The notes under the pieces are model-generated. The model was not told where the DNA came from and did no database searches. It worked only from the letters and a program-made list of their open reading frames with translations. This document shows positions 1 to 50,508 of a stretch of 50,508 nt of DNA, one piece after another. The stretch covers positions 1-50,508 of the forward strand of contig WYBR01000043.1 in NCBI GenBank assembly GCA_011525805.1. Direction: 5' to 3'. A program made the position numbers and the translations under genes. This DNA comes from Vicinamibacteraceae bacterium. GTDB lineage: Bacteria; Planctomycetota; Phycisphaerae; Phycisphaerales; UBA5793. Every line of letters starts with the position of its first letter. Position 1 is the first letter of the stretch.

Positions 1-2
1 AC

Positions 3-137
3 GACCACGAACGCTGGATAGCGGCGCAACGCGCTGCCCTGGCCATCTACGGGGCCGACCGCCACGGCCGGCCGAACGCCACCAACAGCATGATCCACAG
101 CGTGCTCACCGAGATCGAGCGCGTCGCGGGCTGCTGA
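3..137 (+). CDS. Hypothetical protein, 3' end only
   Basis: An open frame enters from the left edge and ends at TGA 135-137, giving 44 residues ending in ERVAGC. It is followed after 30 bp by the next forward gene, and codon use (G/C at third positions) fits coding DNA. The start is outside the window. No domain is recognisable. It is probably the upstream member of the forward run of small element genes. Confidence 0.5.
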   Translation, partial: DHERWIAAQRAALAIYGADRHGRPNATNSMIHSVLTEIERVAGC

Positions 138-167
138 ACCACCCACGCCAGACGAAACGGAATCACC

Positions 168-407
168 ATGAGCACCACCACACGCGACAACACCTTGAAC
201 ACCATCGCCCGCGAGGTCCTGGGCCTCGAGACGTTGGCCACCCGCAACAGCGACCGCCTCGACTTCCACGACACCGCGGTGTGGTGCGTGAAGGAGGCGC
301 TCGAGCGAGCGTACGAGGCCGGCCGCCAGTCGGCTCGGCCGACCAAGGCCATCTGCCCCGCCTGCGGGCGCAAGATCGAGATCACGCCGCTGCCCAGCGG
401 CAAGTGA
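168..407 (+). CDS. DUF6900-like small protein with CxxC
   Basis: 79 residues. The N-terminal two thirds contain LGLETLATRNSDRLDFHD followed by VWCVKEALERAYEAG, which matches my memory of DUF6900, a small domain common on plasmids and phages with no known function. The C-terminus has a single CPACGRK knuckle, half of a zinc ribbon, so metal binding would need a partner or a dimer. The next gene starts 12 bp downstream, so the two are probably co-transcribed. The family call is from recall and is moderate. Confidence 0.65.
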   Translation: MSTTTRDNTLNTIAREVLGLETLATRNSDRLDFHDTAVWCVKEALERAYEAGRQSARPTKAICPACGRKIEITPLPSGK

Positions 408-419
408 GAGAGGAGCATC

Positions 420-728
420 ATGAAGACCAGCGCCATTCACATTGAACGAAATCGCCCCGCCCGCCGAAACGGCGCGACCGCGCCGAACATTGTCATCCGT
501 GAAGCCTGCGACCGCGACGGCGTCGTCCTGGGCCACCTCGTCGCCAGCCACGACGGCACGCCCGAGGGCATCGTCGCGGCCGCACGTCGCGCGACGGCCC
601 GCATGTTCGACGCCTTCGCCGACGCGTGCAACGTCAACAGCCGCATCATCGCGACCGACGGGTCGGGCCGGCCGCGCTGGTCGGTCTCGCCGAACTTTGC
701 AGTCATCGAAGAACTCGCCGCCATGTGA
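420..728 (+). CDS. Hypothetical element protein
   Basis: 102 residues, ATG preceded by GAGAGGAG at a good distance. The protein is basic at the N-terminus (IERNRPARRNG) and then mixed alpha/beta in character, with a central helix rich in Ala and Arg (IVAAARRATARMFDAFADAC). No signal peptide, membrane segment or known motif is visible. It sits between the DUF6900-like gene and the HARE-HTH gene in the same orientation and is probably part of the same transcript. Function unknown. Confidence 0.6.
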   Translation: MKTSAIHIERNRPARRNGATAPNIVIREACDRDGVVLGHLVASHDGTPEGIVAAARRATARMFDAFADACNVNSRIIATDGSGRPRWSVSPNFAVIEELAAM

Positions 729-776
729 CGGCGAGACGTTTCCACCAACCGCTGCATCAACGAAAGGAGCAGCACC

Positions 777-1856
777 ATGAAGAAGAACGAGATCAAGATC
801 GGCAACACCTACACCGCGAAGGTGAGCGGCAAGATCGCCAAGGTGCGCATCGACGCCGAGAGCCGCCACGGCGGCTGGGACGCCACCAACCTCGAGACGA
901 AGAAGAAGGTGCGGATCAAGAGCGCCCAGCGATTGCGGGCCGCAGTCGGCTCGCCGCCGAAAGCGAGCACGCCGCCGCCACCGAAGGCGAGTGACAACAA
1001 GGACGCCCAACCGGCCTCCGGCGTGAAACCCGGGGGCCGCGTTGTTGACCGGGACGCCCAGCGCATTGCCGAGCGCGACGCGAAGGCCGCCGCCAAGGGC
1101 CTCGTGCTCAAGACCGAGATCGTCATGGGCAAGGAGAGATCGCCCTGGGTGAAGAAGGCCGAGCAGGCCGCGGCGCAGCAGGGCACGTCGGAGAAGACGC
1201 CAACGGCCGAGCCCAAACGCAAGGGCCGCCGGACGCCGCCGCGCATCGCGCTGGTCAACAAAGACCAGTACGCTGAGATCGCCAAGCAGGTCGAGAACCT
1301 GCCCACCAGCCGCAACCACGTGTGCTGGAAGAAGAACGGAAAGTTGTACGAACTGTTCTTCCGCGTCGATGGCCGCACGCCGCTGCTCTATCGGGCGCCG
1401 GCCACCTCGGCCGTCGATGAGAAGACCGGCTGCCGCGAGGTGGATGCCGTCGGAACGGTGACGGGTGTCTTCCACATCAAGCAGAGCATCAGGCAGCTCA
1501 CCGGCAAGTCGCCGGCGCAGATCGGCATCACCATGCCGCCCGACCGCGGCGCGCCCAAGGCACGCGGCGAGACGACGAAGAAGTCCTCTGGCGGCAAGGT
1601 CGACGCCAAGCCGCGAGAGAAGCGAGAAGGCTTGAGCGGCCTCGACGCCGCAGCGCAGGTCCTGGGGCGGGCCAAAGAGCCCCTCGACGCCAAGACCATC
1701 GCCGAGCGCGCCATCGCGGCGGGCTGGAAGACCAACGGCGCCACGCCGCATGCGACGCTCTACGCCGCCATGATCCGCGAGATCAAAGCCAAGGGCAAGG
1801 AAGCGCGGTTCATCAAAGCCGACAAGGGCCGGTTCACGGCCCGGAAAGGAGCGTGA
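777..1856 (+). CDS. HARE-HTH domain protein
   Basis: 359 residues, with GAAAGGAG upstream of the ATG. The N-terminal 60 residues are a basic beta-rich stretch ([20 protein letters not shown]). The middle is low-complexity Lys/Ala/Pro-rich linker, with a conserved-looking island around residues 165-265. The C-terminal 75 residues ([20 protein letters not shown] onward, with [15 protein letters not shown] and [11 protein letters not shown]) match the HARE-HTH winged-helix domain found in RNA polymerase delta subunits, restriction enzymes and plasmid proteins. In those families it is thought to bind DNA, possibly sensing modified bases; the element also encodes a DNA methyltransferase, but a functional link is only inferred. 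Confidence 0.75.
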
Positions 1857-1859
1857 GTG

Positions 1860-2084
1860 ATGGACCGGGAAGTCCAACGACTCCTCGCCCATGCCGACCA
1901 GACCCGCGCCACCATGCGCGACACCCTGGCCGCCATGCCCGCCGCCGAGAAGGCCGCATTGATCCGTACCTGCGCGGCCGGCGACCTCGCCGGGTTCGAC
2001 GAACGCACCGCGCTGCTGGTGGGCCTGCTCGCGGTGGTAGCCATCTTCGACCTGAGCGAATCGCGCGGGGAGGCGGAGCCATGA
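1860..2084 (+). CDS. Small hypothetical protein
   Basis: 74 residues from ATG 1860; a GTG directly before it (1857) is an alternative start. GGAAAGGA lies at 1844-1851. Predicted helical throughout, with a hydrophobic stretch RTALLVGLLAVVAIFDL near the C-terminus that could be a membrane segment or a buried helix. Its TGA overlaps the next ATG (ATGA at 2081), indicating translational coupling to the zinc-ribbon gene. Family not recognised. Confidence 0.6.
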   Translation: MDREVQRLLAHADQTRATMRDTLAAMPAAEKAALIRTCAAGDLAGFDERTALLVGLLAVVAIFDLSESRGEAEP

Positions 2085-2269
2085 CGGCGGAACATGAACA
2101 GCATCTCGTCGAGCCGGAAGACGGCTGCCCGCGCTGCGGCGAGCGCCACGTTGACAACCTGATCTGGATCGACGACGGGCAGCGGGTGCGCTGCACGACC
2201 TGCCTGAATGTCTACACGCCCCCGGCGCCGCGGCGGGAAGGAGGTGATGATCATGACCAGCAGTCATGA
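2081..2269 (+). CDS. Zinc-ribbon protein
   Basis: 62 residues, starting at ATG 2081 inside the stop of the previous gene. It carries two Cys pairs, CPRCG (residues 16-20) and CTTC (residues 38-41), separated by about 20 residues including a short beta hairpin (LIWIDDGQRVR). This is a typical small rubredoxin-like zinc knuckle. Such proteins in mobile elements are usually adaptor or DNA/RNA-binding subunits; no specific role can be assigned. The last 17 bp overlap the start of the following gene. Confidence 0.65.
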   Translation: MTAEHEQHLVEPEDGCPRCGERHVDNLIWIDDGQRVRCTTCLNVYTPPAPRREGGDDHDQQS

Positions 2270-2780
2270 GGCCAGCACGCTGCGCCAGGTGCTGCTCGCG
2301 GCCCAGCGCCTGCTCGAAGCCCGCGTCGACCACATGATCACGGCCGAGGAATGGGAGGCGCTGACGAACGCGGTCAATGCGGCAACGGCGCGATCTGCCA
2401 CCGGGCCCGACGAGTCCTTCGCCGTGGACGCGGCCAGCGGCGCGCTGCTGCGCCGCGTGGTGCCCAGACGCGGCCAGCCCTACGAGCACATGTGCACGAG
2501 GGCGGTCTACGAAGAGGTCGCCCACGCCATCGACCTGATGGGCAGCGCGGCGTTCACGCTCGAGGAGATTCGCGCCACGGTCGGCGGCGGCGATGAGTCG
2601 AAGATGCCGCCGTGGTCGCAGGTGGCGACGGCTGTGGCGTTCCTCAAGGAGCGGTCGTGCATCGTGCCCGGCCGCGAGCGCAAACATGTCGCCGCCACCG
2701 ACGACACCTGGCTCGACGCGATGATCGAATACCACGCCTTGCGCGAGAAGGGGCCGGAGGAGGCGGAGCCGAGCGAGTAG
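2253..2780 (+). CDS. Hypothetical element protein
   Basis: 175 residues. Start chosen at ATG 2253, because AAGGAGG at 2238-2244 sits 8 bp upstream; ATG 2247 is a less good alternative. The N-terminal half is helical (STLRQVLLAAQRLLEARVD). A middle part (YEEVAHAIDLMGSAAFTLEEI through VATAVAFLKERSCIV) resembles a winged-helix pattern, with a variable position followed by a wing rich in basic residues (PGRERKHVAA). DNA binding is possible but unproven. Last gene of the forward run; 147 bp of apparently non-coding DNA follow. Confidence 0.6.
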   Translation: MTSSHEASTLRQVLLAAQRLLEARVDHMITAEEWEALTNAVNAATARSATGPDESFAVDAASGALLRRVVPRRGQPYEHMCTRAVYEEVAHAIDLMGSAAFTLEEIRATVGGGDESKMPPWSQVATAVAFLKERSCIVPGRERKHVAATDDTWLDAMIEYHALREKGPEEAEPSE

Positions 2781-2927
2781 CCGGCCACCCCGCCTCATCC
2801 ATTCACAGCCGCAGCGCCCGCCGCCGCGGCTGTGTCTGCGGGCCACCACATCCATTTCCGGTCCTGTGGATGAATCAGGGAAATCACCCCGCATTGACGT
2901 TCCCGGACTAGTGAATACGATGCGGCC

Positions 2928-4001
2928 ATGCAACTGAGACTCATTCTCAATACCGTGCTGCTGTCCTGCCTCATCGCCCTTTCCGGCTGCCAGAGCCAGG
3001 ACTCGACCGGGAGCGTGGCCTTCGCCTGCGGCTCGCATTCGACCGCCGCGCACCAACTGGAGTCGGGGGCGATCGATCCAAACCGGTGCGGCGTCCTCGT
3101 CATGGCCCACGGCGGCAATGCGCAATGGAACGAGGATGTCGAGCGGGCCGTCGAACCGTTGCGGGATCGTTACCCCATCGAGATCGCCTACGGAATGGCC
3201 CAGACCTCGACGCTGCGGGCGGCAACCGAGCGGCTCGAAGCGCAGGGAGTGGATCAGATCGCCGTGGTCCGCATGTTCATTTCGGGAGAGAGTTTCCTCG
3301 AGGATACCGAGTACATTCTCGGCCTGCGTGACTCGATCGGCAGGGATGAGCACGCGCATCACAAGGCGCACCACCCGACTGCCGCGTCGCGGAATGCCCC
3401 AACGGAGGCGTCGCATCACCAAGCCGCGGCCGGAGACCACTCCGAAGGCGGACACGTGATGGAGCCGCCCACGCCCATCGAGACCGAATCGACCTTCCAT
3501 GTGAGCCGAGACGGTGTGTCCGAATCGGGGCTCGTCGACGAGATCCTGCTTGATCGCGTTCGCGCGCTGAGCGTCAATCCTGCTCTGGAGTGCATCCTGA
3601 TCCTGGCGCACGGCCCCGGCGATGACGGTGAGAATGACCGTTGGCTGGCGGACATGCAGCGCCGCACCGACGAGTTGCGCCAGGCCGCTTCGTTTACCGA
3701 CGTCCGCTGCGAGACCCTTCGCGAGGACTGGCCAGATCGGCGTGCTGCGGCCGAGACGCGGATTCGAGACTACGTGAAGACGAGAAGCGAGAGCGGCACG
3801 CGGGTCATTGTGGTTCCGTTCCGCGTGGCGGGCTTCGGACCCTACGCCGAAGTGCTGGAGGGGCTGACCTACGTCGCCGACGGGCGAGGCTTCTGCCCGC
3901 ATGCCCGCATGACAGAATGGATCGACAAGACGGCTCGCGCCTGTCTGCCCGCCCTCGCCGATGTGCGAACGGACGAACAGGCAGCGGCCCGCGCGAACTG
4001 A
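2928..4001 (+). CDS. CbiX-like two-domain lipoprotein with His-rich insert
   Basis: 357 residues. The N-terminus is a lipoprotein signal (hydrophobic residues 4-18, lipobox LSGC, Cys21), so the mature protein is predicted to be anchored outside the cytoplasm. Two repeats of the CbiX/SirB chelatase fold are suggested by GVLVMAHGG (His61) and CILILAHGPGDDGEND, each starting a domain as in cobaltochelatases that insert Co or Fe into sirohydrochlorin. Between them lies a segment with about ten His residues (HAHHKAHH, ASHHQ, GDHSEGGH), a likely metal store or sensor. Known CbiX enzymes are cytoplasmic, so export is odd; an extracytoplasmic metal-binding role is as likely as chelatase activity. No tetrapyrrole gene is nearby, and it sits in the element as apparent cargo. 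Confidence 0.7.
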   Translation: MQLRLILNTVLLSCLIALSGCQSQDSTGSVAFACGSHSTAAHQLESGAIDPNRCGVLVMAHGGNAQWNEDVERAVEPLRDRYPIEIAYGMAQTSTLRAATERLEAQGVDQIAVVRMFISGESFLEDTEYILGLRDSIGRDEHAHHKAHHPTAASRNAPTEASHHQAAAGDHSEGGHVMEPPTPIETESTFHVSRDGVSESGLVDEILLDRVRALSVNPALECILILAHGPGDDGENDRWLADMQRRTDELRQAASFTDVRCETLREDWPDRRAAAETRIRDYVKTRSESGTRVIVVPFRVAGFGPYAEVLEGLTYVADGRGFCPHARMTEWIDKTARACLPALADVRTDEQAAARAN

Positions 4002-4042
4002 GCGGGCACGCTTATCTGCGGCTCCGTTTGTGGCCGGCAGGT

Positions 4043-5407
4043 TCATGACGCGGAGTTCGTCCTTCCCGCTGCGCCTTTCCCCTCGGCAGATGCGGCCAAT
4101 CGTTCTGCCTTCCGGCCCGTGAATTGCTCGTACCTCTGCACGATCACATCGCAGTACGCCGGATCGAGTTCCATCAGGAACGCGCGCCGCTGCGTCTGCT
4201 CGGCGGCGATGAGCGTACTGCCCGATCCGCCGAAGAGATCGAGCACGTTCTCGCCGGCGTGCGATGAGTACTGCATGGCTCGCACGGCCAACTCGACCGG
4301 CTTTTCAGTCAAGTGCACCATTGACGCCGGGTTGACCTTCTTCACGTGCCAGAGGTCGGTGGCGTTGTTCGGCCCGAAGAAGCGGTGCGCTGCGCCCTCG
4401 CGCCATCCGTAGAACGCAATCTCGAACGCTCCCATGAAGTCCTTGCGGGTCAGGACCGGGTGCTGCTTGTCCCACACGATGCCCTGGCTGAAGTACAGAC
4501 CGGCGCGCTTGAGCGGCCCCGGGTAGTTCCCAAGGTTGGCGTACCCGCCCCAGATGTAGAAGCCACCGCCGGGGATGAGCACGCGCGCCATGTTGCCGAA
4601 CCACGCGTCGAGCATCTCGTCGAACGCATCATCGGAGACGAAGTCGTTGGCCAGCGGCCGATCCTTGGCGCGCATCTTCTTCGTGGTCCGCTTCTTCTCA
4701 CCCTGGCGGGCCACGTCGAAGGACTGATGATGCGTGCGCTTCTTCTTCGTCGCCTCTGGGAACGACGAGTTGCCGGCGGCGATCGCGTTGTTGCTGCGCG
4801 GTTCAACTTTGACGTTGTACGGCGGATCCGTGTTCACCAGGTGAATCGGCTGGCCATCGAGCAGTCGATCGACATCAGCCGCGCTCGCCGAGTCGCCGCA
4901 GAGCAATCGGTGCTCGCCGAGAATCCACAGGTCGCCGCGCTTCGTGATCGGTTCATCCGGCGGCTCGGGGATCGCATCCGGATCGGTCAGCCCGTCGCGC
5001 AAGCCAGGATCGAGCAACTTCGCCAGGTCGTCGGCGCTGAAGCCCAGCGCCGACCAGTCGAATCCGGCGCCTTGGAGTTCGGCCATCTCGATCGGCAGCA
5101 ACTCCATGTTCCATTCCGCGAGTTCGGCCGACTTGTTGTCTGCGATGCGGTACGCCCGCACCTTCTCGGGCGACAGGTCGGTCGCGACATGCACCGGCAC
5201 CATCTCCAAGCCGAGTCGCTGCGCCGCTTTCCATCGCGTGTGGCCGCAGATGATGACGCCGTCGCCATCGACCACGATCGGCTGCCGCCAGCCGAATGTC
5301 GTGATGCTGTTGGCCACGGCATCTACGGCGTCGTCGTTGAGGCGCGGGTTCTTCTCGTACGGCTTGATCTCGGCCAGCGGCCGCAGTTCGACTTTGAATG
5401 CATTCAC
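4043..5407 (-). CDS. ParB-domain DNA adenine methyltransferase
   Basis: 454 residues from GTG 5407 (GGAG upstream); GTGA overlap with the preceding gene. Residues 5-95 are a ParB/Srx-like domain (IKPYEKNPRLND; GVIICGHTRWKAAQRLG), and residues about 160-440 an N6/N4 methyltransferase. The catalytic DPPY is at 194-197 and the AdoMet-binding FGGSGST at 392-398; this order is the beta class, normally N6-adenine. The fused ParB domain is common in phage and plasmid methylases and may act as a nucleotide switch or DNA clamp. No restriction endonuclease is adjacent, so a stand-alone protective or regulatory methylase is likely. The insert at about 215-260, rich in Lys/Arg/Thr, may be the target recognition region. 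Confidence 0.9.
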   Translation of the reverse strand: MNAFKVELRPLAEIKPYEKNPRLNDDAVDAVANSITTFGWRQPIVVDGDGVIICGHTRWKAAQRLGLEMVPVHVATDLSPEKVRAYRIADNKSAELAEWNMELLPIEMAELQGAGFDWSALGFSADDLAKLLDPGLRDGLTDPDAIPEPPDEPITKRGDLWILGEHRLLCGDSASAADVDRLLDGQPIHLVNTDPPYNVKVEPRSNNAIAAGNSSFPEATKKKRTHHQSFDVARQGEKKRTTKKMRAKDRPLANDFVSDDAFDEMLDAWFGNMARVLIPGGGFYIWGGYANLGNYPGPLKRAGLYFSQGIVWDKQHPVLTRKDFMGAFEIAFYGWREGAAHRFFGPNNATDLWHVKKVNPASMVHLTEKPVELAVRAMQYSSHAGENVLDLFGGSGSTLIAAEQTQRRAFLMELDPAYCDVIVQRYEQFTGRKAERLAASAEGKGAAGRTNSAS

Positions 5408-6375
5408 GGTTCGGATCTCCTTGTGCTGGAAGCCGGGCGACCCGGGCGCGAATCCGCCGCCCCGGTGGCCGCCATGTTGCCGCCCACGTTGGCCACTGTC
5501 GCAAGATGTGCCGCAGCGGCGTAGTTCCCGCCGCCCGCCGTGGGCACATCGCCACGTGGGCCAACGTCGTCGTCGTCAGACCCTGAGCCCACGGCCGAAG
5601 GGCCCACGATTGGCCCGCCGTGGGCCGACAGCGGCAGCAGGCCGATCTCGCGCTCCGAACGCGGCGCGGCGGCGAGCCGAACCTGCATGGCGTGCGCCCC
5701 CTCGCGCCACGCCAGCGCGCAGTCGGCGTCAGCCTCGATCGTCGGTGGCGCGTCGGCCGGCGCTTCCGTCAGCGCCGCGCGGCCGGCGGTGGTGAGGCTG
5801 TACCATGCCCGCCCGTCCAAATCGGCCCCGCTCAGCAGCCAGCCGCGAACCAGCGCGGGGATCGCCTGCTCCTCAAGAACCGACAGCAGGCGGCGATTGG
5901 CGCGCCCGTCCTCGTCGTTGCCGCACGCGGCCCAGTACGAGGGTGTGCCCGCCAGCGCCCACTCGGCCGTCCACCGCGTCCCGAGGTGCGTCATCGTGGC
6001 CCGCGCATCATCGATGGAGGCGAGCCGCTGACACACGGCCCGGCCATCGGACCAGCACGGCGCGCCGGCCAGTGCGCATGCCCGCTCAATCCCGGCGTCG
6101 AGCAGCCGGGTGGCGATTACCTTTGTCCGTTCAACGCGACGGTGGAGCAGACCGCGCCGCTCCAGTCTTCCCAGCGCCTCGACATTCTCATCGCGCTCAT
6201 CGCGATCGCGACCCTGATGCCGCCAACGCAGGCCTGCGCCGGAGCGGAATGATCGCCGGGCCAGGTACGCCGCCGCCGCGCCGCCACCACCCCACGGCCC
6301 ACGCCACGGCGCGAACACCGCCCACAACTCGCCCGCCAGGCGGCAAACCAAGGTGTCATCAACACTTGCGCTCAT
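5404..6375 (-). CDS. Hypothetical element protein coupled to methyltransferase
   Basis: 323 residues from ATG 6375, chosen because GGGGAGGA lies 7 bp upstream; an ATG 27 bp further out lacks this. The first 220 residues look folded and helical, with basic stretches (LERRGLLHRRVERTKVIATRLLD) that could form a winged helix. The last 80 are low-complexity Gly/Ala/Asp (GSGSDDDDVGPRG). The stop overlaps the methyltransferase start, so the two proteins are made together and may work together. No family recognised. Confidence 0.6.
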   Translation of the reverse strand: MSASVDDTLVCRLAGELWAVFAPWRGPWGGGGAAAAYLARRSFRSGAGLRWRHQGRDRDERDENVEALGRLERRGLLHRRVERTKVIATRLLDAGIERACALAGAPCWSDGRAVCQRLASIDDARATMTHLGTRWTAEWALAGTPSYWAACGNDEDGRANRRLLSVLEEQAIPALVRGWLLSGADLDGRAWYSLTTAGRAALTEAPADAPPTIEADADCALAWREGAHAMQVRLAAAPRSEREIGLLPLSAHGGPIVGPSAVGSGSDDDDVGPRGDVPTAGGGNYAAAAHLATVANVGGNMAATGAADSRPGRPASSTRRSEP

Positions 6376-6523
6376 GTCGCCGTCCTCCCCGCCGTGCGCC
6401 AATCCAAAAAGTCGGACAGGGTCGCGTCATCATGTGTCTCTCTACATTGGCCGCTGTTCCCGCGTCCATCGTGGCACGCCATTTGCTGGGAAGTACCTAT
6501 GCCGATGGGTGCTGCCGTCGCGC

Positions 6524-6630
6524 ACCGTCGAAGACCGTCACGACGGTCCCTATTAAGCGCACGCGTGCGCGCGGGCGCGCGCACACGCGCGCGACACGAT
6601 GTTGAGTACAGTGGCAACCGTCGTGACGGT
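6524..6630. promoter_or_regulatory. Paired ACCGTC palindromes around a Z-DNA-prone tract
   Basis: ACCGTC-AC-GACGGT lies at 6534-6547 and its exact reverse complement ACCGTC-GT-GACGGT at 6617-6630, centres 83 bp apart. A third half site ACCGTC at 6524-6529 is one helical turn (10 bp) from the first. Between them (about 6556-6597) runs an almost purely alternating purine-pyrimidine tract of GC/AC steps. The 283-bp gap lies upstream of the methyltransferase operon and downstream of the primase gene. It could be an operator-promoter or a replication origin; the sequence does not decide. Confidence 0.6.
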
Positions 6631-6658
6631 GTGCAGCGGTAAGCGACAGTGGCGTGCT

Positions 6659-9082
6659 TCACTGAACACTCCCTTCGAGGCTGATCCCCTCGTAGAACGG
6701 GACATCGCCGGCGCCACGACGCCGCTTGATCCCCGGAACGGCGGCCGCCAGGTCTCGGCCGAATGACATCTTGCTGCTGACGACGTGGCGGCCATCGCGC
6801 TCGCACCACCCCTGCCACGCCTTGTAGAGGTCATCCACCCATGCGCGGCAGCCCGGTGCGACCGTGCAGCACTCGCGCACGAATGCGCCGACCGGCGACG
6901 CGAGGTCCTCGAGATCGCGTATTGCGTCGGCAACGCTTTCGGGCTGCACGAATCGCCCGCGTGCCTTGAGTCGCTTCCACCCTTCAATCGCCCACAGCAG
7001 GATGCCGGGGAGTTCAGCTATGAGTTGATCCGTGAGCGTCAGATCTTCCTGCCCGTAGAAGCTGTTGGTCAGCCGCAGCACGAGGAATCGTCCGGCCAGA
7101 GCAGTGCTGGCGTCGTTAAGCCGCGGCAGCTCATTCGTGAGGAACATGAACCTCGTCGGGAGTTTCATGCTCACCGAGTCGAGGTACTTCCGGTCGATCG
7201 TCAGCGCGTCTTCACCCGAGATGCACAGCAATCGCTCGACGACGATGCTGATGTTCTCGCCGCCGAAGCGCGCATCGCTGACGATCGCGAGCGACTTGTC
7301 GATGAGCGGCTGAAGGCCGAAGTTGCCTGCGAGCCCGCTGGTGGTCGGCCCCGCGACGTTGCCGTGACCGATCATGTAGCGCATGATGCGACCGATCGTC
7401 CCCTTGCCAGAACGTCGCGGTCCGACGAGCAGCAGCATCTTCTGCTGAGATGTGTCGCTCGTGAGGCAATACGCCATCCACTCCTGGAGCAGCTCCATTG
7501 ACTCGATGTCATCGCCGAAGAGCTGCTCCATGAACTTGATCCACCGCTCCGGCGGCTCGGGATCGGGGTCGTAATCGAAATCGAGCGCATTGATGGTGAA
7601 GAGCGCCGGCGTCGGCTTGAGGATGCGGCCCGTCGGGATGTGCAAGTTCAGTGACTTGCAGGGGAGAATTTCCAGCGCCGGCAGGCGATCGGTGCGGGTG
7701 TCGAGCCATGATGGCGCGATTGTCGAAGCGGGAATGTGAACGTACGCACGAATCGTGTCCAGCGCCTGCCTGACTGTCGTCGGATTGGATTCGAACGGCT
7801 TGAGTTCGAAGTCCTTGATCGCCTTGTTGTACACATAATGCAGCGCCGCATGCAGCCAGGGCTGGAGCCGGTGCTTGAGCCATTCGTCCTCGACCTGCTG
7901 ATAGCGGTTGTCGCGCCAAAGCATGACCACGCCGCCGTAGGAGTGAACCGTGCGGCCCTCAGCATGCTGGTGGAACTCGTCGACGAACGCCCTGGCAGTG
8001 GGAAGCGTGCGCTTGGCAGACAGCACGAGCCGGCCAGTCTCGGGGTCGCGCTGGCCGAGGGGCACGAATCCGGCATCATCGTTGCATGCCGGGGCATCGT
8101 CTTGCGTTGCACAGGTTTCGGTGCTCGGGCCCTCCGATTTCACGCTGCCGTTGGGTGTGCAGTCGGCGTCGGAGTGCGCGCGGCTCGGCGCGACCTGCCG
8201 CGGCGCATCACGCAGCCAGCCGTAGGGCTTGTCGTGCGGCTTGGTCGCCGCGTCTTCGACCTTGTGTCGCAGTTCCTTCTCGCTCCACGGCGGTTCACAG
8301 CGCGGGTTGTAGCGTTCGAGCAGCATGCGCAGCGCAGTTTCCGGATCGAGGCCGAAGCCATGCACCATCGCGGTGGCGGCGGTGTAGGTCGTGTCGTGCC
8401 CGCCCTGGCCGGAGATCGCCGGGTCCATCGCGTCGAGGTAGGCGGTGGCGCGGCGGAGCAGCGCCTCGTCGGCGGGAGCGGCAGCGCGGCTCGCCGGACG
8501 CGCCGCCGCAGGCGCTGCCGCGCCGGTGCGAGCAACGACGGCCTGAGCGAGCCCTTCAACCGCTTTGGCGAGAACTTCATGCTCCACGGTCGCCGGCTCG
8601 CCCGTGAGCCACTCGTAAGCCTCGCCTGATGGGTGAATGCTCGGCCCGACCACGGTCTGACAGCCGGTGCTGCGGATCTCGACAATCATCTTCTTCGTGC
8701 CGGGAATGTGGTGCTTCCTGGTCACCGCGCCCGGGCAAAGGTACCACCAATGCGAATTGGGCGCGCTGGCGCGGCCGGTGATCGCGAGCGTCGGCGGCAG
8801 GTACTGCGGCGCCAGTTCAATCGCCTCCGGGCAATCGAGATCGACGTCAGTGAGCCCGCCGCTCGGCTCGCCCAGCAGGAGACCGATGTTTCCGGCACCA
8901 CCGAAATGCTCTGAGAGATCCTCGAGCTTGAGTCGCAGATCCGGCCAACCCTTGTCGCGCGGACCCTTTTCCCGCAATGGGATCGGCAGGCATCGAAATC
9001 CGCGCATCGTGTAGGCGCGAGCGGCGTCGAGCCGGCTCATGCCGTCGTGGACCGATGCGCCGTTCTGTGTCACGGGTTCCAT
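6659..9082 (-). CDS. Prim-Pol / SF3 helicase replication protein
   Basis: 807 residues from ATG 9082, which overlaps the previous TGA (TGATG) and has AGGAG upstream. Residues about 15-185 are an archaeo-eukaryotic primase-polymerase domain with LTDVDLD (metal ligands D79, D81), HWWYLC (H111) and VEIRSTGCQTVVGPS. Residues about 205-285 look like a primase C-terminal helical domain. From about 430 on is a D5/P4-type superfamily 3 helicase: Walker A GPRRSGKGT (554-562), Walker B-like LAIVSDAR (598-605), and motif C FMFLTNELPRL. Such fusions start and unwind replication of phages, satellites and integrative plasmids. It is the key gene showing that the element can replicate autonomously. Confidence 0.92.
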   Translation of the reverse strand: MEPVTQNGASVHDGMSRLDAARAYTMRGFRCLPIPLREKGPRDKGWPDLRLKLEDLSEHFGGAGNIGLLLGEPSGGLTDVDLDCPEAIELAPQYLPPTLAITGRASAPNSHWWYLCPGAVTRKHHIPGTKKMIVEIRSTGCQTVVGPSIHPSGEAYEWLTGEPATVEHEVLAKAVEGLAQAVVARTGAAAPAAARPASRAAAPADEALLRRATAYLDAMDPAISGQGGHDTTYTAATAMVHGFGLDPETALRMLLERYNPRCEPPWSEKELRHKVEDAATKPHDKPYGWLRDAPRQVAPSRAHSDADCTPNGSVKSEGPSTETCATQDDAPACNDDAGFVPLGQRDPETGRLVLSAKRTLPTARAFVDEFHQHAEGRTVHSYGGVVMLWRDNRYQQVEDEWLKHRLQPWLHAALHYVYNKAIKDFELKPFESNPTTVRQALDTIRAYVHIPASTIAPSWLDTRTDRLPALEILPCKSLNLHIPTGRILKPTPALFTINALDFDYDPDPEPPERWIKFMEQLFGDDIESMELLQEWMAYCLTSDTSQQKMLLLVGPRRSGKGTIGRIMRYMIGHGNVAGPTTSGLAGNFGLQPLIDKSLAIVSDARFGGENISIVVERLLCISGEDALTIDRKYLDSVSMKLPTRFMFLTNELPRLNDASTALAGRFLVLRLTNSFYGQEDLTLTDQLIAELPGILLWAIEGWKRLKARGRFVQPESVADAIRDLEDLASPVGAFVRECCTVAPGCRAWVDDLYKAWQGWCERDGRHVVSSKMSFGRDLAAAVPGIKRRRGAGDVPFYEGISLEGSVQ

Positions 9083-9399
9083 CAGTCCGGCCGCTCCTGC
9101 ACCATGCGAATGGCCGCGATCAGGCAGGGAATGTCCTCCGCGGCGATCACGACCAGCAGTCGTGAGCGGCGGCGACGTGCGAGAAGGGCTGGAACGCGGT
9201 TTCCGGCGGCTCTCCGGGCACGATTCCATTCGCGCCAGAAGTCCGGCAGATCGACCTGCACTTCCACTACGGCAACACCTGGAAGGTCGGCATCGGGTTC
9301 ATCCGGTCGCGCACCGGCTGGCGCACGGCGAACGCTCGCAAGCAAGTCGTGCGGAGGGGCAGGGTGGCGTGATTTCGGCTTGGCAGGTCGTTGCGTCAC
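9082..9399 (-). CDS. Small hypothetical protein between DUF1580 and primase
   Basis: 105 residues from GTG 9399, which overlaps the preceding stop (GTGA), while its own TGA overlaps the primase ATG. These two couplings are the main support for translation. The N-terminal third is basic and Pro-rich; the rest has an alternating hydrophobic pattern (VAVVEVQVDL; SRLLVVIAAEDIPCLIAAI) with an Arg-rich middle (ALLARRRRSR). No family recognised; a replication accessory role is only suggested by position. Confidence 0.55.
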   Translation of the reverse strand: MTQRPAKPKSRHPAPPHDLLASVRRAPAGARPDEPDADLPGVAVVEVQVDLPDFWREWNRARRAAGNRVPALLARRRRSRLLVVIAAEDIPCLIAAIRMVQERPD

Positions 9400-9812
9400 A
9401 GACCCGCCTCCTCGAGTTCTTGCTCGGCTTCGAGGTGGCGGCGCTGCGACTCATGCATCGCGTTGCGAGGCGGCCTTCGACGGAAGGGTCGCCGTGGCGA
9501 GCGGGCCTCAGCGGCGGGTGCTTCTCGCTCTGGCCGATCGAAATGGACCGCATCAGCCTCGGCGAGAGCCAGGCCAAAGTCATGCAGCCATTGACGCGTG
9601 GTGTAGATGCGCGAGCCAAACCGCATATGCTTGAGCCGGACACGCTGGCCGGACGCCGCCTTCACACCCTCGCGGCACCACCGCCAGACGCAGTTGGATG
9701 ATGGCCGACCGGGTGCCAGCCTCGCGGCTTGGGAGAGCGTGATGTACTCCTCCGTCGCCAGCGCGTCAGTGCTCGTGTCGCCCGACTTCCCTGTCAAGTA
9801 TTGCCCGTCCAT
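9396..9812 (-). CDS. DUF1580-like DNA-binding protein
   Basis: 138 residues; GAGGAG sits 6 bp before ATG 9812. Residues 20-75 (EEYITLSQAARLAPGRPSS, VWRWCREGVKAASGQRVRL, GSRIYTTRQWLHDF) fit the DUF1580 pattern: a helix-turn-helix of the MerR/excisionase type plus a beta wing, a family I know mainly from planctomycetes. The C-terminus is Arg-rich and ends in a short acidic helix. First gene of the operon leading to the primase and preceded by clustered GTAACTC sites, so it is a candidate repressor or initiator acting on them (inference). Confidence 0.7.
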   Translation of the reverse strand: MDGQYLTGKSGDTSTDALATEEYITLSQAARLAPGRPSSNCVWRWCREGVKAASGQRVRLKHMRFGSRIYTTRQWLHDFGLALAEADAVHFDRPEREAPAAEARSPRRPFRRRPPRNAMHESQRRHLEAEQELEEAGL

Positions 9813-9884
9813 GCGAAACTCCTCACCGGTGTGGCTCGGTGTTGAGCCACTTGCGATGAGCGATTTTCAACACGGCTTTCGGGT

Positions 9885-9998
9885 GGTAACTCGGTAACTC
9901 GAGTTACCGCGCGGCCCACCAACGGCAACGGCCCTCCCGTGCTGGGAAGGCCGTTCAGATGTGCGAATTTTTTCGAGATTCAGGAGTTACGGTAACTC
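9885..9998. promoter_or_regulatory. GTAACTC site cluster upstream of the replication operon
   Basis: Five copies of the 7-mer GTAACTC occur in 113 bp: two direct copies at 9886-9892 and 9894-9900, inverted copies at 9901-9907 and 9984-9990, and a direct copy at 9992-9998. They form the perfect 18-bp palindrome CGGTAACTCGAGTTACCG (9892-9909) and a second palindrome GAGTTAC-G-GTAACTC (9984-9998). Between them lies a hairpin (9928-9954; 6 bp + mismatch + 4 bp, 5-nt loop). The position, 73-186 bp upstream of the DUF1580 gene, fits an operator or iteron region. Confidence 0.65.
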
Positions 9999-10495
9999 GC
10001 GTGGGGCTCGGTCGTCCGCTTGCCAGCCACCGGCGGGACGCCACCGGGCGATCAGATCCACCTCGGACGACGCAGCGGCCCGGGGCGGCGAACGGACGAA
10101 CGGATTCCACGACCTCCCACAGGTGCGCTGGTGCGTCCGCGAGTCTCGTCCGCTTCCGGAGCGCCGCTCACAGCGTCCTTTCGGGTCGCCCTCCCCGTAT
10201 TGCTCCCTTGGGCCGGCTGGATAAGCCCTTGCCGGAGTGCAAGTCCAAGAATCGCGCCCATCTGCCCCTTGGGCCGCATGCTGGTGTTCCGAAACCACTG
10301 CTATCGTGCACAACTGCAGAGGTTTCGGAACGAAGCGACTCGGTTCTGCAACGCAGCCCCCAAGGACTCTGAAGGATCGGGGACGGCTCACCACTGGCCT
10401 GCGCCGCCCGAGTTGTCCAAGCATCGCCAGCGCCAACCATCGCTCAGAGTGCCACGGATAGGTCTCCATCCACAGCATCCGCATACCATGTCCTT
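9999..10495. other. Non-coding stretch with a perfect 11-bp inverted repeat
   Basis: No convincing gene is seen here: the frames that stay open lack start signals. The notable feature is GTTCCGAAACC at 10286-10296 and its exact reverse complement GGTTTCGGAAC at 10321-10331, with an inner CTGC/GCAG pair. It could form a hairpin or a recombinase arm site. The integrase gene ends 380 bp further right. Confidence 0.5.
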
Positions 10496-10792
10496 GTGAT
10501 AGTGGCCGCACTGCGCTGGGTCTGGTTTTTCTCGCTGCTGATCGTGTTCGGCGTGGGTTTTATCGCGCTATACAACTGGGTGTTCGGCAAGCATGTCCCG
10601 CTCTGGCTGGGCCCGATCACGCTGCTGGCTTTCGGAACGACGACCACGCTTCTGCTCTGGTGCCAACGCAAGGGCTGGATCAAGGGGGCCGTCTGGCACC
10701 GCCCGGAAGAGCTGGAAGACCGCAAGCGAGCGCTGGCCGCGGAGCGAGAGCGGATCATCGCAGAGGCTGCCTCAAAGAAGAAGCCGCGCTGA
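10496..10792 (+). CDS. Small two-helix membrane protein
   Basis: 98 residues from GTG 10496 (GTG 10502 is also possible); no clear ribosome binding site. Two hydrophobic segments, residues about 7-27 (WVWFFSLLIVFGVGFIALY) and 34-53 (PLWLGPITLLAFGTTTTLLL), are followed by a charged helical tail (EELEDRKRALAAERERIIAEA) likely in the cytoplasm. It converges with the integrase gene. This shape resembles superinfection-exclusion or holin-like proteins, but no family match is claimed. Confidence 0.5.
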   Translation: MIVAALRWVWFFSLLIVFGVGFIALYNWVFGKHVPLWLGPITLLAFGTTTTLLLWCQRKGWIKGAVWHRPEELEDRKRALAAERERIIAEAASKKKPR

Positions 10793-10873
10793 ATGAAGAC
10801 GACGCGCTGCTGCAGGGGCTGCCGGACCCACAATTCCACCCCGACGAGAGGTCGGGAGTGATCGTCTTTCGAC

Positions 10874-12205
10874 CTACCCCACCAACCGCATGATCTCCGC
10901 GACCTTCGACTGGTCCCGCTCGGCGTAGACTGCGTCGGTAACCCGGGCGCTGGCGTGCCCGAGGACGAGGGCAGACGCTTCGAGGCCGTGTTCCCGGCGG
11001 TAGAGCGTCGCGGCCGTGTGGCGGAGTTGGTATGGGAACCACCGGTGCTCCTTCCGCCAAGCGTCGAGAGCACCCTTCAGTTTGTCCGTTACCAACCGAT
11101 TCCGCCACTCATCTCGCGTTTCGTCTTTCCGCTTCGCGAGCGGTGGGGGAGGCGGGAACGCCACATCGCAGGCGTACTGCACCGCGCGGTAGTATGCCCG
11201 CGCGTCGTAGCGCTCTCCGGCTGTCTTCTTCGGCTCGGCTCTGCGGTTGGTGCCAGCACGGTTGCCGCAGGAGAGTGGTGTCTTCCTCGCTGCGGCCCGG
11301 GCCGCCCGGCGCTCCGCGTCCGCCTCGGCGGGGCTGAAGAGGTACGTCTCCGCCGCGCGCTTCATGAACGGCGTCAGCACGGCCTGCGCCTTCGGGCCAA
11401 GGAAGAGCAGGCGGTCGTGGCCCATGTACTGCGTCTTGTGTCGATCCAGCCTCGCCTCCCACACGCCGTCTGCGGCCGTGGTATCGATGTCGCATGGTCG
11501 AAGGCTCAGCACTTCATCCGGCCGCGCCCCAGTGAGCAGTTGGAGCCGCACAGCGGCCGCGACAGGGCTGGCCATGAACGGAAGAGTCTGCTCGACCACC
11601 TCCACAGGTACTGGTTTCACGACGCGGCCGACGCGAGCCGCGCAGCGCCCGGGTTTGAGCGGATCAACCGACAACAGTTCAATGCGCACTTTCGCCGTGA
11701 CGAGTTCCTGCGATGCGGCCCATTTGAAGAGCCGGCACAGCCGACGCACCTGCGCGTTGGCGTAGGTGATGCCCCATCCGCGGCGCCCGTGCCCTTCATC
11801 ATCGCGGATCATCTGGTCGCGCAGACGCTGCAGGCGTTTCGGGCCGAAGGCCGCCGCCGGCGTCGAGCCATACGAACGACGCAAAAGCCGGATGAGGGAT
11901 TTGTGATGATCCTGCTCGCGCTTGTTCAGATGGGTGCCGCGCGTGCGCCAGAAGCGGGCGCACAATTCAGAGACGGTGATGCCGTCGCCCTCGCCGCCGG
12001 CGGGTGGCTTCTCGAAGTTGGCCTCGAAGAGCCGCCGTCCGTTGGCCTCCCATTCCGCGATGACGCGGTGGTACAGTTCGCGGCTCTCGGGCGATCCGGG
12101 CTCACCGAGCCAGTAATCCCGTCGCTGCTTGGTGACGGCGTCGGTGAGAGTAACGATGGCCTGATTGCGGTCGTGACGCTTGCGATAGCCCGGGGTCTTG
12201 GGCAC
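10874..12205 (-). CDS. Tyrosine recombinase / integrase
   Basis: 443 residues from GTG 12205; GGAGGT lies 6-7 bp upstream, whereas a longer frame reaching into the tRNA has no such signal. A SAM-like core-binding domain spans about 75-185. The catalytic domain shows R228 (LLTGARPDEVL), R395-H396 (YQLRHTAAT), H417 (LGHASAR) and Tyr427 (AVYAERD). The first His of the usual HxxR box is Tyr392. Between the first and second Arg motifs is an 80-residue insertion rich in Arg/Ala and then Pro (AERRAARAAARKTP; PPPPPLAKRK), a form I associate with planctomycete integrases. It presumably integrates the element into the adjacent tRNA-Asp gene. Confidence 0.92.
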   Translation of the reverse strand: MPKTPGYRKRHDRNQAIVTLTDAVTKQRRDYWLGEPGSPESRELYHRVIAEWEANGRRLFEANFEKPPAGGEGDGITVSELCARFWRTRGTHLNKREQDHHKSLIRLLRRSYGSTPAAAFGPKRLQRLRDQMIRDDEGHGRRGWGITYANAQVRRLCRLFKWAASQELVTAKVRIELLSVDPLKPGRCAARVGRVVKPVPVEVVEQTLPFMASPVAAAVRLQLLTGARPDEVLSLRPCDIDTTAADGVWEARLDRHKTQYMGHDRLLFLGPKAQAVLTPFMKRAAETYLFSPAEADAERRAARAAARKTPLSCGNRAGTNRRAEPKKTAGERYDARAYYRAVQYACDVAFPPPPPLAKRKDETRDEWRNRLVTDKLKGALDAWRKEHRWFPYQLRHTAATLYRREHGLEASALVLGHASARVTDAVYAERDQSKVAEIMRLVG

Positions 12206-12321
12206 GGGGCACCTCCCGAAACTCCAGCGCGGTGCGCGCACCGCGCGGAAATCGTCTCGAGCTGCGCCCCCGACCGTCGGGAGGTATCCGTAACCTACGG
12301 ATTCAGCAAGGTTTTCAGAAA

Positions 12322-12395
<74 letters not shown>

Positions 12396-12983
12396 GAGGT
12401 CGGGGTGCGGCCGGAGGGTCGGGTCGGACCGTCGGGGGAACCGACGGACGCTGGCGCGACTGACCGGCCGCGAAATGCCGCAAAATGTACCGCACCGGCC
12501 CGCCCAGTCAAGAAGGTCGGCCGCCTGAGTTGGCCGGGCGCGGGCGTCGCGTCGATCGCCGCCCGCCGCGGGCCTTCGAGTCGGCGCGGTGACTTCACGG
12601 ACCGAGGCGCGCGATTATACGCAGGGGGATCGTGCGGGGGTCGCGCGGATGAAGGGCGGGTTGGGCGCGCGGGGACTGCCTCGCTCACGCTTGCGGCTCG
12701 TTTCGGGGCGATCGCCCGGTTTCGCGCTCTGCGCATGTGGCGGCCGTGCAGAGAGAGAATGATGCGAGTCTTCACGGGCGGGACGGTCGTGCTCCGGGTG
12801 GGGGAAGTTCGCACGGGCGGGACGGTCGTGCTCCGGGATCGGGCAAAACGGGTAAGTCACCCTGATCCTCCGCGGGCGGGGCGAAGCGGGGGGACGGCAT
12901 GCGGTGCAGGCCGCTATCGTGCAGGCGGGGAGGCGCTCGCCGGAGCATGAAGCCGGCGAGAGACGTGCAAAAGGAGTGGTCCG
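12396..12983. repeat. Intergenic region with two 26-bp direct repeats
   Basis: No gene is seen between the tRNA and the efflux genes. Two identical 26-bp copies starting CACGGGCGGGACGGTCG lie at 12773-12798 and 12812-12837, 39 bp apart. They resemble the GGGCGGGACGCCCGTGCC type repeat found elsewhere in the window. A promoter for the efflux pair must lie here but no clear -35/-10 pair can be named. Confidence 0.6.
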
Positions 12984-14126
12984 ATGGAATCGAAACCTCC
13001 TCCGCGCCGCACGAGACCCGCGCCCTCGCCGATGCTGCGGGCGGCGGCGGGGAAGACGGCGCTCGGGGTGGCGTTCACGGCCGCGGTCGTCTTGCTGCTG
13101 CTGTGGCTCGCGGGCGCGTTCGAGCGCAAGATTGAGCATGGTGCGGAGGCGGATCGAGGCGCGGCGGCGCTGCCGGCGGCGGGCGACCGGCCGCGGGCCG
13201 TGGCGGCGATTGTGGCCCAGCCGCGCATTGAGACGGCAGTGGGCACGGTCCGGGCGGTCCACGAACTGACGGTGGCGTCGAAGACTCTGGCGCGGGTCGA
13301 GTCGATCGGCGTGACGGCGGGTTCGGCCGTGCAGGCCGGCGAAGTGATCGCTGTGCTCGAGAGCGAAGACCTGCAGGCGCGGCTGGAGCAGGCGACGGCG
13401 GCGCTGGCCGCCGCCCGCACGCGGCGCGACCAGTTGCAGCGCGAGCACGAGCGCGTGCGGGAGATCTTCGCGAGCGGCGCGGCGAATGAACTGGAACTGA
13501 ACCGGGCCCGCGCCGCGTTCGAGGCGGCCGAGTCGGAGGTCCGCCGTGCCGAGCAGGCGCAGCGCGAGGCGGAGACGATTCTCTCCTATGCGACGATCCG
13601 CGCGCCGATCTCCGGGGCGGTGATCGAGAAACTCGTCGAAGCGGGGGACACCGTCGCGCCCGGCCAGCCCATGATCGTGCTCTACGACCCCGACCGCATG
13701 CAACTGGTTGCGAGCGTGCGCGAATCGCTCACGCAGCGGCTGCGCGTCGGCGAGATGCTCGACGTGCGGATCGACTCGCTGGACCTGCAATGCGCCGGGC
13801 AGATCAGCGAGATCGTCCCCGAGGCGGCGGAGGGGAGCCGCAGTTTCCTCGTGAAGGTGACCGGCCCGTGCCCGGAAGGCGTGTACAGCGGCATGTTCGG
13901 GCGACTGCTGATCCCGCTCGATGAGGAGCAGGTGCTGGTGATTCCGCAGGAGGCGGTTCGCCGGGTGGGCCAGGTCGAACTCGTCGAGGTGATCGTGAGC
14001 GACCGGCTGGTGCGGCGCGCGGTGCGCACCGGCCGGGCGATGCCGTCGGGGCGCGTCGAGATTCTCTCGGGGCTGCGTGAAGGCGAAGTCGTGGCGCTGC
14101 CGCCGCGCGGCGAGCCAGGCGCCTGA
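12984..14126 (+). CDS. RND efflux periplasmic adaptor (MFP/HlyD family)
   Basis: 380 residues; AAAAGGAG lies upstream of the ATG. A basic N-terminus is followed by one membrane anchor (residues about 30-48, TALGVAFTAAVVLLLLWLAG). Next come a lipoyl half motif (SIGVTAGSAVQAGEVIAVLESEDLQARLEQA), an alpha-helical hairpin of about 70 residues (AALAAARTRRDQLQREHERV to AEQAQREAETI), the second lipoyl half (ATIRAPISGAVIEKLVEAGDTVAPGQP) and a beta-barrel with a membrane-proximal domain. It bridges the inner-membrane pump encoded 18 bp downstream to an outer-membrane channel; no TolC-like gene is in view. Confidence 0.9.
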   Translation: MESKPPPRRTRPAPSPMLRAAAGKTALGVAFTAAVVLLLLWLAGAFERKIEHGAEADRGAAALPAAGDRPRAVAAIVAQPRIETAVGTVRAVHELTVASKTLARVESIGVTAGSAVQAGEVIAVLESEDLQARLEQATAALAAARTRRDQLQREHERVREIFASGAANELELNRARAAFEAAESEVRRAEQAQREAETILSYATIRAPISGAVIEKLVEAGDTVAPGQPMIVLYDPDRMQLVASVRESLTQRLRVGEMLDVRIDSLDLQCAGQISEIVPEAAEGSRSFLVKVTGPCPEGVYSGMFGRLLIPLDEEQVLVIPQEAVRRVGQVELVEVIVSDRLVRRAVRTGRAMPSGRVEILSGLREGEVVALPPRGEPGA

Positions 14127-14144
14127 GGCGCGGGAGCGGGCGTG

Positions 14145-17100
14145 ATGACGACTCAGCCTCAGGGAGGCGAATCGACGACGGCGACGCATCATCACGGCGT
14201 CGTCAACGGCATCGTCCGGGCGTTTCTGCACTCGAATCTTTCGCTGATCCTGATCGTGCTGGCGGCATTGCTGGGACTGGCGGCGCTGCTCATTACGCCG
14301 CGGGAGGAAGATCCGCAGATCGTCGTGCCGCTGGCGGACATTCACGTCTCGTTCCCCGGCCACGGCGCGGAGGAGACGGCGCGGCTCGTGGCGTCCCCGC
14401 TCGAAAAACTCCTCTACCAGATCGACGGGGTCGAGTACGTCTACTCGACGTCGCGGCGCGACTCGGCCGTCATAACCGTCCGCTTCTTCGTGGGCCAGGA
14501 CCGGGAGCGCAGCCTCGTCAAGATCTTCAAGCGGCTCGACGAGAACCTCGATCTCATCCCGCCGGGGGTGTCGGGCTGGGTCGTCAAACCGATCGAGATC
14601 GACGACGTGCCGGTGGTGACGCTGACGCTGACGGGCGCCACGGCGGACCCCTTCCTGCTGCGGCGCGTGGGCGAAGAGGTGGCCGAGCGTCTGGCGGCGC
14701 AGCGCGAGGTGTCGCGCGTCTCGGTCGTCGGGGGCGAGGGGCGGCGGGCGATGGTCTACCTCGATCCCGCGCGCCTCGCGGCGCACGGCCTGGCGCCGCT
14801 CGATGCGGCGCGGGCAATCCGGCTCACCAACGTCTCGCGCACGGCCGGGCCCGTTGAGCAGGGCGACCGGGCGATCGTCGTCGAAGCGGGGCCCGCGTTC
14901 GCTTCCGCCGCGGAATTGCGCGAACTGGTGATCGGCGTCGCGGACGATCGCCCCGTCTTTCTCAAGGACGTGGCGGAGGTGATCGACGGCCCGGAGGAAC
15001 TGACGGACTACGTTCGCCACGGGTGGGGGCCGGCGAAGGAGTTCGGCCATCACCCCGCCGCGCCGGGGCGGCGGGTCGGCGCGGCCGCGATCGACGAGGC
15101 GGAGGCGGGGGTCTCGCTGGCGCAGCCGGCGGTCACGATCGCCGTTGCGAAGAAGAAGGGCACCAACGCGGTGCGCGTGTCGGAGCGTGTGCTGCGGGAG
15201 GCGGCGGACCTGCGCGGCGCCGTCGTGCCGGACGACATGGAACTCGTCATCACCCGCAACTCCGGCCTGACGGCGGATGAGAAGGTCAACGAACTGATCG
15301 AAGCCCTCGCCGTCGCCGTCTTCATCGTCATCGCGCTGCTCACGCTCGGGCTGGGCTGGCGCGAGGCGCTGATCGTGGCCGTGGCGGTGCCGGTGGTCTT
15401 CGGCCTGACGCTGCTGGTCAACCTGCTCGCGGGCTTCTCGATCAACCGCGTCACGCTCTTTGCGCTGATTCTCTCGCTGGGCCTGCTCGTGGACGACCCG
15501 ATCGTGGACGTGGAGAACATCGTGCGGCACTTCCGGCTGCGCGGGAAGGCGACGCGCGAGATCGTGCTCGAGGCGGTGTCGGAGATCCGCCCCCCGCTCA
15601 TCACGGCGACGCTGGCGGTGATCGTCTCCTTCCTGCCGATGATGTTCATCACCGGGATGATGGGGCCGTACATGCGCCCCATGGCGCTCAACGTTCCCGT
15701 GGCGATGGCGATGTCGATGCTCGTGGCCTTCACCATCACGCCTTGGCTGGCGTACCACGGGCTGCGCGGGCGCTACGGCCGGGTCGAGGCGCCAGCGGGC
15801 GGCGGCGAGGAGCACGACCTTGAGGCCGTGCGCCGGTCGCTGCTCTACCGGCTGTTCTATCCGCTCATGGCGCCGCTGCTGCGCTCGCGGCGCAACGCGG
15901 TCATCTTCCTCGTCGTGATGGGGTTGCTCACGGTCGCGGCGATGGCCCTGGCGGCGCTGAGGCTCGTGCCCCTCAAGATGCTCCCCTTCGACAACAAGAA
16001 CGAACTGCTCCTCGTTTTCGACCTGCCCGAGGGGACGACGCTTGAGCGCACCGACGCCGCCGTGCGCGACTTCGAGGCGAGCCTCGCGGGCGTCGCCGAG
16101 GTCGTGGACTTCACGAGTTACGTCGGAGTCGCGTCGCCGATGGACTTCAACGGGCTGGTGCGGCACTCTTACCTGCGCCGCGGCCCCAACGTCGCGGAGA
16201 TCCGCCTCAACCTCGTGGACAAGAACAGCCGCACGCACCAGAGCCACTCGCTGGGACTGCGCGAGCGCGACAAGTGGACGGCGATCGCGGCGCGGCACGG
16301 GGCGCGGCTCAAGGTGGTCGAGACGCCGCCCGGGCCGCCGGTCCTCTCGACGCTCGTGGCGGAAGTGCGCGGACGTCCCGACCACTCCTATGACGATCTG
16401 CTCGCGGCCGCCCAGACGATTCGCCGGCGGCTCGAAGTCGAGCCCGGTGTCGTGGACGTCGATGACACGAGCGAGGCCGCCCAGGAGCGCCGGCTGTTTG
16501 TCGTCGATCGCGAGAAGGCGGCGCTGAGCGGCATCTCCGTCGACGATGCGGCCGAAACCCTGCGACTCGCGATCGAAGGCGCGAGCGTCGGCACGATCCA
16601 CGACGCCAGCGACCGCCGGCCCGTCGCCATCGAACTCCGCCTGCCGCGGGCGCTGCGCTCGAATGAGCACCTGCTGGGTGAGGTGCGGCTGCGCGGCAGC
16701 GGGGGGATGGTTCCGCTTGGGGAGATTGGAACGTGGGAGACCTCGCGCGTCGACCAGGCGATCTACCACAAGGACATGCAGCCGATCGTCTACGTCACGG
16801 CCGAGGCGGCGGGGCGGACTCCGGGAGAGGTCGTCGTTGATTTGCTCGCGGACCGGTCGGAGTATGCGTCCGCGCCGCCCGGGGCGGAGAGCGTCGGAAG
16901 CGGCTGGATCGCCGCGACGCCGCCGCGACCCATCGAGGGGCGGACCTTCCTGCGCCCCGGCGGAGGCACGGCCTGGGCGACGCCGCCGGGAATCGACGTC
17001 GCCTTCACCGGCGAGGGCGAGGTGAAGATCACGCTTGAAGTCTTCCGCGACCTCGGCCTGGCTTTCGGGGCCGCGCTCGTGGCCATCTACATCATCCTCG

Positions 17101-17588
17101 TGGCGCAGACGAGTTCGTTCACCATTCCGGCGGTGGTGATGCTGGCGATCCCGCTCACCGTGCTGGGCGTGATGCCGGGATTCTGGTTGCTCAACGGTGT
17201 GGCGGGAGGCGAGGCGGGCGGATACGCCGATCCGATCTTCTTCACCGCGACGGGCATGATCGGAATGATCGCCCTGGCCGGAATCGTGACGCGCGACTCG
17301 ATCATTCTCGTGGACTTCATTCACCTCTCATTGCGCCGCGGCCGGTCGCTCTTCGACGCGATCATGGAAAGCCGCGTCGTGCGCCTCCGGCCGATCCTGT
17401 TGACGGCGGGGACGGCGATGCTCTCGGCCGCGCCGATCGCCATCGACCCGATCTTCTCCGGTCTGGCGTGGTCGCTGATCTTCGGCCTCCTCGCCTCGAC
17501 GGTCTTCACCCTCTTCGTGATTCCGGTGACGTACTGGCTCATCTACGCCAACCGCCCCGGCCACGGCGCGCCGGACGAACGCGAGTGA
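14145..17588 (+). CDS. RND efflux transporter permease
   Basis: 1147 residues from ATG 14145 (GTG 14142 also possible). Length and layout fit the HAE-type RND pump: first membrane helix NLSLILIVLAALLGLAALL, a large periplasmic loop, a central helix bundle with GLLVDDPIVDVENI (the two proton-relay Asp), a second periplasmic loop and a C-terminal bundle. In the fourth helix of the C-terminal bundle the motif is LAGIVTRDSIILVDF: the usual Lys/Asn pair is Arg-Asp, so the relay may be built slightly differently. It exports small molecules with the adaptor upstream; substrate cannot be told. A cytoplasmic acidic loop (GGGEEHDLEAVRRS) separates the halves. Confidence 0.9.
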   Translation: MTTQPQGGESTTATHHHGVVNGIVRAFLHSNLSLILIVLAALLGLAALLITPREEDPQIVVPLADIHVSFPGHGAEETARLVASPLEKLLYQIDGVEYVYSTSRRDSAVITVRFFVGQDRERSLVKIFKRLDENLDLIPPGVSGWVVKPIEIDDVPVVTLTLTGATADPFLLRRVGEEVAERLAAQREVSRVSVVGGEGRRAMVYLDPARLAAHGLAPLDAARAIRLTNVSRTAGPVEQGDRAIVVEAGPAFASAAELRELVIGVADDRPVFLKDVAEVIDGPEELTDYVRHGWGPAKEFGHHPAAPGRRVGAAAIDEAEAGVSLAQPAVTIAVAKKKGTNAVRVSERVLREAADLRGAVVPDDMELVITRNSGLTADEKVNELIEALAVAVFIVIALLTLGLGWREALIVAVAVPVVFGLTLLVNLLAGFSINRVTLFALILSLGLLVDDPIVDVENIVRHFRLRGKATREIVLEAVSEIRPPLITATLAVIVSFLPMMFITGMMGPYMRPMALNVPVAMAMSMLVAFTITPWLAYHGLRGRYGRVEAPAGGGEEHDLEAVRRSLLYRLFYPLMAPLLRSRRNAVIFLVVMGLLTVAAMALAALRLVPLKMLPFDNKNELLLVFDLPEGTTLERTDAAVRDFEASLAGVAEVVDFTSYVGVASPMDFNGLVRHSYLRRGPNVAEIRLNLVDKNSRTHQSHSLGLRERDKWTAIAARHGARLKVVETPPGPPVLSTLVAEVRGRPDHSYDDLLAAAQTIRRRLEVEPGVVDVDDTSEAAQERRLFVVDREKAALSGISVDDAAETLRLAIEGASVGTIHDASDRRPVAIELRLPRALRSNEHLLGEVRLRGSGGMVPLGEIGTWETSRVDQAIYHKDMQPIVYVTAEAAGRTPGEVVVDLLADRSEYASAPPGAESVGSGWIAATPPRPIEGRTFLRPGGGTAWATPPGIDVAFTGEGEVKITLEVFRDLGLAFGAALVAIYIILVAQTSSFTIPAVVMLAIPLTVLGVMPGFWLLNGVAGGEAGGYADPIFFTATGMIGMIALAGIVTRDSIILVDFIHLSLRRGRSLFDAIMESRVVRLRPILLTAGTAMLSAAPIAIDPIFSGLAWSLIFGLLASTVFTLFVIPVTYWLIYANRPGHGAPDERE

Positions 17589-17646
17589 GCGGCTTCAACT
17601 CTCGCCAGGCGAGCGGGGCGGACGGGCAAAGGCGATCGTCGGGTGC

Positions 17647-17794
17647 CACTGCACGCTCGCGGCTTTGAGCGAGAGTGCAGTGCGGAGGGCAAGGGTGATC
17701 GTCCGCGCTGGCGCGTGGGGCCGGTGAGGAATCGCGATGCGGTGGCGCCTGGACGCTCGCCATCGATCTCCGCCCGGAGCGGCGGCGATCGATG
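17647..17794. repeat. Two hairpin repeats (types A and B)
   Basis: A type A hairpin at 17647-17682 (CACTGCAC arm, GTGCAGTG arm, apical GCTTTGAG) and a type B hairpin at 17761-17794 (CATCGATC / GATCGATG arms) lie between the convergent RND and yidC genes. Both are in the opposite orientation to the main array at 24160-25099. The B copy begins 25 bp past the yidC stop and could also act as a transcript end structure. Confidence 0.8.
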
Positions 17795-17818
17795 CCACCT
17801 CCCCGTTCGCGCGGGCGC

Positions 17819-20020
17819 TCAGCGCTCGCGCTTGTGCCGCGGGGCCTGGTTCACGACGGGCTTGGCGGCCCGCGGGGTCGCCCCCGCCGTCTCGCGGTCG
17901 AGATCGAGCGCGTCGATGTGGGCGCGGATGTAGCGGCTCTCGAGGATGCCGATCGTGCTCGACGTGATGATGTAGAGCGTGAGGCCGCTCGGGGCCGTGT
18001 AGAGCATGATCGGGAAGAGCAGCGGGAAGACGATGCGCATGATCTTCTGCTGCTGCTCCATCTCCGGCGTCATGTTCGGATTCGGCGGCGTGAGGTACTT
18101 CTGCTGGAGGTAGAAGATCACGCCCATCAGGATGGGCAGGAGGTTCACCCCCGTGACCGCCCACCCGAGCAGCGGCAGGCGGAAACTCCGCGCGAACTCG
18201 ATGAAGTGGTCCGGCTGGGAGAGGTCGGCGAGGAAGGACCAGTCGCCGAACAACTGGAACACGCCGTAGAACGCCGGCTGCTGGCGCAACTCGATGGCGA
18301 AATAGAGCATGGCGTAGAGCGCGACCCAGATGGGCGTCTGGAGGAGCATCGGGAGAATGCCCAGGCAGCCCGCGGGGTTGATGTTGTGCTCGCGGTAGAG
18401 CGCCATCTGCTCCTGCTGGAGTTTCTTGGGGTTGTCCTTGTACTTCTCCTGGAGTTTCTTGATCTCGGGCTGCAACTTGGCCATATTGCGGCTGAGGCGC
18501 TGCATCGAGACCTGCCCCTTCTTCGTGAGCGGATGCAGGATCAGCCGGACGATGAAGACGAGGATGATGATCGCCGCGCCCCAGTCGTGGACGCCCAGGC
18601 CGATGCCGCCGAGGATGATCACGTCGCCCTCGATCAGCCGCAGGAACCACAGAAGGAAGTGCGTGAGCGTCTGGAAGGTGCACCACGCGCAGCCGAGTTG
18701 ATAGACGATCAGTTCCTTGAGGTTGAAGGCGCGGTAAGGCTGCTCGCCGGCAAGGAGGCTGCCACGGAGGGGTCCGGCGTAGACGCCGAGGTCGAGTTTC
18801 CGCTCTTGACCGGGGGCGAGGGTGACCGGGTTGCCGACGAACTTGAGGTTCAGATAGCGCGAATCGACTTCTTCGTCGGGAACCTGCGAAAGGGCCGTTT
18901 CGCCGCGCGACTCGATCCACACCTCGACGCGCGACACCTGCTCGAGGGCGCGCAAGCGGCTCTGCTCGGGATCATCCACGGCCCGGTGGACCGCGAAGCC
19001 GAAGTAGCGGTTGGTCGTCGCGACCCACGAGAGGGTGAGGTTGTCCGCGCGGCTCGTCTCATTGGGCCAGATCAGGTTGCTGTCCGGCGCATCGCCCGTC
19101 TCGCGGGCCCGCTTGATCGCCCGCGTAAGCACCTTGCCGCGGGCAAGGAGAAAGTCGCTCTCCGACGCCAGCACGACTTCGGCGCTGCGCTCGTCGAGGT
19201 AGCCGAAGCGCACGCGGCGGTAGTCGCCGTAGCCTTCGCGCAGGTAGGGCAGGTCGCCCGGGCCCCATTGCTCGACGATCACCTCGAGCGGCTCGGACGT
19301 CTCGTTGCGAACGCCCTGCCGCAGCGTGACCTGCCCCTCCTTCGGGCCGAGTTCGTAGCGGCGCCATATCGTGAGCACCGGCCGATCCTGCTCGTCAACG
19401 ACCACGGCCTCGAACGCGCCCGGACCGGTCTGACGGAAGTTCGAGGGCGCCAGCGCCGCCGCTTCGTCGTACGCATCGACGCGCTGCCCGTTGACGTAGA
19501 CGCGGCGAAGGCCCAGCACCGGCCGGCGCTCCCACGCGCCGTCGAAGAGGGTGTAGCGCTCCTCCGCCGCCCGGCGGCGCGAGCGGTAGTAGTCGGCCAG
19601 CGTGACCTGCGAAACGCCGGCGCCGCAGGGGCTGAAATCCAGTCGCAGGCGCGCGGTGTTGGACTCGGCTTCGAGATTGCCCAGCGGCAGAAGCGCTTCG
19701 GGCGGCTGCTCGCGGAAGCGCAAGACTCCCGCCGCCTGCCCGGCTCCGCCTTCCGGCGGCGCCTGCCCGGATTCCGGAGGCGCGCCGATCGTCGGCTCAC
19801 TCCCGGGCCTCTCGGGCGGTGCGGCGGGTTCCTCGACGGGCTGGTCGGGCGGCGTCGATGCGCCGCCTTGCTCGTCGGCGAGACGGTCCGGCGCTTCCGC
19901 CGGCGTCTTTGACGCGCTCGTCCCGCGCCGCCCGGCGCCCTGGAACACCGACCACACGATGATCGCGCCGAGCGCGAGCACCAGGGCCGTAATCAGAAGT
20001 CGCTTGATCTTCGGTGGCAT
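17819..20020 (-). CDS. yidC: Membrane protein insertase YidC
   Basis: 733 residues. An N-terminal anchor (LLITALVLALGAIIVWSVF) is followed by a Pro/Glu/Ala-rich spacer, then a large periplasmic beta-domain (about 110-440) as in Gram-negative YidC. The conserved five-helix core follows, with WGAAIIILVFIVRLILHPL containing the functionally important Arg, a charged cytoplasmic hairpin (LQPEIKKLQEKYKDNPKKLQ), CLGILPMLLQTPIWVALY and the late helices. The tail is basic (APRHKRER). It inserts and folds inner-membrane proteins, alone or with SecYEG. The rpmH-rnpA-yidC cluster seen in many bacteria is not present. Confidence 0.95.
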   Translation of the reverse strand: MPPKIKRLLITALVLALGAIIVWSVFQGAGRRGTSASKTPAEAPDRLADEQGGASTPPDQPVEEPAAPPERPGSEPTIGAPPESGQAPPEGGAGQAAGVLRFREQPPEALLPLGNLEAESNTARLRLDFSPCGAGVSQVTLADYYRSRRRAAEERYTLFDGAWERRPVLGLRRVYVNGQRVDAYDEAAALAPSNFRQTGPGAFEAVVVDEQDRPVLTIWRRYELGPKEGQVTLRQGVRNETSEPLEVIVEQWGPGDLPYLREGYGDYRRVRFGYLDERSAEVVLASESDFLLARGKVLTRAIKRARETGDAPDSNLIWPNETSRADNLTLSWVATTNRYFGFAVHRAVDDPEQSRLRALEQVSRVEVWIESRGETALSQVPDEEVDSRYLNLKFVGNPVTLAPGQERKLDLGVYAGPLRGSLLAGEQPYRAFNLKELIVYQLGCAWCTFQTLTHFLLWFLRLIEGDVIILGGIGLGVHDWGAAIIILVFIVRLILHPLTKKGQVSMQRLSRNMAKLQPEIKKLQEKYKDNPKKLQQEQMALYREHNINPAGCLGILPMLLQTPIWVALYAMLYFAIELRQQPAFYGVFQLFGDWSFLADLSQPDHFIEFARSFRLPLLGWAVTGVNLLPILMGVIFYLQQKYLTPPNPNMTPEMEQQQKIMRIVFPLLFPIMLYTAPSGLTLYIITSSTIGILESRYIRAHIDALDLDRETAGATPRAAKPVVNQAPRHKRER

Positions 20021-20121
20021 GAGCAGGTGAAACTCGAACTCGAAAGGAAGTCGTGCATCAGCCGGCGACGCGGTCGAGCCTTCGGCGCGGGCGCTCCGGC
20101 GCCGCCGCCCGCCGCAGAAAC

Positions 20122-20886
20122 CTAGCGGCCTTCATAGAGCCGGTCCGCCAGCCAGGCGTTCAACTGCGGAATCGACTTGATCTTCCGCGCCACGGCGTCA
20201 ATGTCGTAGTGGACGCGCTGAAACTCCACGCATCCGTCCTCGATCACCACGTAACTGGCGCGCGGGTCGTTGTCGCGCGGCTGGCCGACGGAGCCGACGT
20301 TGATCATGCACTTCTCCCCGTCCTGAAAGGTGAACTTGTTCTTCAACTCGGCCGGGGTGTAGAAATCGGGCTCGTCGGTGAAGACGCCCGGAACGTGCGT
20401 GTGCCCGACGACGGCGCACTTGTCAATGCGCTCGAAGATCTGCTGGATCTTCAGCGTGCCGTTGATCGCGTCGTCGGGGAAGACGTACTCGTTGATGGGC
20501 CGGCGCGGCGAGCCGTGCACCGCCACGATCTGGTTCTCGCTGCCGAACTTCACCCGCACGCGCAACTGGCTCAGAAAGGCCCAGCGCCGGGCGCGGGCGG
20601 CCTCGTCGGGATCGTTCTCGAACTGGGCGCGGGTCCAGTAGGCGGCCTGCTCGGCCCCGGGGTTGAAGTTCGTCGGCTCGTAGAGCACGCCGAAGTCGTG
20701 GTTGCCCAGCAGCGACCAGCGGCACCGCTCGGCGACGAGATCGACGCAGGCGAGCGGGTCGGGGCCGTAGCCCACGATGTCGCCCAGGCAGACCACGCCC
20801 TCGACCTTGCGCGTCTCGAGGTCCGCCAGCACCGCGCGGAGCGCCTCGACGTTGCCGTGAATGTCCGAAATGAGGGCGAGGCGCAC
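20122..20886 (-). CDS. Metallophosphoesterase (YfcE/MJ0936-like)
   Basis: 254 residues from GTG 20886, chosen because the fold begins right there (VRLALISDIHGN) and GGTGGAG is upstream. All calcineurin-like motifs are visible: SDIHGN, GDIVGYGPDP, LGNHDFG, VHGSPRR, GHTHVP, plus INVGSVGQPRD. They bind two metal ions for phosphoester hydrolysis. Length matches small cytosolic phosphodiesterases; the substrate is unknown. It lies 101 bp upstream of yidC on the same strand and is divergent from purM, sharing a 269-bp intergenic region. Confidence 0.88.
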   Translation of the reverse strand: MRLALISDIHGNVEALRAVLADLETRKVEGVVCLGDIVGYGPDPLACVDLVAERCRWSLLGNHDFGVLYEPTNFNPGAEQAAYWTRAQFENDPDEAARARRWAFLSQLRVRVKFGSENQIVAVHGSPRRPINEYVFPDDAINGTLKIQQIFERIDKCAVVGHTHVPGVFTDEPDFYTPAELKNKFTFQDGEKCMINVGSVGQPRDNDPRASYVVIEDGCVEFQRVHYDIDAVARKIKSIPQLNAWLADRLYEGR

Positions 20887-21070
20887 GCTTCCACTCCACC
20901 ACAAACGAAAAGGCCGGCCTGCCGGAGCGACAAACCGGTCCCCGATGCTATTGGGATCGCGGCAAACCGTCAATCGGGAGGTTCTGACCCTTCGAGGAGG
21001 CGTTGGCGCTGACGGACACGCTCGGCGGTCCGAGCGCTCCGCTCCGCAAGGCCTCCGCGTCGTCATTCGA

Positions 21071-21093
21071 CCCTGAGGCTCATGACCGAAGGG
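21071..21093. repeat. CCCTGAG...GAAGGG short intergenic repeat
   Basis: A 23-bp segment begins CCCTGAGGCTCATGACC and ends GAAGGG, in the spacer between the metallophosphoesterase and purM. It resembles the very common bacterial intergenic repeat of the type CCTTCGACAGGCTCAGGG. A related form occurs at about 5581-5602 inside the gene ending at 5404. No function is assigned. Confidence 0.4.
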
Positions 21094-21155
21094 CGGCTAA
21101 CCGGGGTGCCGGTTCTTCGGCGCATCGCAAACTCCCGCGGCTATCCTTTTGCTCC

Positions 21156-22262
21156 ATGAGCACGCAGACCATGCCGTCCAAGCCCTCCAACGCCGGCAAG
21201 CCCCTCACCTATGCCGACAGCGGCGTGGACATCGAGGCCGGCGACACCATGGTCGGAATGATCCAGGGCCTCATGCGCCGCACGCACGGCCCGCGCGTCA
21301 TCGACCGGCCCGGCGGGTTCGCCGGACTCGTCCGCCTCGACTACAACGAGAAACTCTTCCGCCGCAACTACAAGGAGCCTGTCCTCGTCGCGTGCACCGA
21401 CGGCGTGGGGACCAAGGTCAAACTCGCCTCCCAACTGGGGGTCTACGACACCGTCGGCATCGACTGCGTCGCCATGTGCGTCAACGACATGATCGTCGAG
21501 GGCGCTGAGCCGCTCATGTTTCTTGACTACCTCGCCGTCAACCGGCTCGATCCGCAGGTGGGCACGGCGATCGTCAAGGGCGTGGCGGACGGATGCCGGC
21601 TGGCCGGGTGCGCCCTCATCGGCGGCGAGACGGCCGAGATGCCCGATGTCTACAGCGAGGGCGACTTCGACATCGCCGGCTTCGCCGTCGGCGTCGTCGA
21701 ACTCGACCGCGCCATTGACACGTCGCGCGTCGAGGCGGGCGACGTCGTCATCGGCCTGCCTTCCTCGGGCGTGCATTCCAACGGCTTCTCGCTTGTGCGC
21801 AAGATCGTCAGCAGCGCCGGGCTTGATCTTAACAAGGTGTATACCGAACTCGACGCGCAGCAGACGCTCGGCGAGGTGCTCCTCACGCCGACGCGCATCT
21901 ACACCCGCGCGATCGTGCGCCTCCTGCGGCGCTACACGGTCAAGAAGGTCGTGTCGGGCATGGCGCACATCACCGGCGGCGGGCTGCCGGGCAACGTCTG
22001 CCGGGCGCTGCCGAACGATCTCGACGCAGTGCTGGACTCATCGAAATGGACGTCGCCGCCGGTGTTTGCGTTTCTTCAGAAGCATGGCCGCATCGAGCGC
22101 GGCGAGATGCTCAACGTCTTCAACATGGGCATCGGTTACGTGCTGATTGTGCGCCCGTCGTTCGCGAACTCGGTGATGAAGCACCTGACAAGGCTGCGCG
22201 AAGACCCGATCCTGATCGGCGAGATCGTCAAGGGCGGCAGCGGGGTCGTACGGGTGGAATAA
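21156..22262 (+). CDS. purM: Phosphoribosylformylglycinamidine cyclo-ligase
   Basis: 368 residues from ATG 21156 (the frame continues upstream but homology starts here). PurM-type motifs: YADSGVDIEAGD, VACTDGVGTKVKLA (ATP-binding loop), NDMIVEGAEPLMFLDYLAV, LIGGETAEMPDVY, GLPSSGVHSNGFSLVRK, HITGGGLPGN and FNMGIGYVLIV. It converts FGAM and ATP to AIR in purine synthesis, in the cytoplasm, as a dimer. No other pur gene is adjacent. It ends just before a hairpin-repeat spacer. Confidence 0.95.
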   Translation: MSTQTMPSKPSNAGKPLTYADSGVDIEAGDTMVGMIQGLMRRTHGPRVIDRPGGFAGLVRLDYNEKLFRRNYKEPVLVACTDGVGTKVKLASQLGVYDTVGIDCVAMCVNDMIVEGAEPLMFLDYLAVNRLDPQVGTAIVKGVADGCRLAGCALIGGETAEMPDVYSEGDFDIAGFAVGVVELDRAIDTSRVEAGDVVIGLPSSGVHSNGFSLVRKIVSSAGLDLNKVYTELDAQQTLGEVLLTPTRIYTRAIVRLLRRYTVKKVVSGMAHITGGGLPGNVCRALPNDLDAVLDSSKWTSPPVFAFLQKHGRIERGEMLNVFNMGIGYVLIVRPSFANSVMKHLTRLREDPILIGEIVKGGSGVVRVE

Positions 22263-22267
22263 TAATC

Positions 22268-22374
22268 GGAGCATGGGCGTCCCGCCCGTGCGAGTCGATC
22301 AACCGTTGGAAGCGATTCACTTCAGACGTGGCGGGTGCCACTGCACGCTCGCGGCTTTGAGCGAGAGTGCAGTG
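22268..22374. repeat. GGGCGTCCCGCCCGTGCGA repeat and type A hairpin
   Basis: Downstream of purM, a 26-bp segment (22268-22293) ending GGGCGTCCCGCCCGTGCGA is almost identical to 34238-34263 (one mismatch). A type A hairpin follows at 22339-22374. The rest of the gap up to 22540 shows no gene. Confidence 0.75.
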
Positions 22375-22540
22375 TGAAGGGCGGGGCGATCGTCCGCGCT
22401 GGCGCGTGGGGCTCGTATTGAGACGCGATGCCGCGGCGAACAATGTCACGCCGCAGCGATACGGCTGAGGTGGCGATGCGCTAGCCGCGGAAATCACCGG
22501 CCTCCATCGACATGCGTGCCACTTGCCGGGATGTCAGCGG

Positions 22541-24061
22541 TCACGGCGGCTCCGTCCCGGCCTGCGGCTCTTCGAGCGGGTTCCAGCCTGCGGGCATCGT
22601 GGCGAGCTCGCGCAGCGCCCCGGTGAGATTCGCGTCATCGATCGAGTCGAACCACTGAATGGGCACGTTGGCGAACTCAATCGGCCCGCCGAACCAGATC
22701 CGATCGGCGGTGAAGGGCTCGGTCTCGGGCGCGGAGTCCGGCTCGGGCGGCTGCCGACCCTGAACGACGAAGATCCCCCCTGAGCGCGATGGGGCATCCA
22801 GCCTCGGCTCGATGGTCACGGTGATCGACGCGGCGCCGTCCTGCACGTTCGTCAGGTGATGGCGCCACTGGTAGGACCGGCCCGGCATGACGACCGGCGG
22901 CTGACTCTGGCGGACCACGCGCGCGGCCTGATCGGCCCAGGCCGCGATCTGTATCCGTGCCGCAATCGGGGCCTCGCGGATGGTGACGACCACGACGACG
23001 CGCGAACTCGCCGAGCGGCCCGACGGCGCCTCGGACCAGCGCAGGCCGATGGCCTGCACGTCAATGCACGCGCGCAGGTCTTCATCGGACTGCTGGTCCA
23101 TGACCAGTTCGGCCGCGCCCTCGGCGGGGGCAATGACCTTGATCGGCGCCGCGAGATGGATGTCCCACACCGCCGCGTTCGCCGTCCCGGTGCGCGGCGC
23201 GAGCGAGACGCTCCAGGAAACTTCGATCTCGTACTCGCCCGGCTCGACGATCACCGGCGCCTGCAGCGACCGAGACCCGGCGATCCCGCGGCGGCGTACG
23301 CGAAGTTCGATCGTCTCATTCGGATCGATCGGCAGTTCGGTCGCGCCGATGGCCGCCGCGGTCGGCGCGAGCCGCAGCGTGAGGTCGGCGGCGCCCGTTC
23401 GCTGAAGGGTCACGCCGGGGGCGACGCTGGTGATCTCCCACTGGCGCACGACCGGCAGGGCGGGCTCGAGCGCGATGGTGAGGGCGCGCTGCGCGAAGTC
23501 GAGCGCCTGCTGGTTGGTGAGCGCGCCCTTGCCCCAGGCGTGGATGACAATGTCGCCCCAGCCTTCGAGCCACGCGGCTGATTCGTCCGCCTGGAGGGCG
23601 AGGGCGTGCCTGACGAGGCCCGCGACGCGCGCGCCGCTGACTTCGCCCCGGCCGATCCTCGCGTTCAGTTCCTTGAGGGCGCGCTCGGCGGTCCCGGCGT
23701 CCGCGGAGCGCGACTCGCGGTCGAGCCACCAGTCGGGCTTGTAGGTCGTCCAGTCAATCGGCGCCACGAACCGCCAGACTCCGAGGCCCAGCCAGACGGT
23801 GCACAGGAGAAGCAGCACAGCGCCCGCGACGGCCCAGACGGGCCGGCGTTCGCGCTGCCCGAGTTCGACCGCGTCGATGCGCTCAAGGTCAATCCCGCAC
23901 TCGGGACACCTGGGCGCGCCGGGCCAGACGCCCTTGAGATCGAATCGGCACTTGCGGCACCACGGGTGGTTGTCGATGCGCCGCCCGCGCCACCCGCGCC
24001 AGAAGAGCGCCAACCCGAGCCCGGCGAGGCCGATGAACGCGATGGTGATGAGGTCGGGCAT
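22541..24061 (-). CDS. Zinc-ribbon membrane protein, unknown function
   Basis: 506 residues from ATG 24061; GGAGG is 6 bp upstream. Membrane helix at residues 3-21, then a zinc ribbon with Cys35-x2-Cys38 and Cys52-x2-Cys55 (WCRKCRFDLKG; RCPECG), then a second helix at 75-98. The remaining 400 residues would therefore lie on the far side of the membrane and are beta-rich (EYEIEVSWSVSLAPRTG; RVVVVVTIREAP), suggesting Ig-like domains. Such two-helix zinc-ribbon proteins are frequent in planctomycetes without known role. Stand-alone gene, no operon partner. Confidence 0.7.
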   Translation of the reverse strand: MPDLITIAFIGLAGLGLALFWRGWRGRRIDNHPWCRKCRFDLKGVWPGAPRCPECGIDLERIDAVELGQRERRPVWAVAGAVLLLLCTVWLGLGVWRFVAPIDWTTYKPDWWLDRESRSADAGTAERALKELNARIGRGEVSGARVAGLVRHALALQADESAAWLEGWGDIVIHAWGKGALTNQQALDFAQRALTIALEPALPVVRQWEITSVAPGVTLQRTGAADLTLRLAPTAAAIGATELPIDPNETIELRVRRRGIAGSRSLQAPVIVEPGEYEIEVSWSVSLAPRTGTANAAVWDIHLAAPIKVIAPAEGAAELVMDQQSDEDLRACIDVQAIGLRWSEAPSGRSASSRVVVVVTIREAPIAARIQIAAWADQAARVVRQSQPPVVMPGRSYQWRHHLTNVQDGAASITVTIEPRLDAPSRSGGIFVVQGRQPPEPDSAPETEPFTADRIWFGGPIEFANVPIQWFDSIDDANLTGALRELATMPAGWNPLEEPQAGTEPP

Positions 24062-24159
24062 GGGGCCTCCACTGCGTCGGGCGGCGCGGGGCATTGCCGC
24101 CCGCTTTCCCCCTTTCGAGTTTAGAGCACTCCCGCGTCAAGCGTATCGCTGCGGAGTGG

Positions 24160-25099
24160 CGTCGATCGCCGCCGCTCTGGGCGGAGATCGATGGCGGGCA
24201 TGCCGGAGCGGTCGTTTGCCCTCCCCTGTCGGCACTGCACTCTCGCTCAAAGCCGCGAGCGTGCAGTGGCACCCGTCGATCGCTCCTGCCCGCCGCACCG
24301 CACTCTCGCTCAAAGCCGCGAGCGTGCAGTGGCGCCCGACGATCGCTGCTGCCCGTTCGCACTGCACTCTCGCTCAGAGCAGCGAGCGTGCAGTGGCACC
24401 CTCAATCTCGCAGGGTGGCATCGATCGCCGCCGCTCTGGGCGGAGATCGATGGCGAACGTGCAAGCGCGAACGAATGCTCCTGCCCGCCGCACTGCACTC
24501 TCGCTCAGAGCCGCGAGCGTGCAGTGGCGCCCCCTTCCTCGCAGGGTGGCATCGATCGCCGCCGCTCTGGGCGGAGATCGATGGCGAACGTGCAAGTGAG
24601 AACGAGCGCCGTGGCGCCCTTTTCGTCGCTTCGCTCCTCGCGTCCTCGCTCGCGCTTCGGCCTGGTTGTGCATTGCCGTTGATGCGCATCGCCGCGCCTC
24701 GCGACCAGGCCGACGCGCGAGCGAGGACGATCGCCCTTGCCCGCGCGGCATGCATTGACTCCAGAGTGAGTCAATGCATGGCACCATCCATCGACCGCAC
24801 TTGCCCTTCGCACTGCACTCTCGCTCAGAGCCGCGAGCGTGCAGTGGCACCCGACGATTGCTCCTGCCCTTCGCACTGCACTCTCGCTCAGAGCAGCCAG
24901 CGTGCAGTGGCACCCGACGATCGCCCTTGCCCGCACGGCATGCATTGACTCCTGAGCGAGTCAATGCATGGCACCATCAATCGAGCGCCGTTGCCCGCCG
25001 CACTGCACTCTCGCTCAGAGCCGCGAGCGTGCAGTGGCACCCGACGAGTGCTCCTGCCCGCCGCACTGCACTCTCGCTCAGGGCAGCGAGCGTGCAGTG
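24160..25099. repeat. Array of hairpin repeats (types A, B, C, D)
   Basis: Eight type A hairpins start at 24233, 24296, 24360, 24491, 24811, 24874, 25001 and 25064, each 36 nt; neighbours are 63-64 bp apart, so linkers are conserved too (GACGATCGC, TTGCCC). Type B copies are at 24160, 24419 and 24550 (34 nt, CATCGATC arms). Type D copies are at 24749-24780 and 24939-24970 (13-bp perfect stem, CATGCATTGACTC arm, 6-nt loop CAGAGT or CTGAGC). Type C is the long pair at 24642-24728. Most end in TGGC(A/G)CC and share a CTCAGAGC-like centre. The frames that stay open here are a by-product of the repeats, not genes. Confidence 0.9.
24642..24728. repeat. Long inverted repeat (type C), 25-nt arms
   Basis: Arms 24642-24666 and 24704-24728 match at 24 of 25 positions as reverse complements (GTCCTCGCTCGCGC... 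/ ...GCGCGAGCGAGGAC), enclosing 37 nt that include the palindrome GATGCGCATC. Related single arms occur at about 47515-47539 and 47617-47641. It is the largest hairpin in the array. Confidence 0.85.
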
Positions 25100-25130
25100 G
25101 CGCCCTGCTTTGGCCCCTGTCCGCTGCCGC

Positions 25131-27356
25131 TCAACCGTCCGCTTGCTCGCCCGCTTCCGCTGCCGGTCCGCCAAACACCTCATCCTCGATCGGCTCATCG
25201 AGGGTGATCTTCACGAGGCGCGAGCGCGTCATGCGCAGGATGGAGAGTCGCAGTTCGCTCTGTCCCGCCGTCGCGCGGCGGAAGTCTTCGAGCGTGCGCA
25301 CCGGCGCGTCGTTGACGCTTGTGATCGTCTCGAAGGGCTTGAGCCCCGCCACCGAGGCTTTGCTGCCCGGTTCGATGCGGGCGATGATCAGCCCCGGCTC
25401 TTCCTCGTCTTTCTGGAAGTGGCGGCGCACTTCATAGGTCATCGGCCGCAGCGTGAAGCCGAGCGGCTCAGACTTGAACTGCGGCGCGGCGTCGAAGTGC
25501 GTCGGCGACTGCGTGACCGCCATGGGCGCGAAGATCACCTCCCCGCCGCGGGCCAGTTCCACCTGCACCGGCGTTCCGAACCCCAGCCCCGTCAGCGTCC
25601 GATTAAAGCCGCTGGCGACACTCGGCCAGGGCTTGGGGATCATCTCGAAATACTCCTCGGGCACTTCGTCCAACTGGTGCCACGGGAACGCCGAGCCGAA
25701 CTCCGAATCCTCGTCGACCTCGATGTCCAGCGGCCTGGGCCGGTTGGCGACGTGAACGCGCAGCAGCACGTCGCCGGTCTGCACCTGCGCGGCCGCGGCG
25801 GGTGAGTCGGGGTAGACGAACGTCACGAGTCCGCCGATCGATCCGTCATCACTCAGTTCCGAAACGCCCATCTGCCGCGCCAGTTCGGTGTCGAGCCCCT
25901 GCATGATCACGCCCAGCCACGCCACGCGGTTTTCCTCCTCTTCGGAGAGGGGGACGTTGCTCGTGTCGGTGTTGGCGTCGAGGTCGGCGAGGGTCTCGGC
26001 GATCTGCTTCGCGGCCGTCAACGTCGGATACGTCCCGCTCCAGCGGTCCTCCTCGCCGGGGCGGTCGCGCTTGATGACCGGCAGCGCCACGAGCGCGCCC
26101 TGGCGGTCGAAGAGAAACAGCGACTGGTCGTCGCCCGCGACTTCGGGATAGACGTGGCGCCGCCAGCCGACGTTGAACGTGGCGATGCGCTGGTGGGTGA
26201 AGTAGGCGAGGCGGTGCTCGCCCTGAAGGCTGATCTCGGCTCCGATGAGCAGTTGATGGCGATGGCGGCGAATGTCCTCCGAAAAGGCGCGGAGGCTGCC
26301 GGACAGCGGTTCATCCAGCGTGGCGATGAGCGCGCCGTAGTCGCGCAGCGACGCGCGGAACTTCGCCGAAACGCCCTCCTCGCTCCCCGGCGCGAAGACC
26401 GTGATCTCCTCGAGCCGCGCCGTCACCGAGGCCTTGAGGTTCGCCAGCACCAGCAGCGTCCGCTCGTCCACGAGGACCGCGAGCGCGTGGATCTCCGTCG
26501 CCTCGTCGTCCTCGCTTGAGTCGGAGTACGACCAGGGCGAGTAGGCCTCTTCGGTGACTCGCGGGCTTCGCAGGTCGAGGCGCGTGCGGAGAATGCCCGC
26601 GTCGCTGAGGCGCTGCGTCGATTCGAGCAGCGCCGCCCGCTCGTCGGCGCTCAGCCAGGTCCAGTTGTCCGGCGAGGTCTTCCACGTGCCGTCCGGCGCG
26701 AGTTCTCCGGTGAGGTTCATGCCCACCGGCGTGGCCGCCGATGTCACGATCACTCCGCGCTCCGCGACGGGGATGAACGGGGCCCGCCCTTCCGCCGCGC
26801 TCACCGCGCCGATCGAGACGGGCGCGACGCTCACGGCCCACTCGCCGTTGCGCGTGGCGCGAGAGACGGCGAAGAAAGGCGCCTCGCCCTTCGCGTCGAA
26901 CTTCAGCGGCGCCGCGCCGGCCAGCGGACGCGCGAGTTCCAGAATCACCGCCGACTCGCTCTGCGCGTACGCGACCGGCCGGGCGTCGATCGCCTCGTCG
27001 CCGAGCACGACCTTCGTCCCGGCCACGAAGCGCGGGTGCAGAAACTGGTCGACGGTGAGGATGCGCGTGGGCGAGAGGACGTAGCCGGCGGTCTCGATCG
27101 GCCGTTCCTCCGAGAGGACGGACTCCGCCCCGTCGACGTGAAACTCGCCGCAACTCGGGCAGCGCTCCATGATCCCCGTTCCCGACGGCGCCTGCCCCTT
27201 GTCGTACTGCAGCGTGTACTCGACGCGCACGATCGAGTTCGCCAGCGATCGCGCGATCGCCGCCGCGTCGCCCTGCCGGGCCGCCGCGGACGGGAGGATG
27301 ACGGCCGCCGCCAGCGCCGCCATGAGCATCGGGAGAGTACGGATTCGCCGCATCAT
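25131..27356 (-). CDS. HtrA-like pseudoprotease with two PDZ domains
   Basis: 741 residues from ATG 27356 (GGAGG 7 bp upstream). A signal peptide ends near SAAARQG. The region around 90-135 (GYVLSPTRILTVDQF; ESAVILELARPL) aligns with the trypsin-like core of HtrA proteases, but His of NxHV is replaced, Asp of DLALI is Ser/Glu-like and no GNSGGP is present. A CPSCG motif (66-70) is added. PDZ-like segments lie at about 500-590 (GGLVTFVYPDSPAAAAQVQTGD) and 640-730 (IEPGSKASVAGLKPFETITS). Predicted exported, catalytically dead. It follows the intact protease gene by 47 bp, so the pair is probably an operon in which this protein binds or presents substrates (inference). Confidence 0.75.
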   Translation of the reverse strand: MMRRIRTLPMLMAALAAAVILPSAAARQGDAAAIARSLANSIVRVEYTLQYDKGQAPSGTGIMERCPSCGEFHVDGAESVLSEERPIETAGYVLSPTRILTVDQFLHPRFVAGTKVVLGDEAIDARPVAYAQSESAVILELARPLAGAAPLKFDAKGEAPFFAVSRATRNGEWAVSVAPVSIGAVSAAEGRAPFIPVAERGVIVTSAATPVGMNLTGELAPDGTWKTSPDNWTWLSADERAALLESTQRLSDAGILRTRLDLRSPRVTEEAYSPWSYSDSSEDDEATEIHALAVLVDERTLLVLANLKASVTARLEEITVFAPGSEEGVSAKFRASLRDYGALIATLDEPLSGSLRAFSEDIRRHRHQLLIGAEISLQGEHRLAYFTHQRIATFNVGWRRHVYPEVAGDDQSLFLFDRQGALVALPVIKRDRPGEEDRWSGTYPTLTAAKQIAETLADLDANTDTSNVPLSEEEENRVAWLGVIMQGLDTELARQMGVSELSDDGSIGGLVTFVYPDSPAAAAQVQTGDVLLRVHVANRPRPLDIEVDEDSEFGSAFPWHQLDEVPEEYFEMIPKPWPSVASGFNRTLTGLGFGTPVQVELARGGEVIFAPMAVTQSPTHFDAAPQFKSEPLGFTLRPMTYEVRRHFQKDEEEPGLIIARIEPGSKASVAGLKPFETITSVNDAPVRTLEDFRRATAGQSELRLSILRMTRSRLVKITLDEPIEDEVFGGPAAEAGEQADG

Positions 27357-27403
27357 GGGCACGCCTCCATTCCATTCCACTGCAGTTGAGAGAGTCACCG
27401 TCT

Positions 27404-28816
27404 TCAGCGCCGCTCGAAGTCGCGCGCAATGTCCAGCACCACCAGCCGCTCCTGCCCGTTGCGAAGCACCGTCACCATCAGCCGGCGCTTGCCCGGCAAC
27501 TGCTTGAGCGACTGCGCGTGAACTTCGCGCACATCGTCGAGCGTGGTGATCTCGCGGTCATCCACCTTGAGCAGGATGTCCTGCGCCCGCAGCCCGGCGG
27601 TGCTCGCGTTGCCGGGATAGCGCGTGGCGAGGATGAAGACTCCTTCGCGGCGGTGGAAGTGCAGGTCGGGGTTGTCAAACTGGTTGATCGCCTTGACGGT
27701 CAGGTCCCAGCGCGGGCAGTCGAGTTCCTCGCCCTCGACGCGACCCTTGTCGCGCGGCGTCAGTTCGAGCGCGAGGCGCTCCCCGCCCCGCTCGACCACG
27801 ATCGGCGTGGGCGCGTTCTCCGGAAGCAGGCCGAGCATCCGCCGGATCTCCGGCAGGTCTTCTTCGGTGACCGCGGCCACACACACGCCGTTGATCTCCA
27901 CGAGGCGGTCGCGCGCCTCGATCCCGGCGCGACGCGCCGGGCTGTCGGGCTCGGCGCCCGAGACGATCACCCCGTGGGTGCCCTCGAAGTACATGTTGCG
28001 GTTGAAGTCGCGCAGCGGCTGGAGGTGCAGGCCCGTCCAACTCCACTGCACCTGCCCGCTCTCGCGCAGCCGCGGCAGGAGCAGCGCGATGGTGTTGGAG
28101 GGCACGGAGAAGCCCATGTCGCCCCCGGCCATCACGCCGCGCGTGTTGATGCCGACGACCTCGCCTTCGGTGTTGACGAGCGGCCCGCCCGAGTTGCCCG
28201 GGCTGATCGCCGCGTCCGTCTGCAGCCACAGGCTGTATTCGCTGTTCTCGGGCAGGTAGCGCCGCACCGAGGAGATGATGCCGATCGTCACCGACCGGCT
28301 CATGCCCCACGGCGCTCCCATCGCCATCACAAAGTCCCCCTCCGTCAGCAGGTTCGAGTCCGCCAGCGTCGCGTGCGGCAGCGCTGCGGCCCCCTCTTCG
28401 CGCCGCAGGCGGATCAGCGCCAGGTCGGTGTCCTTGTCGGAACCGAGAATGTCCGCGTGATAATGCGTGCCGTCGTACAGCAGGCAGCGCACCTCCGCCG
28501 CCTTGTCGATCACGTGCCAGTTGGTGAGCACCTCTCCATCGGGCGAAACGAGCACCCCCGAGCCGGACACCTCCTGCGTCACTTTCTTGCCGGCGTCATG
28601 CGATTCCGTCAGGCAGCGGATGAACACCACCGCCGGAAACACCCGGTCCTTGGCCTTCTGCACGACCTGGCGGAAGTCGATCGCCGCGGGCGGAGCGCTC
28701 TCCGGTCGCGCCGGCGCCTGTTCCATCGCGGCCGCGGCCGGCACGACCAATGCGGCCGTGACCAGGCCCGCGATGAGCATCCTCCCGCCCGGCCGCCGTG
28801 CTGATCTCATCTTCAT
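27404..28816 (-). CDS. S1C serine protease (HtrA/Deg-like)
   Basis: 470 residues; GGGAG precedes ATG 28816. A signal peptide (about 1-30, [18 protein letters not shown]) directs export. The catalytic triad is complete: His101 (TNWHVI), Asp131 (DTDLALIRL), Ser209 (SPGNSGGP). Two PDZ domains follow, about 270-350 ([25 protein letters not shown]... ) and 375-460 ([21 protein letters not shown]). It is expected to degrade or refold damaged proteins in the periplasm. The first gene of the pair with the pseudoprotease downstream; both have the same domain order and may be old paralogs. Confidence 0.9.
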
Positions 28817-28938
28817 GCGCGCGTGCTCCCGTCGGTCTCAGACCTCGGCCGCGGGGCCCCAACCGCCGCAACCGGGGGATCGTACCGCCCCCGCCCGCGC
28901 CCGGCCCGGCGAGTGGCGACCGGAGCCGAAACGCTCCC

Positions 28939-29166
28939 CTCGCCGGCCGATTCGATCTCGTCGTCGCCATGTATAACGATCAGGGCCCGATTCCGGTGAA
29001 ACTGCTCGCGCGCGACGAGGCCGTCAACGTCACCATCGGCCTGCCCATCATCCGCACCAGCCCCGACCACGGCACGGCGTTCGACATAGCGCGAAAAAAC
29101 ACCGCCAACCCCGGTTCCATGATCGAGGCGATTCAACTGGCGATCGATTTCGCCGCGCGACGCGCG
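28939..29166 (+). pseudogene. pdxA 3' fragment
   Basis: About 76 codons translate to a stretch closely matching the C-terminal end of the intact PdxA at 46171-47223: [44 protein letters not shown] and [11 protein letters not shown] are shared with few changes. There is no start codon, ribosome binding site or upstream PdxA sequence. The metal-ligand His of MYHDQG is Asn here. The fragment lies in the spacer between the protease pair and the WD40 gene, on the opposite strand. It is a relic of a duplication or a broken second copy. Confidence 0.85.
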
Positions 29167-29195
29167 ACGCGCGACGCGGCCCGCATGATCCCGAT

Positions 29196-31196
29196 TCATC
29201 GTCGCGCGGCCGCCGCTCCCAGCACGCCAATGACCTTGTTCGAGCAGGTCGCCAGGCGCCGGCCATCGGCGCTCCATGAGAGGTGCCAGATCGTGTCGGC
29301 GTGGGGCTTGAGGCCGAGCACGAGGTCTCCGTGCTCGAGATCCATGATCCACAACTGGTCGGTGGCGATGGCGACGCGGTCGCCGTGGACATCGACCTGG
29401 TTGACCGCACTTCCGCCGGTGTCGCTGGTGCTGATCGCTTCGCCGCCGCGCGCGGGGAAGATCCGCACAACGCCGTCGGCGCTCCCTGCAACCAGCCTCG
29501 AGCCGTCATCCGTGAAGTCCACGGTCTCGACGCGCGGCCCCTTGGTCCCCAGCGCCGCGACCAGTTCGCCTGTGGAGACTCCATGCACGCGAGCCACGCC
29601 GTCGGTCCAGCCCGAGGCGATGAGCGACCCATCAGGGTTGAACGTCGCGCGAGTCGGCTGCGCGCCGTCAACGGCGATCTTGTGTATCGCCGCAGCGCTG
29701 CCGACGTCCCACACATGCAGCGCCGCGCCAGTACCGGCCGCCCACGCGCCGTCGGGCGATATGGCGCAGGCATACGTTCCCTCGCCGGCGTCCAGAACTA
29801 CCGGCTCGCCGCGCTCAGCCATGTGCCAGATGCGCACCGTCTTGTCCCACGAAGTGGTCGCGAGGAGCCGGCCGTCGGCGCTGAAGGAGGCGGCGTGACA
29901 CGTCGAGCCGGGATGCGCTTCCCACGCGTCCGTGAGTTCGCCCGTGCGTGTGTCATACAGACGCATCCATCCGTCATGACACGAGACCGCGACGGCCCGT
30001 CCGTTGGGGCTGAACGCGGCCGAGTAGGTTCCCGGCACCCCCGTCTCGATGCGCACCATCCCCGCAGCATCCAGGTCGGCCGGCCAGACAAGGAGGCGCC
30101 GATCGAGCGCGCACGCGGCCATCGTCGAATCATCCAGCGACCACGCGGCCCCGCGCACCGTGTCCGTCGCGCCGCGCAGCACGGTCCGCTGCGACCAGCC
30201 GGAGACGCTCCACACGCGCACGGACGTATCGACGGAAGTGCTCGCCAGAGCCGCGCCGTCGTGAGAGAACGCGACGCCTTCGACGTAGCCGCCGTGTCCG
30301 CGCAGCGTGGCCGCGAGTTCGCCCGAAGCGAGGCTGAAAACGCGCACGGTACGGTCCTTGCTCGCCGCGGCGACGAAGTCGCCCGCCGGATGGATGGCCA
30401 CGTCATCCACCGCGTTGTAAATGCCCTCATCGGGGAGGCTGAAGCGAGTCACCTCCTGGGCGCTGGCGTCAAGCACGTGAACGAGGCCGTCCCACGACCC
30501 GACGACAAGGCGCGTTCCGTCGGGCGTGTAACAGATGGCGCTGAGCGGCTTGACGCCGACGCGCCGCCGGTGCTTGACTTCGCCCGTCGCCGCATCCCAC
30601 ACCCACACCACGCCGTGCACGCCCGTCTCATCGCGCTCCCACGCGCACGTCGCGGCGGACATTCCATCGGGACTGTACGTTGCGGCCGCGAAGGCGGGGT
30701 TCGCCAGACTCAGGCGTGCGATTTCGGCGCCGCTCTCCACATCCCACGTCCGCGCCGTGACGTCGCGCGAGACAGTGACGAGCCGACGGCCGTCCGGGCT
30801 GAACTCGGCTCGGTACACCGCGTCGTCATGCCCGCTGATGGTGCGGACGATATCGAGGCTCGGCCACGACCGCAGCTGCACGACCGACGCCTCGACCGTT
30901 GCCGCGAGGTCGCCGCGCGGCGACATCGTGATGCGGATCGGCGACGCGCCTGTCTCCACCGTGCGAGCCGTCGTGTCTGCGATCGAGTTGAGATACTCCC
31001 ACTCCCAGCCGCGCCGGGCCGGGTCGGTCGCGTCGAGCCAGCGACGCACTTCGCGCATGTCGTCGAGTTGCAGCGATTTCTCCGCGGCAGCCATCTGCGC
31101 CTGGTACGCGGCGAAGGCGTGATCGACCTGAGCAAGCGCCGGCGAGCCTAGCGCGGCCACGAAGATGGATAGGAATGCAGAGGCGCGGTGGATCAT
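29196..31196 (-). CDS. Exported WD40-repeat protein
   Basis: 666 residues. The signal peptide ends at PALAQ. A short helical segment with [12 protein letters not shown], common in planctomycete WD40 proteins, precedes about a dozen WD-type blades (for example [66 protein letters not shown]), enough for two propellers. No enzymatic domain is seen. It probably works as an exported scaffold. Its ATG overlaps the stop of the SRPBCC gene (ATGA), so it is translated as the third gene of the TetR operon. Confidence 0.88.
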
Positions 31197-31813
31197 GACT
31201 CGAGCATCTCCTTCAGTGCGCTGAGTGCTTCACCCCATGCCGCGCGCAACTCATCGGCTTCGGGGCGCGACTGAATGCGCGCGTGGTTGAGCGTGATGCC
31301 CGTCTTGTCACCGCCCTTGGCCGCAAAAGCGACGTCGACGAGGCTCATCGGCGCCCGGCGGGGATTCTCCCAGGTGAATCGCAGGTCCTTGTCGGCCCGC
31401 ACTCGCTTGAAAACGCCGCAGTCGCCGTCGGCCGCTTCGAATCGGCCGCCGTCCTTGCACTCAAACCTCTTCAACTTGCCGAACCACCTGCCCACCGCCT
31501 CGGCGCCGGTCCACGCGGCGTAGACCGCCTTGACGGGGGCGTCGATCGTCTTGGTGACGCAGATGCCATAGCCCTTGGGCCGGCCGTCCTTCTCCACCAC
31601 TCCCCTGGCGGCTTCGTACTCGACGGCGATCGTCACGAGCCACCACTCATCCTTCACGCCCTCGCTCTGAAGCACTTTCGTCGCTTCCCGACGGCCGGCC
31701 TTGAGCGATTCCTTCTCATCGAGCAGCGCGTACCACTGCTCCATCGTCCGGCCCGTGGCCTGCTTCGCTTGGGCGTCGGTCGGTGCGCCTCGTTCGACGG
31801 TCGCGGTCTTCAC
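31193..31813 (-). CDS. SRPBCC / AHSA1-like protein
   Basis: 206 residues from GTG 31813 with AAGGAGAG upstream. The first 70 residues (MEQWYALLDEKESLKAGRRE; VKDEWWLVTIAVEYEAARG) resemble the DUF4287-type helper domain. The rest is an AHSA1-like SRPBCC fold: GICVTKTIDAPVKAVYAAW, KLKRFECKDGGRFEAAD, GDKTGITLNHARI and a C-terminal helix ([14 protein letters not shown]). These proteins bind hydrophobic ligands or chaperone clients; here the ligand is unknown. It lies 33 bp after the TetR gene and overlaps the WD40 gene, so its expression should follow the regulator. Confidence 0.8.
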   Translation of the reverse strand: MKTATVERGAPTDAQAKQATGRTMEQWYALLDEKESLKAGRREATKVLQSEGVKDEWWLVTIAVEYEAARGVVEKDGRPKGYGICVTKTIDAPVKAVYAAWTGAEAVGRWFGKLKRFECKDGGRFEAADGDCGVFKRVRADKDLRFTWENPRRAPMSLVDVAFAAKGGDKTGITLNHARIQSRPEADELRAAWGEALSALKEMLES

Positions 31814-31846
31814 GTTTCTCTCCTTCGCTGTGAGGTGGTGTGGCGT

Positions 31847-32506
31847 TCAGCCTGACTCGCTGGCTCTCGATGCCGCACCGCGGCCGCGCGGCGGATCGTC
31901 GCCCGTTCCTGACCGGATCAGCCGCTCGACATAGTCGCGCAGCGTGGTGACGGCGTCGTCGTAGGCGGCGAAGTTGCGATACGTCCGCGCGAGCATCACC
32001 GCGCCTTCCATCGTGATGAGCACGAAGCGCGCCAGTTGTTCGGGATCGGCGTCCGGCGGAAGGCGGTCCGCCGCCTCTCGGAAACACTGTGCGACCGCCC
32101 TTATCCAGTTGTCGAAGTTGGCCGCCAGGAGGGGGCGGATCTTCGGGTGCGTCTCGCTCAACTCGATCGCCAGGTTGCCGATGGGGCAGCCGTGGCCGAA
32201 CTCCGTCATCGCGAGCATCCGGCGATAACCGTCGAGCAGGCCGAAGATGCGCTCGATCGGATCGTCGATGCGGTCCCAGATCGGGTCGAGCACCTCGCTC
32301 TGCAGCAGCCGCAGGCGCGTCTGGAGCGTGGCGGCGAGAAGGTCTTCTTTGGTGGGAAAGAAGTGATAGAGCGAGCCGGGCAGCATCTCCGCCTCGCGCG
32401 CAATCTGCGCCAGCCCGGTGTTGCCGTAGCCCTGGAAGGCGAAGAGGTCCATGGCGACCTGGATGAGGCGGTCGCGTTTCGAGATGTTCTCATCGGCGTG
32501 GGACAT
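31847..32506 (-). CDS. TetR-family transcriptional regulator
   Basis: 219 residues. The N-terminal HTH is standard: RLIQVAMDLFAFQGYGNTGLAQIAREAE, then MLPGSLYHFFPTKEDLLAATL. The C-terminal all-helical part binds an unknown ligand and mediates dimerisation; TEFGHGCPIGNLAIEL is a motif seen in this subgroup. The last 20 residues are disordered. A palindrome 33 bp upstream of its start (32540-32553) is a probable self-operator, making this an autoregulated operon with the SRPBCC and WD40 genes. Confidence 0.9.
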   Translation of the reverse strand: MSHADENISKRDRLIQVAMDLFAFQGYGNTGLAQIAREAEMLPGSLYHFFPTKEDLLAATLQTRLRLLQSEVLDPIWDRIDDPIERIFGLLDGYRRMLAMTEFGHGCPIGNLAIELSETHPKIRPLLAANFDNWIRAVAQCFREAADRLPPDADPEQLARFVLITMEGAVMLARTYRNFAAYDDAVTTLRDYVERLIRSGTGDDPPRGRGAASRASESG

Positions 32507-32539
32507 GAGTGCTGGGCATGAGTCCGAGGATCGGTTTTA

Positions 32540-32553
32540 GTTGGCTGACCAAC
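32540..32553. promoter_or_regulatory. Probable TetR operator
   Basis: GTTGG-CTGA-CCAAC is a 14-bp perfect inverted repeat just upstream of the TetR gene; on the minus strand it reads TTGGTTGGTCAGCCAAC with flanking AT-rich bases (TAAAACC) that could be part of the promoter. TetR repressors usually bind such sites near their own start. Confidence 0.65.
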
Positions 32554-32565
32554 CAAGTCTATCCT

Positions 32566-33073
32566 CGTGGCGGCCCATGGTCAACACACCCTCCACCCGC
32601 CCGAACCCGGCCGCATCGACGGGCAACGGGAGCGGCTTTGCGGCAAGGCTCCGGCACTCCGTGCCGGGGAACGACCCGGTTCCCTCTCGGACTGGCCCGC
32701 GTCAGGCCCCAAGCGCCCCGCTCCGGGAGCACATCCCGCCGGACTGCACGTGCGGACGCGATGACGCTTGCGATTTGCCTGGGTGTGGCAATGGGCGAAT
32801 CGCCGCGCAACAGGACCCGTGCTCACGCGTGGGGCTCGGTTCCGGGCCGCGAACCCTTGGAATCGCCTCCCGCAAGCCCTGCCACGTTGGCATTCCGCCT
32901 GCGACCGTCTCACTCGCTTGGCAGGGCTGAGGCTGGGCCGATTCCCCGGCCGGCCCCGGAAACCGCGTTCACAGTCTGAAAAACGCCCTTTCCGACCCAT
33001 CCTCCCCTCCTGCGGCCCGGGCACCGCCCTTGCATTCTGACCTCCCGCAACTTCTGACGGAGATCGTCCGCGC
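32566..33073. other. Intergenic stretch, no gene seen
   Basis: About 500 bp between the divergent TetR operon and the groES cluster. Open frames here have no start signal and give low-complexity Arg/Pro-rich products. No CIRCE element (TTAGCACTC-N9-GAGTGCTAA) is seen here or before groES. Confidence 0.5.
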
Positions 33074-33580
33074 ATGGTGTCCTTGCCCTCCAATCCCCCG
33101 GCCGGCCAGCGGCTCAACCTGCTCCTGAGTTACTCAGGCTGGCAGCCGCGCAACTGGGCCGAGCAACTGCCCCGGCTCCTCGAGCCGATGGGCATCGCGT
33201 CGTTCCGCGTCCAGTCCGGCCGCGAGGCGTCGGAGGTCATTCAGCGGCAGCGGGTGCACATCGCGGTGGTCGATCTGGGCCTGCCGATCGATGATTCAGC
33301 CCCGGCGGCCGCCGGCGCCGCGGCCGAGACGGGCGGGACGCGTCTGCTGCAGATTCTCCGCCGCCTGGACTCTCCGCCGCCGACGATCGTCATCCGCCGC
33401 CCCGCCGACAAGGCTGCGGGCAACCAGCGCACGCTGCACGAGGCCTTGCGCGAGGGGGCCTTCACCGTCCTCGACGTGCCGGTGCAACTCGAGCACCTTC
33501 TCGAACTGATGCGCCGCATCCTCCGGCGTCATTACCGCGACTCCTGGCCGGAGGGGCGTTCCCCCGGCCCGACAAGTTAA
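33074..33580 (+). CDS. Receiver-like domain protein
   Basis: 168 residues. The pattern follows a CheY-like fold: a first strand LNLLLSYSG, a helix, then HIAVVDLGLP with the phospho-acceptor-like Asp, a helix with GTRLLQILRRL, PPTIVIRRP, a helix ALREGAFTVLDVPV and a last helix LEHLLELMRRIL. The acidic pair normally near the N-terminus is missing, and Lys of the KP motif is Asp (LDVPV), so normal phosphorylation is doubtful. A Gly/Ala-rich insert follows the acceptor Asp. It ends 59 bp before groES on the same strand and might control it (inference only). Confidence 0.65.
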   Translation: MVSLPSNPPAGQRLNLLLSYSGWQPRNWAEQLPRLLEPMGIASFRVQSGREASEVIQRQRVHIAVVDLGLPIDDSAPAAAGAAAETGGTRLLQILRRLDSPPPTIVIRRPADKAAGNQRTLHEALREGAFTVLDVPVQLEHLLELMRRILRRHYRDSWPEGRSPGPTS

Positions 33581-33639
33581 TGTCAGGTTCCGCGCCGCCG
33601 GCGCCCAACGTTTTTCAACCACAGAATGGAGAGCAGCAC

Positions 33640-33930
33640 ATGAAAGTCCGTCCACTCGGCGACAAGATCCTCATCAAGCGCGACGAAGCCGCGACCAAGA
33701 CCGACTCGGGCCTCTACCTCCCCGAGTCCGCCAAAGACACGCCGCGCACCGGCGTTGTCAAGGCCGTCGGCCAGGGCCGCTACAACAAGGACACCGGCGA
33801 GTATTCGCCCTTTTCCGTCAAGAAGGGCGACCGCGTGCTCTTCAACTCCTACGCCGGCACCGAAGTGAAGATCGACGGCGAGGAACTCATCCTCATGAAC
33901 GAAGAGTCCATCCTCGCGCTGATCGACTGA
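33640..33930 (+). CDS. groS: Co-chaperonin GroES
   Basis: 96 residues from ATG 33640 (TGGAGAG upstream; the frame is open further out but the GroES fold starts here). MKVRPLGDKILIKRDEAATKTDSGLYLPE includes the mobile loop; GVVKAVGQGRYN and KKGDRVLFNSYAGTEVKIDGEELILMNEESILALI complete the beta-barrel and GroEL-binding features. It forms the heptameric lid of GroEL. Unlike the usual groESL, two small genes separate it from groEL. Confidence 0.95.
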   Translation: MKVRPLGDKILIKRDEAATKTDSGLYLPESAKDTPRTGVVKAVGQGRYNKDTGEYSPFSVKKGDRVLFNSYAGTEVKIDGEELILMNEESILALID

Positions 33931-33982
33931 ACGGCTGACCTGAGTGCGACGCCGAGCCGCACGACGAACGAAAGACCGACGC

Positions 33983-34189
33983 ATGACGCCCGAGCAACTC
34001 CGCCAGGCTCTCAAAGACCTCCGAGGCGACCGCACGACGCGGTTCATGTTCGAGTCGTGCGGCGAGATGCTCTGCGTCAGCAACGCGTTTCTCGTCCCCG
34101 TGGAGGCGGACAACCTCGTCAAACTCACCGACGGCAAGAAGGAGTACGTCATCGACGCCCAGCGCATCACCTGGATCGAGATCGGATGA
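33983..34189 (+). CDS. Small unknown protein between groES and groEL
   Basis: 68 residues from ATG 33983. A short helix (TPEQLRQALKDLRG) is followed by a run of strands (TTRFMFESCGEMLCVSNAFLV, VKLTDGKKEYVIDA, ITWIEIG) that could form a small SH3- or Sm-like barrel. Third-position GC fits coding DNA. It is 52 bp after groES and likely shares its transcript. No family recognised. Confidence 0.6.
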   Translation: MTPEQLRQALKDLRGDRTTRFMFESCGEMLCVSNAFLVPVEADNLVKLTDGKKEYVIDAQRITWIEIG

Positions 34190-34203
34190 AAGGGATGGGT
34201 CCC

Positions 34204-34305
34204 CAGTGGTGCAGGCTTTCAGCCTGTACGAAACAACGGAGCGTGGGCGTCCCGCCCGTGCGAAAGGACATGCAATCAGTGGTACAGGCTTTCAGCCTGT
34301 ACGAA
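34204..34305. repeat. Paired AGGCTTTCAGCCTGTACGA repeats
   Basis: Two 29-bp copies at 34204-34232 and 34277-34305 differ at one base and contain the hairpin CAGGCT-TTC-AGCCTG (9-bp stem GTACAGGCT/AGCCTGTAC in the second). Between them lies a GGGCGTCCCGCCCGTGCGA repeat (34245-34263), the same as after purM. Three repeat families thus meet inside the groES-groEL interval. Confidence 0.8.
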
Positions 34306-34347
34306 CGGACCAGGCGGCGCGATTCCCGCAACTCTCAGGAACCTTCA

Positions 34348-34593
34348 ATGACCGAGACCCTTCACATCCTCTCCGACACGACCGTGCCTCACCTGCCCTT
34401 CGGCCGGCTGCACGTGCAGCACCTGCGCTGCGGCGCGGCGCAGACGGTCGTCGTCACCGGCATCGACTGGGCCGGCTCCGTCGTCGCCGAACGCTTCGCC
34501 GTCATCCGCCCGCCGGACGGTTCGGCCCCGGCCGACATCGAGGCCGCCCTCCGCGCCGACGTCATCGACGTCCTCGAAGCCCGTCGCAACTGA
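34348..34593 (+). CDS. Second small unknown protein between groES and groEL
   Basis: 81 residues from ATG 34348; CAGGAA lies 7-12 bp upstream. The sequence ([41 protein letters not shown] split by turns, then [14 protein letters not shown] and a C-terminal helix [14 protein letters not shown]) suggests a small alpha/beta fold. Coding style equals that of the neighbours. Function unknown; it is separated from groEL by a tetranucleotide repeat. Confidence 0.55.
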
Positions 34594-34616
34594 TCCTCCG
34601 TCCCCGTCGCCCACGC

Positions 34617-34648
34617 TCACTCACTCACTCACTCACTCACTCACTCAC
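34617..34648. repeat. (TCAC)8 microsatellite in the groEL leader
   Basis: Eight perfect copies of TCAC at 34617-34648 end 54 bp before the groEL start codon. Tetranucleotide tracts of this length are rare in bacteria and prone to slippage. Here it lies outside coding sequence, so slippage would change promoter or leader spacing. Confidence 0.95.
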
Positions 34649-34702
34649 ATCCACGCCACCACACGCTCGACACGAGTTAACATCAACAGGAAGGAAAGCA
34701 AC

Positions 34703-36343
<1,641 letters not shown>

Positions 36344-36364
36344 TCCGAAGCGGCTTGAATCACC

Positions 36365-36396
36365 CACCCCCGCCGGTCGAAAGACCGGCGGGGGTG
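36365..36396 (+). terminator. groEL terminator-like hairpin
   Basis: A perfect 14-bp stem (CACCCCCGCCGGTC / GACCGGCGGGGGTG) with GAAA tetraloop (36379-36382), 22 bp past the groEL stop. Only a weak T stretch follows, so it may be a termination or RNA-stabilising hairpin. Confidence 0.8.
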
Positions 36397-36429
36397 ATTA
36401 CGCGACGCGTCAGGAAAGGAAGTAATACA

Positions 36430-36846
36430 ATGGACTCTCAGATGATTCTTCTGGGCCGAATCCTTGGCGAAGTTTATCGATTGCAGGAGCGGTCTGACAA
36501 GGACGACGCCCAGGTCTTTGGCCTCCGGAACGGAATGGAGTACGCAATCGAGCAGGAGCTCTTGGAGATTGGCTTCGTTTCGAAGTCTGACACGCAAGCG
36601 ATCGAAGACGCCTTGGATGAGTTGGACAAGAGACATCGCCAAGGGAGTGGTGCTGCCGATTACTACTCCTTCGAGAGCGGACTTACGAGCCGGGGCATTG
36701 GCCGTAGCGCCATTTTGGTGGTCTTTGAATACCTTTTGCGGGACTCTCGATTCGCTGATGTGATCCACGCTCTGGCTGAAGGCCATGCTGCGATCGAGAT
36801 CAAGGGGCGCGTGAATCGGGTTGAGCGAGAATTGGAAGCCGACTGA
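36430..36846 (+). CDS. Hypothetical protein in low-GC patch
   Basis: 138 residues from ATG 36430 (GGAAAGGAAG upstream). Composition is clearly lower in GC than groEL. The protein is mostly helical: MILLGRILGEVYRLQERSD, AIEQELLEIGFVSKSD, AIEDALDELDKRH, SAILVVFEYLLRDSR, VIHALAEGHAAIEIKG. No signal peptide or known motif. It may be a partner of the SIR2-like gene downstream, but that is only inferred from position in the same patch. Confidence 0.65.
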   Translation: MDSQMILLGRILGEVYRLQERSDKDDAQVFGLRNGMEYAIEQELLEIGFVSKSDTQAIEDALDELDKRHRQGSGAADYYSFESGLTSRGIGRSAILVVFEYLLRDSRFADVIHALAEGHAAIEIKGRVNRVERELEAD

Positions 36847-36860
36847 AGCGAGCGACCGCG

Positions 36861-37067
36861 GTGAACTGCGAAGTCATCATCTACTGGAGCGAGGAGGATG
36901 GGCGTCTTATCGCCCAAGTGCCGGAATTGCCCGGCTCCATGGCGGACGGTCCGACCTACGCCGAGGCGTTGAGCGCTGCGGACGTGGTGGCCGGCTAATG
37001 GATCGAAACCGCTCGGGCGATGGGTCGCTCCATCCCCGAGCCGCTCGGCAAGCAGAGGTACGCGTAA
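36861..37067 (+). pseudogene. hicB-like antitoxin gene broken by a stop codon
   Basis: From GTG 36861 the translation NCEVIIYWSEEDGRLIAQVPELPG and then YAEALSAADVV follows the HicB partial RNase H fold. An in-frame TAA at 36996-36998 interrupts it, and the same frame continues with WIETARAMGRSIPEPLGKQRYA up to TAA 37065, the normal HicB ending. A single base change of a Glu/Gln-like codon would explain it. No hicA toxin is adjacent. Readthrough is possible but less likely. Confidence 0.8.
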
Positions 37068-37147
37068 TGGCGACGATCGCCGAGATCGACGAAATGAAGG
37101 ACAAAGTCCCCGCCGGCGGAGGTGTTGTGCGGGACGTCAGACAATGA
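37067..37147 (+). pseudogene. Duplicated groEL 3' end (mini-ORF)
   Basis: A 26-codon frame (MATIAEIDEMKDKVPAGGG...) matches the GroEL tail ([19 protein letters not shown]). At DNA level 37075-37118 equals 36268-36311 at 39 of 44 positions. The frame overlaps the hicB end (TAATG) and the start of the SIR2-like gene (ATGA). It is best read as a leftover groEL end marking an insertion or duplication, although it may be translated as a leader for the next gene. Confidence 0.75.
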
Positions 37148-38046
37148 TCACCACGCGGACGTTGTTCATTCTCGGCGCCGGTGCAAGCAAGCCCTACGGT
37201 TTTCCGATTGCGCGAACACTCTACGATCAAATCGCCGAAGGCGAGTTTGACCTGGCACCAGACGATTTTGACGGAACAACTCTCACGAAACTGCGAACTA
37301 CGACGAAGCAAGAGTTTTGCTCGGCGCTGCGCGATTGTGGAATGACGTCGGTCGACCGCTTCCTGGAGTACCGCCGCGACTTTGAAGCTGTGGGCAAGTA
37401 TGCGATCGCGAGTGCGCTGATCAAAAAGGAACAGCCAGAGACTCTATTCCGCGCTGATCCTGTCGAAGACTGGTATAGGCGCATCTTTACCTCGATGGCG
37501 TCGCCGCTGAATGACTTTCACCGCAATCAGGTCGCGTTCGCCACGTTTAACTACGACCGCTCTCTTGAGCACTTTTTGACAATCGCCTTGGCCAACCTGC
37601 ACCGTGGGGACGCTACTGCCGCGATGGAGGTGGCACGGAAGCTCCGAATCGTTCATCTCTACGGCACGCTCGGTGACTACTTTGAGCAGACGCCTCTCTT
37701 TCGCGTATATAATCCACTTCCTCATCCCGCATTTATCGATCGTGCTGCCAAGAGCATACGGATATCCACTCACGAGACAGTGGAGAATGGGCGCTTCTCT
37801 GCCCTAGACGAGCTCTTCGAGTGGGCGCAGAGAGTCGTCATTCTCGGGGTGGGCTTCACCGACCACGAGAACATTCGACGACTGGGGTTGCAAAGGCTGG
37901 CGCCGGCAAAGCCGCTGCTCGCTACACGCCTAGGATTGACTGACTTGGAGTGTTCAACCGCTGTTGCAATCGCCGAACGGCGGATTGGGTGGGCCGATAA
38001 GGACGATGACTGTTTGATGTTGCTCCGAACGCGGATCGAGTTGTGA
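37144..38046 (+). CDS. SIR2-like domain protein (NADase candidate)
   Basis: 300 residues; start ATG 37144 overlaps the preceding mini-ORF. LFILGAGASKPYGFPI is the Rossmann GAGAS motif of the SIR2_2 group; FATFNYDRSLEHFL carries the Asn/Asp pair and IVHLYGTLGD the candidate catalytic His; VVILGVGFTDHENIRRL is the late Rossmann strand. Members of this group cleave NAD+ during phage defence, often with a second subunit (Ago, HerA, ThsB-type or others); none of these is next to it. GC is much lower than that of groEL or pdxA, consistent with horizontal gain. Confidence 0.8.
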   Translation: MITTRTLFILGAGASKPYGFPIARTLYDQIAEGEFDLAPDDFDGTTLTKLRTTTKQEFCSALRDCGMTSVDRFLEYRRDFEAVGKYAIASALIKKEQPETLFRADPVEDWYRRIFTSMASPLNDFHRNQVAFATFNYDRSLEHFLTIALANLHRGDATAAMEVARKLRIVHLYGTLGDYFEQTPLFRVYNPLPHPAFIDRAAKSIRISTHETVENGRFSALDELFEWAQRVVILGVGFTDHENIRRLGLQRLAPAKPLLATRLGLTDLECSTAVAIAERRIGWADKDDDCLMLLRTRIEL

Positions 38047-38088
38047 ATCAATCGGGCTCGAGGAAAGCGGTCGCAGAGAGCCTTAGCG

Positions 38089-38307
38089 ATGCGAATCAGT
38101 TACGACAGCGAAGTGGACGCCTTGTACATCCGGCTGATCGAGGGCGAGCAGCAGTGCCGGGTGGTGCGCCTGTCGGACGAGGTGGCGCTGAATCTCGGTC
38201 CCAACGAGTCGCTGGTAGGCATTGAGATTCTGGACGCCCGGAACATCCTCGGCCAGGGCCAACTGCCGCAGATCATCGTGGACAACCTGCCGGTGCGGGC
38301 GGCGTGA
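38089..38307 (+). CDS. DUF2283 protein
   Basis: 72 residues: RISYDSEVDALYIRLIEGE, VVRLSDEVALNLGPNESLVGIEILDARNIL. This is the whole DUF2283 pattern, a small beta domain often paired with DUF4258 genes and suspected to be an antitoxin. No DUF4258 gene is seen here. It lies 42 bp after the SIR2-like gene, and its GC is nearer the genome average than that of SIR2, so it may be the right border of the patch. Confidence 0.85.
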   Translation: MRISYDSEVDALYIRLIEGEQQCRVVRLSDEVALNLGPNESLVGIEILDARNILGQGQLPQIIVDNLPVRAA

Positions 38308-38429
38308 GACGTGGCGTATGCTGCGGTCTGCAAGGGTCGTGGAGCCGATCAGTTCATCTGTGGGAGCGCTCAACGTGTGCGCAGGTGGCGGGCCGGCACA
38401 GAGCCTTGGCCCGACCTACCCGACTGGAT

Positions 38430-39521
38430 TCAGAAGTCCTCCGCCGAAATCGGATCCACATCCAGATTCCCGCGAGTCTGGAGGATCAACTCGATCGTGT
38501 AGCCGCTGTATCCTTCGGCAGTTTTCGTAAAGTCGAAGCGATCATCGCACCGGGAGTAGGCAGCGGCTTCGCCGAAGTCGAGAAGCGGGCCAAACCACGA
38601 CTCGCCTGCAGCGTATTTGATCTGATACGAACCGACGGGGACTTCGGTCTCAAACGGCTCACCACCGCGGATGAAAGCGGTGAGAATCTCCCGTTTGCTG
38701 GTCCAGTCCACCACTTTGATGTAGTAGTGTTTTCCCGATGTGGTCTTGATTTCCAATGGGGCGACCCCGGTGCCGAAGAAGTTGCGGGTCATCACTCCGG
38801 TCAGCGGGAGGGGATCGACCGCGTTCTGCATCACCTTCAGGACGGCAGCATCGATTGAACTGGTTTCAAGCACCAATCCGGTTCGACTCAGGCGGGCCGC
38901 CAGGATTTTGCGCAGGCGCTGCTCGCGCGTCTCTACGGGCGGTAGCGGGCTGCGGGTACTTGAGCGGGCAGGAGCGGATGAGCCGCTGATTGCCGGTGGC
39001 TGCGTGGGACTGCGCGATGCGGGGGTATTGCGAGACACGTTTGCTGGCGGCGTCGAACGAGACGCCTGTGAGCCCGCACGATTATTCCATGCTCCATTAA
39101 TGATGCCGCTGATGATGCACATACCGAGGAGGGCGCATGCAACGATGACGGTGGCCCACTGCCCGCGCGACCACTGGTAGTCCACGGTAGCGGGCGGCTG
39201 CGAGGGCGGCGCCTGGGATCGCTGCGAGCGCCACGCCGATGCCTTGGCCGCTGACGCGCGCGGCGAATCGAAATCGGCGCAGTCGGACTGCAGCCAGTTG
39301 GGGGCGCGCAGCAGACCAAGGTTCGCGCGAAGTTGTCCGATCGTCTTCGCGACGTTCCAGGTGCGGTCGTAAACGTACTTCCGCGTTGGATTCAGCAGGA
39401 TGTCGCGCGCAGCGCGAGCAGTGCCGGGATCCTCGCCTTGGATCGAAGCGATCGCCCGTTCGATCGCTCGGGGGTCGTCAACGCAGCGGTAGAGGCGAAT
39501 TCGCTTGTAGAGGTCTTTCAT
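38430..39521 (-). CDS. Membrane protein with degenerate J-like domain
   Basis: 363 residues; its ATG overlaps the stop of the upstream TerB-J gene (ATGA). The N-terminal 70 residues (YKRIRLYRCVDDPRAIERAI; AARDILLNPTRKYVYDRTW) look like a J domain without HPD, ending in the usual YDR helix. A Pro/Ser-rich linker encloses one membrane helix (WATVIVACALLGMCIISGII, about 122-141). The exterior C-terminal domain (KHYYIKVVDWTSKREILTAF, VPVGSYQIKYAAGESWFG, LILQTRGNLDVDPISAEDF) recalls a domain found in other bacterial J-like membrane proteins. Probable partner of the upstream co-chaperone. Confidence 0.7.
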   Translation of the reverse strand: MKDLYKRIRLYRCVDDPRAIERAIASIQGEDPGTARAARDILLNPTRKYVYDRTWNVAKTIGQLRANLGLLRAPNWLQSDCADFDSPRASAAKASAWRSQRSQAPPSQPPATVDYQWSRGQWATVIVACALLGMCIISGIINGAWNNRAGSQASRSTPPANVSRNTPASRSPTQPPAISGSSAPARSSTRSPLPPVETREQRLRKILAARLSRTGLVLETSSIDAAVLKVMQNAVDPLPLTGVMTRNFFGTGVAPLEIKTTSGKHYYIKVVDWTSKREILTAFIRGGEPFETEVPVGSYQIKYAAGESWFGPLLDFGEAAAYSRCDDRFDFTKTAEGYSGYTIELILQTRGNLDVDPISAEDF

Positions 39522-40255
39522 GCGGGGACGAGCCTCTCGTACGCCGCACGAATGCGCTGGAAGGTGAGCTCCGCAGCCTTGATGGCCTCCGGTCCAAGCG
39601 ACGTGAACTTGTCGGGGTGGTGGACCATGGCCATGCGGCGGTACGCCGCCTTGATCTGGTCGAGTGTCGCGCCTTCATCGAGTCCGAGCACGGCCAGGTC
39701 ACGCAGCCGACGCAGATCGTGCGCCGCGCTGGATGCGGACGATGATGCGTCGCGGGGCCGCTGCTGATTCGAGGTGTCCTGCTGCTGCGATCGGCTTCGG
39801 CCTTCTCGAACCTGCCACCACTCGATGCTGCTCTGATCGCCGGGAGTCGGAAACGGGTCGCCCGTCATCTCGCGGAAGAGCGTGTCAAGGTCCTGCGGTG
39901 AGTAGCCAAGAAGGTCGGCCAGAAACCTGACAATGTGAATCTCGCTCGTCGTGAAATATCCATCCTGCAACGCGATGCCAAGCGCCATCTGCAAGACAAG
40001 GCGGCGCTGCTTGCCGTCGAGCAAGAGGAGTATTTCAGAGGCGTCCTGAAGATCATCAGTTCTCGGCGATAGCGAGAGATTAATCACATCGTTCAATGCC
40101 GCCTCGTTGTCACTCCCCGCCGCGATCGTGCGAAGCGCGATCAGTTCCTCATCGGCGATACGCCCATCCGAGGCAGCGATCCACGCCATCATGAGCAGCA
40201 TTGCCGCCGTCGTGGGGCGCTCGGTTCGCTGGATGATCTGAGCGAATGTCGCCAT
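39518..40255 (-). CDS. TerB-J domain co-chaperone (DjlA-like)
   Basis: 245 residues. Residues about 5-135 are a TerB-like helical domain (LLMMAWIAASDGRIADEELIAL; ALGIALQDGYFTTSEIHIVRFLADLLGY). A Gln/Ser-rich linker leads to a C-terminal J domain (187-245) with DLAVLGLDEGATLDQIKAAYRRM and the key HPD (MVHHPDKF). It would stimulate a DnaK-type ATPase; TerB domains are linked to metal or envelope stress. No membrane segment, unlike DjlA, but the coupled downstream gene supplies one. Confidence 0.85.
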   Translation of the reverse strand: MATFAQIIQRTERPTTAAMLLMMAWIAASDGRIADEELIALRTIAAGSDNEAALNDVINLSLSPRTDDLQDASEILLLLDGKQRRLVLQMALGIALQDGYFTTSEIHIVRFLADLLGYSPQDLDTLFREMTGDPFPTPGDQSSIEWWQVREGRSRSQQQDTSNQQRPRDASSSASSAAHDLRRLRDLAVLGLDEGATLDQIKAAYRRMAMVHHPDKFTSLGPEAIKAAELTFQRIRAAYERLVPA

Positions 40256-40290
40256 CGGCCAAGTCTATCGGGGTGCAGCGAGCGGTGCGC

Positions 40291-40314
40291 GTCCACCAGT
40301 TGAGCTACGCCCCC
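40291..40314 (-). other. tRNA 5'-end fragment (tRNA-Ala-like)
   Basis: On the minus strand the sequence starts GGGGGCGTAGCTCAACTGG, equal to the acceptor strand and D arm of a tRNA (most like tRNA-Ala), then loses similarity. No anticodon arm or 3' half follows. It overlaps the end of the PEGA lipoprotein gene and supplies its TAG stop. It may be a relic of recombination at a tRNA gene. Confidence 0.6.
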
Positions 40315-40739
40315 GAAGTGCTCTCCGGCGGCTCCTTGCCTGCTTCGCGCTGGTCGTTGATGCCGCTGCCCGGCTCCAGGATGATCTTGAGGCTCTTTTG
40401 GTAGCCGCCGCCGCGGCCTGAGACGCCGTCGATGGCAAGCCCGACGAATCCTCCGATGAGGATATTGCCCGCGAGCGCAGCATCGAGGGTGTTGCGCATG
40501 TTGATGATCTCGGTCTTGTAGCCTGCGAGTTCGAAGGTGACGAGTTTGTCGCCCCCCTTGCGGGCGACGGGCACGACGCAGGGAGTCGTTCCCATGCGGA
40601 CGCCGTCGATCGAGACGTACGCGCCCGGCGGTTCAGTGTCGAAGGCGACGGGTTGCTCCGGATCATTGAGGATCGTCGCACAACCCGTCAACACGAGGCT
40701 GAGGCACAGAAGCAGATAGAAGGGCAGCCGGATCATCAT
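40305..40739 (-). CDS. PEGA-domain lipoprotein
   Basis: 144 residues; AGAGGAG precedes ATG 40739 (a second ATG follows directly). Lipoprotein signal with LTGC (Cys19-20). Residues about 30-80 are a PEGA domain (PVAFDTEPPGAYVSIDGVRMG; VTFELAGYKTEIINM), a surface beta domain. A Gly-rich hydrophobic segment (AALAGNILIGGFVGLAIDGVSG) follows. Membrane-anchored, envelope-exposed; function unknown. The C-terminus (PESTSGA) ends inside a tRNA fragment, so it may have been altered by recombination. Confidence 0.8.
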   Translation of the reverse strand: MMIRLPFYLLLCLSLVLTGCATILNDPEQPVAFDTEPPGAYVSIDGVRMGTTPCVVPVARKGGDKLVTFELAGYKTEIINMRNTLDAALAGNILIGGFVGLAIDGVSGRGGGYQKSLKIILEPGSGINDQREAGKEPPESTSGA

Positions 40740-40926
40740 GTTCTCCTCTTGAAGTTGGTATCGAGAGGCCCACCGAACAGAGGCATAATGACCGGTGGTT
40801 CGTCCCCTGTCAAGGGGGAAGTTCGGTTTTCTTGCAGTTTTTGTCGGGGCGGGGTGTTGCGCGAGGAGAAGTTGAACAGGTCAATCGTTGAGCGAGTGCC
40901 CAACGAAGCGCCCCGGTCTCGCGGAC

Positions 40927-41475
40927 TCACCGCCGGAAGAACGCCGCGGCGGCGAGGTAGCGATCGATACTGACCGTCCGGGTGACGAGTTGAGTTTCCC
41001 AGCCGAGAGTTGTTGAGGTGCCGGTGTATTCGGTCTCCGCGCCGTCATCGTCCCTGATGACGTCACGGTGGAAGGTCGTGTCGGTGCGCGGAGTGTCGTA
41101 GGTTTCAGTGCGCTGGACGCGGTCGGTGCCGACGTAGTTGATGCGGTAAAGGACGAGGTCGGCCCCGATGCTGCGCGCGAACTCGTCGAGCTTGCGCACA
41201 TAGTCAGGCTGCGCTAAGGCGCCCACGAGTCCGCCGTCACCCTTCTCGAAGTCGAAGACGCTGTAGCCCAGCGCCTGCGCCTCGGCCTCGGTCGCTTCCA
41301 GTTTCTCGAGAAAGAGCGGATCGGCGTAGGCCGAGCAGTCGATGAGGTCGATGGCCTGTTCTTCGGGCAGGGCGGCGTGGCGCTGCTCGGAGACCATGAG
41401 GTAGGAGCGCTGCCACTCGTTGACGGCGCAGCCGGGCAGGAGGAGCAGTGCGGCGGCGGCGAGGAGCCGTTTCAT
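40927..41475 (-). CDS. Lipoprotein, paralog 1 of a pair
   Basis: 182 residues from ATG 41475 (GGAGG upstream; the frame is open further out without a start signal). Signal with LPGC. Shared with the gene at 45335: VNEW directly after the lipid Cys, SEQRHAALP, DLIDCSAYADPLFLEKLEA, LGYSVFDF, FARSIGADLVLYRINYV, TPRTDT, and WETQLVTRTVSIDRYLAAAAFFRR at the end. The conserved core after the Cys suggests a small secreted alpha/beta domain. Function unknown; not an obvious operon with its neighbours. Confidence 0.8.
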   Translation of the reverse strand: MKRLLAAAALLLLPGCAVNEWQRSYLMVSEQRHAALPEEQAIDLIDCSAYADPLFLEKLEATEAEAQALGYSVFDFEKGDGGLVGALAQPDYVRKLDEFARSIGADLVLYRINYVGTDRVQRTETYDTPRTDTTFHRDVIRDDDGAETEYTGTSTTLGWETQLVTRTVSIDRYLAAAAFFRR

Positions 41476-41542
41476 GCAGGGCCTCCGATCGGGGGATTTG
41501 TAGTGGGCGACGGAGCGCGAGGCAAGCGAGTAGCCCGGGACT

Positions 41543-41714
41543 GCAGGGTGGGATAAGCGCGGCTTTGGAAGCGCATCCCACCTTCGTTGGGCGTACGTCG
41601 GCGGAAGGGGCATCGCGCTGAGTACGATTGCCCGCGCGAAGGATTCGGCGCTTGCGACTTCGGTTGCCGAACCCGGTGGGATGCGCTCCGGGACCATCGC
41701 TTATCCCAGCCTAC
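41543..41714. repeat. Inverted pair of 40-bp REP-like elements
   Basis: Left element 41543-41582 and right element 41675-41714 are each 40 bp and inverted to each other. Both read (G)(T/C)AGG.TGGGATAAGCG at the outer end and GCGCATCCCACC at the inner end, with a variable middle. The right one starts with GTAGG, as in REP sequences moved by RAYT transposases. The stop codon of the leucine-rich-repeat gene (TAG) lies in this GTAG. No RAYT gene is in the window. Confidence 0.85.
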
Positions 41715-42412
41715 GGGCGGCGTCGCGGTGCGTTTGCGGACCGGTAGGTATCCAGCCATTCGCCTCGGACGTTTGGAAGCGCGCGGCTGAGCGCGAGGAA
41801 CTCTTGCCTTGGAAATGCGTCGGCAATGAAGAGGCGTTGAAGACGATGCAGGTCGTGCAGCGGGCGGAGCGACTTGTCGGCGACTCGGATCTCGGCGAGG
41901 CATAGCTCGTGAAGGCGTGAGAGGGAGGCGATGGGCTGCAGCGTGTCGATTCGCAGGTTCTTTGCCCACGCGCCCTGGAGGCAGAGTGTCTCGATCGCCC
42001 TGAGGGCCGCAACAGGCTCAATCGTTCGATAGTCAGTCAGTTGGAAGAGGAGCAGGCGCTTGAGGCGCATCAGCGATTCGAGACCGGCGAGTGAGCGCAT
42101 GAAAGAGCGGCCACAGATCATGAGGCTCTCGAGATTCACAAGCGAATCAATCGGCTTCAAGTCACGCAGGCGATAGTCGTGAATGACGAGGCGATGGAGA
42201 CGACTGAGCTGTGCCACCGTTTCGGCAGCGCGCGGGTTCACGCCGGAGATCCAGAGGTATTCGAGTTCGGGTGCATCCGCAAGTCGGGGAAGGCTCCGCG
42301 CGCTGCCGCGGATTGCGACTGCCCTCTGCCGCAGCAGTTCGTCGGTGACGTGGTCGGCGACAGGAGCGGGAGGACGGGATTCTTCGAAGACAAAGTCAAG
42401 TGCGTTTGTCAT
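41711..42412 (-). CDS. Leucine-rich-repeat protein
   Basis: 233 residues from ATG 42412, which overlaps the stop of the gene upstream (ATGA). After a 45-residue leader come about six LRR units: APELEYLWISGVNP, LSRLHRLVIHDYRL, LVNLESLMICGRSF, LMRLKRLLLFQLTD, LRAIETLCLQGAW, LSRLHELCLAEIRV, LHRLQRLFIADAF. No signal peptide. Such proteins usually bind protein partners; the coupled DUF7662 gene is the likely one. Its stop lies in a REP-like element. Confidence 0.8.
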   Translation of the reverse strand: MTNALDFVFEESRPPAPVADHVTDELLRQRAVAIRGSARSLPRLADAPELEYLWISGVNPRAAETVAQLSRLHRLVIHDYRLRDLKPIDSLVNLESLMICGRSFMRSLAGLESLMRLKRLLLFQLTDYRTIEPVAALRAIETLCLQGAWAKNLRIDTLQPIASLSRLHELCLAEIRVADKSLRPLHDLHRLQRLFIADAFPRQEFLALSRALPNVRGEWLDTYRSANAPRRRP

Positions 42413-42657
42413 CGGCTGTGCCTGAAGGTGACGGTGCGTGCGGCGAGGTCGTAGCGGTCGACGCGGTAGCCTGCTTCGAGCCATGCGAGGCTCTGGACGT
42501 GGCGCGTCTCACGTTCGTTTGCCCACCATGCCTGGTATGTGTATGCGGAGTTGGGCAGGCCGCCGGGGACGAGTTGATCGATCTCGGCGAAGGACATGGT
42601 GATGCGCGGCTGTCCGCGGCAGCGGAGTTCATCGCGCAGGGCGTCGTACTTGGCCAT
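42409..42657 (-). CDS. DUF7662-like protein
   Basis: 82 residues from ATG 42657. KYDALRDELRCRGQPRITMSF, FAEIDQLVPGGLPNSAY, QAWWANERETRHVQSLAWLEAGYRV and VTFR match the small DUF7662 domain as I recall it; the WW-containing helix is its hallmark. Found in many bacteria, sometimes near restriction or defence genes; role unknown. No clear ribosome binding site. Its stop overlaps the LRR gene start. Confidence 0.7.
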   Translation of the reverse strand: MAKYDALRDELRCRGQPRITMSFAEIDQLVPGGLPNSAYTYQAWWANERETRHVQSLAWLEAGYRVDRYDLAARTVTFRHSR

Positions 42658-42975
42658 GAGGGAAGATAGGCGCAGCGCAAGACGCGAGTGAGTTGAGAGT
42701 TGAGAGGAGAGAGGAGAGCAAAGGCAGCCCTGACCCCGCCCTCTCCCGGCGGCGAAGCGCCGAGAAAGGTGAGCAGGAGAGAGTAGAGAGTTGTGAAGCC
42801 AACCCCCTCCCCTGCCCTCCCCCGGCGGCCGGGGGAGGGAGTCCGCGTGCTCACGCGTGCGGCTCGTTAATGCGACCTCATCGCGGGGCGCGATGTGCGG
42901 CCGCTTGCTCACCATTCGACGCTGCCCATGGCCCGTCGGCGCGTGCGGCTCGTTGGGGCCTCGCATACGCTTGGC

Positions 42976-43125
42976 GGGATCGACGGGCGGGACGCCCGTG
43001 CCACCGGGATCGACGGGCGGGACGCCCGTGCCACCGGGATCGACGGGCGGGACGCCCGTGCCACCGGGATCGACGGCCGGGACGGCCGTGCCACCGGATT
43101 CGACGGCCGGGACGCCTGTGGCAGG
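42976..43125. repeat. Five tandem 30-bp repeats with GGGCGGGACGCCC core
   Basis: Units at 42976, 43006, 43036, 43066 and 43096 (30 bp each). The first three are identical and contain CGGGCG-GGA-CGCCCG. Unit 4 has CGGCCG-GGA-CGGCCG, changed on both arms so that the stem still pairs. Unit 5 is degenerate (GCCTGTGG). The array ends 19 bp before the start of the SnoaL-like gene. Confidence 0.95.
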
Positions 43126-43144
43126 GTTTGGTCAGGAGAGAGAC

Positions 43145-43567
43145 ATGGGCGAACTGAGACGATCGTTTGCGGCTGAGATTGAGGCGCTGCGGGCCGCGTA
43201 CGCCGCACTCAATCGCAATGACGTGCCGGCCATGGTCGGAGCGTTTGACCCGCAGATCGAATGGATCGAAGAGTTTCCGGGAGGCGGGACGTATCGCGGG
43301 CGTGCCGCACTGGCGGAGCACGTCACGCAGGCGCGCGGGCTGTGGGCGGAGGGGGCGTGCGAGCCGCAGCGATTTATTGTCGCCGGCGACAAGATCGTCG
43401 TGTGTTCGCAGGTGCGAGTGCGATACAAGGGCCGTACGGACTGGATCGAAGGGCCTGTGACGGATGTCTGCACCTTCCGCAACGGCAGAGCGATCCAGAT
43501 GCGCTCATTCGCCGACCGGGCGCAGGCTCTCGAATGGGCCGGCGTCGACGCGTCGGAGGCAGAGTGA
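43145..43567 (+). CDS. SnoaL/NTF2-like protein
   Basis: 140 residues from ATG 43145; AGGAGAG lies 4-10 bp upstream. Pattern: IEALRAAYAALNRNDVPAMV, DPQIEWIEEFPGG, YRGRAALAEHV, KIVVCSQVRVRYKGRTDWIEG, TDVCTFRNGRAIQMRSFAD. This is the SnoaL-like fold (cone-shaped barrel with a ligand pocket). Polyketide cyclase- or isomerase-like roles exist in the family; none can be assigned. The leader contains the tandem 30-bp repeats. Confidence 0.8.
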   Translation: MGELRRSFAAEIEALRAAYAALNRNDVPAMVGAFDPQIEWIEEFPGGGTYRGRAALAEHVTQARGLWAEGACEPQRFIVAGDKIVVCSQVRVRYKGRTDWIEGPVTDVCTFRNGRAIQMRSFADRAQALEWAGVDASEAE

Positions 43568-43581
43568 CGCGCGGCGATGGC

Positions 43582-43626
43582 GGCGGTGGGGGCGCTGGGG
43601 GCGCTGGAGGCGCTGGAGGCGCTGGG
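43582..43626. repeat. 9-bp tandem repeat GGCGCTGGG/A
   Basis: Five 9-bp units at 43582-43626 (GGCGGTGGG, GGCGCTGGG, GGCGCTGGA twice, GGCGCTGGG) just after the SnoaL-like stop. No gene is seen in the rest of the gap up to 43735. Confidence 0.8.
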
Positions 43627-43735
43627 GGCGCGAGCGTATCGGTTCGGGACGTGAGCAGGCAGGTCAGAGCGACGAGACACCGGCAGGAAGACGGCCGCGG
43701 TGTGTGTGGCGACTGCACCTCAGCCTGGCCGAGGC

Positions 43736-44743
43736 CTATTCGATGCGCTCGACATTGGAACTCGTGCACGTTGGACCATCGATCGCCTCGATGAGCACGT
43801 TTCCGCAGACCGGTTGCGGCACGATCGCGGCGAACACGGTCGTGCCCTGGGCATCGGCCGTCCGGGTTTGCACGACTCGGGCTGTGCGATTCAGTCCCAG
43901 AGGCATTCCGGCGCACGGGCCGGATGGAACTCGAATCGTGCCTGGGCGGAACGCCGCCACGAGCGCGGTGTGTCCGGATGGAGTTCCGCCGGTGATGGTG
44001 ACGTTCATTGCACCGGGGCATGAGCCGGTCGCCCGGAGTCGAATGCCGTACTCATCGATGATCGTGAACGTCGGGATGAACACGCCTTCGACGACGGCAA
44101 ACTCGAGCGCGTTGATGCGATCAACTCTCCCCTGGGGAATGAACACGAGTTCGTCGCCGGTTGCGATGGTGTTCTCGACGCTCCACTCGGCTGCGGTCTC
44201 AAAACGGGCCACGAGCGAGTAGGGCTGCTGTGCGGTGATCATGCCGGTCTCGATGATGCCGGGCTCGGTTTCGGTTGAGGCTGTGATTGAGCCGTCGAAG
44301 TTGAATGCCGTGCCCACGACCTCGCCGTTGTTGCGGATTTCGATCGTGATGCCATCGGAAGTGAGCGACGATGATCCGGTGACTTCCAGGATGTTCGTCC
44401 CGGGGTCAAAGGCGAAGTACAGGTTGCCCAGCGTCTGGTTCGGAATCGAATTGACCATTCCGACATTGGCCACGGCGAACAAGTTGGTGCGATCGTGTTC
44501 GAAGTGAATCGGCTCGTAGCGCGTGCCGAAGTTGTGATCCGATGCGGTCGTGATCGTGATCAGCGGTGTCTCGTCGACAGCGGAGGCGACCAGCGTGCCG
44601 CCGACCAACTCGAGCAACGTGTTGGAGTCAGGACAGTGCTGGCGTCCCTGGTATTCGAGGCATCCTTGAGCCAGCGCGCTGCGACTGCAGAGCAGAACCG
44701 CGCCGATCATGAGCGCTGAGAAACAACAGTTCCGGGTCAGCAT
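43736..44743 (-). CDS. Secreted protein, unknown function
   Basis: 335 residues; AAGGAGA is upstream of ATG 44743. A signal peptide ends at SALAQ. The mature part is beta-rich with several Cys residues and repeated strands (LITITTASDHNFGTRYEPI; GNLYFAFDPGTNILEV; GITIEIRNNGEVVGTAFNF) suggesting extracellular Ig-like or jelly-roll domains. GC is near that of core genes. No catalytic motif or anchor is seen. Confidence 0.7.
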   Translation of the reverse strand: MLTRNCCFSALMIGAVLLCSRSALAQGCLEYQGRQHCPDSNTLLELVGGTLVASAVDETPLITITTASDHNFGTRYEPIHFEHDRTNLFAVANVGMVNSIPNQTLGNLYFAFDPGTNILEVTGSSSLTSDGITIEIRNNGEVVGTAFNFDGSITASTETEPGIIETGMITAQQPYSLVARFETAAEWSVENTIATGDELVFIPQGRVDRINALEFAVVEGVFIPTFTIIDEYGIRLRATGSCPGAMNVTITGGTPSGHTALVAAFRPGTIRVPSGPCAGMPLGLNRTARVVQTRTADAQGTTVFAAIVPQPVCGNVLIEAIDGPTCTSSNVERIE

Positions 44744-45334
44744 GACGAATCTCCTTCGCGAGGCGCCTGGTCAATGCACGGCTGATCATTCGGAGGAGTG
44801 CCCAACCTGACGGGAAGTGGGCGGGTTGCGGAGTCATGGCATCGCGGACCGAAGACCCCTCCGAACTCCACCATCACGCAGAAAGACGCCACGGCAGCCT
44901 AGCGCCTCAGGGACGGACTGGGGGGCCGGCGGGGGCTTGCACTCGGAATTGGGGGTGTTTTCCTCGATCGATTGCTTGGTCAGTCCCGAGGAAAGAGCAA
45001 AGAAGGGGTGGGTGCGGACGACGTTGCTGCTGATCGCGCGGGTTGGCAGTCTGCGTTGCGAGCCGTGGAGGCGCTGGTCTCAGGCAGGTTGAGACTTCAC
45101 CTTGAACCGGGGCGGTCAGGCGTGCAGCAGCAGCGCCGGCGCGAGCAGCGGGAAGAAGCCCAAGAAAGCGGGGCACGGACGCGGCAAGGTCGTGCTCGGC
45201 ATGGCGCTCTCCGTGGCGTGGCGGTTGGTCTGCGCGCAGAGTGTCACGGCCGGACGAGACGACGCGAATGGTCCGGCGTCATGGCGCAGCAAGGGTGCGG
45301 AGATTCATCGCATCGGGTCGAGCGCCGCTGCCTT
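44744..45334. other. Intergenic stretch, no gene supported
   Basis: About 590 bp between a secreted-protein gene start and the second paralogous lipoprotein. Frames that remain open lack ribosome binding sites and give Ala/Arg-rich products. No repeat of the families seen elsewhere is recognised. Confidence 0.4.
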
Positions 45335-45892
45335 TCAATCGGGATCGGGTTCCCGGCGGAAGTAGGCGGCGGAGGCGGTGAAGCGGTCGATGTTGACGGT
45401 GCGGGTGATGAGTCGGGTTTCCCAGTTGGTGGTGGTGATGGTGGTGGTCGAGCGGGTGCGCGAGCCGTCGGGGTTGCGGGTGGTGGTGGTGAGGTAGTGG
45501 GTGTCGGTGCGGGGGATGTCCCAGGATTCGAGTTCGCGAGCCCGCTGCGTATCGACGTAGACGATGCGGAAGAGGACGAAGTCGGCGCCGATGGAGCGGG
45601 CGAAGGCTTCGAGGTCGCCGCGATATTCGGCCTGGATCGTGGAGCCCGCGCCGCGCGTGCGATTGATCTCGAAGCGGCTGTAGCCGAGGGAGCGGGCGTT
45701 CTCCTCGGCGGCTTCGACTTTTTCGACGTAGAGGGAGTCGGCGAAGGTGGAGCAGTCGACGACGTCGAGCGTCGCGTCCTTGGGCAGGGGGGCGAATCGC
45801 TCTTCGGAGAGGGTCTGGTAGGACATCTCCCACTCGTTGACGCCGCACGCGGGCAGGAGGAAAAGGAGGGCAATGGGGATGAGGCGTGTCAT
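45335..45892 (-). CDS. Lipoprotein, paralog 2 of a pair
   Basis: 185 residues; GGAGG lies 9 bp before ATG 45892. Lipobox LPAC with VNEW right after the Cys. It shares with the gene at 40927 the blocks DVVDCSTFADSLYVEKVEA, LGYSRFEI, FARSIGADFVLFRIVYV, IPRTDTHY, NWETRLITRTVNIDRFTASAAYFRR. The region between (about 135-150) is Thr-rich here (TTTTRNPDG; STTTITTT). The two proteins are probably outer-envelope lipoproteins from an old duplication. Confidence 0.8.
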   Translation of the reverse strand: MTRLIPIALLFLLPACGVNEWEMSYQTLSEERFAPLPKDATLDVVDCSTFADSLYVEKVEAAEENARSLGYSRFEINRTRGAGSTIQAEYRGDLEAFARSIGADFVLFRIVYVDTQRARELESWDIPRTDTHYLTTTTRNPDGSRTRSTTTITTTNWETRLITRTVNIDRFTASAAYFRREPDPD

Positions 45893-46006
45893 GCAGTGGT
45901 GCCTCCGAAGGATGAGTAGTCGGGCCGGGCGGGCGAGGCAAGGCGACGCAGCGCGAAAGGGGCGAACGGAGGCCGGGTGAGGGGAACGAGCGCGGCCGAG
46001 GCGAAC

Positions 46007-46153
46007 GGCACTCTTGCTCGAGGCCGCGAGCGTGCAGTGGCGCCCGCGACGCCTGAAGTGAAATCGCTCCAGAAGACGGTTTCACCACCGATCTCGAAGA
46101 GGTGGAACGGGCCTCTGCCCCGTTTGAATTGGACGGGCGGGACGCCCGTACCA
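46007..46153. repeat. Degenerate type A hairpin and GGGCGGGACGCCCG repeat
   Basis: At 46007-46039 one arm of a type A hairpin is intact (GCGAGCGTGCAGTGG) but the other has lost its CACTGCAC part. At 46131-46153 a GGACGGGCGGGACGCCCG copy of the 30-bp repeat family occurs once. The remaining gap up to pdxA shows no gene. Confidence 0.7.
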
Positions 46154-46170
46154 GCGTTGTGAGACAGTTT

Positions 46171-47223
46171 CTAGACCATGCGACGCCGCGCCATTTCGAT
46201 CGCGAGTTGGATCGCGGCGATCATGGAGCCGGGATGGGCCGCGTTGCGTCCGGCGATGTCGAAGGCGGTGCCGTGGTCGGGGCTGGTGCGGATGATGGGC
46301 AGCCCGATGGTGACGTTGACGGCCTGGTCGCGCGCGAGGAGTTTGACGGGGATGAGTCCCTGGTCGTGGTACATGGCGACGACGAGGTCGTAGCGGCCGG
46401 CCATGGCGGCGTTGAAGATGGTGTCGGCGGGGAAGGGGCCGGAAGCGTCGATGCCGCGCTCGACGGCCTGTCGGATGGCCGGCTCGATGAGGCGTTTCTC
46501 TTCGTCGCCGAAGAGGCCGCTCTCGGAGGCGTGCGGATTGAGGCCGCAGACGGCGATTCGCGGCCGCTCGATGCCGAGCAGGTCGCGGCCGGCCTCGTGG
46601 CCGAGGAGGATCGGCTCGAAGACGCGGCCGATGGTGAGCGTCTCCGCGACCTGACTGAGCGGGATGTGGATGGTGGCGAGGACGACGCGCAGTTGCGGCG
46701 CGACGAACATCATGGCGAAGTGCTTTGACTTCGTGCGGTCGGCGAGGAACTCGGTGTGCCCCGGAAAGCGGCGCAGGCCGGCCAGGCGCCAGGAGGACTT
46801 GGCGATCGGCGCGGTGGCGATCGCGTCGACGTGATGCGGATCGGCCGGATCGCCCAGCGCGGCATCGACGGCGGCGCTGAGGAAGGCGAGCGATGATTCG
46901 CCGCCGACGCGCGACGGGCCGACCTCAGGTCGGTTCTGCTCGGCGGCGATGGCGTCGGCGAAGTGGGGATGATCGGTGATCACGACCTGGCCGCGAACGG
47001 GGCGGAGATCGGCGGATTGACGCGGTGACTCGATCCACCAGTCGGCATCGAGACCCGCAGCCTCGGCGGCGCGGGCGAGGCACTTCGACTCGCCGAAGAC
47101 GCGGTACGCGGCGGCGTGGCGCACTCGCGGATCGGCGAGGGATTTGACGATGATCTCCGCTCCGATGCCGCAGGGATCGCCCATGCTCAGGCCGATGACG
47201 CAATGGCGCGGCGCGGCGTTCAT
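46171..47223 (-). CDS. pdxA: 4-hydroxythreonine-4-phosphate dehydrogenase
   Basis: 350 residues from ATG 47223; longer frames upstream are low-complexity. IGLSMGDPCGIGAEI, ATAPIAKSSWRL, GLNPHASESGLFGDEE and PDTIFNAAMA-type motifs are present (here PADTIFNAAMAG). The divalent-metal ligands are His156 (PGHTEF), His186 (IHIPLS) and His286 (MYHDQG). It oxidises 4-phosphohydroxy-threonine on the way to pyridoxal phosphate. No other pdx gene is adjacent; a 3' fragment of a second copy lies at 28939-29166. Confidence 0.95.
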   Translation of the reverse strand: MNAAPRHCVIGLSMGDPCGIGAEIIVKSLADPRVRHAAAYRVFGESKCLARAAEAAGLDADWWIESPRQSADLRPVRGQVVITDHPHFADAIAAEQNRPEVGPSRVGGESSLAFLSAAVDAALGDPADPHHVDAIATAPIAKSSWRLAGLRRFPGHTEFLADRTKSKHFAMMFVAPQLRVVLATIHIPLSQVAETLTIGRVFEPILLGHEAGRDLLGIERPRIAVCGLNPHASESGLFGDEEKRLIEPAIRQAVERGIDASGPFPADTIFNAAMAGRYDLVVAMYHDQGLIPVKLLARDQAVNVTIGLPIIRTSPDHGTAFDIAGRNAAHPGSMIAAIQLAIEMARRRMV

Positions 47224-47382
47224 GCCCGTTTCACGGTCGCTGGCAGCGCGAAGGGCGGTTGGCGGACGGACATGGGGGATTCTAGAGCCGATTCGATTCG
47301 CGCGGAGCGGGCGGCGGCGGGCCATGACGGACGACTCAGTAACCATCGTGCCGGCACGCTGGCGCGGCACGCCGGCGCGGCA

Positions 47383-47641
47383 GGCTGGCGCGATGCTGTG
47401 TGGCACTCTCTCCTTGCGTCGCGTGCGCTCGAAGGTCGCCGCATCAACGAATGCGCTTCTGTTGAGTCAATTCCCTTCTGCGCCCCTTGTGCCTCTTTGC
47501 GGCAGTGCCGCTCGTCCTCGCTGGCGCGTCGGCCTGGTCGCCGGACGCGGCGCTTCGGCGCTTGCCCGTTCGCCATGCTTCGGCCAGAGCAGCGAAGCAT
47601 GGCACCGCGCGTCTCGTCCTCGCTGGTGCGTCGGCCTGGTA
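47383..47641. repeat. Hairpin repeats upstream of the GH172 gene
   Basis: The 594-bp spacer between pdxA and the GH172 gene contains a type E hairpin at 47573-47602 (CCATGCTTCG / CGAAGCATGG, centre GCCAGAGCAG), two single type C arms (about 47515-47539 and 47617-47641) and a partial copy of the CACACAGCA hairpin (about 47383-47406). No gene is recognised in the spacer. Confidence 0.75.
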
Positions 47642-47817
47642 GCGCGACCCGCTGCTCTTCGAACTCCGGCCAGAGCGGCGGCGCAGGATGCCACCGCGCC
47701 GCGATGCACTGCCCCCAAGACGCTGCGCCGCTCGCGGCGGCGTCGCGCGGCGCCTGGCTCGCGGCGGCGGGCTCGGGGCGGTACCATATCCCCTCACCCA
47801 TTGTTGGAGGTTCGACC

Positions 47818-49878
47818 ATGCTCGCGCGCAACACTTCGATCGCCGTGCGTGCGGCGATCTTCTTCGTGGCGGCGGAGATTTCTTCGCCCGCATCGGCCGC
47901 CCCTCCCATCACCATCGAATCGCTGCTGGAAGAGATGATCGATCGTTCCGCCGTGGCGCGTCGGCCCGATCCGTGGTACGTCTGCGCGCAGGCGTCGAGT
48001 TACGATCGCAAGTCGACGTCGCCGGACGATGCCGAAGGCTGGTTCGCCAACGGCGACGCGAGCCAGTACATCCGCGTCGAGGAGAACGGCGGTCGGCGCG
48101 AGTGGGTGATGATGGAGGCCGATGGCCCGGGCGCGATTGTGCGCCTCTGGTCGGCGAATCCGAAGGGCACGCTGCGCGTCTATCTGGACCGCGAGTCGCA
48201 GCCTGCGCTGGAAGCACCGATGGAGGCGCTTCTGGGCGGGACGTGGTCGCCAGGAGAAGCGCCGCTCGGCGTGCCGCTCGCGGCCGTGCGCAGCCGCGGC
48301 TGGAATCTCTATCTTCCGATTCCCTACGCGCGGCACTGCAAGATCACGAGCGACTCGGACGGCTTTTACTATCAGGTCAACTACCGCACGTACGACGGCA
48401 GCGCGCCGGTGGCGTCGTTCAGCACGGCCGCGCTCCTCGCGGCGGCCGACGTCCTCGACCGAGTGCAGCGCACGCTCGCCGCGCCTGCGGGCCCGCCGGT
48501 GGGGCGCACTCAGCAGACCCGGCGGACGCTCGGGCCGGGTGAGAGGTTCGGCCTGGCGCTCCCGCCGGGCCCCTCGGCCGTTCGCACGCTCACGTGCCGC
48601 GTCGCCGCCGCGGATCACTCCGACGCGCTGCGCACCGTTGTTCTCTCTGCCGAGTTCGATCAGGAAAAGGCCATCTGGTGTCCCGTCGGCGACTTCTACG
48701 GCGTCGGCGTCGGACTGAATCCGTTTGAAGACTGGTATCGAAGCGCCGCCGCCGATGAACGCGACGACTCAGTCGCGGTGCTCACCTCGCGCTGGGTCAT
48801 GCCGTACCGGAAGTCCGGCTCGATCGTCGTGGAGAACCTCGGCCTCAGCGAAGCCACGATCGAACTCGTCATCGAGAACCAGTCCTGGCAGTGGGATGAT
48901 CGCTCGATGCACTTCCACGCGCACTGGCGCCACGAGAACCCGATCCCGACGCGCCCGATGCAGGACTGGAACTACATCGACATCAAGGGACAAGGCGTCT
49001 ACGTCGGCGACAGCCTCGCGGTCGTCAATCCCGTCGAGGCGTGGTGGGGCGAGGGGGATGAGAAGATCTACGTCGACGGCGAGGCGTTTCCCTCGCACTT
49101 CGGCACAGGAACCGAAGACTACTACGGCTACGCCTGGTGCTGTCCCGAGACTTTCACGGGACCGTTCCACGCTCAGCCGCGCTGCGATGGGCCGGGCAAC
49201 TACGGCCACACCGCCGTGTCGCGGGTGCGCCTCCTCGATGCGATCCCTTTTCGCACTTCGCTGCGGATGGACATGGAGGTGTGGCACTGGCAGGAGTGCA
49301 ACGCCGGGTACGCGGCGGCGACGTTTTTCTACGCGCGGCCGGGGGCGGTGCACAACCGCGACCCGCAGCCGGCCGAGGCGAGGCGCGGCCCGCTTCACCC
49401 AGCGCCTCTCCCGCCTCCCTTTGCCATCGAGGGCGCCGTCGAGTGCGAAGACCTCGTCGCGGTTCGCCACTCGGCGGACCTCCAGTTCGGCCCGCAGGGC
49501 ATGAAGGGATTCGCGCGCAACACGTGGAGCGGCGACGAGCACCTCTGGGTTCGCGCCGCGAAGGTCGGCGACTTCATCGAACTGGTCATCCCGACCGATG
49601 CCGCCGGCCCGGTCGATCTGACGCTGCACGCGACGAAGAGTTGGGACTACGGCATCGTGCAGTTCTCCGTCAACGGCCGTGCGGCGGGCGAACCTATCGA
49701 CTTCTTCAGCGGCGCCCAAGGGGTGTGTCAGGCGAGCGGGCCGATCGAACTCGGATCTTTCAGACCCGACCGCGGGCGGCTGATCCTGCGCGCGGAAGTC
49801 GTCGGTGGCAATCCGCAGGCCTCGGGCGACCGGGCCTTCTTCGGGCTGGACTGCGTCGTGCTCACTCCGAGCCGTTGA
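47818..49878 (+). CDS. GH172 (DUF2961) family secreted enzyme
   Basis: 686 residues from ATG 47818; TTGGAGG is 8 bp upstream. A signal peptide ends near SPASAAPP. The N-terminal DUF2961 part has SSYDRKSTSP, MMEADGPGAIVRLWSANPKG, GFYYQVNYRTY and GTGTEDYYGYAW; the Glu in the last motif (about residue 433) fits the catalytic acid region of GH172, whose characterised member acts on difructose anhydrides. The C-terminal 200 residues look like a second beta domain (WVRAAKVGDFIELVIPTDA; DLTLHATKSWDYGIVQFSVNGR), possibly carbohydrate-binding. Substrate not predictable. Stand-alone gene between repeat arrays. Confidence 0.85.
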   Translation: MLARNTSIAVRAAIFFVAAEISSPASAAPPITIESLLEEMIDRSAVARRPDPWYVCAQASSYDRKSTSPDDAEGWFANGDASQYIRVEENGGRREWVMMEADGPGAIVRLWSANPKGTLRVYLDRESQPALEAPMEALLGGTWSPGEAPLGVPLAAVRSRGWNLYLPIPYARHCKITSDSDGFYYQVNYRTYDGSAPVASFSTAALLAAADVLDRVQRTLAAPAGPPVGRTQQTRRTLGPGERFGLALPPGPSAVRTLTCRVAAADHSDALRTVVLSAEFDQEKAIWCPVGDFYGVGVGLNPFEDWYRSAAADERDDSVAVLTSRWVMPYRKSGSIVVENLGLSEATIELVIENQSWQWDDRSMHFHAHWRHENPIPTRPMQDWNYIDIKGQGVYVGDSLAVVNPVEAWWGEGDEKIYVDGEAFPSHFGTGTEDYYGYAWCCPETFTGPFHAQPRCDGPGNYGHTAVSRVRLLDAIPFRTSLRMDMEVWHWQECNAGYAAATFFYARPGAVHNRDPQPAEARRGPLHPAPLPPPFAIEGAVECEDLVAVRHSADLQFGPQGMKGFARNTWSGDEHLWVRAAKVGDFIELVIPTDAAGPVDLTLHATKSWDYGIVQFSVNGRAAGEPIDFFSGAQGVCQASGPIELGSFRPDRGRLILRAEVVGGNPQASGDRAFFGLDCVVLTPSR

Positions 49879-49910
49879 GTCATCATCGCCCAGGCAGGCG
49901 ATGCGCGGTG

Positions 49911-50508
49911 CCATGCTTCGCGGCTCTGGGCGAAGCATGGCGGACGTGCAGGCTCGTGAGTCCCACAAAGGGTGCCACACAGCATCGCGCCAGCGTGCTG
50001 TGTGCGAACGGGCAAGAGCAAGCGACCGCCGTTGCCCCTCGCACTGCACTCTCGCTCAGAGCCGCGAGCGTGCAGTGGCACCCATGAGAGAGCGGGGGTG
50101 GCATCGATCGCCGCCGCTCTGGGCGGAGATCGATGCGAACGTGCAGGTGAGAACGAGCGCCCTTGCCGTCCGGCATGCATTGACCCCAGAGCGGGTCAAT
50201 GCATGGCACCGCCCCTGAACTCCGCCGCGCGGTGCCATGCTTCGCGGCTCTGAGCGAGGCATGGCGAGCGTGCCAGCGTCATCGCATCGCGCCTCGCTCG
50301 CAGGCCGAAGCGCCAGCGAGGACGATCGCCCTTGCCCTTCGCACTGCACTCTCGCTCAGAGCCGCGAGCGTGCAGTGGCACCCCACGAGTGCCCTTGCCC
50401 CTCGCACTGCACTCTCGCTCAGAGCCGCGAGCGTGCAGTGGCACCCCACGAGTGCCCTTGCCCCTCGCACTGCACTCTCGCTCAGAGCCGCGAGCGTGCA
50501 GTGGCACC
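49911..50508. repeat. Second hairpin array, continues past window edge
   Basis: Type E at 49911-49940; CACACAGCA type at 49976-50004; type A at 50042-50077; type B at 50102-50135; a D variant at 50174-50205 with a paired base change; a type E variant at 50235-50264 with one wobble; then type A at 50342, 50405 and 50468, exactly 63 bp apart with near-identical linkers. The last copy ends at the window edge. Confidence 0.9.

Follow-up and report, generated by a model that had tools for sequence, protein, structure and literature searches.

GTGC- and GTGG-tagged REP hairpins in a Phycisphaerales genome and their probable RAYT partner

How do hairpins with unlike stems come to share the same ends and, often, the same centre? 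The question is raised by an array at 24160-25100 of the window, by which we mean the whole stretch of DNA analysed here (50,508 nucleotides; contig C20 of genome G000, 4.54 Mb in 138 contigs). An earlier note had described at least four unrelated stems there, set in one frame, and had suggested a modular element whose stem is exchanged or copied. We find that the hairpins are a known kind of element, with a GTGC or GTGG tag in place of the textbook GTAG.

Hairpin classes and their arrangement in arrays

The array at 24160-25100 contains eight class A hairpins, intact or nearly so, two intact class B hairpins and a decayed third, and two class C hairpins. A second array, at 49905-50508, runs to the contig end. 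The features of the window are listed below, those at 24156 and 24296 being called from the sequence.

17642..17683, plus strand: isolated class A REP
17761..17799, minus strand: class B REP, paired with the class A REP at 17642..17683, tags outside
22334..22375, plus strand: single class A REP
24156..24194, plus strand: class B hairpin, tag and outer pair decayed
24233..24273, minus strand: class A REP (CACTGCAC stem; GGTGC tag on the minus strand)
24296..24336, minus strand: class A REP with one stem mismatch
24360..24400, minus strand: class A REP
24415..24453, plus strand: class B REP (CATCGATC stem, GGTGG tag)
24491..24531, minus strand: class A REP, foot GGCGCC, in a doublet with the class B REP at 24415, tags outside
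24546..24584, plus strand: class B REP
24641..24729, no strand: long imperfect palindrome within a linker, arms of 26 nt, 96% complementary
24749..24785, minus strand: class C REP (CATGCATTGACTC stem)
24811..24851, minus strand: class A REP
24874..24914, minus strand: class A REP, 63 bp after the REP at 24811..24851
24939..24975, minus strand: class C REP
25001..25041, minus strand: class A REP
25064..25104, minus strand: class A REP, foot GGCGCC
46010..46044, minus strand: decayed class A REP
47573..47606, minus strand: class E REP (CCATGCTTCG stem)
49907..49940, plus strand: class E REP
49972..50005, plus strand: class F REP (CACACAGCA stem, centre differs)
50042..50082, minus strand: class A REP
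50098..50136, plus strand: class B REP
50174..50210, minus strand: class C REP (CATGCATTGACCC stem, a paired change relative to the copy at 24749)
50231..50263, plus strand: class E REP, one arm altered
50342..50508, minus strand: three class A REPs exactly 63 bp apart, cut off by the contig end

As the earlier note had reported, class A copies recur at 63-64 bp, and for several neighbours the spacing is exact (24262, 24325 and 24389; 24840 and 24903; 25030 and 25093; 50371, 50434 and 50497). Larger units repeat in tandem every 131 and 190 bp with 92-93% identity, and 24916-25105 is a tandem copy of 24726-24915 at 92% identity. Stretches like the CGTCCTCGCT...GGCCTGGT of the long palindrome at 24641..24729 recur in other linkers. 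The end motif TGCAGTGGCRCC is present 17 times in the window at up to one mismatch, compared with 0.87 expected, and CCATGCTTCG five times, compared with 0.16 expected.

On the tag strand, the unit reads GGTG(C/G) - stem - loop - stem' - CGnnnKGCAAG. Class counts were taken from 955 kb of G000 stretches together with whole-genome pattern counts; the 955 kb hold 193 tagged copies in six classes, which fits a REP as a short, high-copy palindrome with a conserved unpaired tetranucleotide at one foot (A 85, B 58, C 14, E 12, F 12 and G 12, the count for E being too low because its pairing often reaches into the tag). Assembly was probably interrupted by the arrays, since many contigs start or end inside them (e.g. 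C1, C6, C20, C23, C46, C102 and C105), and the copy numbers are lower bounds. The canonical REP tag is GT[AG]G (PMC2817692, PMC6006769). Here five classes (A, C, E, F and G) bear GGTGC, and class B mostly bears GGTGG; the GTGG of B fits GT[AG]G, but the GTGC of the other five classes fits neither that pattern nor GTAG, and we therefore class the element as a variant and not as a GTAG-REP. Searches limited to GT[AG]G miss REPs tagged with GTGC. A CGnnnKGCAAG-like tail was found in six of six classes, and the centre GCTYTG is common to A, B, C and E and absent from F and G, which makes tag and tail the constant parts.

These results support the modular layout that had been proposed, with fixed ends and variable stems, since six classes have the same tag and tail. 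The count of at least four stems also stands, and genome-wide there are at least six: the CACACAGCA and CACACATCG classes, which the earlier note did not list, have the tag and tail of the others without the CAGAGC centre. Three of its four stems (CACTGCAC, CATCGATC and CATGCATTGACTC) do lie inside 24160-25100, but the fourth, CCATGCTTCG, lies outside, at 47573, 49911 and 50235. The common frame ending in TGGC(A/G)CC does not describe the CATCGATC hairpins of that array, which have the opposite orientation to class A and end in CCACC instead of GGCACC. On the question of shared parts occurring without a stem, 149 of the 177 in-frame matches to centre and foot have one, and most of the others listed resemble chance matches in GC-rich sequence.

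The note had further set these hairpins against ordinary REP families, which were said to keep the stem. We found that the stem is kept as strictly within a class: the class A stem is identical in 84 of the 92 copies that have the class A loop, and the other eight show single-arm point changes or one larger decay, with no new paired stems. In addition, a fixed tag and loop with varied stems is already documented (PMC3686654, PMC3733652). REPs of one RAYT orthogroup, Pseudomonas PF8-PF16, keep tetranucleotide and loop and differ in their stems (PMC3686654), and tagged REP superfamilies have been described (PMC3733652).

Neighbours with their tags outside number 44, and most of them have a spacer of 37-39 bp, irrespective of which classes are paired (A-B, G-B or F-A). 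Consecutive doublets lie about 15 bp apart, tags inside. Doublets at 37-39 bp thus alternate with gaps of about 15 bp, and the arrays are largely tandem doublets, that is, the BIME or REPIN layout of inverted pairs with tags outside, fixed spacing and tandem repetition. Once the hairpins are identified as REPs in BIME or REPIN arrangement, nearly everything in the earlier note follows.

Other palindromes were seen in the same genome. At 46100-46155 of the window there is a divergent doublet of the type GTGGAACGGGCCTCTGCCCCGTTT...GGACGGGCGGGACGCCCGTACC, which resembles GTGG doublets at C1:5073-5099. A family CCCACGAT-GAGGCTCTGCGA-ATCGTGGG has at least 14 copies in G000, with a GCTCTG centre and without a GTGS tag in the usual place (e.g. 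C6:7978, C6:8338, C7:69881 and C25:9422; L086, L175, L180). GTGG-TACAGGCTTTCAGCCTGTAC doublets form a GTGG-tagged, REP-like family with other stems and loops (L083, L084, L085 and L158; C1:63007 and similar), and CCCTCCCCCG-GCTCTG-CGGGGGAGGG hairpins join a GCTCTG loop to a further stem, without the tag (G000:C6:88723, C40:9613, C118:1264 and C7:71369).

A RAYT gene on C40 and the expansion of the hairpins in G000

The earlier note had advised looking for a linked transposase, and there is one. A RAYT gene lies on a contig other than that of the window (G000:C40:16298-16843, minus strand), and class A and B arrays immediately flank it on both sides, as they would a cognate RAYT. NF047646, the NCBIfam family of REP-associated tyrosine transposases, matches the ORF at 95 bits, above its cut-off of 80. 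The best PDB sequence match of the protein is TnpAREP 4er8, and 4er8, TnpAREP bound to REP, is also the best fold match of its AlphaFold model (pLDDT 92; E 5.5e-9). HxH and Tyr141, which make up the HuH and single-tyrosine Y1 core, are invariant in 27 RAYT relatives. Against Pfam PF01797 the protein reaches 21.4 bits, which is under the cut-off; of the PF01797 matches in G000 above the cut-off, those examined (on C101, C60, C41, C86, C6, C30 and C99) have none of these hairpins nearby. A second RAYT of the GTGS clade in G000 (C82:22517-23017; L230) is 35% identical to the C40 protein and scores 72.9 bits to NF047646, just under the cut-off. No tagged hairpin was found beside it, leaving the C82 RAYT an orphan.

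Copies of types A and E are a recent expansion at the level of the species. Allowing up to two mismatches, we counted 135 type A copies in G000 and a single copy apiece in two congeners; 58 other genomes of the order had none. For type E the count in G000 was 39, and a search at three mismatches gave none in the other genomes, although G001 and G003 yielded a small number of related copies to an exact search with tag and stem. In G003, the ortholog of the gene next to the array is not followed by such an array, and the gene on the other side differs. In the stretches compared, the genes around the C40 RAYT differ from those around the ortholog in a congener.

We are confident that the hairpins are REPs in inverted doublets and BIME-type arrays, served in trans by the HuH/Y1 RAYT (TnpAREP) on C40. 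The C40 RAYT probably spreads them.

Tags, guide-contact segments and stems among RAYT relatives

Named records of relatives of the C40 RAYT come mostly from MAGs of Phycisphaerales and other Planctomycetota. We surveyed 119 relatives with sufficient flank, blind to the tag, for the same palindrome within 600 bp on both sides. Such a palindrome flanked 79 of the 119, compared with 6 of 180 control windows; the 119 include near-duplicates (one gene reached through two collections), by which independence is somewhat overstated. Both copies were tagged GTGC in 49 of the 79 pairs and GTGG in 11, and five pairs had one of each, for a total of 65. None of the 79 had a GTAG tag, and in none of the six positive control windows were both copies GTGC or GTGG. 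Where single copies sit on each side of the RAYT, the tags face outward. We could orient 133 of the 158 flanking copies, and among these tagged copies there were 41 distinct outer heptamers, so diverse are the stems. Information content was 1.6-1.8 bits at the GTG positions, values somewhat inflated because orientation relied on the tag; past the first two pairs of the stem it was mostly about 0.3-0.7 bits. One RAYT (L222; G038:C1 around 283060) lies within a regular CACGGACCTG...CAGGTCCGTG REP array with 55 bp spacing and nearly all copies in one orientation.

The comparison group consisted of RAYTs from the same order that are weakly similar and whose palindromes carry GTAG; 11 of these have a clear tag. 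In a tree, one branch (100% SH-aLRT) separated the 11 GTAG RAYTs from 67 GTGC/GTGG RAYTs; a single tag change suffices for the GTAG/GTGS split, while there are several switches between GTGC and GTGG. On the GTGS side the guide-contact segment is WQxGGG[YF]DR, and on the GTAG side it is mostly WQxR[FY][WY]EH. Part of the set had been retrieved by the WQxGGG pattern itself, so that motif frequency there is by construction; the tags were unselected. A WQxR..EH-type motif was found in 8 of the 11 GTAG RAYTs and the GGG motif in none, and C40-type RAYTs lack the guide-contact segment of GTAG RAYTs. Two RAYT-like genes (L380 and L382, in G025 and G060) carry WQDES[WY]D[HR], outside both motif groups, and have GTGG-type tagged palindromes; they are possible intermediates of the tag change, and were omitted from the tree's GTAG/GTGS contrast only as far as length allowed.

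In E. coli TnpAREP, W94, Q95, E100, H101 and R104 are given as residues of the guide region (PMC6006769). We infer that the GGG segment may read the third and fourth bases of the tag. We had also considered the position of E. coli R104 as a determinant of the tag, and dropped it because R and non-R both occur within the GTGS clade. In two RAYT clades of one order the guide (GTAG or GTGC/GTGG) changes in step with a short protein segment, one that takes in guide-contacting residues in E. coli TnpAREP, a natural experiment on target reading by single-strand transposases in which guide specificity could be tested by a motif swap. The contrast of tag and motif also suggests why the stem of a REP may vary while tag and loop stay fixed. 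Varied stems with a common tag, BIMEs, RAYT-flanking palindromes and loops common to families have all been described (PMC2817692, PMC3733652, PMC3686654, PMC6006769). The word GTGC is absent from the two tag surveys that we searched for it, and we found no paper on RAYTs of the GTGS group in the open-licence literature, so an earlier report elsewhere is possible. The part that appears to be new is a clade with GTGS tags and a RAYT motif of its own.

Stems change between species beside an orthologous RAYT. The G001 ortholog of the C40 RAYT is 60% identical and its sister in the tree, and it is flanked by CACTGAAC...GTTCAGTG and CATCGAAC...GTTCGATG. The G000 counterparts are CACTGCAC...GTGCAGTG and CATCGATC...GATCGATG, which differ from them by one or two paired substitutions, with the GCTCTG centre unchanged. 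With S. maltophilia TnpAREP, changes at tag position 3/4 or in the loop abolish or severely reduce cleavage, whereas changes of stem sequence are milder and mismatches are harmful (PMC8266576), which gives a biochemical reason to expect a constant tag and loop with variable stems.

The proposed mechanism draws on these observations. The RAYT would bind the single-stranded REP through the 5' GTGC/GTGG guide tetranucleotide and the folded hairpin (its loop and helix shape), would cut close to the tag, the tail or both, and would then join the strand elsewhere. What moves is probably a whole doublet, its tags facing out and its two REPs 37-39 bp apart. Recognition would require a paired stem of about the right length and little of its sequence, so that paired changes could gradually split the stems into classes without altering tag, tail and, in many cases, loop. 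Arrays may enlarge through tandem duplication of doublet blocks, which would produce the periods of 63/64, 131 and 190 bp. A cleavage site predicted from the guide model (GC for GTGC) is not claimed; the tails of other species are without it.

How many RAYTs stand behind the classes can be read in two ways. Each class may have, or have had, its own RAYT, in several REPtrons of which some RAYTs were lost or not assembled, with tag and centre inherited from a common ancestor and not read by one enzyme; we regard this as evenly poised. A second RAYT of G001, other than the one beside the A and B counterparts, is flanked by CATGCTTCA/G stems, with an E-type stem (CATGCTTCG) and, in one hairpin, the loop of class G. 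At least some of the stem classes thus trace to different RAYTs. Further, the class F stem CACACAGCA flanks RAYTs in two other genera (G075 and G132), and the loops of F and G differ. Yet the G000 assembly yielded no RAYT next to hairpins of C, E, F or G, A and B flank the same RAYT in two species despite their unlike stems, and mixed doublets keep one fixed spacing. There is also a wider proposal, which we advance tentatively and at somewhat less than an even chance: a distinct GTGS REP superfamily would extend across Planctomycetota, its RAYTs would read the guide by WQxGGG[YF]DR, and at least one of them would be stem-agnostic, moving several classes in mixed doublets since it reads tag, tail and loop and not the sequence of the helix.

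The remaining explanations fare poorly. Exchange of stems between copies by an unknown mechanism, with centre and flanks as the conserved parts of a recombination, was the suggestion of the earlier note and would account for at least six unrelated stems with a common tag and tail, but we saw no sign of it: classes are nearly invariant internally, no new paired stem appears among the deviant class A copies, species diverge by paired substitutions beside an orthologous RAYT, and such a pattern has been described before in REP orthogroups (PMC3686654). We consider it extremely improbable. A role as intrinsic terminators or as structured intergenic regulatory RNA would agree with the strength of the hairpins, their intergenic positions and the frequent transcription of REPs (PMC3733652). 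In the array, however, we found no terminator-like site and no match to an Rfam family, and neither the missing array downstream of the G003 ortholog nor a recent, species-specific expansion fits such a role, which makes this reading very unlikely. CRISPR and integron attC were rejected from the sequence alone, the arms being near-perfect palindromes and the intervening stretches themselves repeats.

Comparison with known systems

Like GTAG REPs with their RAYT/TnpAREP, the hairpins are short palindromes with an unpaired tetranucleotide at the foot and hundreds of copies (PMC2817692; PMC3733652; PMC6006769), and they share inverted doublets, BIME arrays, inverted copies of one palindrome on either side of the RAYT gene and several stem families per tag. 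They differ in the GTGC/GTGG tag and in a RAYT segment that reads WQxGGG[YF]DR and not WQxR[FY][WY]EH. PF8-PF16 of Pseudomonas orthogroup IV similarly keep tag and loop, with paired stem changes among the REPs of orthologous RAYTs, but have GTGG/GTAG tags, shorter stems and gammaproteobacterial RAYTs (PMC3686654). Mosaic doublets of REP types in tandem arrays are also known from the BIMEs of E. coli (y with z1 or z2 REPs), which have another tag, a required stem bulge and a RAYT of another group (PMC8266576). As in REPINs, inverted pairs of REPs at a constant spacing look like the unit that spreads, although here the doublets stand largely in tandem arrays and mix stem classes (PMC3116915). 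The atypical class 3 TnpAY1 of Planctomycetes comes from the same phylum and also pairs hairpins with a Y1 transposase, but there the foot is CnGA and the tyrosine motif Y....Q (PMC6006769), whereas the motif of the C40-type RAYT is YIHxNPV.

Follow-up and report, generated by a model that had tools for sequence, protein, structure and literature searches.

A solitary SIR2-like protein encoded downstream of groEL in a planctomycete is a candidate partner-free NAD-consuming defence effector

The stretch of DNA analysed here (50,508 nucleotides, contig WYBR01000043.1 of assembly GCA_011525805.1; called the window in the following) carries an intact gene for a small SIR2-like protein in a variable site downstream of groEL (Table 1). 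On balance we favour the interpretation that this protein is a self-contained NAD-consuming effector of abortive infection, which works without a partner and was acquired horizontally into this site. According to this interpretation, phage infection would trigger the protein. NAD+ would be bound in the Rossmann cleft by the GAGAS motif, Asn136 and Asp138, and the nicotinamide-ribose bond would be broken; the NAD+ level would then drop and phage replication would halt. No partner gene would take part, and both sensing and activation would lie inside the protein, which would probably self-assemble as other small SIR2 effectors do. Horizontal transfer would have brought the gene to the variable site, where relatives hold other defence genes.

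Table 1. Positions in the window of the SIR2-like gene, its motifs and the features surrounding it
Feature	Position	Strand	Basis
groEL, left border of the variable site	34703-36343	+	92-96% protein identity in three congeners
138-aa protein (P0002)	36430-36846	+	No Pfam match over cut-off
HicB/UPF0150-like remnant	36861-37067	+	In-frame TAA at 36996-36998; weak UPF0150 match, E 0.013
groEL 3'-end duplicate, 26-codon micro-ORF	37067-37147	+	89% over 44 bp to the groEL 3' end
SIR2-like protein (P0001), 300 aa, single domain	37144-38046	+	Intact ORF, AlphaFold2, fold matches, 118-member alignment
GAGAS dinucleotide-binding motif, residues 11-15	37174-37188	+	118-member alignment
NYDR motif, residues 136-139 (FNYD, 135-138)	37549-37560	+	118-member alignment
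HLYG, residues 171-174	37654-37665	+	Family alignment; register from KomC, SIR2_2 and sirtuin profiles
DUF2283 protein (P0003)	38089-38307	+	PF10049, E 7.2e-12
Right border gene, 256-aa ORF	40927-41697	-	74% over 181 aa downstream of groEL in congener G393; 52-aa partial match in congener G303

The SIR2-like ORF runs without interruption from its ATG at 37144 to its stop codon at 38046. Met1 is kept in at least 90% of 94 family rows, which backs the start codon, and the ordered set GAGxS...NYD...HxxG did not arise once when the protein was shuffled 100,000 times. With a GC content of 56.0% (GC3 65.1) the gene differs from the whole window (66.8%). The gene for the 138-aa protein is similar to it (55.2%, GC3 64.7). 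groEL has a GC content of 64.7% (GC3 91.8), and the DUF2283 gene is host-like (63.5%, GC3 86.3). The SIR2-like gene was recently acquired and lies in a foreign patch. An earlier sequence-only reading of this DNA had described it as an orphan gene in a low-GC patch, with which these results agree. A scan for promoters and terminators around the gene revealed nothing telling beyond shuffles.

In profile searches the Pfam family SIR2_2 (PF13289) matched the protein with 14.7 bits (E 0.033), below the gathering cut-off of 24.5 bits. PADLOC gave weak SIR2 matches (best E 0.001), and an NCBIfam scan of the 300-aa protein gave no match. That a PF13289 search of the genome of the window found nothing is thus explained by the profile missing this protein. 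Within the family 82 of 94 members match PF13289 at E <=0.1, the best at 8.5e-9. The AlphaFold2 model, calculated from an alignment of 93 loci (picked by length and source) and the window protein, has a mean pLDDT of 94.1 and a pTM of 0.92. It shows the Rossmann fold and the small helical subdomain of the SIR2 superfamily. In VIA-align 2 comparisons over residues 1-300 the predicted model reached Z scores of 12-15 to many SIR2 proteins, among them SIR2/HerA (15.2), a further SIR2 protein, from a KomBC complex (PDB 9v0g, 278 aa; 14.3), BcThsA (14.0) and DSR2 (13.4); these comparisons were drawn from the best 1000 Foldseek chains, and other families may also match. Since the SIR2 matches span all 300 residues, no separate sensor domain remains. 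The gene is real, and the small SIR2-fold protein that it encodes is one SIR2 domain and no more.

The best sequence-profile match in the PDB is KomC (8zsf and 9xvc, 264 aa; E 4e-7 and 1e-8), like the window protein a small single-domain SIR2 protein. The GAG and NYDR motifs of the two align. KomC is the SIR2 NADase of the Kongming system; however, no Kom-type partner was recognised beside the window gene. The SIR2 domains of DSR2 and ThsA share its fold, with Z scores of 13-14 across the full model, but these proteins are longer and have further domains, whereas the window protein ends with its SIR2 domain. Nezha (SIR2-HerA) shares the SIR2 fold and gave the highest Z score, yet a HerA ATPase was not matched in the flanking ORFs scanned. 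The SIR2 fold is also common to SPARSA (SIR2-APAZ/pAgo), but neither the flanking ORFs scanned nor the 300-aa protein gave a short pAgo or APAZ match. In the ten ORFs flanking the SIR2-like gene PADLOC found no defence gene. The earlier statement that none of the known partners lies alongside is thereby confirmed.

Two described proteins are relevant as precedents. AbiH is presented in PMC3506569 as a predicted Sir2-superfamily enzyme of abortive infection. The profile of this single-gene lactococcal system (PF14253) is matched at E <=0.1 by 13 of 94 family members, the best at E 2.7e-4; the window protein, however, stays at 12.5 bits, below the cut-off of 30.9. DSR2 depletes NAD+ via its Sir2 domain according to PMC10981675, with N133 and H171 as the catalytic pair. 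That the window protein also has a relevant histidine numbered 171 is a coincidence. Given AbiH and DSR2, a SIR2-like protein acting in abortive infection is in principle nothing new. As far as our searches reach, three things are new: the H-x-[Y/H]-G family, the inversion of histidine conservation in it, and its site next to groEL. Neither the family nor the site was found described in a literature search, which mostly covered journals that need no subscription.

Conservation of the active site was assessed in an alignment of 118 rows (the window protein and 117 others) from 130 loci. Left out were 13 loci: three with the gene split over frames (L016, L018, L085), three with less than 220 aa (L102, L108, L142) and seven duplicates (L062, L075, L080, L094, L116, L119, L125). 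Of these duplicates, L075 and L080 (Planctomycetota) have the same sequence as L002 and L004, and L094 (Phycisphaerae) the same as L005, a locus from the class of the window, which would place the window in a planctomycete of the class Phycisphaerae. The GAGAS motif is kept almost throughout (G11 in 116, A12 and G13 in 117 each, S15 in 113 rows). The same holds for the NYDR motif, in which N136 and Y137 are found in all 118 rows, D138 in 117 and R139 in 116. Asn136 aligns with the catalytic Asn of the sirtuin/DSR2 type, so that the NxD arrangement of SIR2-type NADases is present. The near-invariance of N136, Y137, D138 and R139 argues for a retained active site.

The histidine is a different matter. 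The sequence-only reading had listed GAGAS, the Asn/Asp motif and the catalytic His as all present. The first two stand; the His it referred to is H171, two residues before the known catalytic position, which is occupied by Tyr173. In profile alignments Tyr173 falls on H146 of KomC, which is mutated in structure 9xvc. H146 directly precedes a Gly in KomC, whereas the window protein has Tyr there (Y173-G174) and its His two residues earlier. A profile-profile alignment to other SIR2_2 proteins (probability 97) gave the same register with Tyr173 at the catalytic His. The corresponding alignment to sirtuins was weak (probability 1.8), with an identical local register.

In control proteins the order His-Gly was invariable. 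All 12 sirtuins, taken from related genomes of the order, have the His before Gly, and two residues earlier Glu in 11 and His in one. Among the SIR2_2 proteins, His stands immediately before Gly in all 19 whose NxD is readable; the place two residues ahead of this His varies (Lys, His, Tyr and others). These controls were obtained with a motif filter, which yielded a protein for 22 of 30 SIR2_2 loci (L170-L199), 19 of them with a readable NxD, and for 12 of 14 sirtuin loci. The filter required NxD but not HG, which was sought up to 160 residues after NxD (60 for sirtuins). In the SIR2-like family conservation is inverted: 116 of 118 members retain H171, whereas at position 173 there are 67 with Tyr, 50 with His and one with Phe. 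About 50 of the 118 carry both His residues. Parsimony counted 23 Tyr/His switches at position 173 on a quick tree with mostly weak branches; the well-supported (starred) branches force one.

H171 is thus kept while position 173 alternates, which means that either H171 took over or the Tyr tunes or abolishes activity. A more far-reaching interpretation builds on the first option: the solitary H-x-[Y/H]-G family would be a partner-free NAD-consuming phage defence with its essential His moved two residues upstream; in this genus it would be situated in a defence site next to groEL, and the repeated groEL tails there would be traces of earlier gene exchange. We put this combination forward only tentatively. 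H171 would do the work, and the canonical position would be free to alternate between His and Tyr. If the protein is active, SIR2 NADases could work with a relocated His, and this would alter which SIR2 proteins are called active or dead in genome scans.

The second option leads to an impaired SIR2-fold protein, which would bind NAD+ or ADP-ribose-like ligands as a sensor or structural partner and would not be an NADase. The window protein, like 67 of the 118 members, has Tyr where the catalytic His is expected, whereas both control groups keep the His throughout; it could indeed be a weak enzyme or a pseudoenzyme. However, N136, Y137, D138 and H171 are near-invariant across a very diverse family in which many members have both histidines, and a recurring partner gene is absent. 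We therefore regard an impaired protein as unlikely.

To describe the family, a profile was made from the window protein and 15 relatives from its own phylum. A search of the GTDB genome set with this profile returned 252 encoded relatives. In virus contigs (IMG/VR) 29 loci were found, which may represent prophages or miscalled host DNA; two family queries against 50,697 phage records detected no family member. Among 80 of the 252 genome relatives, Planctomycetota, Proteobacteria, Bacteroidetes, Acidobacteria, Gemmatimonadetes and candidate phyla are represented. Some copies reside on Rhizobium and Agrobacterium plasmids. The occurrence is patchy, with 17 of 392 genomes of the phylum and 7 of 61 nearer relatives (the genome of the window being counted in both) and none of four congeners. 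If active, the protein would add a one-gene candidate for NAD depletion across many phyla, one that Pfam scores below cut-off and that NCBIfam does not match in the case of the window member.

No recurrent partner emerged around these genes. When 1026 neighbour ORFs of 117 loci were clustered, the largest cluster comprised six loci with scattered positions, and 12 other window genes that were compared had no match at E 1e-5 in the 130 SIR2-family loci. Some loci have a flank of only about 1.5 kb or end at a contig edge, where distant partners could be missed. The family is widespread and stand-alone. PADLOC models matched at E 1e-12 numbered 106 in 150 near ORFs (a random choice from 301) versus 12 in all 140 far ORFs of the same loci; models and not ORFs are counted here, and one kinase can match dozens of overlapping models and inflate the total. 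The neighbourhoods thus lean towards defence, but with this inflation the comparison does not amount to a test. Pfam families in the near set were mixed: AbiJ_NTD4, TIR_2, AAA_21, N6_Mtase and DpnI occurred alongside housekeeping families, and most were ordinary genes.

This ordinary company, which includes that on Rhizobium plasmids, would also suit a housekeeping or metabolic NAD-dependent enzyme, e. g. a deacylase or ADP-ribosyltransferase, with no role in defence. Yet the very patchy distribution, the foreign composition and the defence-type site speak against such a role. Furthermore, the zinc-binding CxxC of deacylase sirtuins (PF02146) is absent from the 300-aa protein, which has four single Cys and no PF02146 match, and the genome already encodes a canonical sirtuin separately. 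A housekeeping function thus seems quite improbable.

Within the window, the sequence-only reading had nominated the 138-aa protein and the DUF2283 protein as sensor or antitoxin of a minimal defence unit. For the 138-aa protein no relative was found in the 130 SIR2-family loci, in 293 other genomes of the phylum or among viruses. The relatives that were found are two Paenibacillus plasmid records with 27% identity, and in the one examined SIR2 is not nearby. AlphaFold2 without an alignment modelled the protein with a pLDDT of 50.8. For DUF2283 the 130 loci gave nothing significant (E 0.49, from a single locus that is recorded twice). Copies with 88-89% identity are present at the groEL site of the congeners G303 and G392, both without SIR2. 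As DUF2283 is kept beside three different cargoes in the window, G303 and G392, it belongs to the site and not to the SIR2-like gene.

A two- or three-gene unit, with SIR2 as the toxin and either neighbour as sensor or antitoxin, is hence very unlikely: the 138-aa gene shares the foreign composition of the SIR2-like gene (GC 55-56%, GC3 65), so that both could have arrived together in this one genome, the genes lie near one another on the same strand, and the small DUF2283 protein forms a toxin-antitoxin-like pair with DUF4258 in G303, but neither neighbour co-occurs with the family, DUF2283 is host-like in composition, and the HicB remnant and groEL tail split the 138-aa gene from SIR2. Toxin-antitoxin pairing with the 138-aa protein or DUF2283 was rejected on co-occurrence, as no recurrent pairing was found. 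In the literature search DUF4258 and DUF2283 were not found described together. The check that had been proposed along with the unit, co-occurrence of the neighbours and conservation of the NADase residues, therefore gave a divided answer, negative for the neighbours and positive for N136 and H171. What survives of the proposed unit is probably a defence gene, in view of the defence-type genes of the congeners at the same site, and from sequence comparison it is better described as SIR2 alone.

These congeners define the variable site. In the window the order is groEL, 138-aa gene, broken HicB-like gene, groEL tail, SIR2, DUF2283, two genes in reverse, a 144-aa ORF and the border gene. In G303, groEL is followed by DUF4258, DUF2283, a HicB-like gene, a 70-aa protein, a 90-bp groEL tail and genes for HTH, HNH-SAVED, CD-NTase and E2, and then by the partial border-gene match. 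The last four genes before this match constitute a CBASS operon (L146, 4069-7588, minus strand), called by both Pfam and PADLOC. In G393, the genes between groEL and the border gene encode an 80-aa protein related to the 70-aa one, a protein kinase and putAbiC (the latter two at L145, 6334-8656, minus strand). In G392, a Schlafen/AlbA_2 protein (SLFN_AlbA_2), DUF2283 and a relative of the 70-aa protein follow groEL before the contig ends. No groEL of this group was found in the fourth congener searched, G372.

Thus all three congeners with the orthologous groEL have a defence-type gene downstream of it, and none has this SIR2. From these three congeners, in one of which (G392) the site reaches the contig edge, we infer that the stretch downstream of groEL is a defence hotspot. 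In this planctomycete genus it would be a concrete place to look for further defence genes. An integrase was not recognised among the ORFs scanned at the site.

The HicB-like remnant shares 80% DNA identity with an uninterrupted HicB-like ORF at the congener locus L146. No HicA was noticed beside the HicB-like gene. The micro-ORF formed by the groEL tail begins with an ATG that overlaps the HicB-like stop, and its TGA overlaps the ATG of the SIR2-like gene (ATGA). A groEL tail of 44 codons is also present in G303 (L146, about 7900-8030, minus strand). Each copy reads in frame from a new ATG and overlaps the stop codon of the gene ahead of it. The tails may have been left behind by integration at the 3' end of groEL or by recombination; alternatively, they are possibly translationally coupled micro-ORFs. 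In the interpretation that we favour, the broken HicB-like gene and the groEL tail would likewise belong to the site and not to the SIR2-like gene.

Some further features of the site were observed. The protein of 70-80 aa occurs at the groEL site of three congeners (L146, 8034-8243, minus strand; L145, oriented 2408-2650; L144, 3687-3899) and was not seen in the window; the L146 copy has no Pfam match. A TerB-DnaJ fusion (39518-40255, minus strand) lies inside the variable stretch of the window and adjoins a 363-aa protein of unknown family. Directly after groEL, at 36367-36396, the window has a strong GC-rich hairpin without a T run, and a hairpin of similar form follows groEL in G303.
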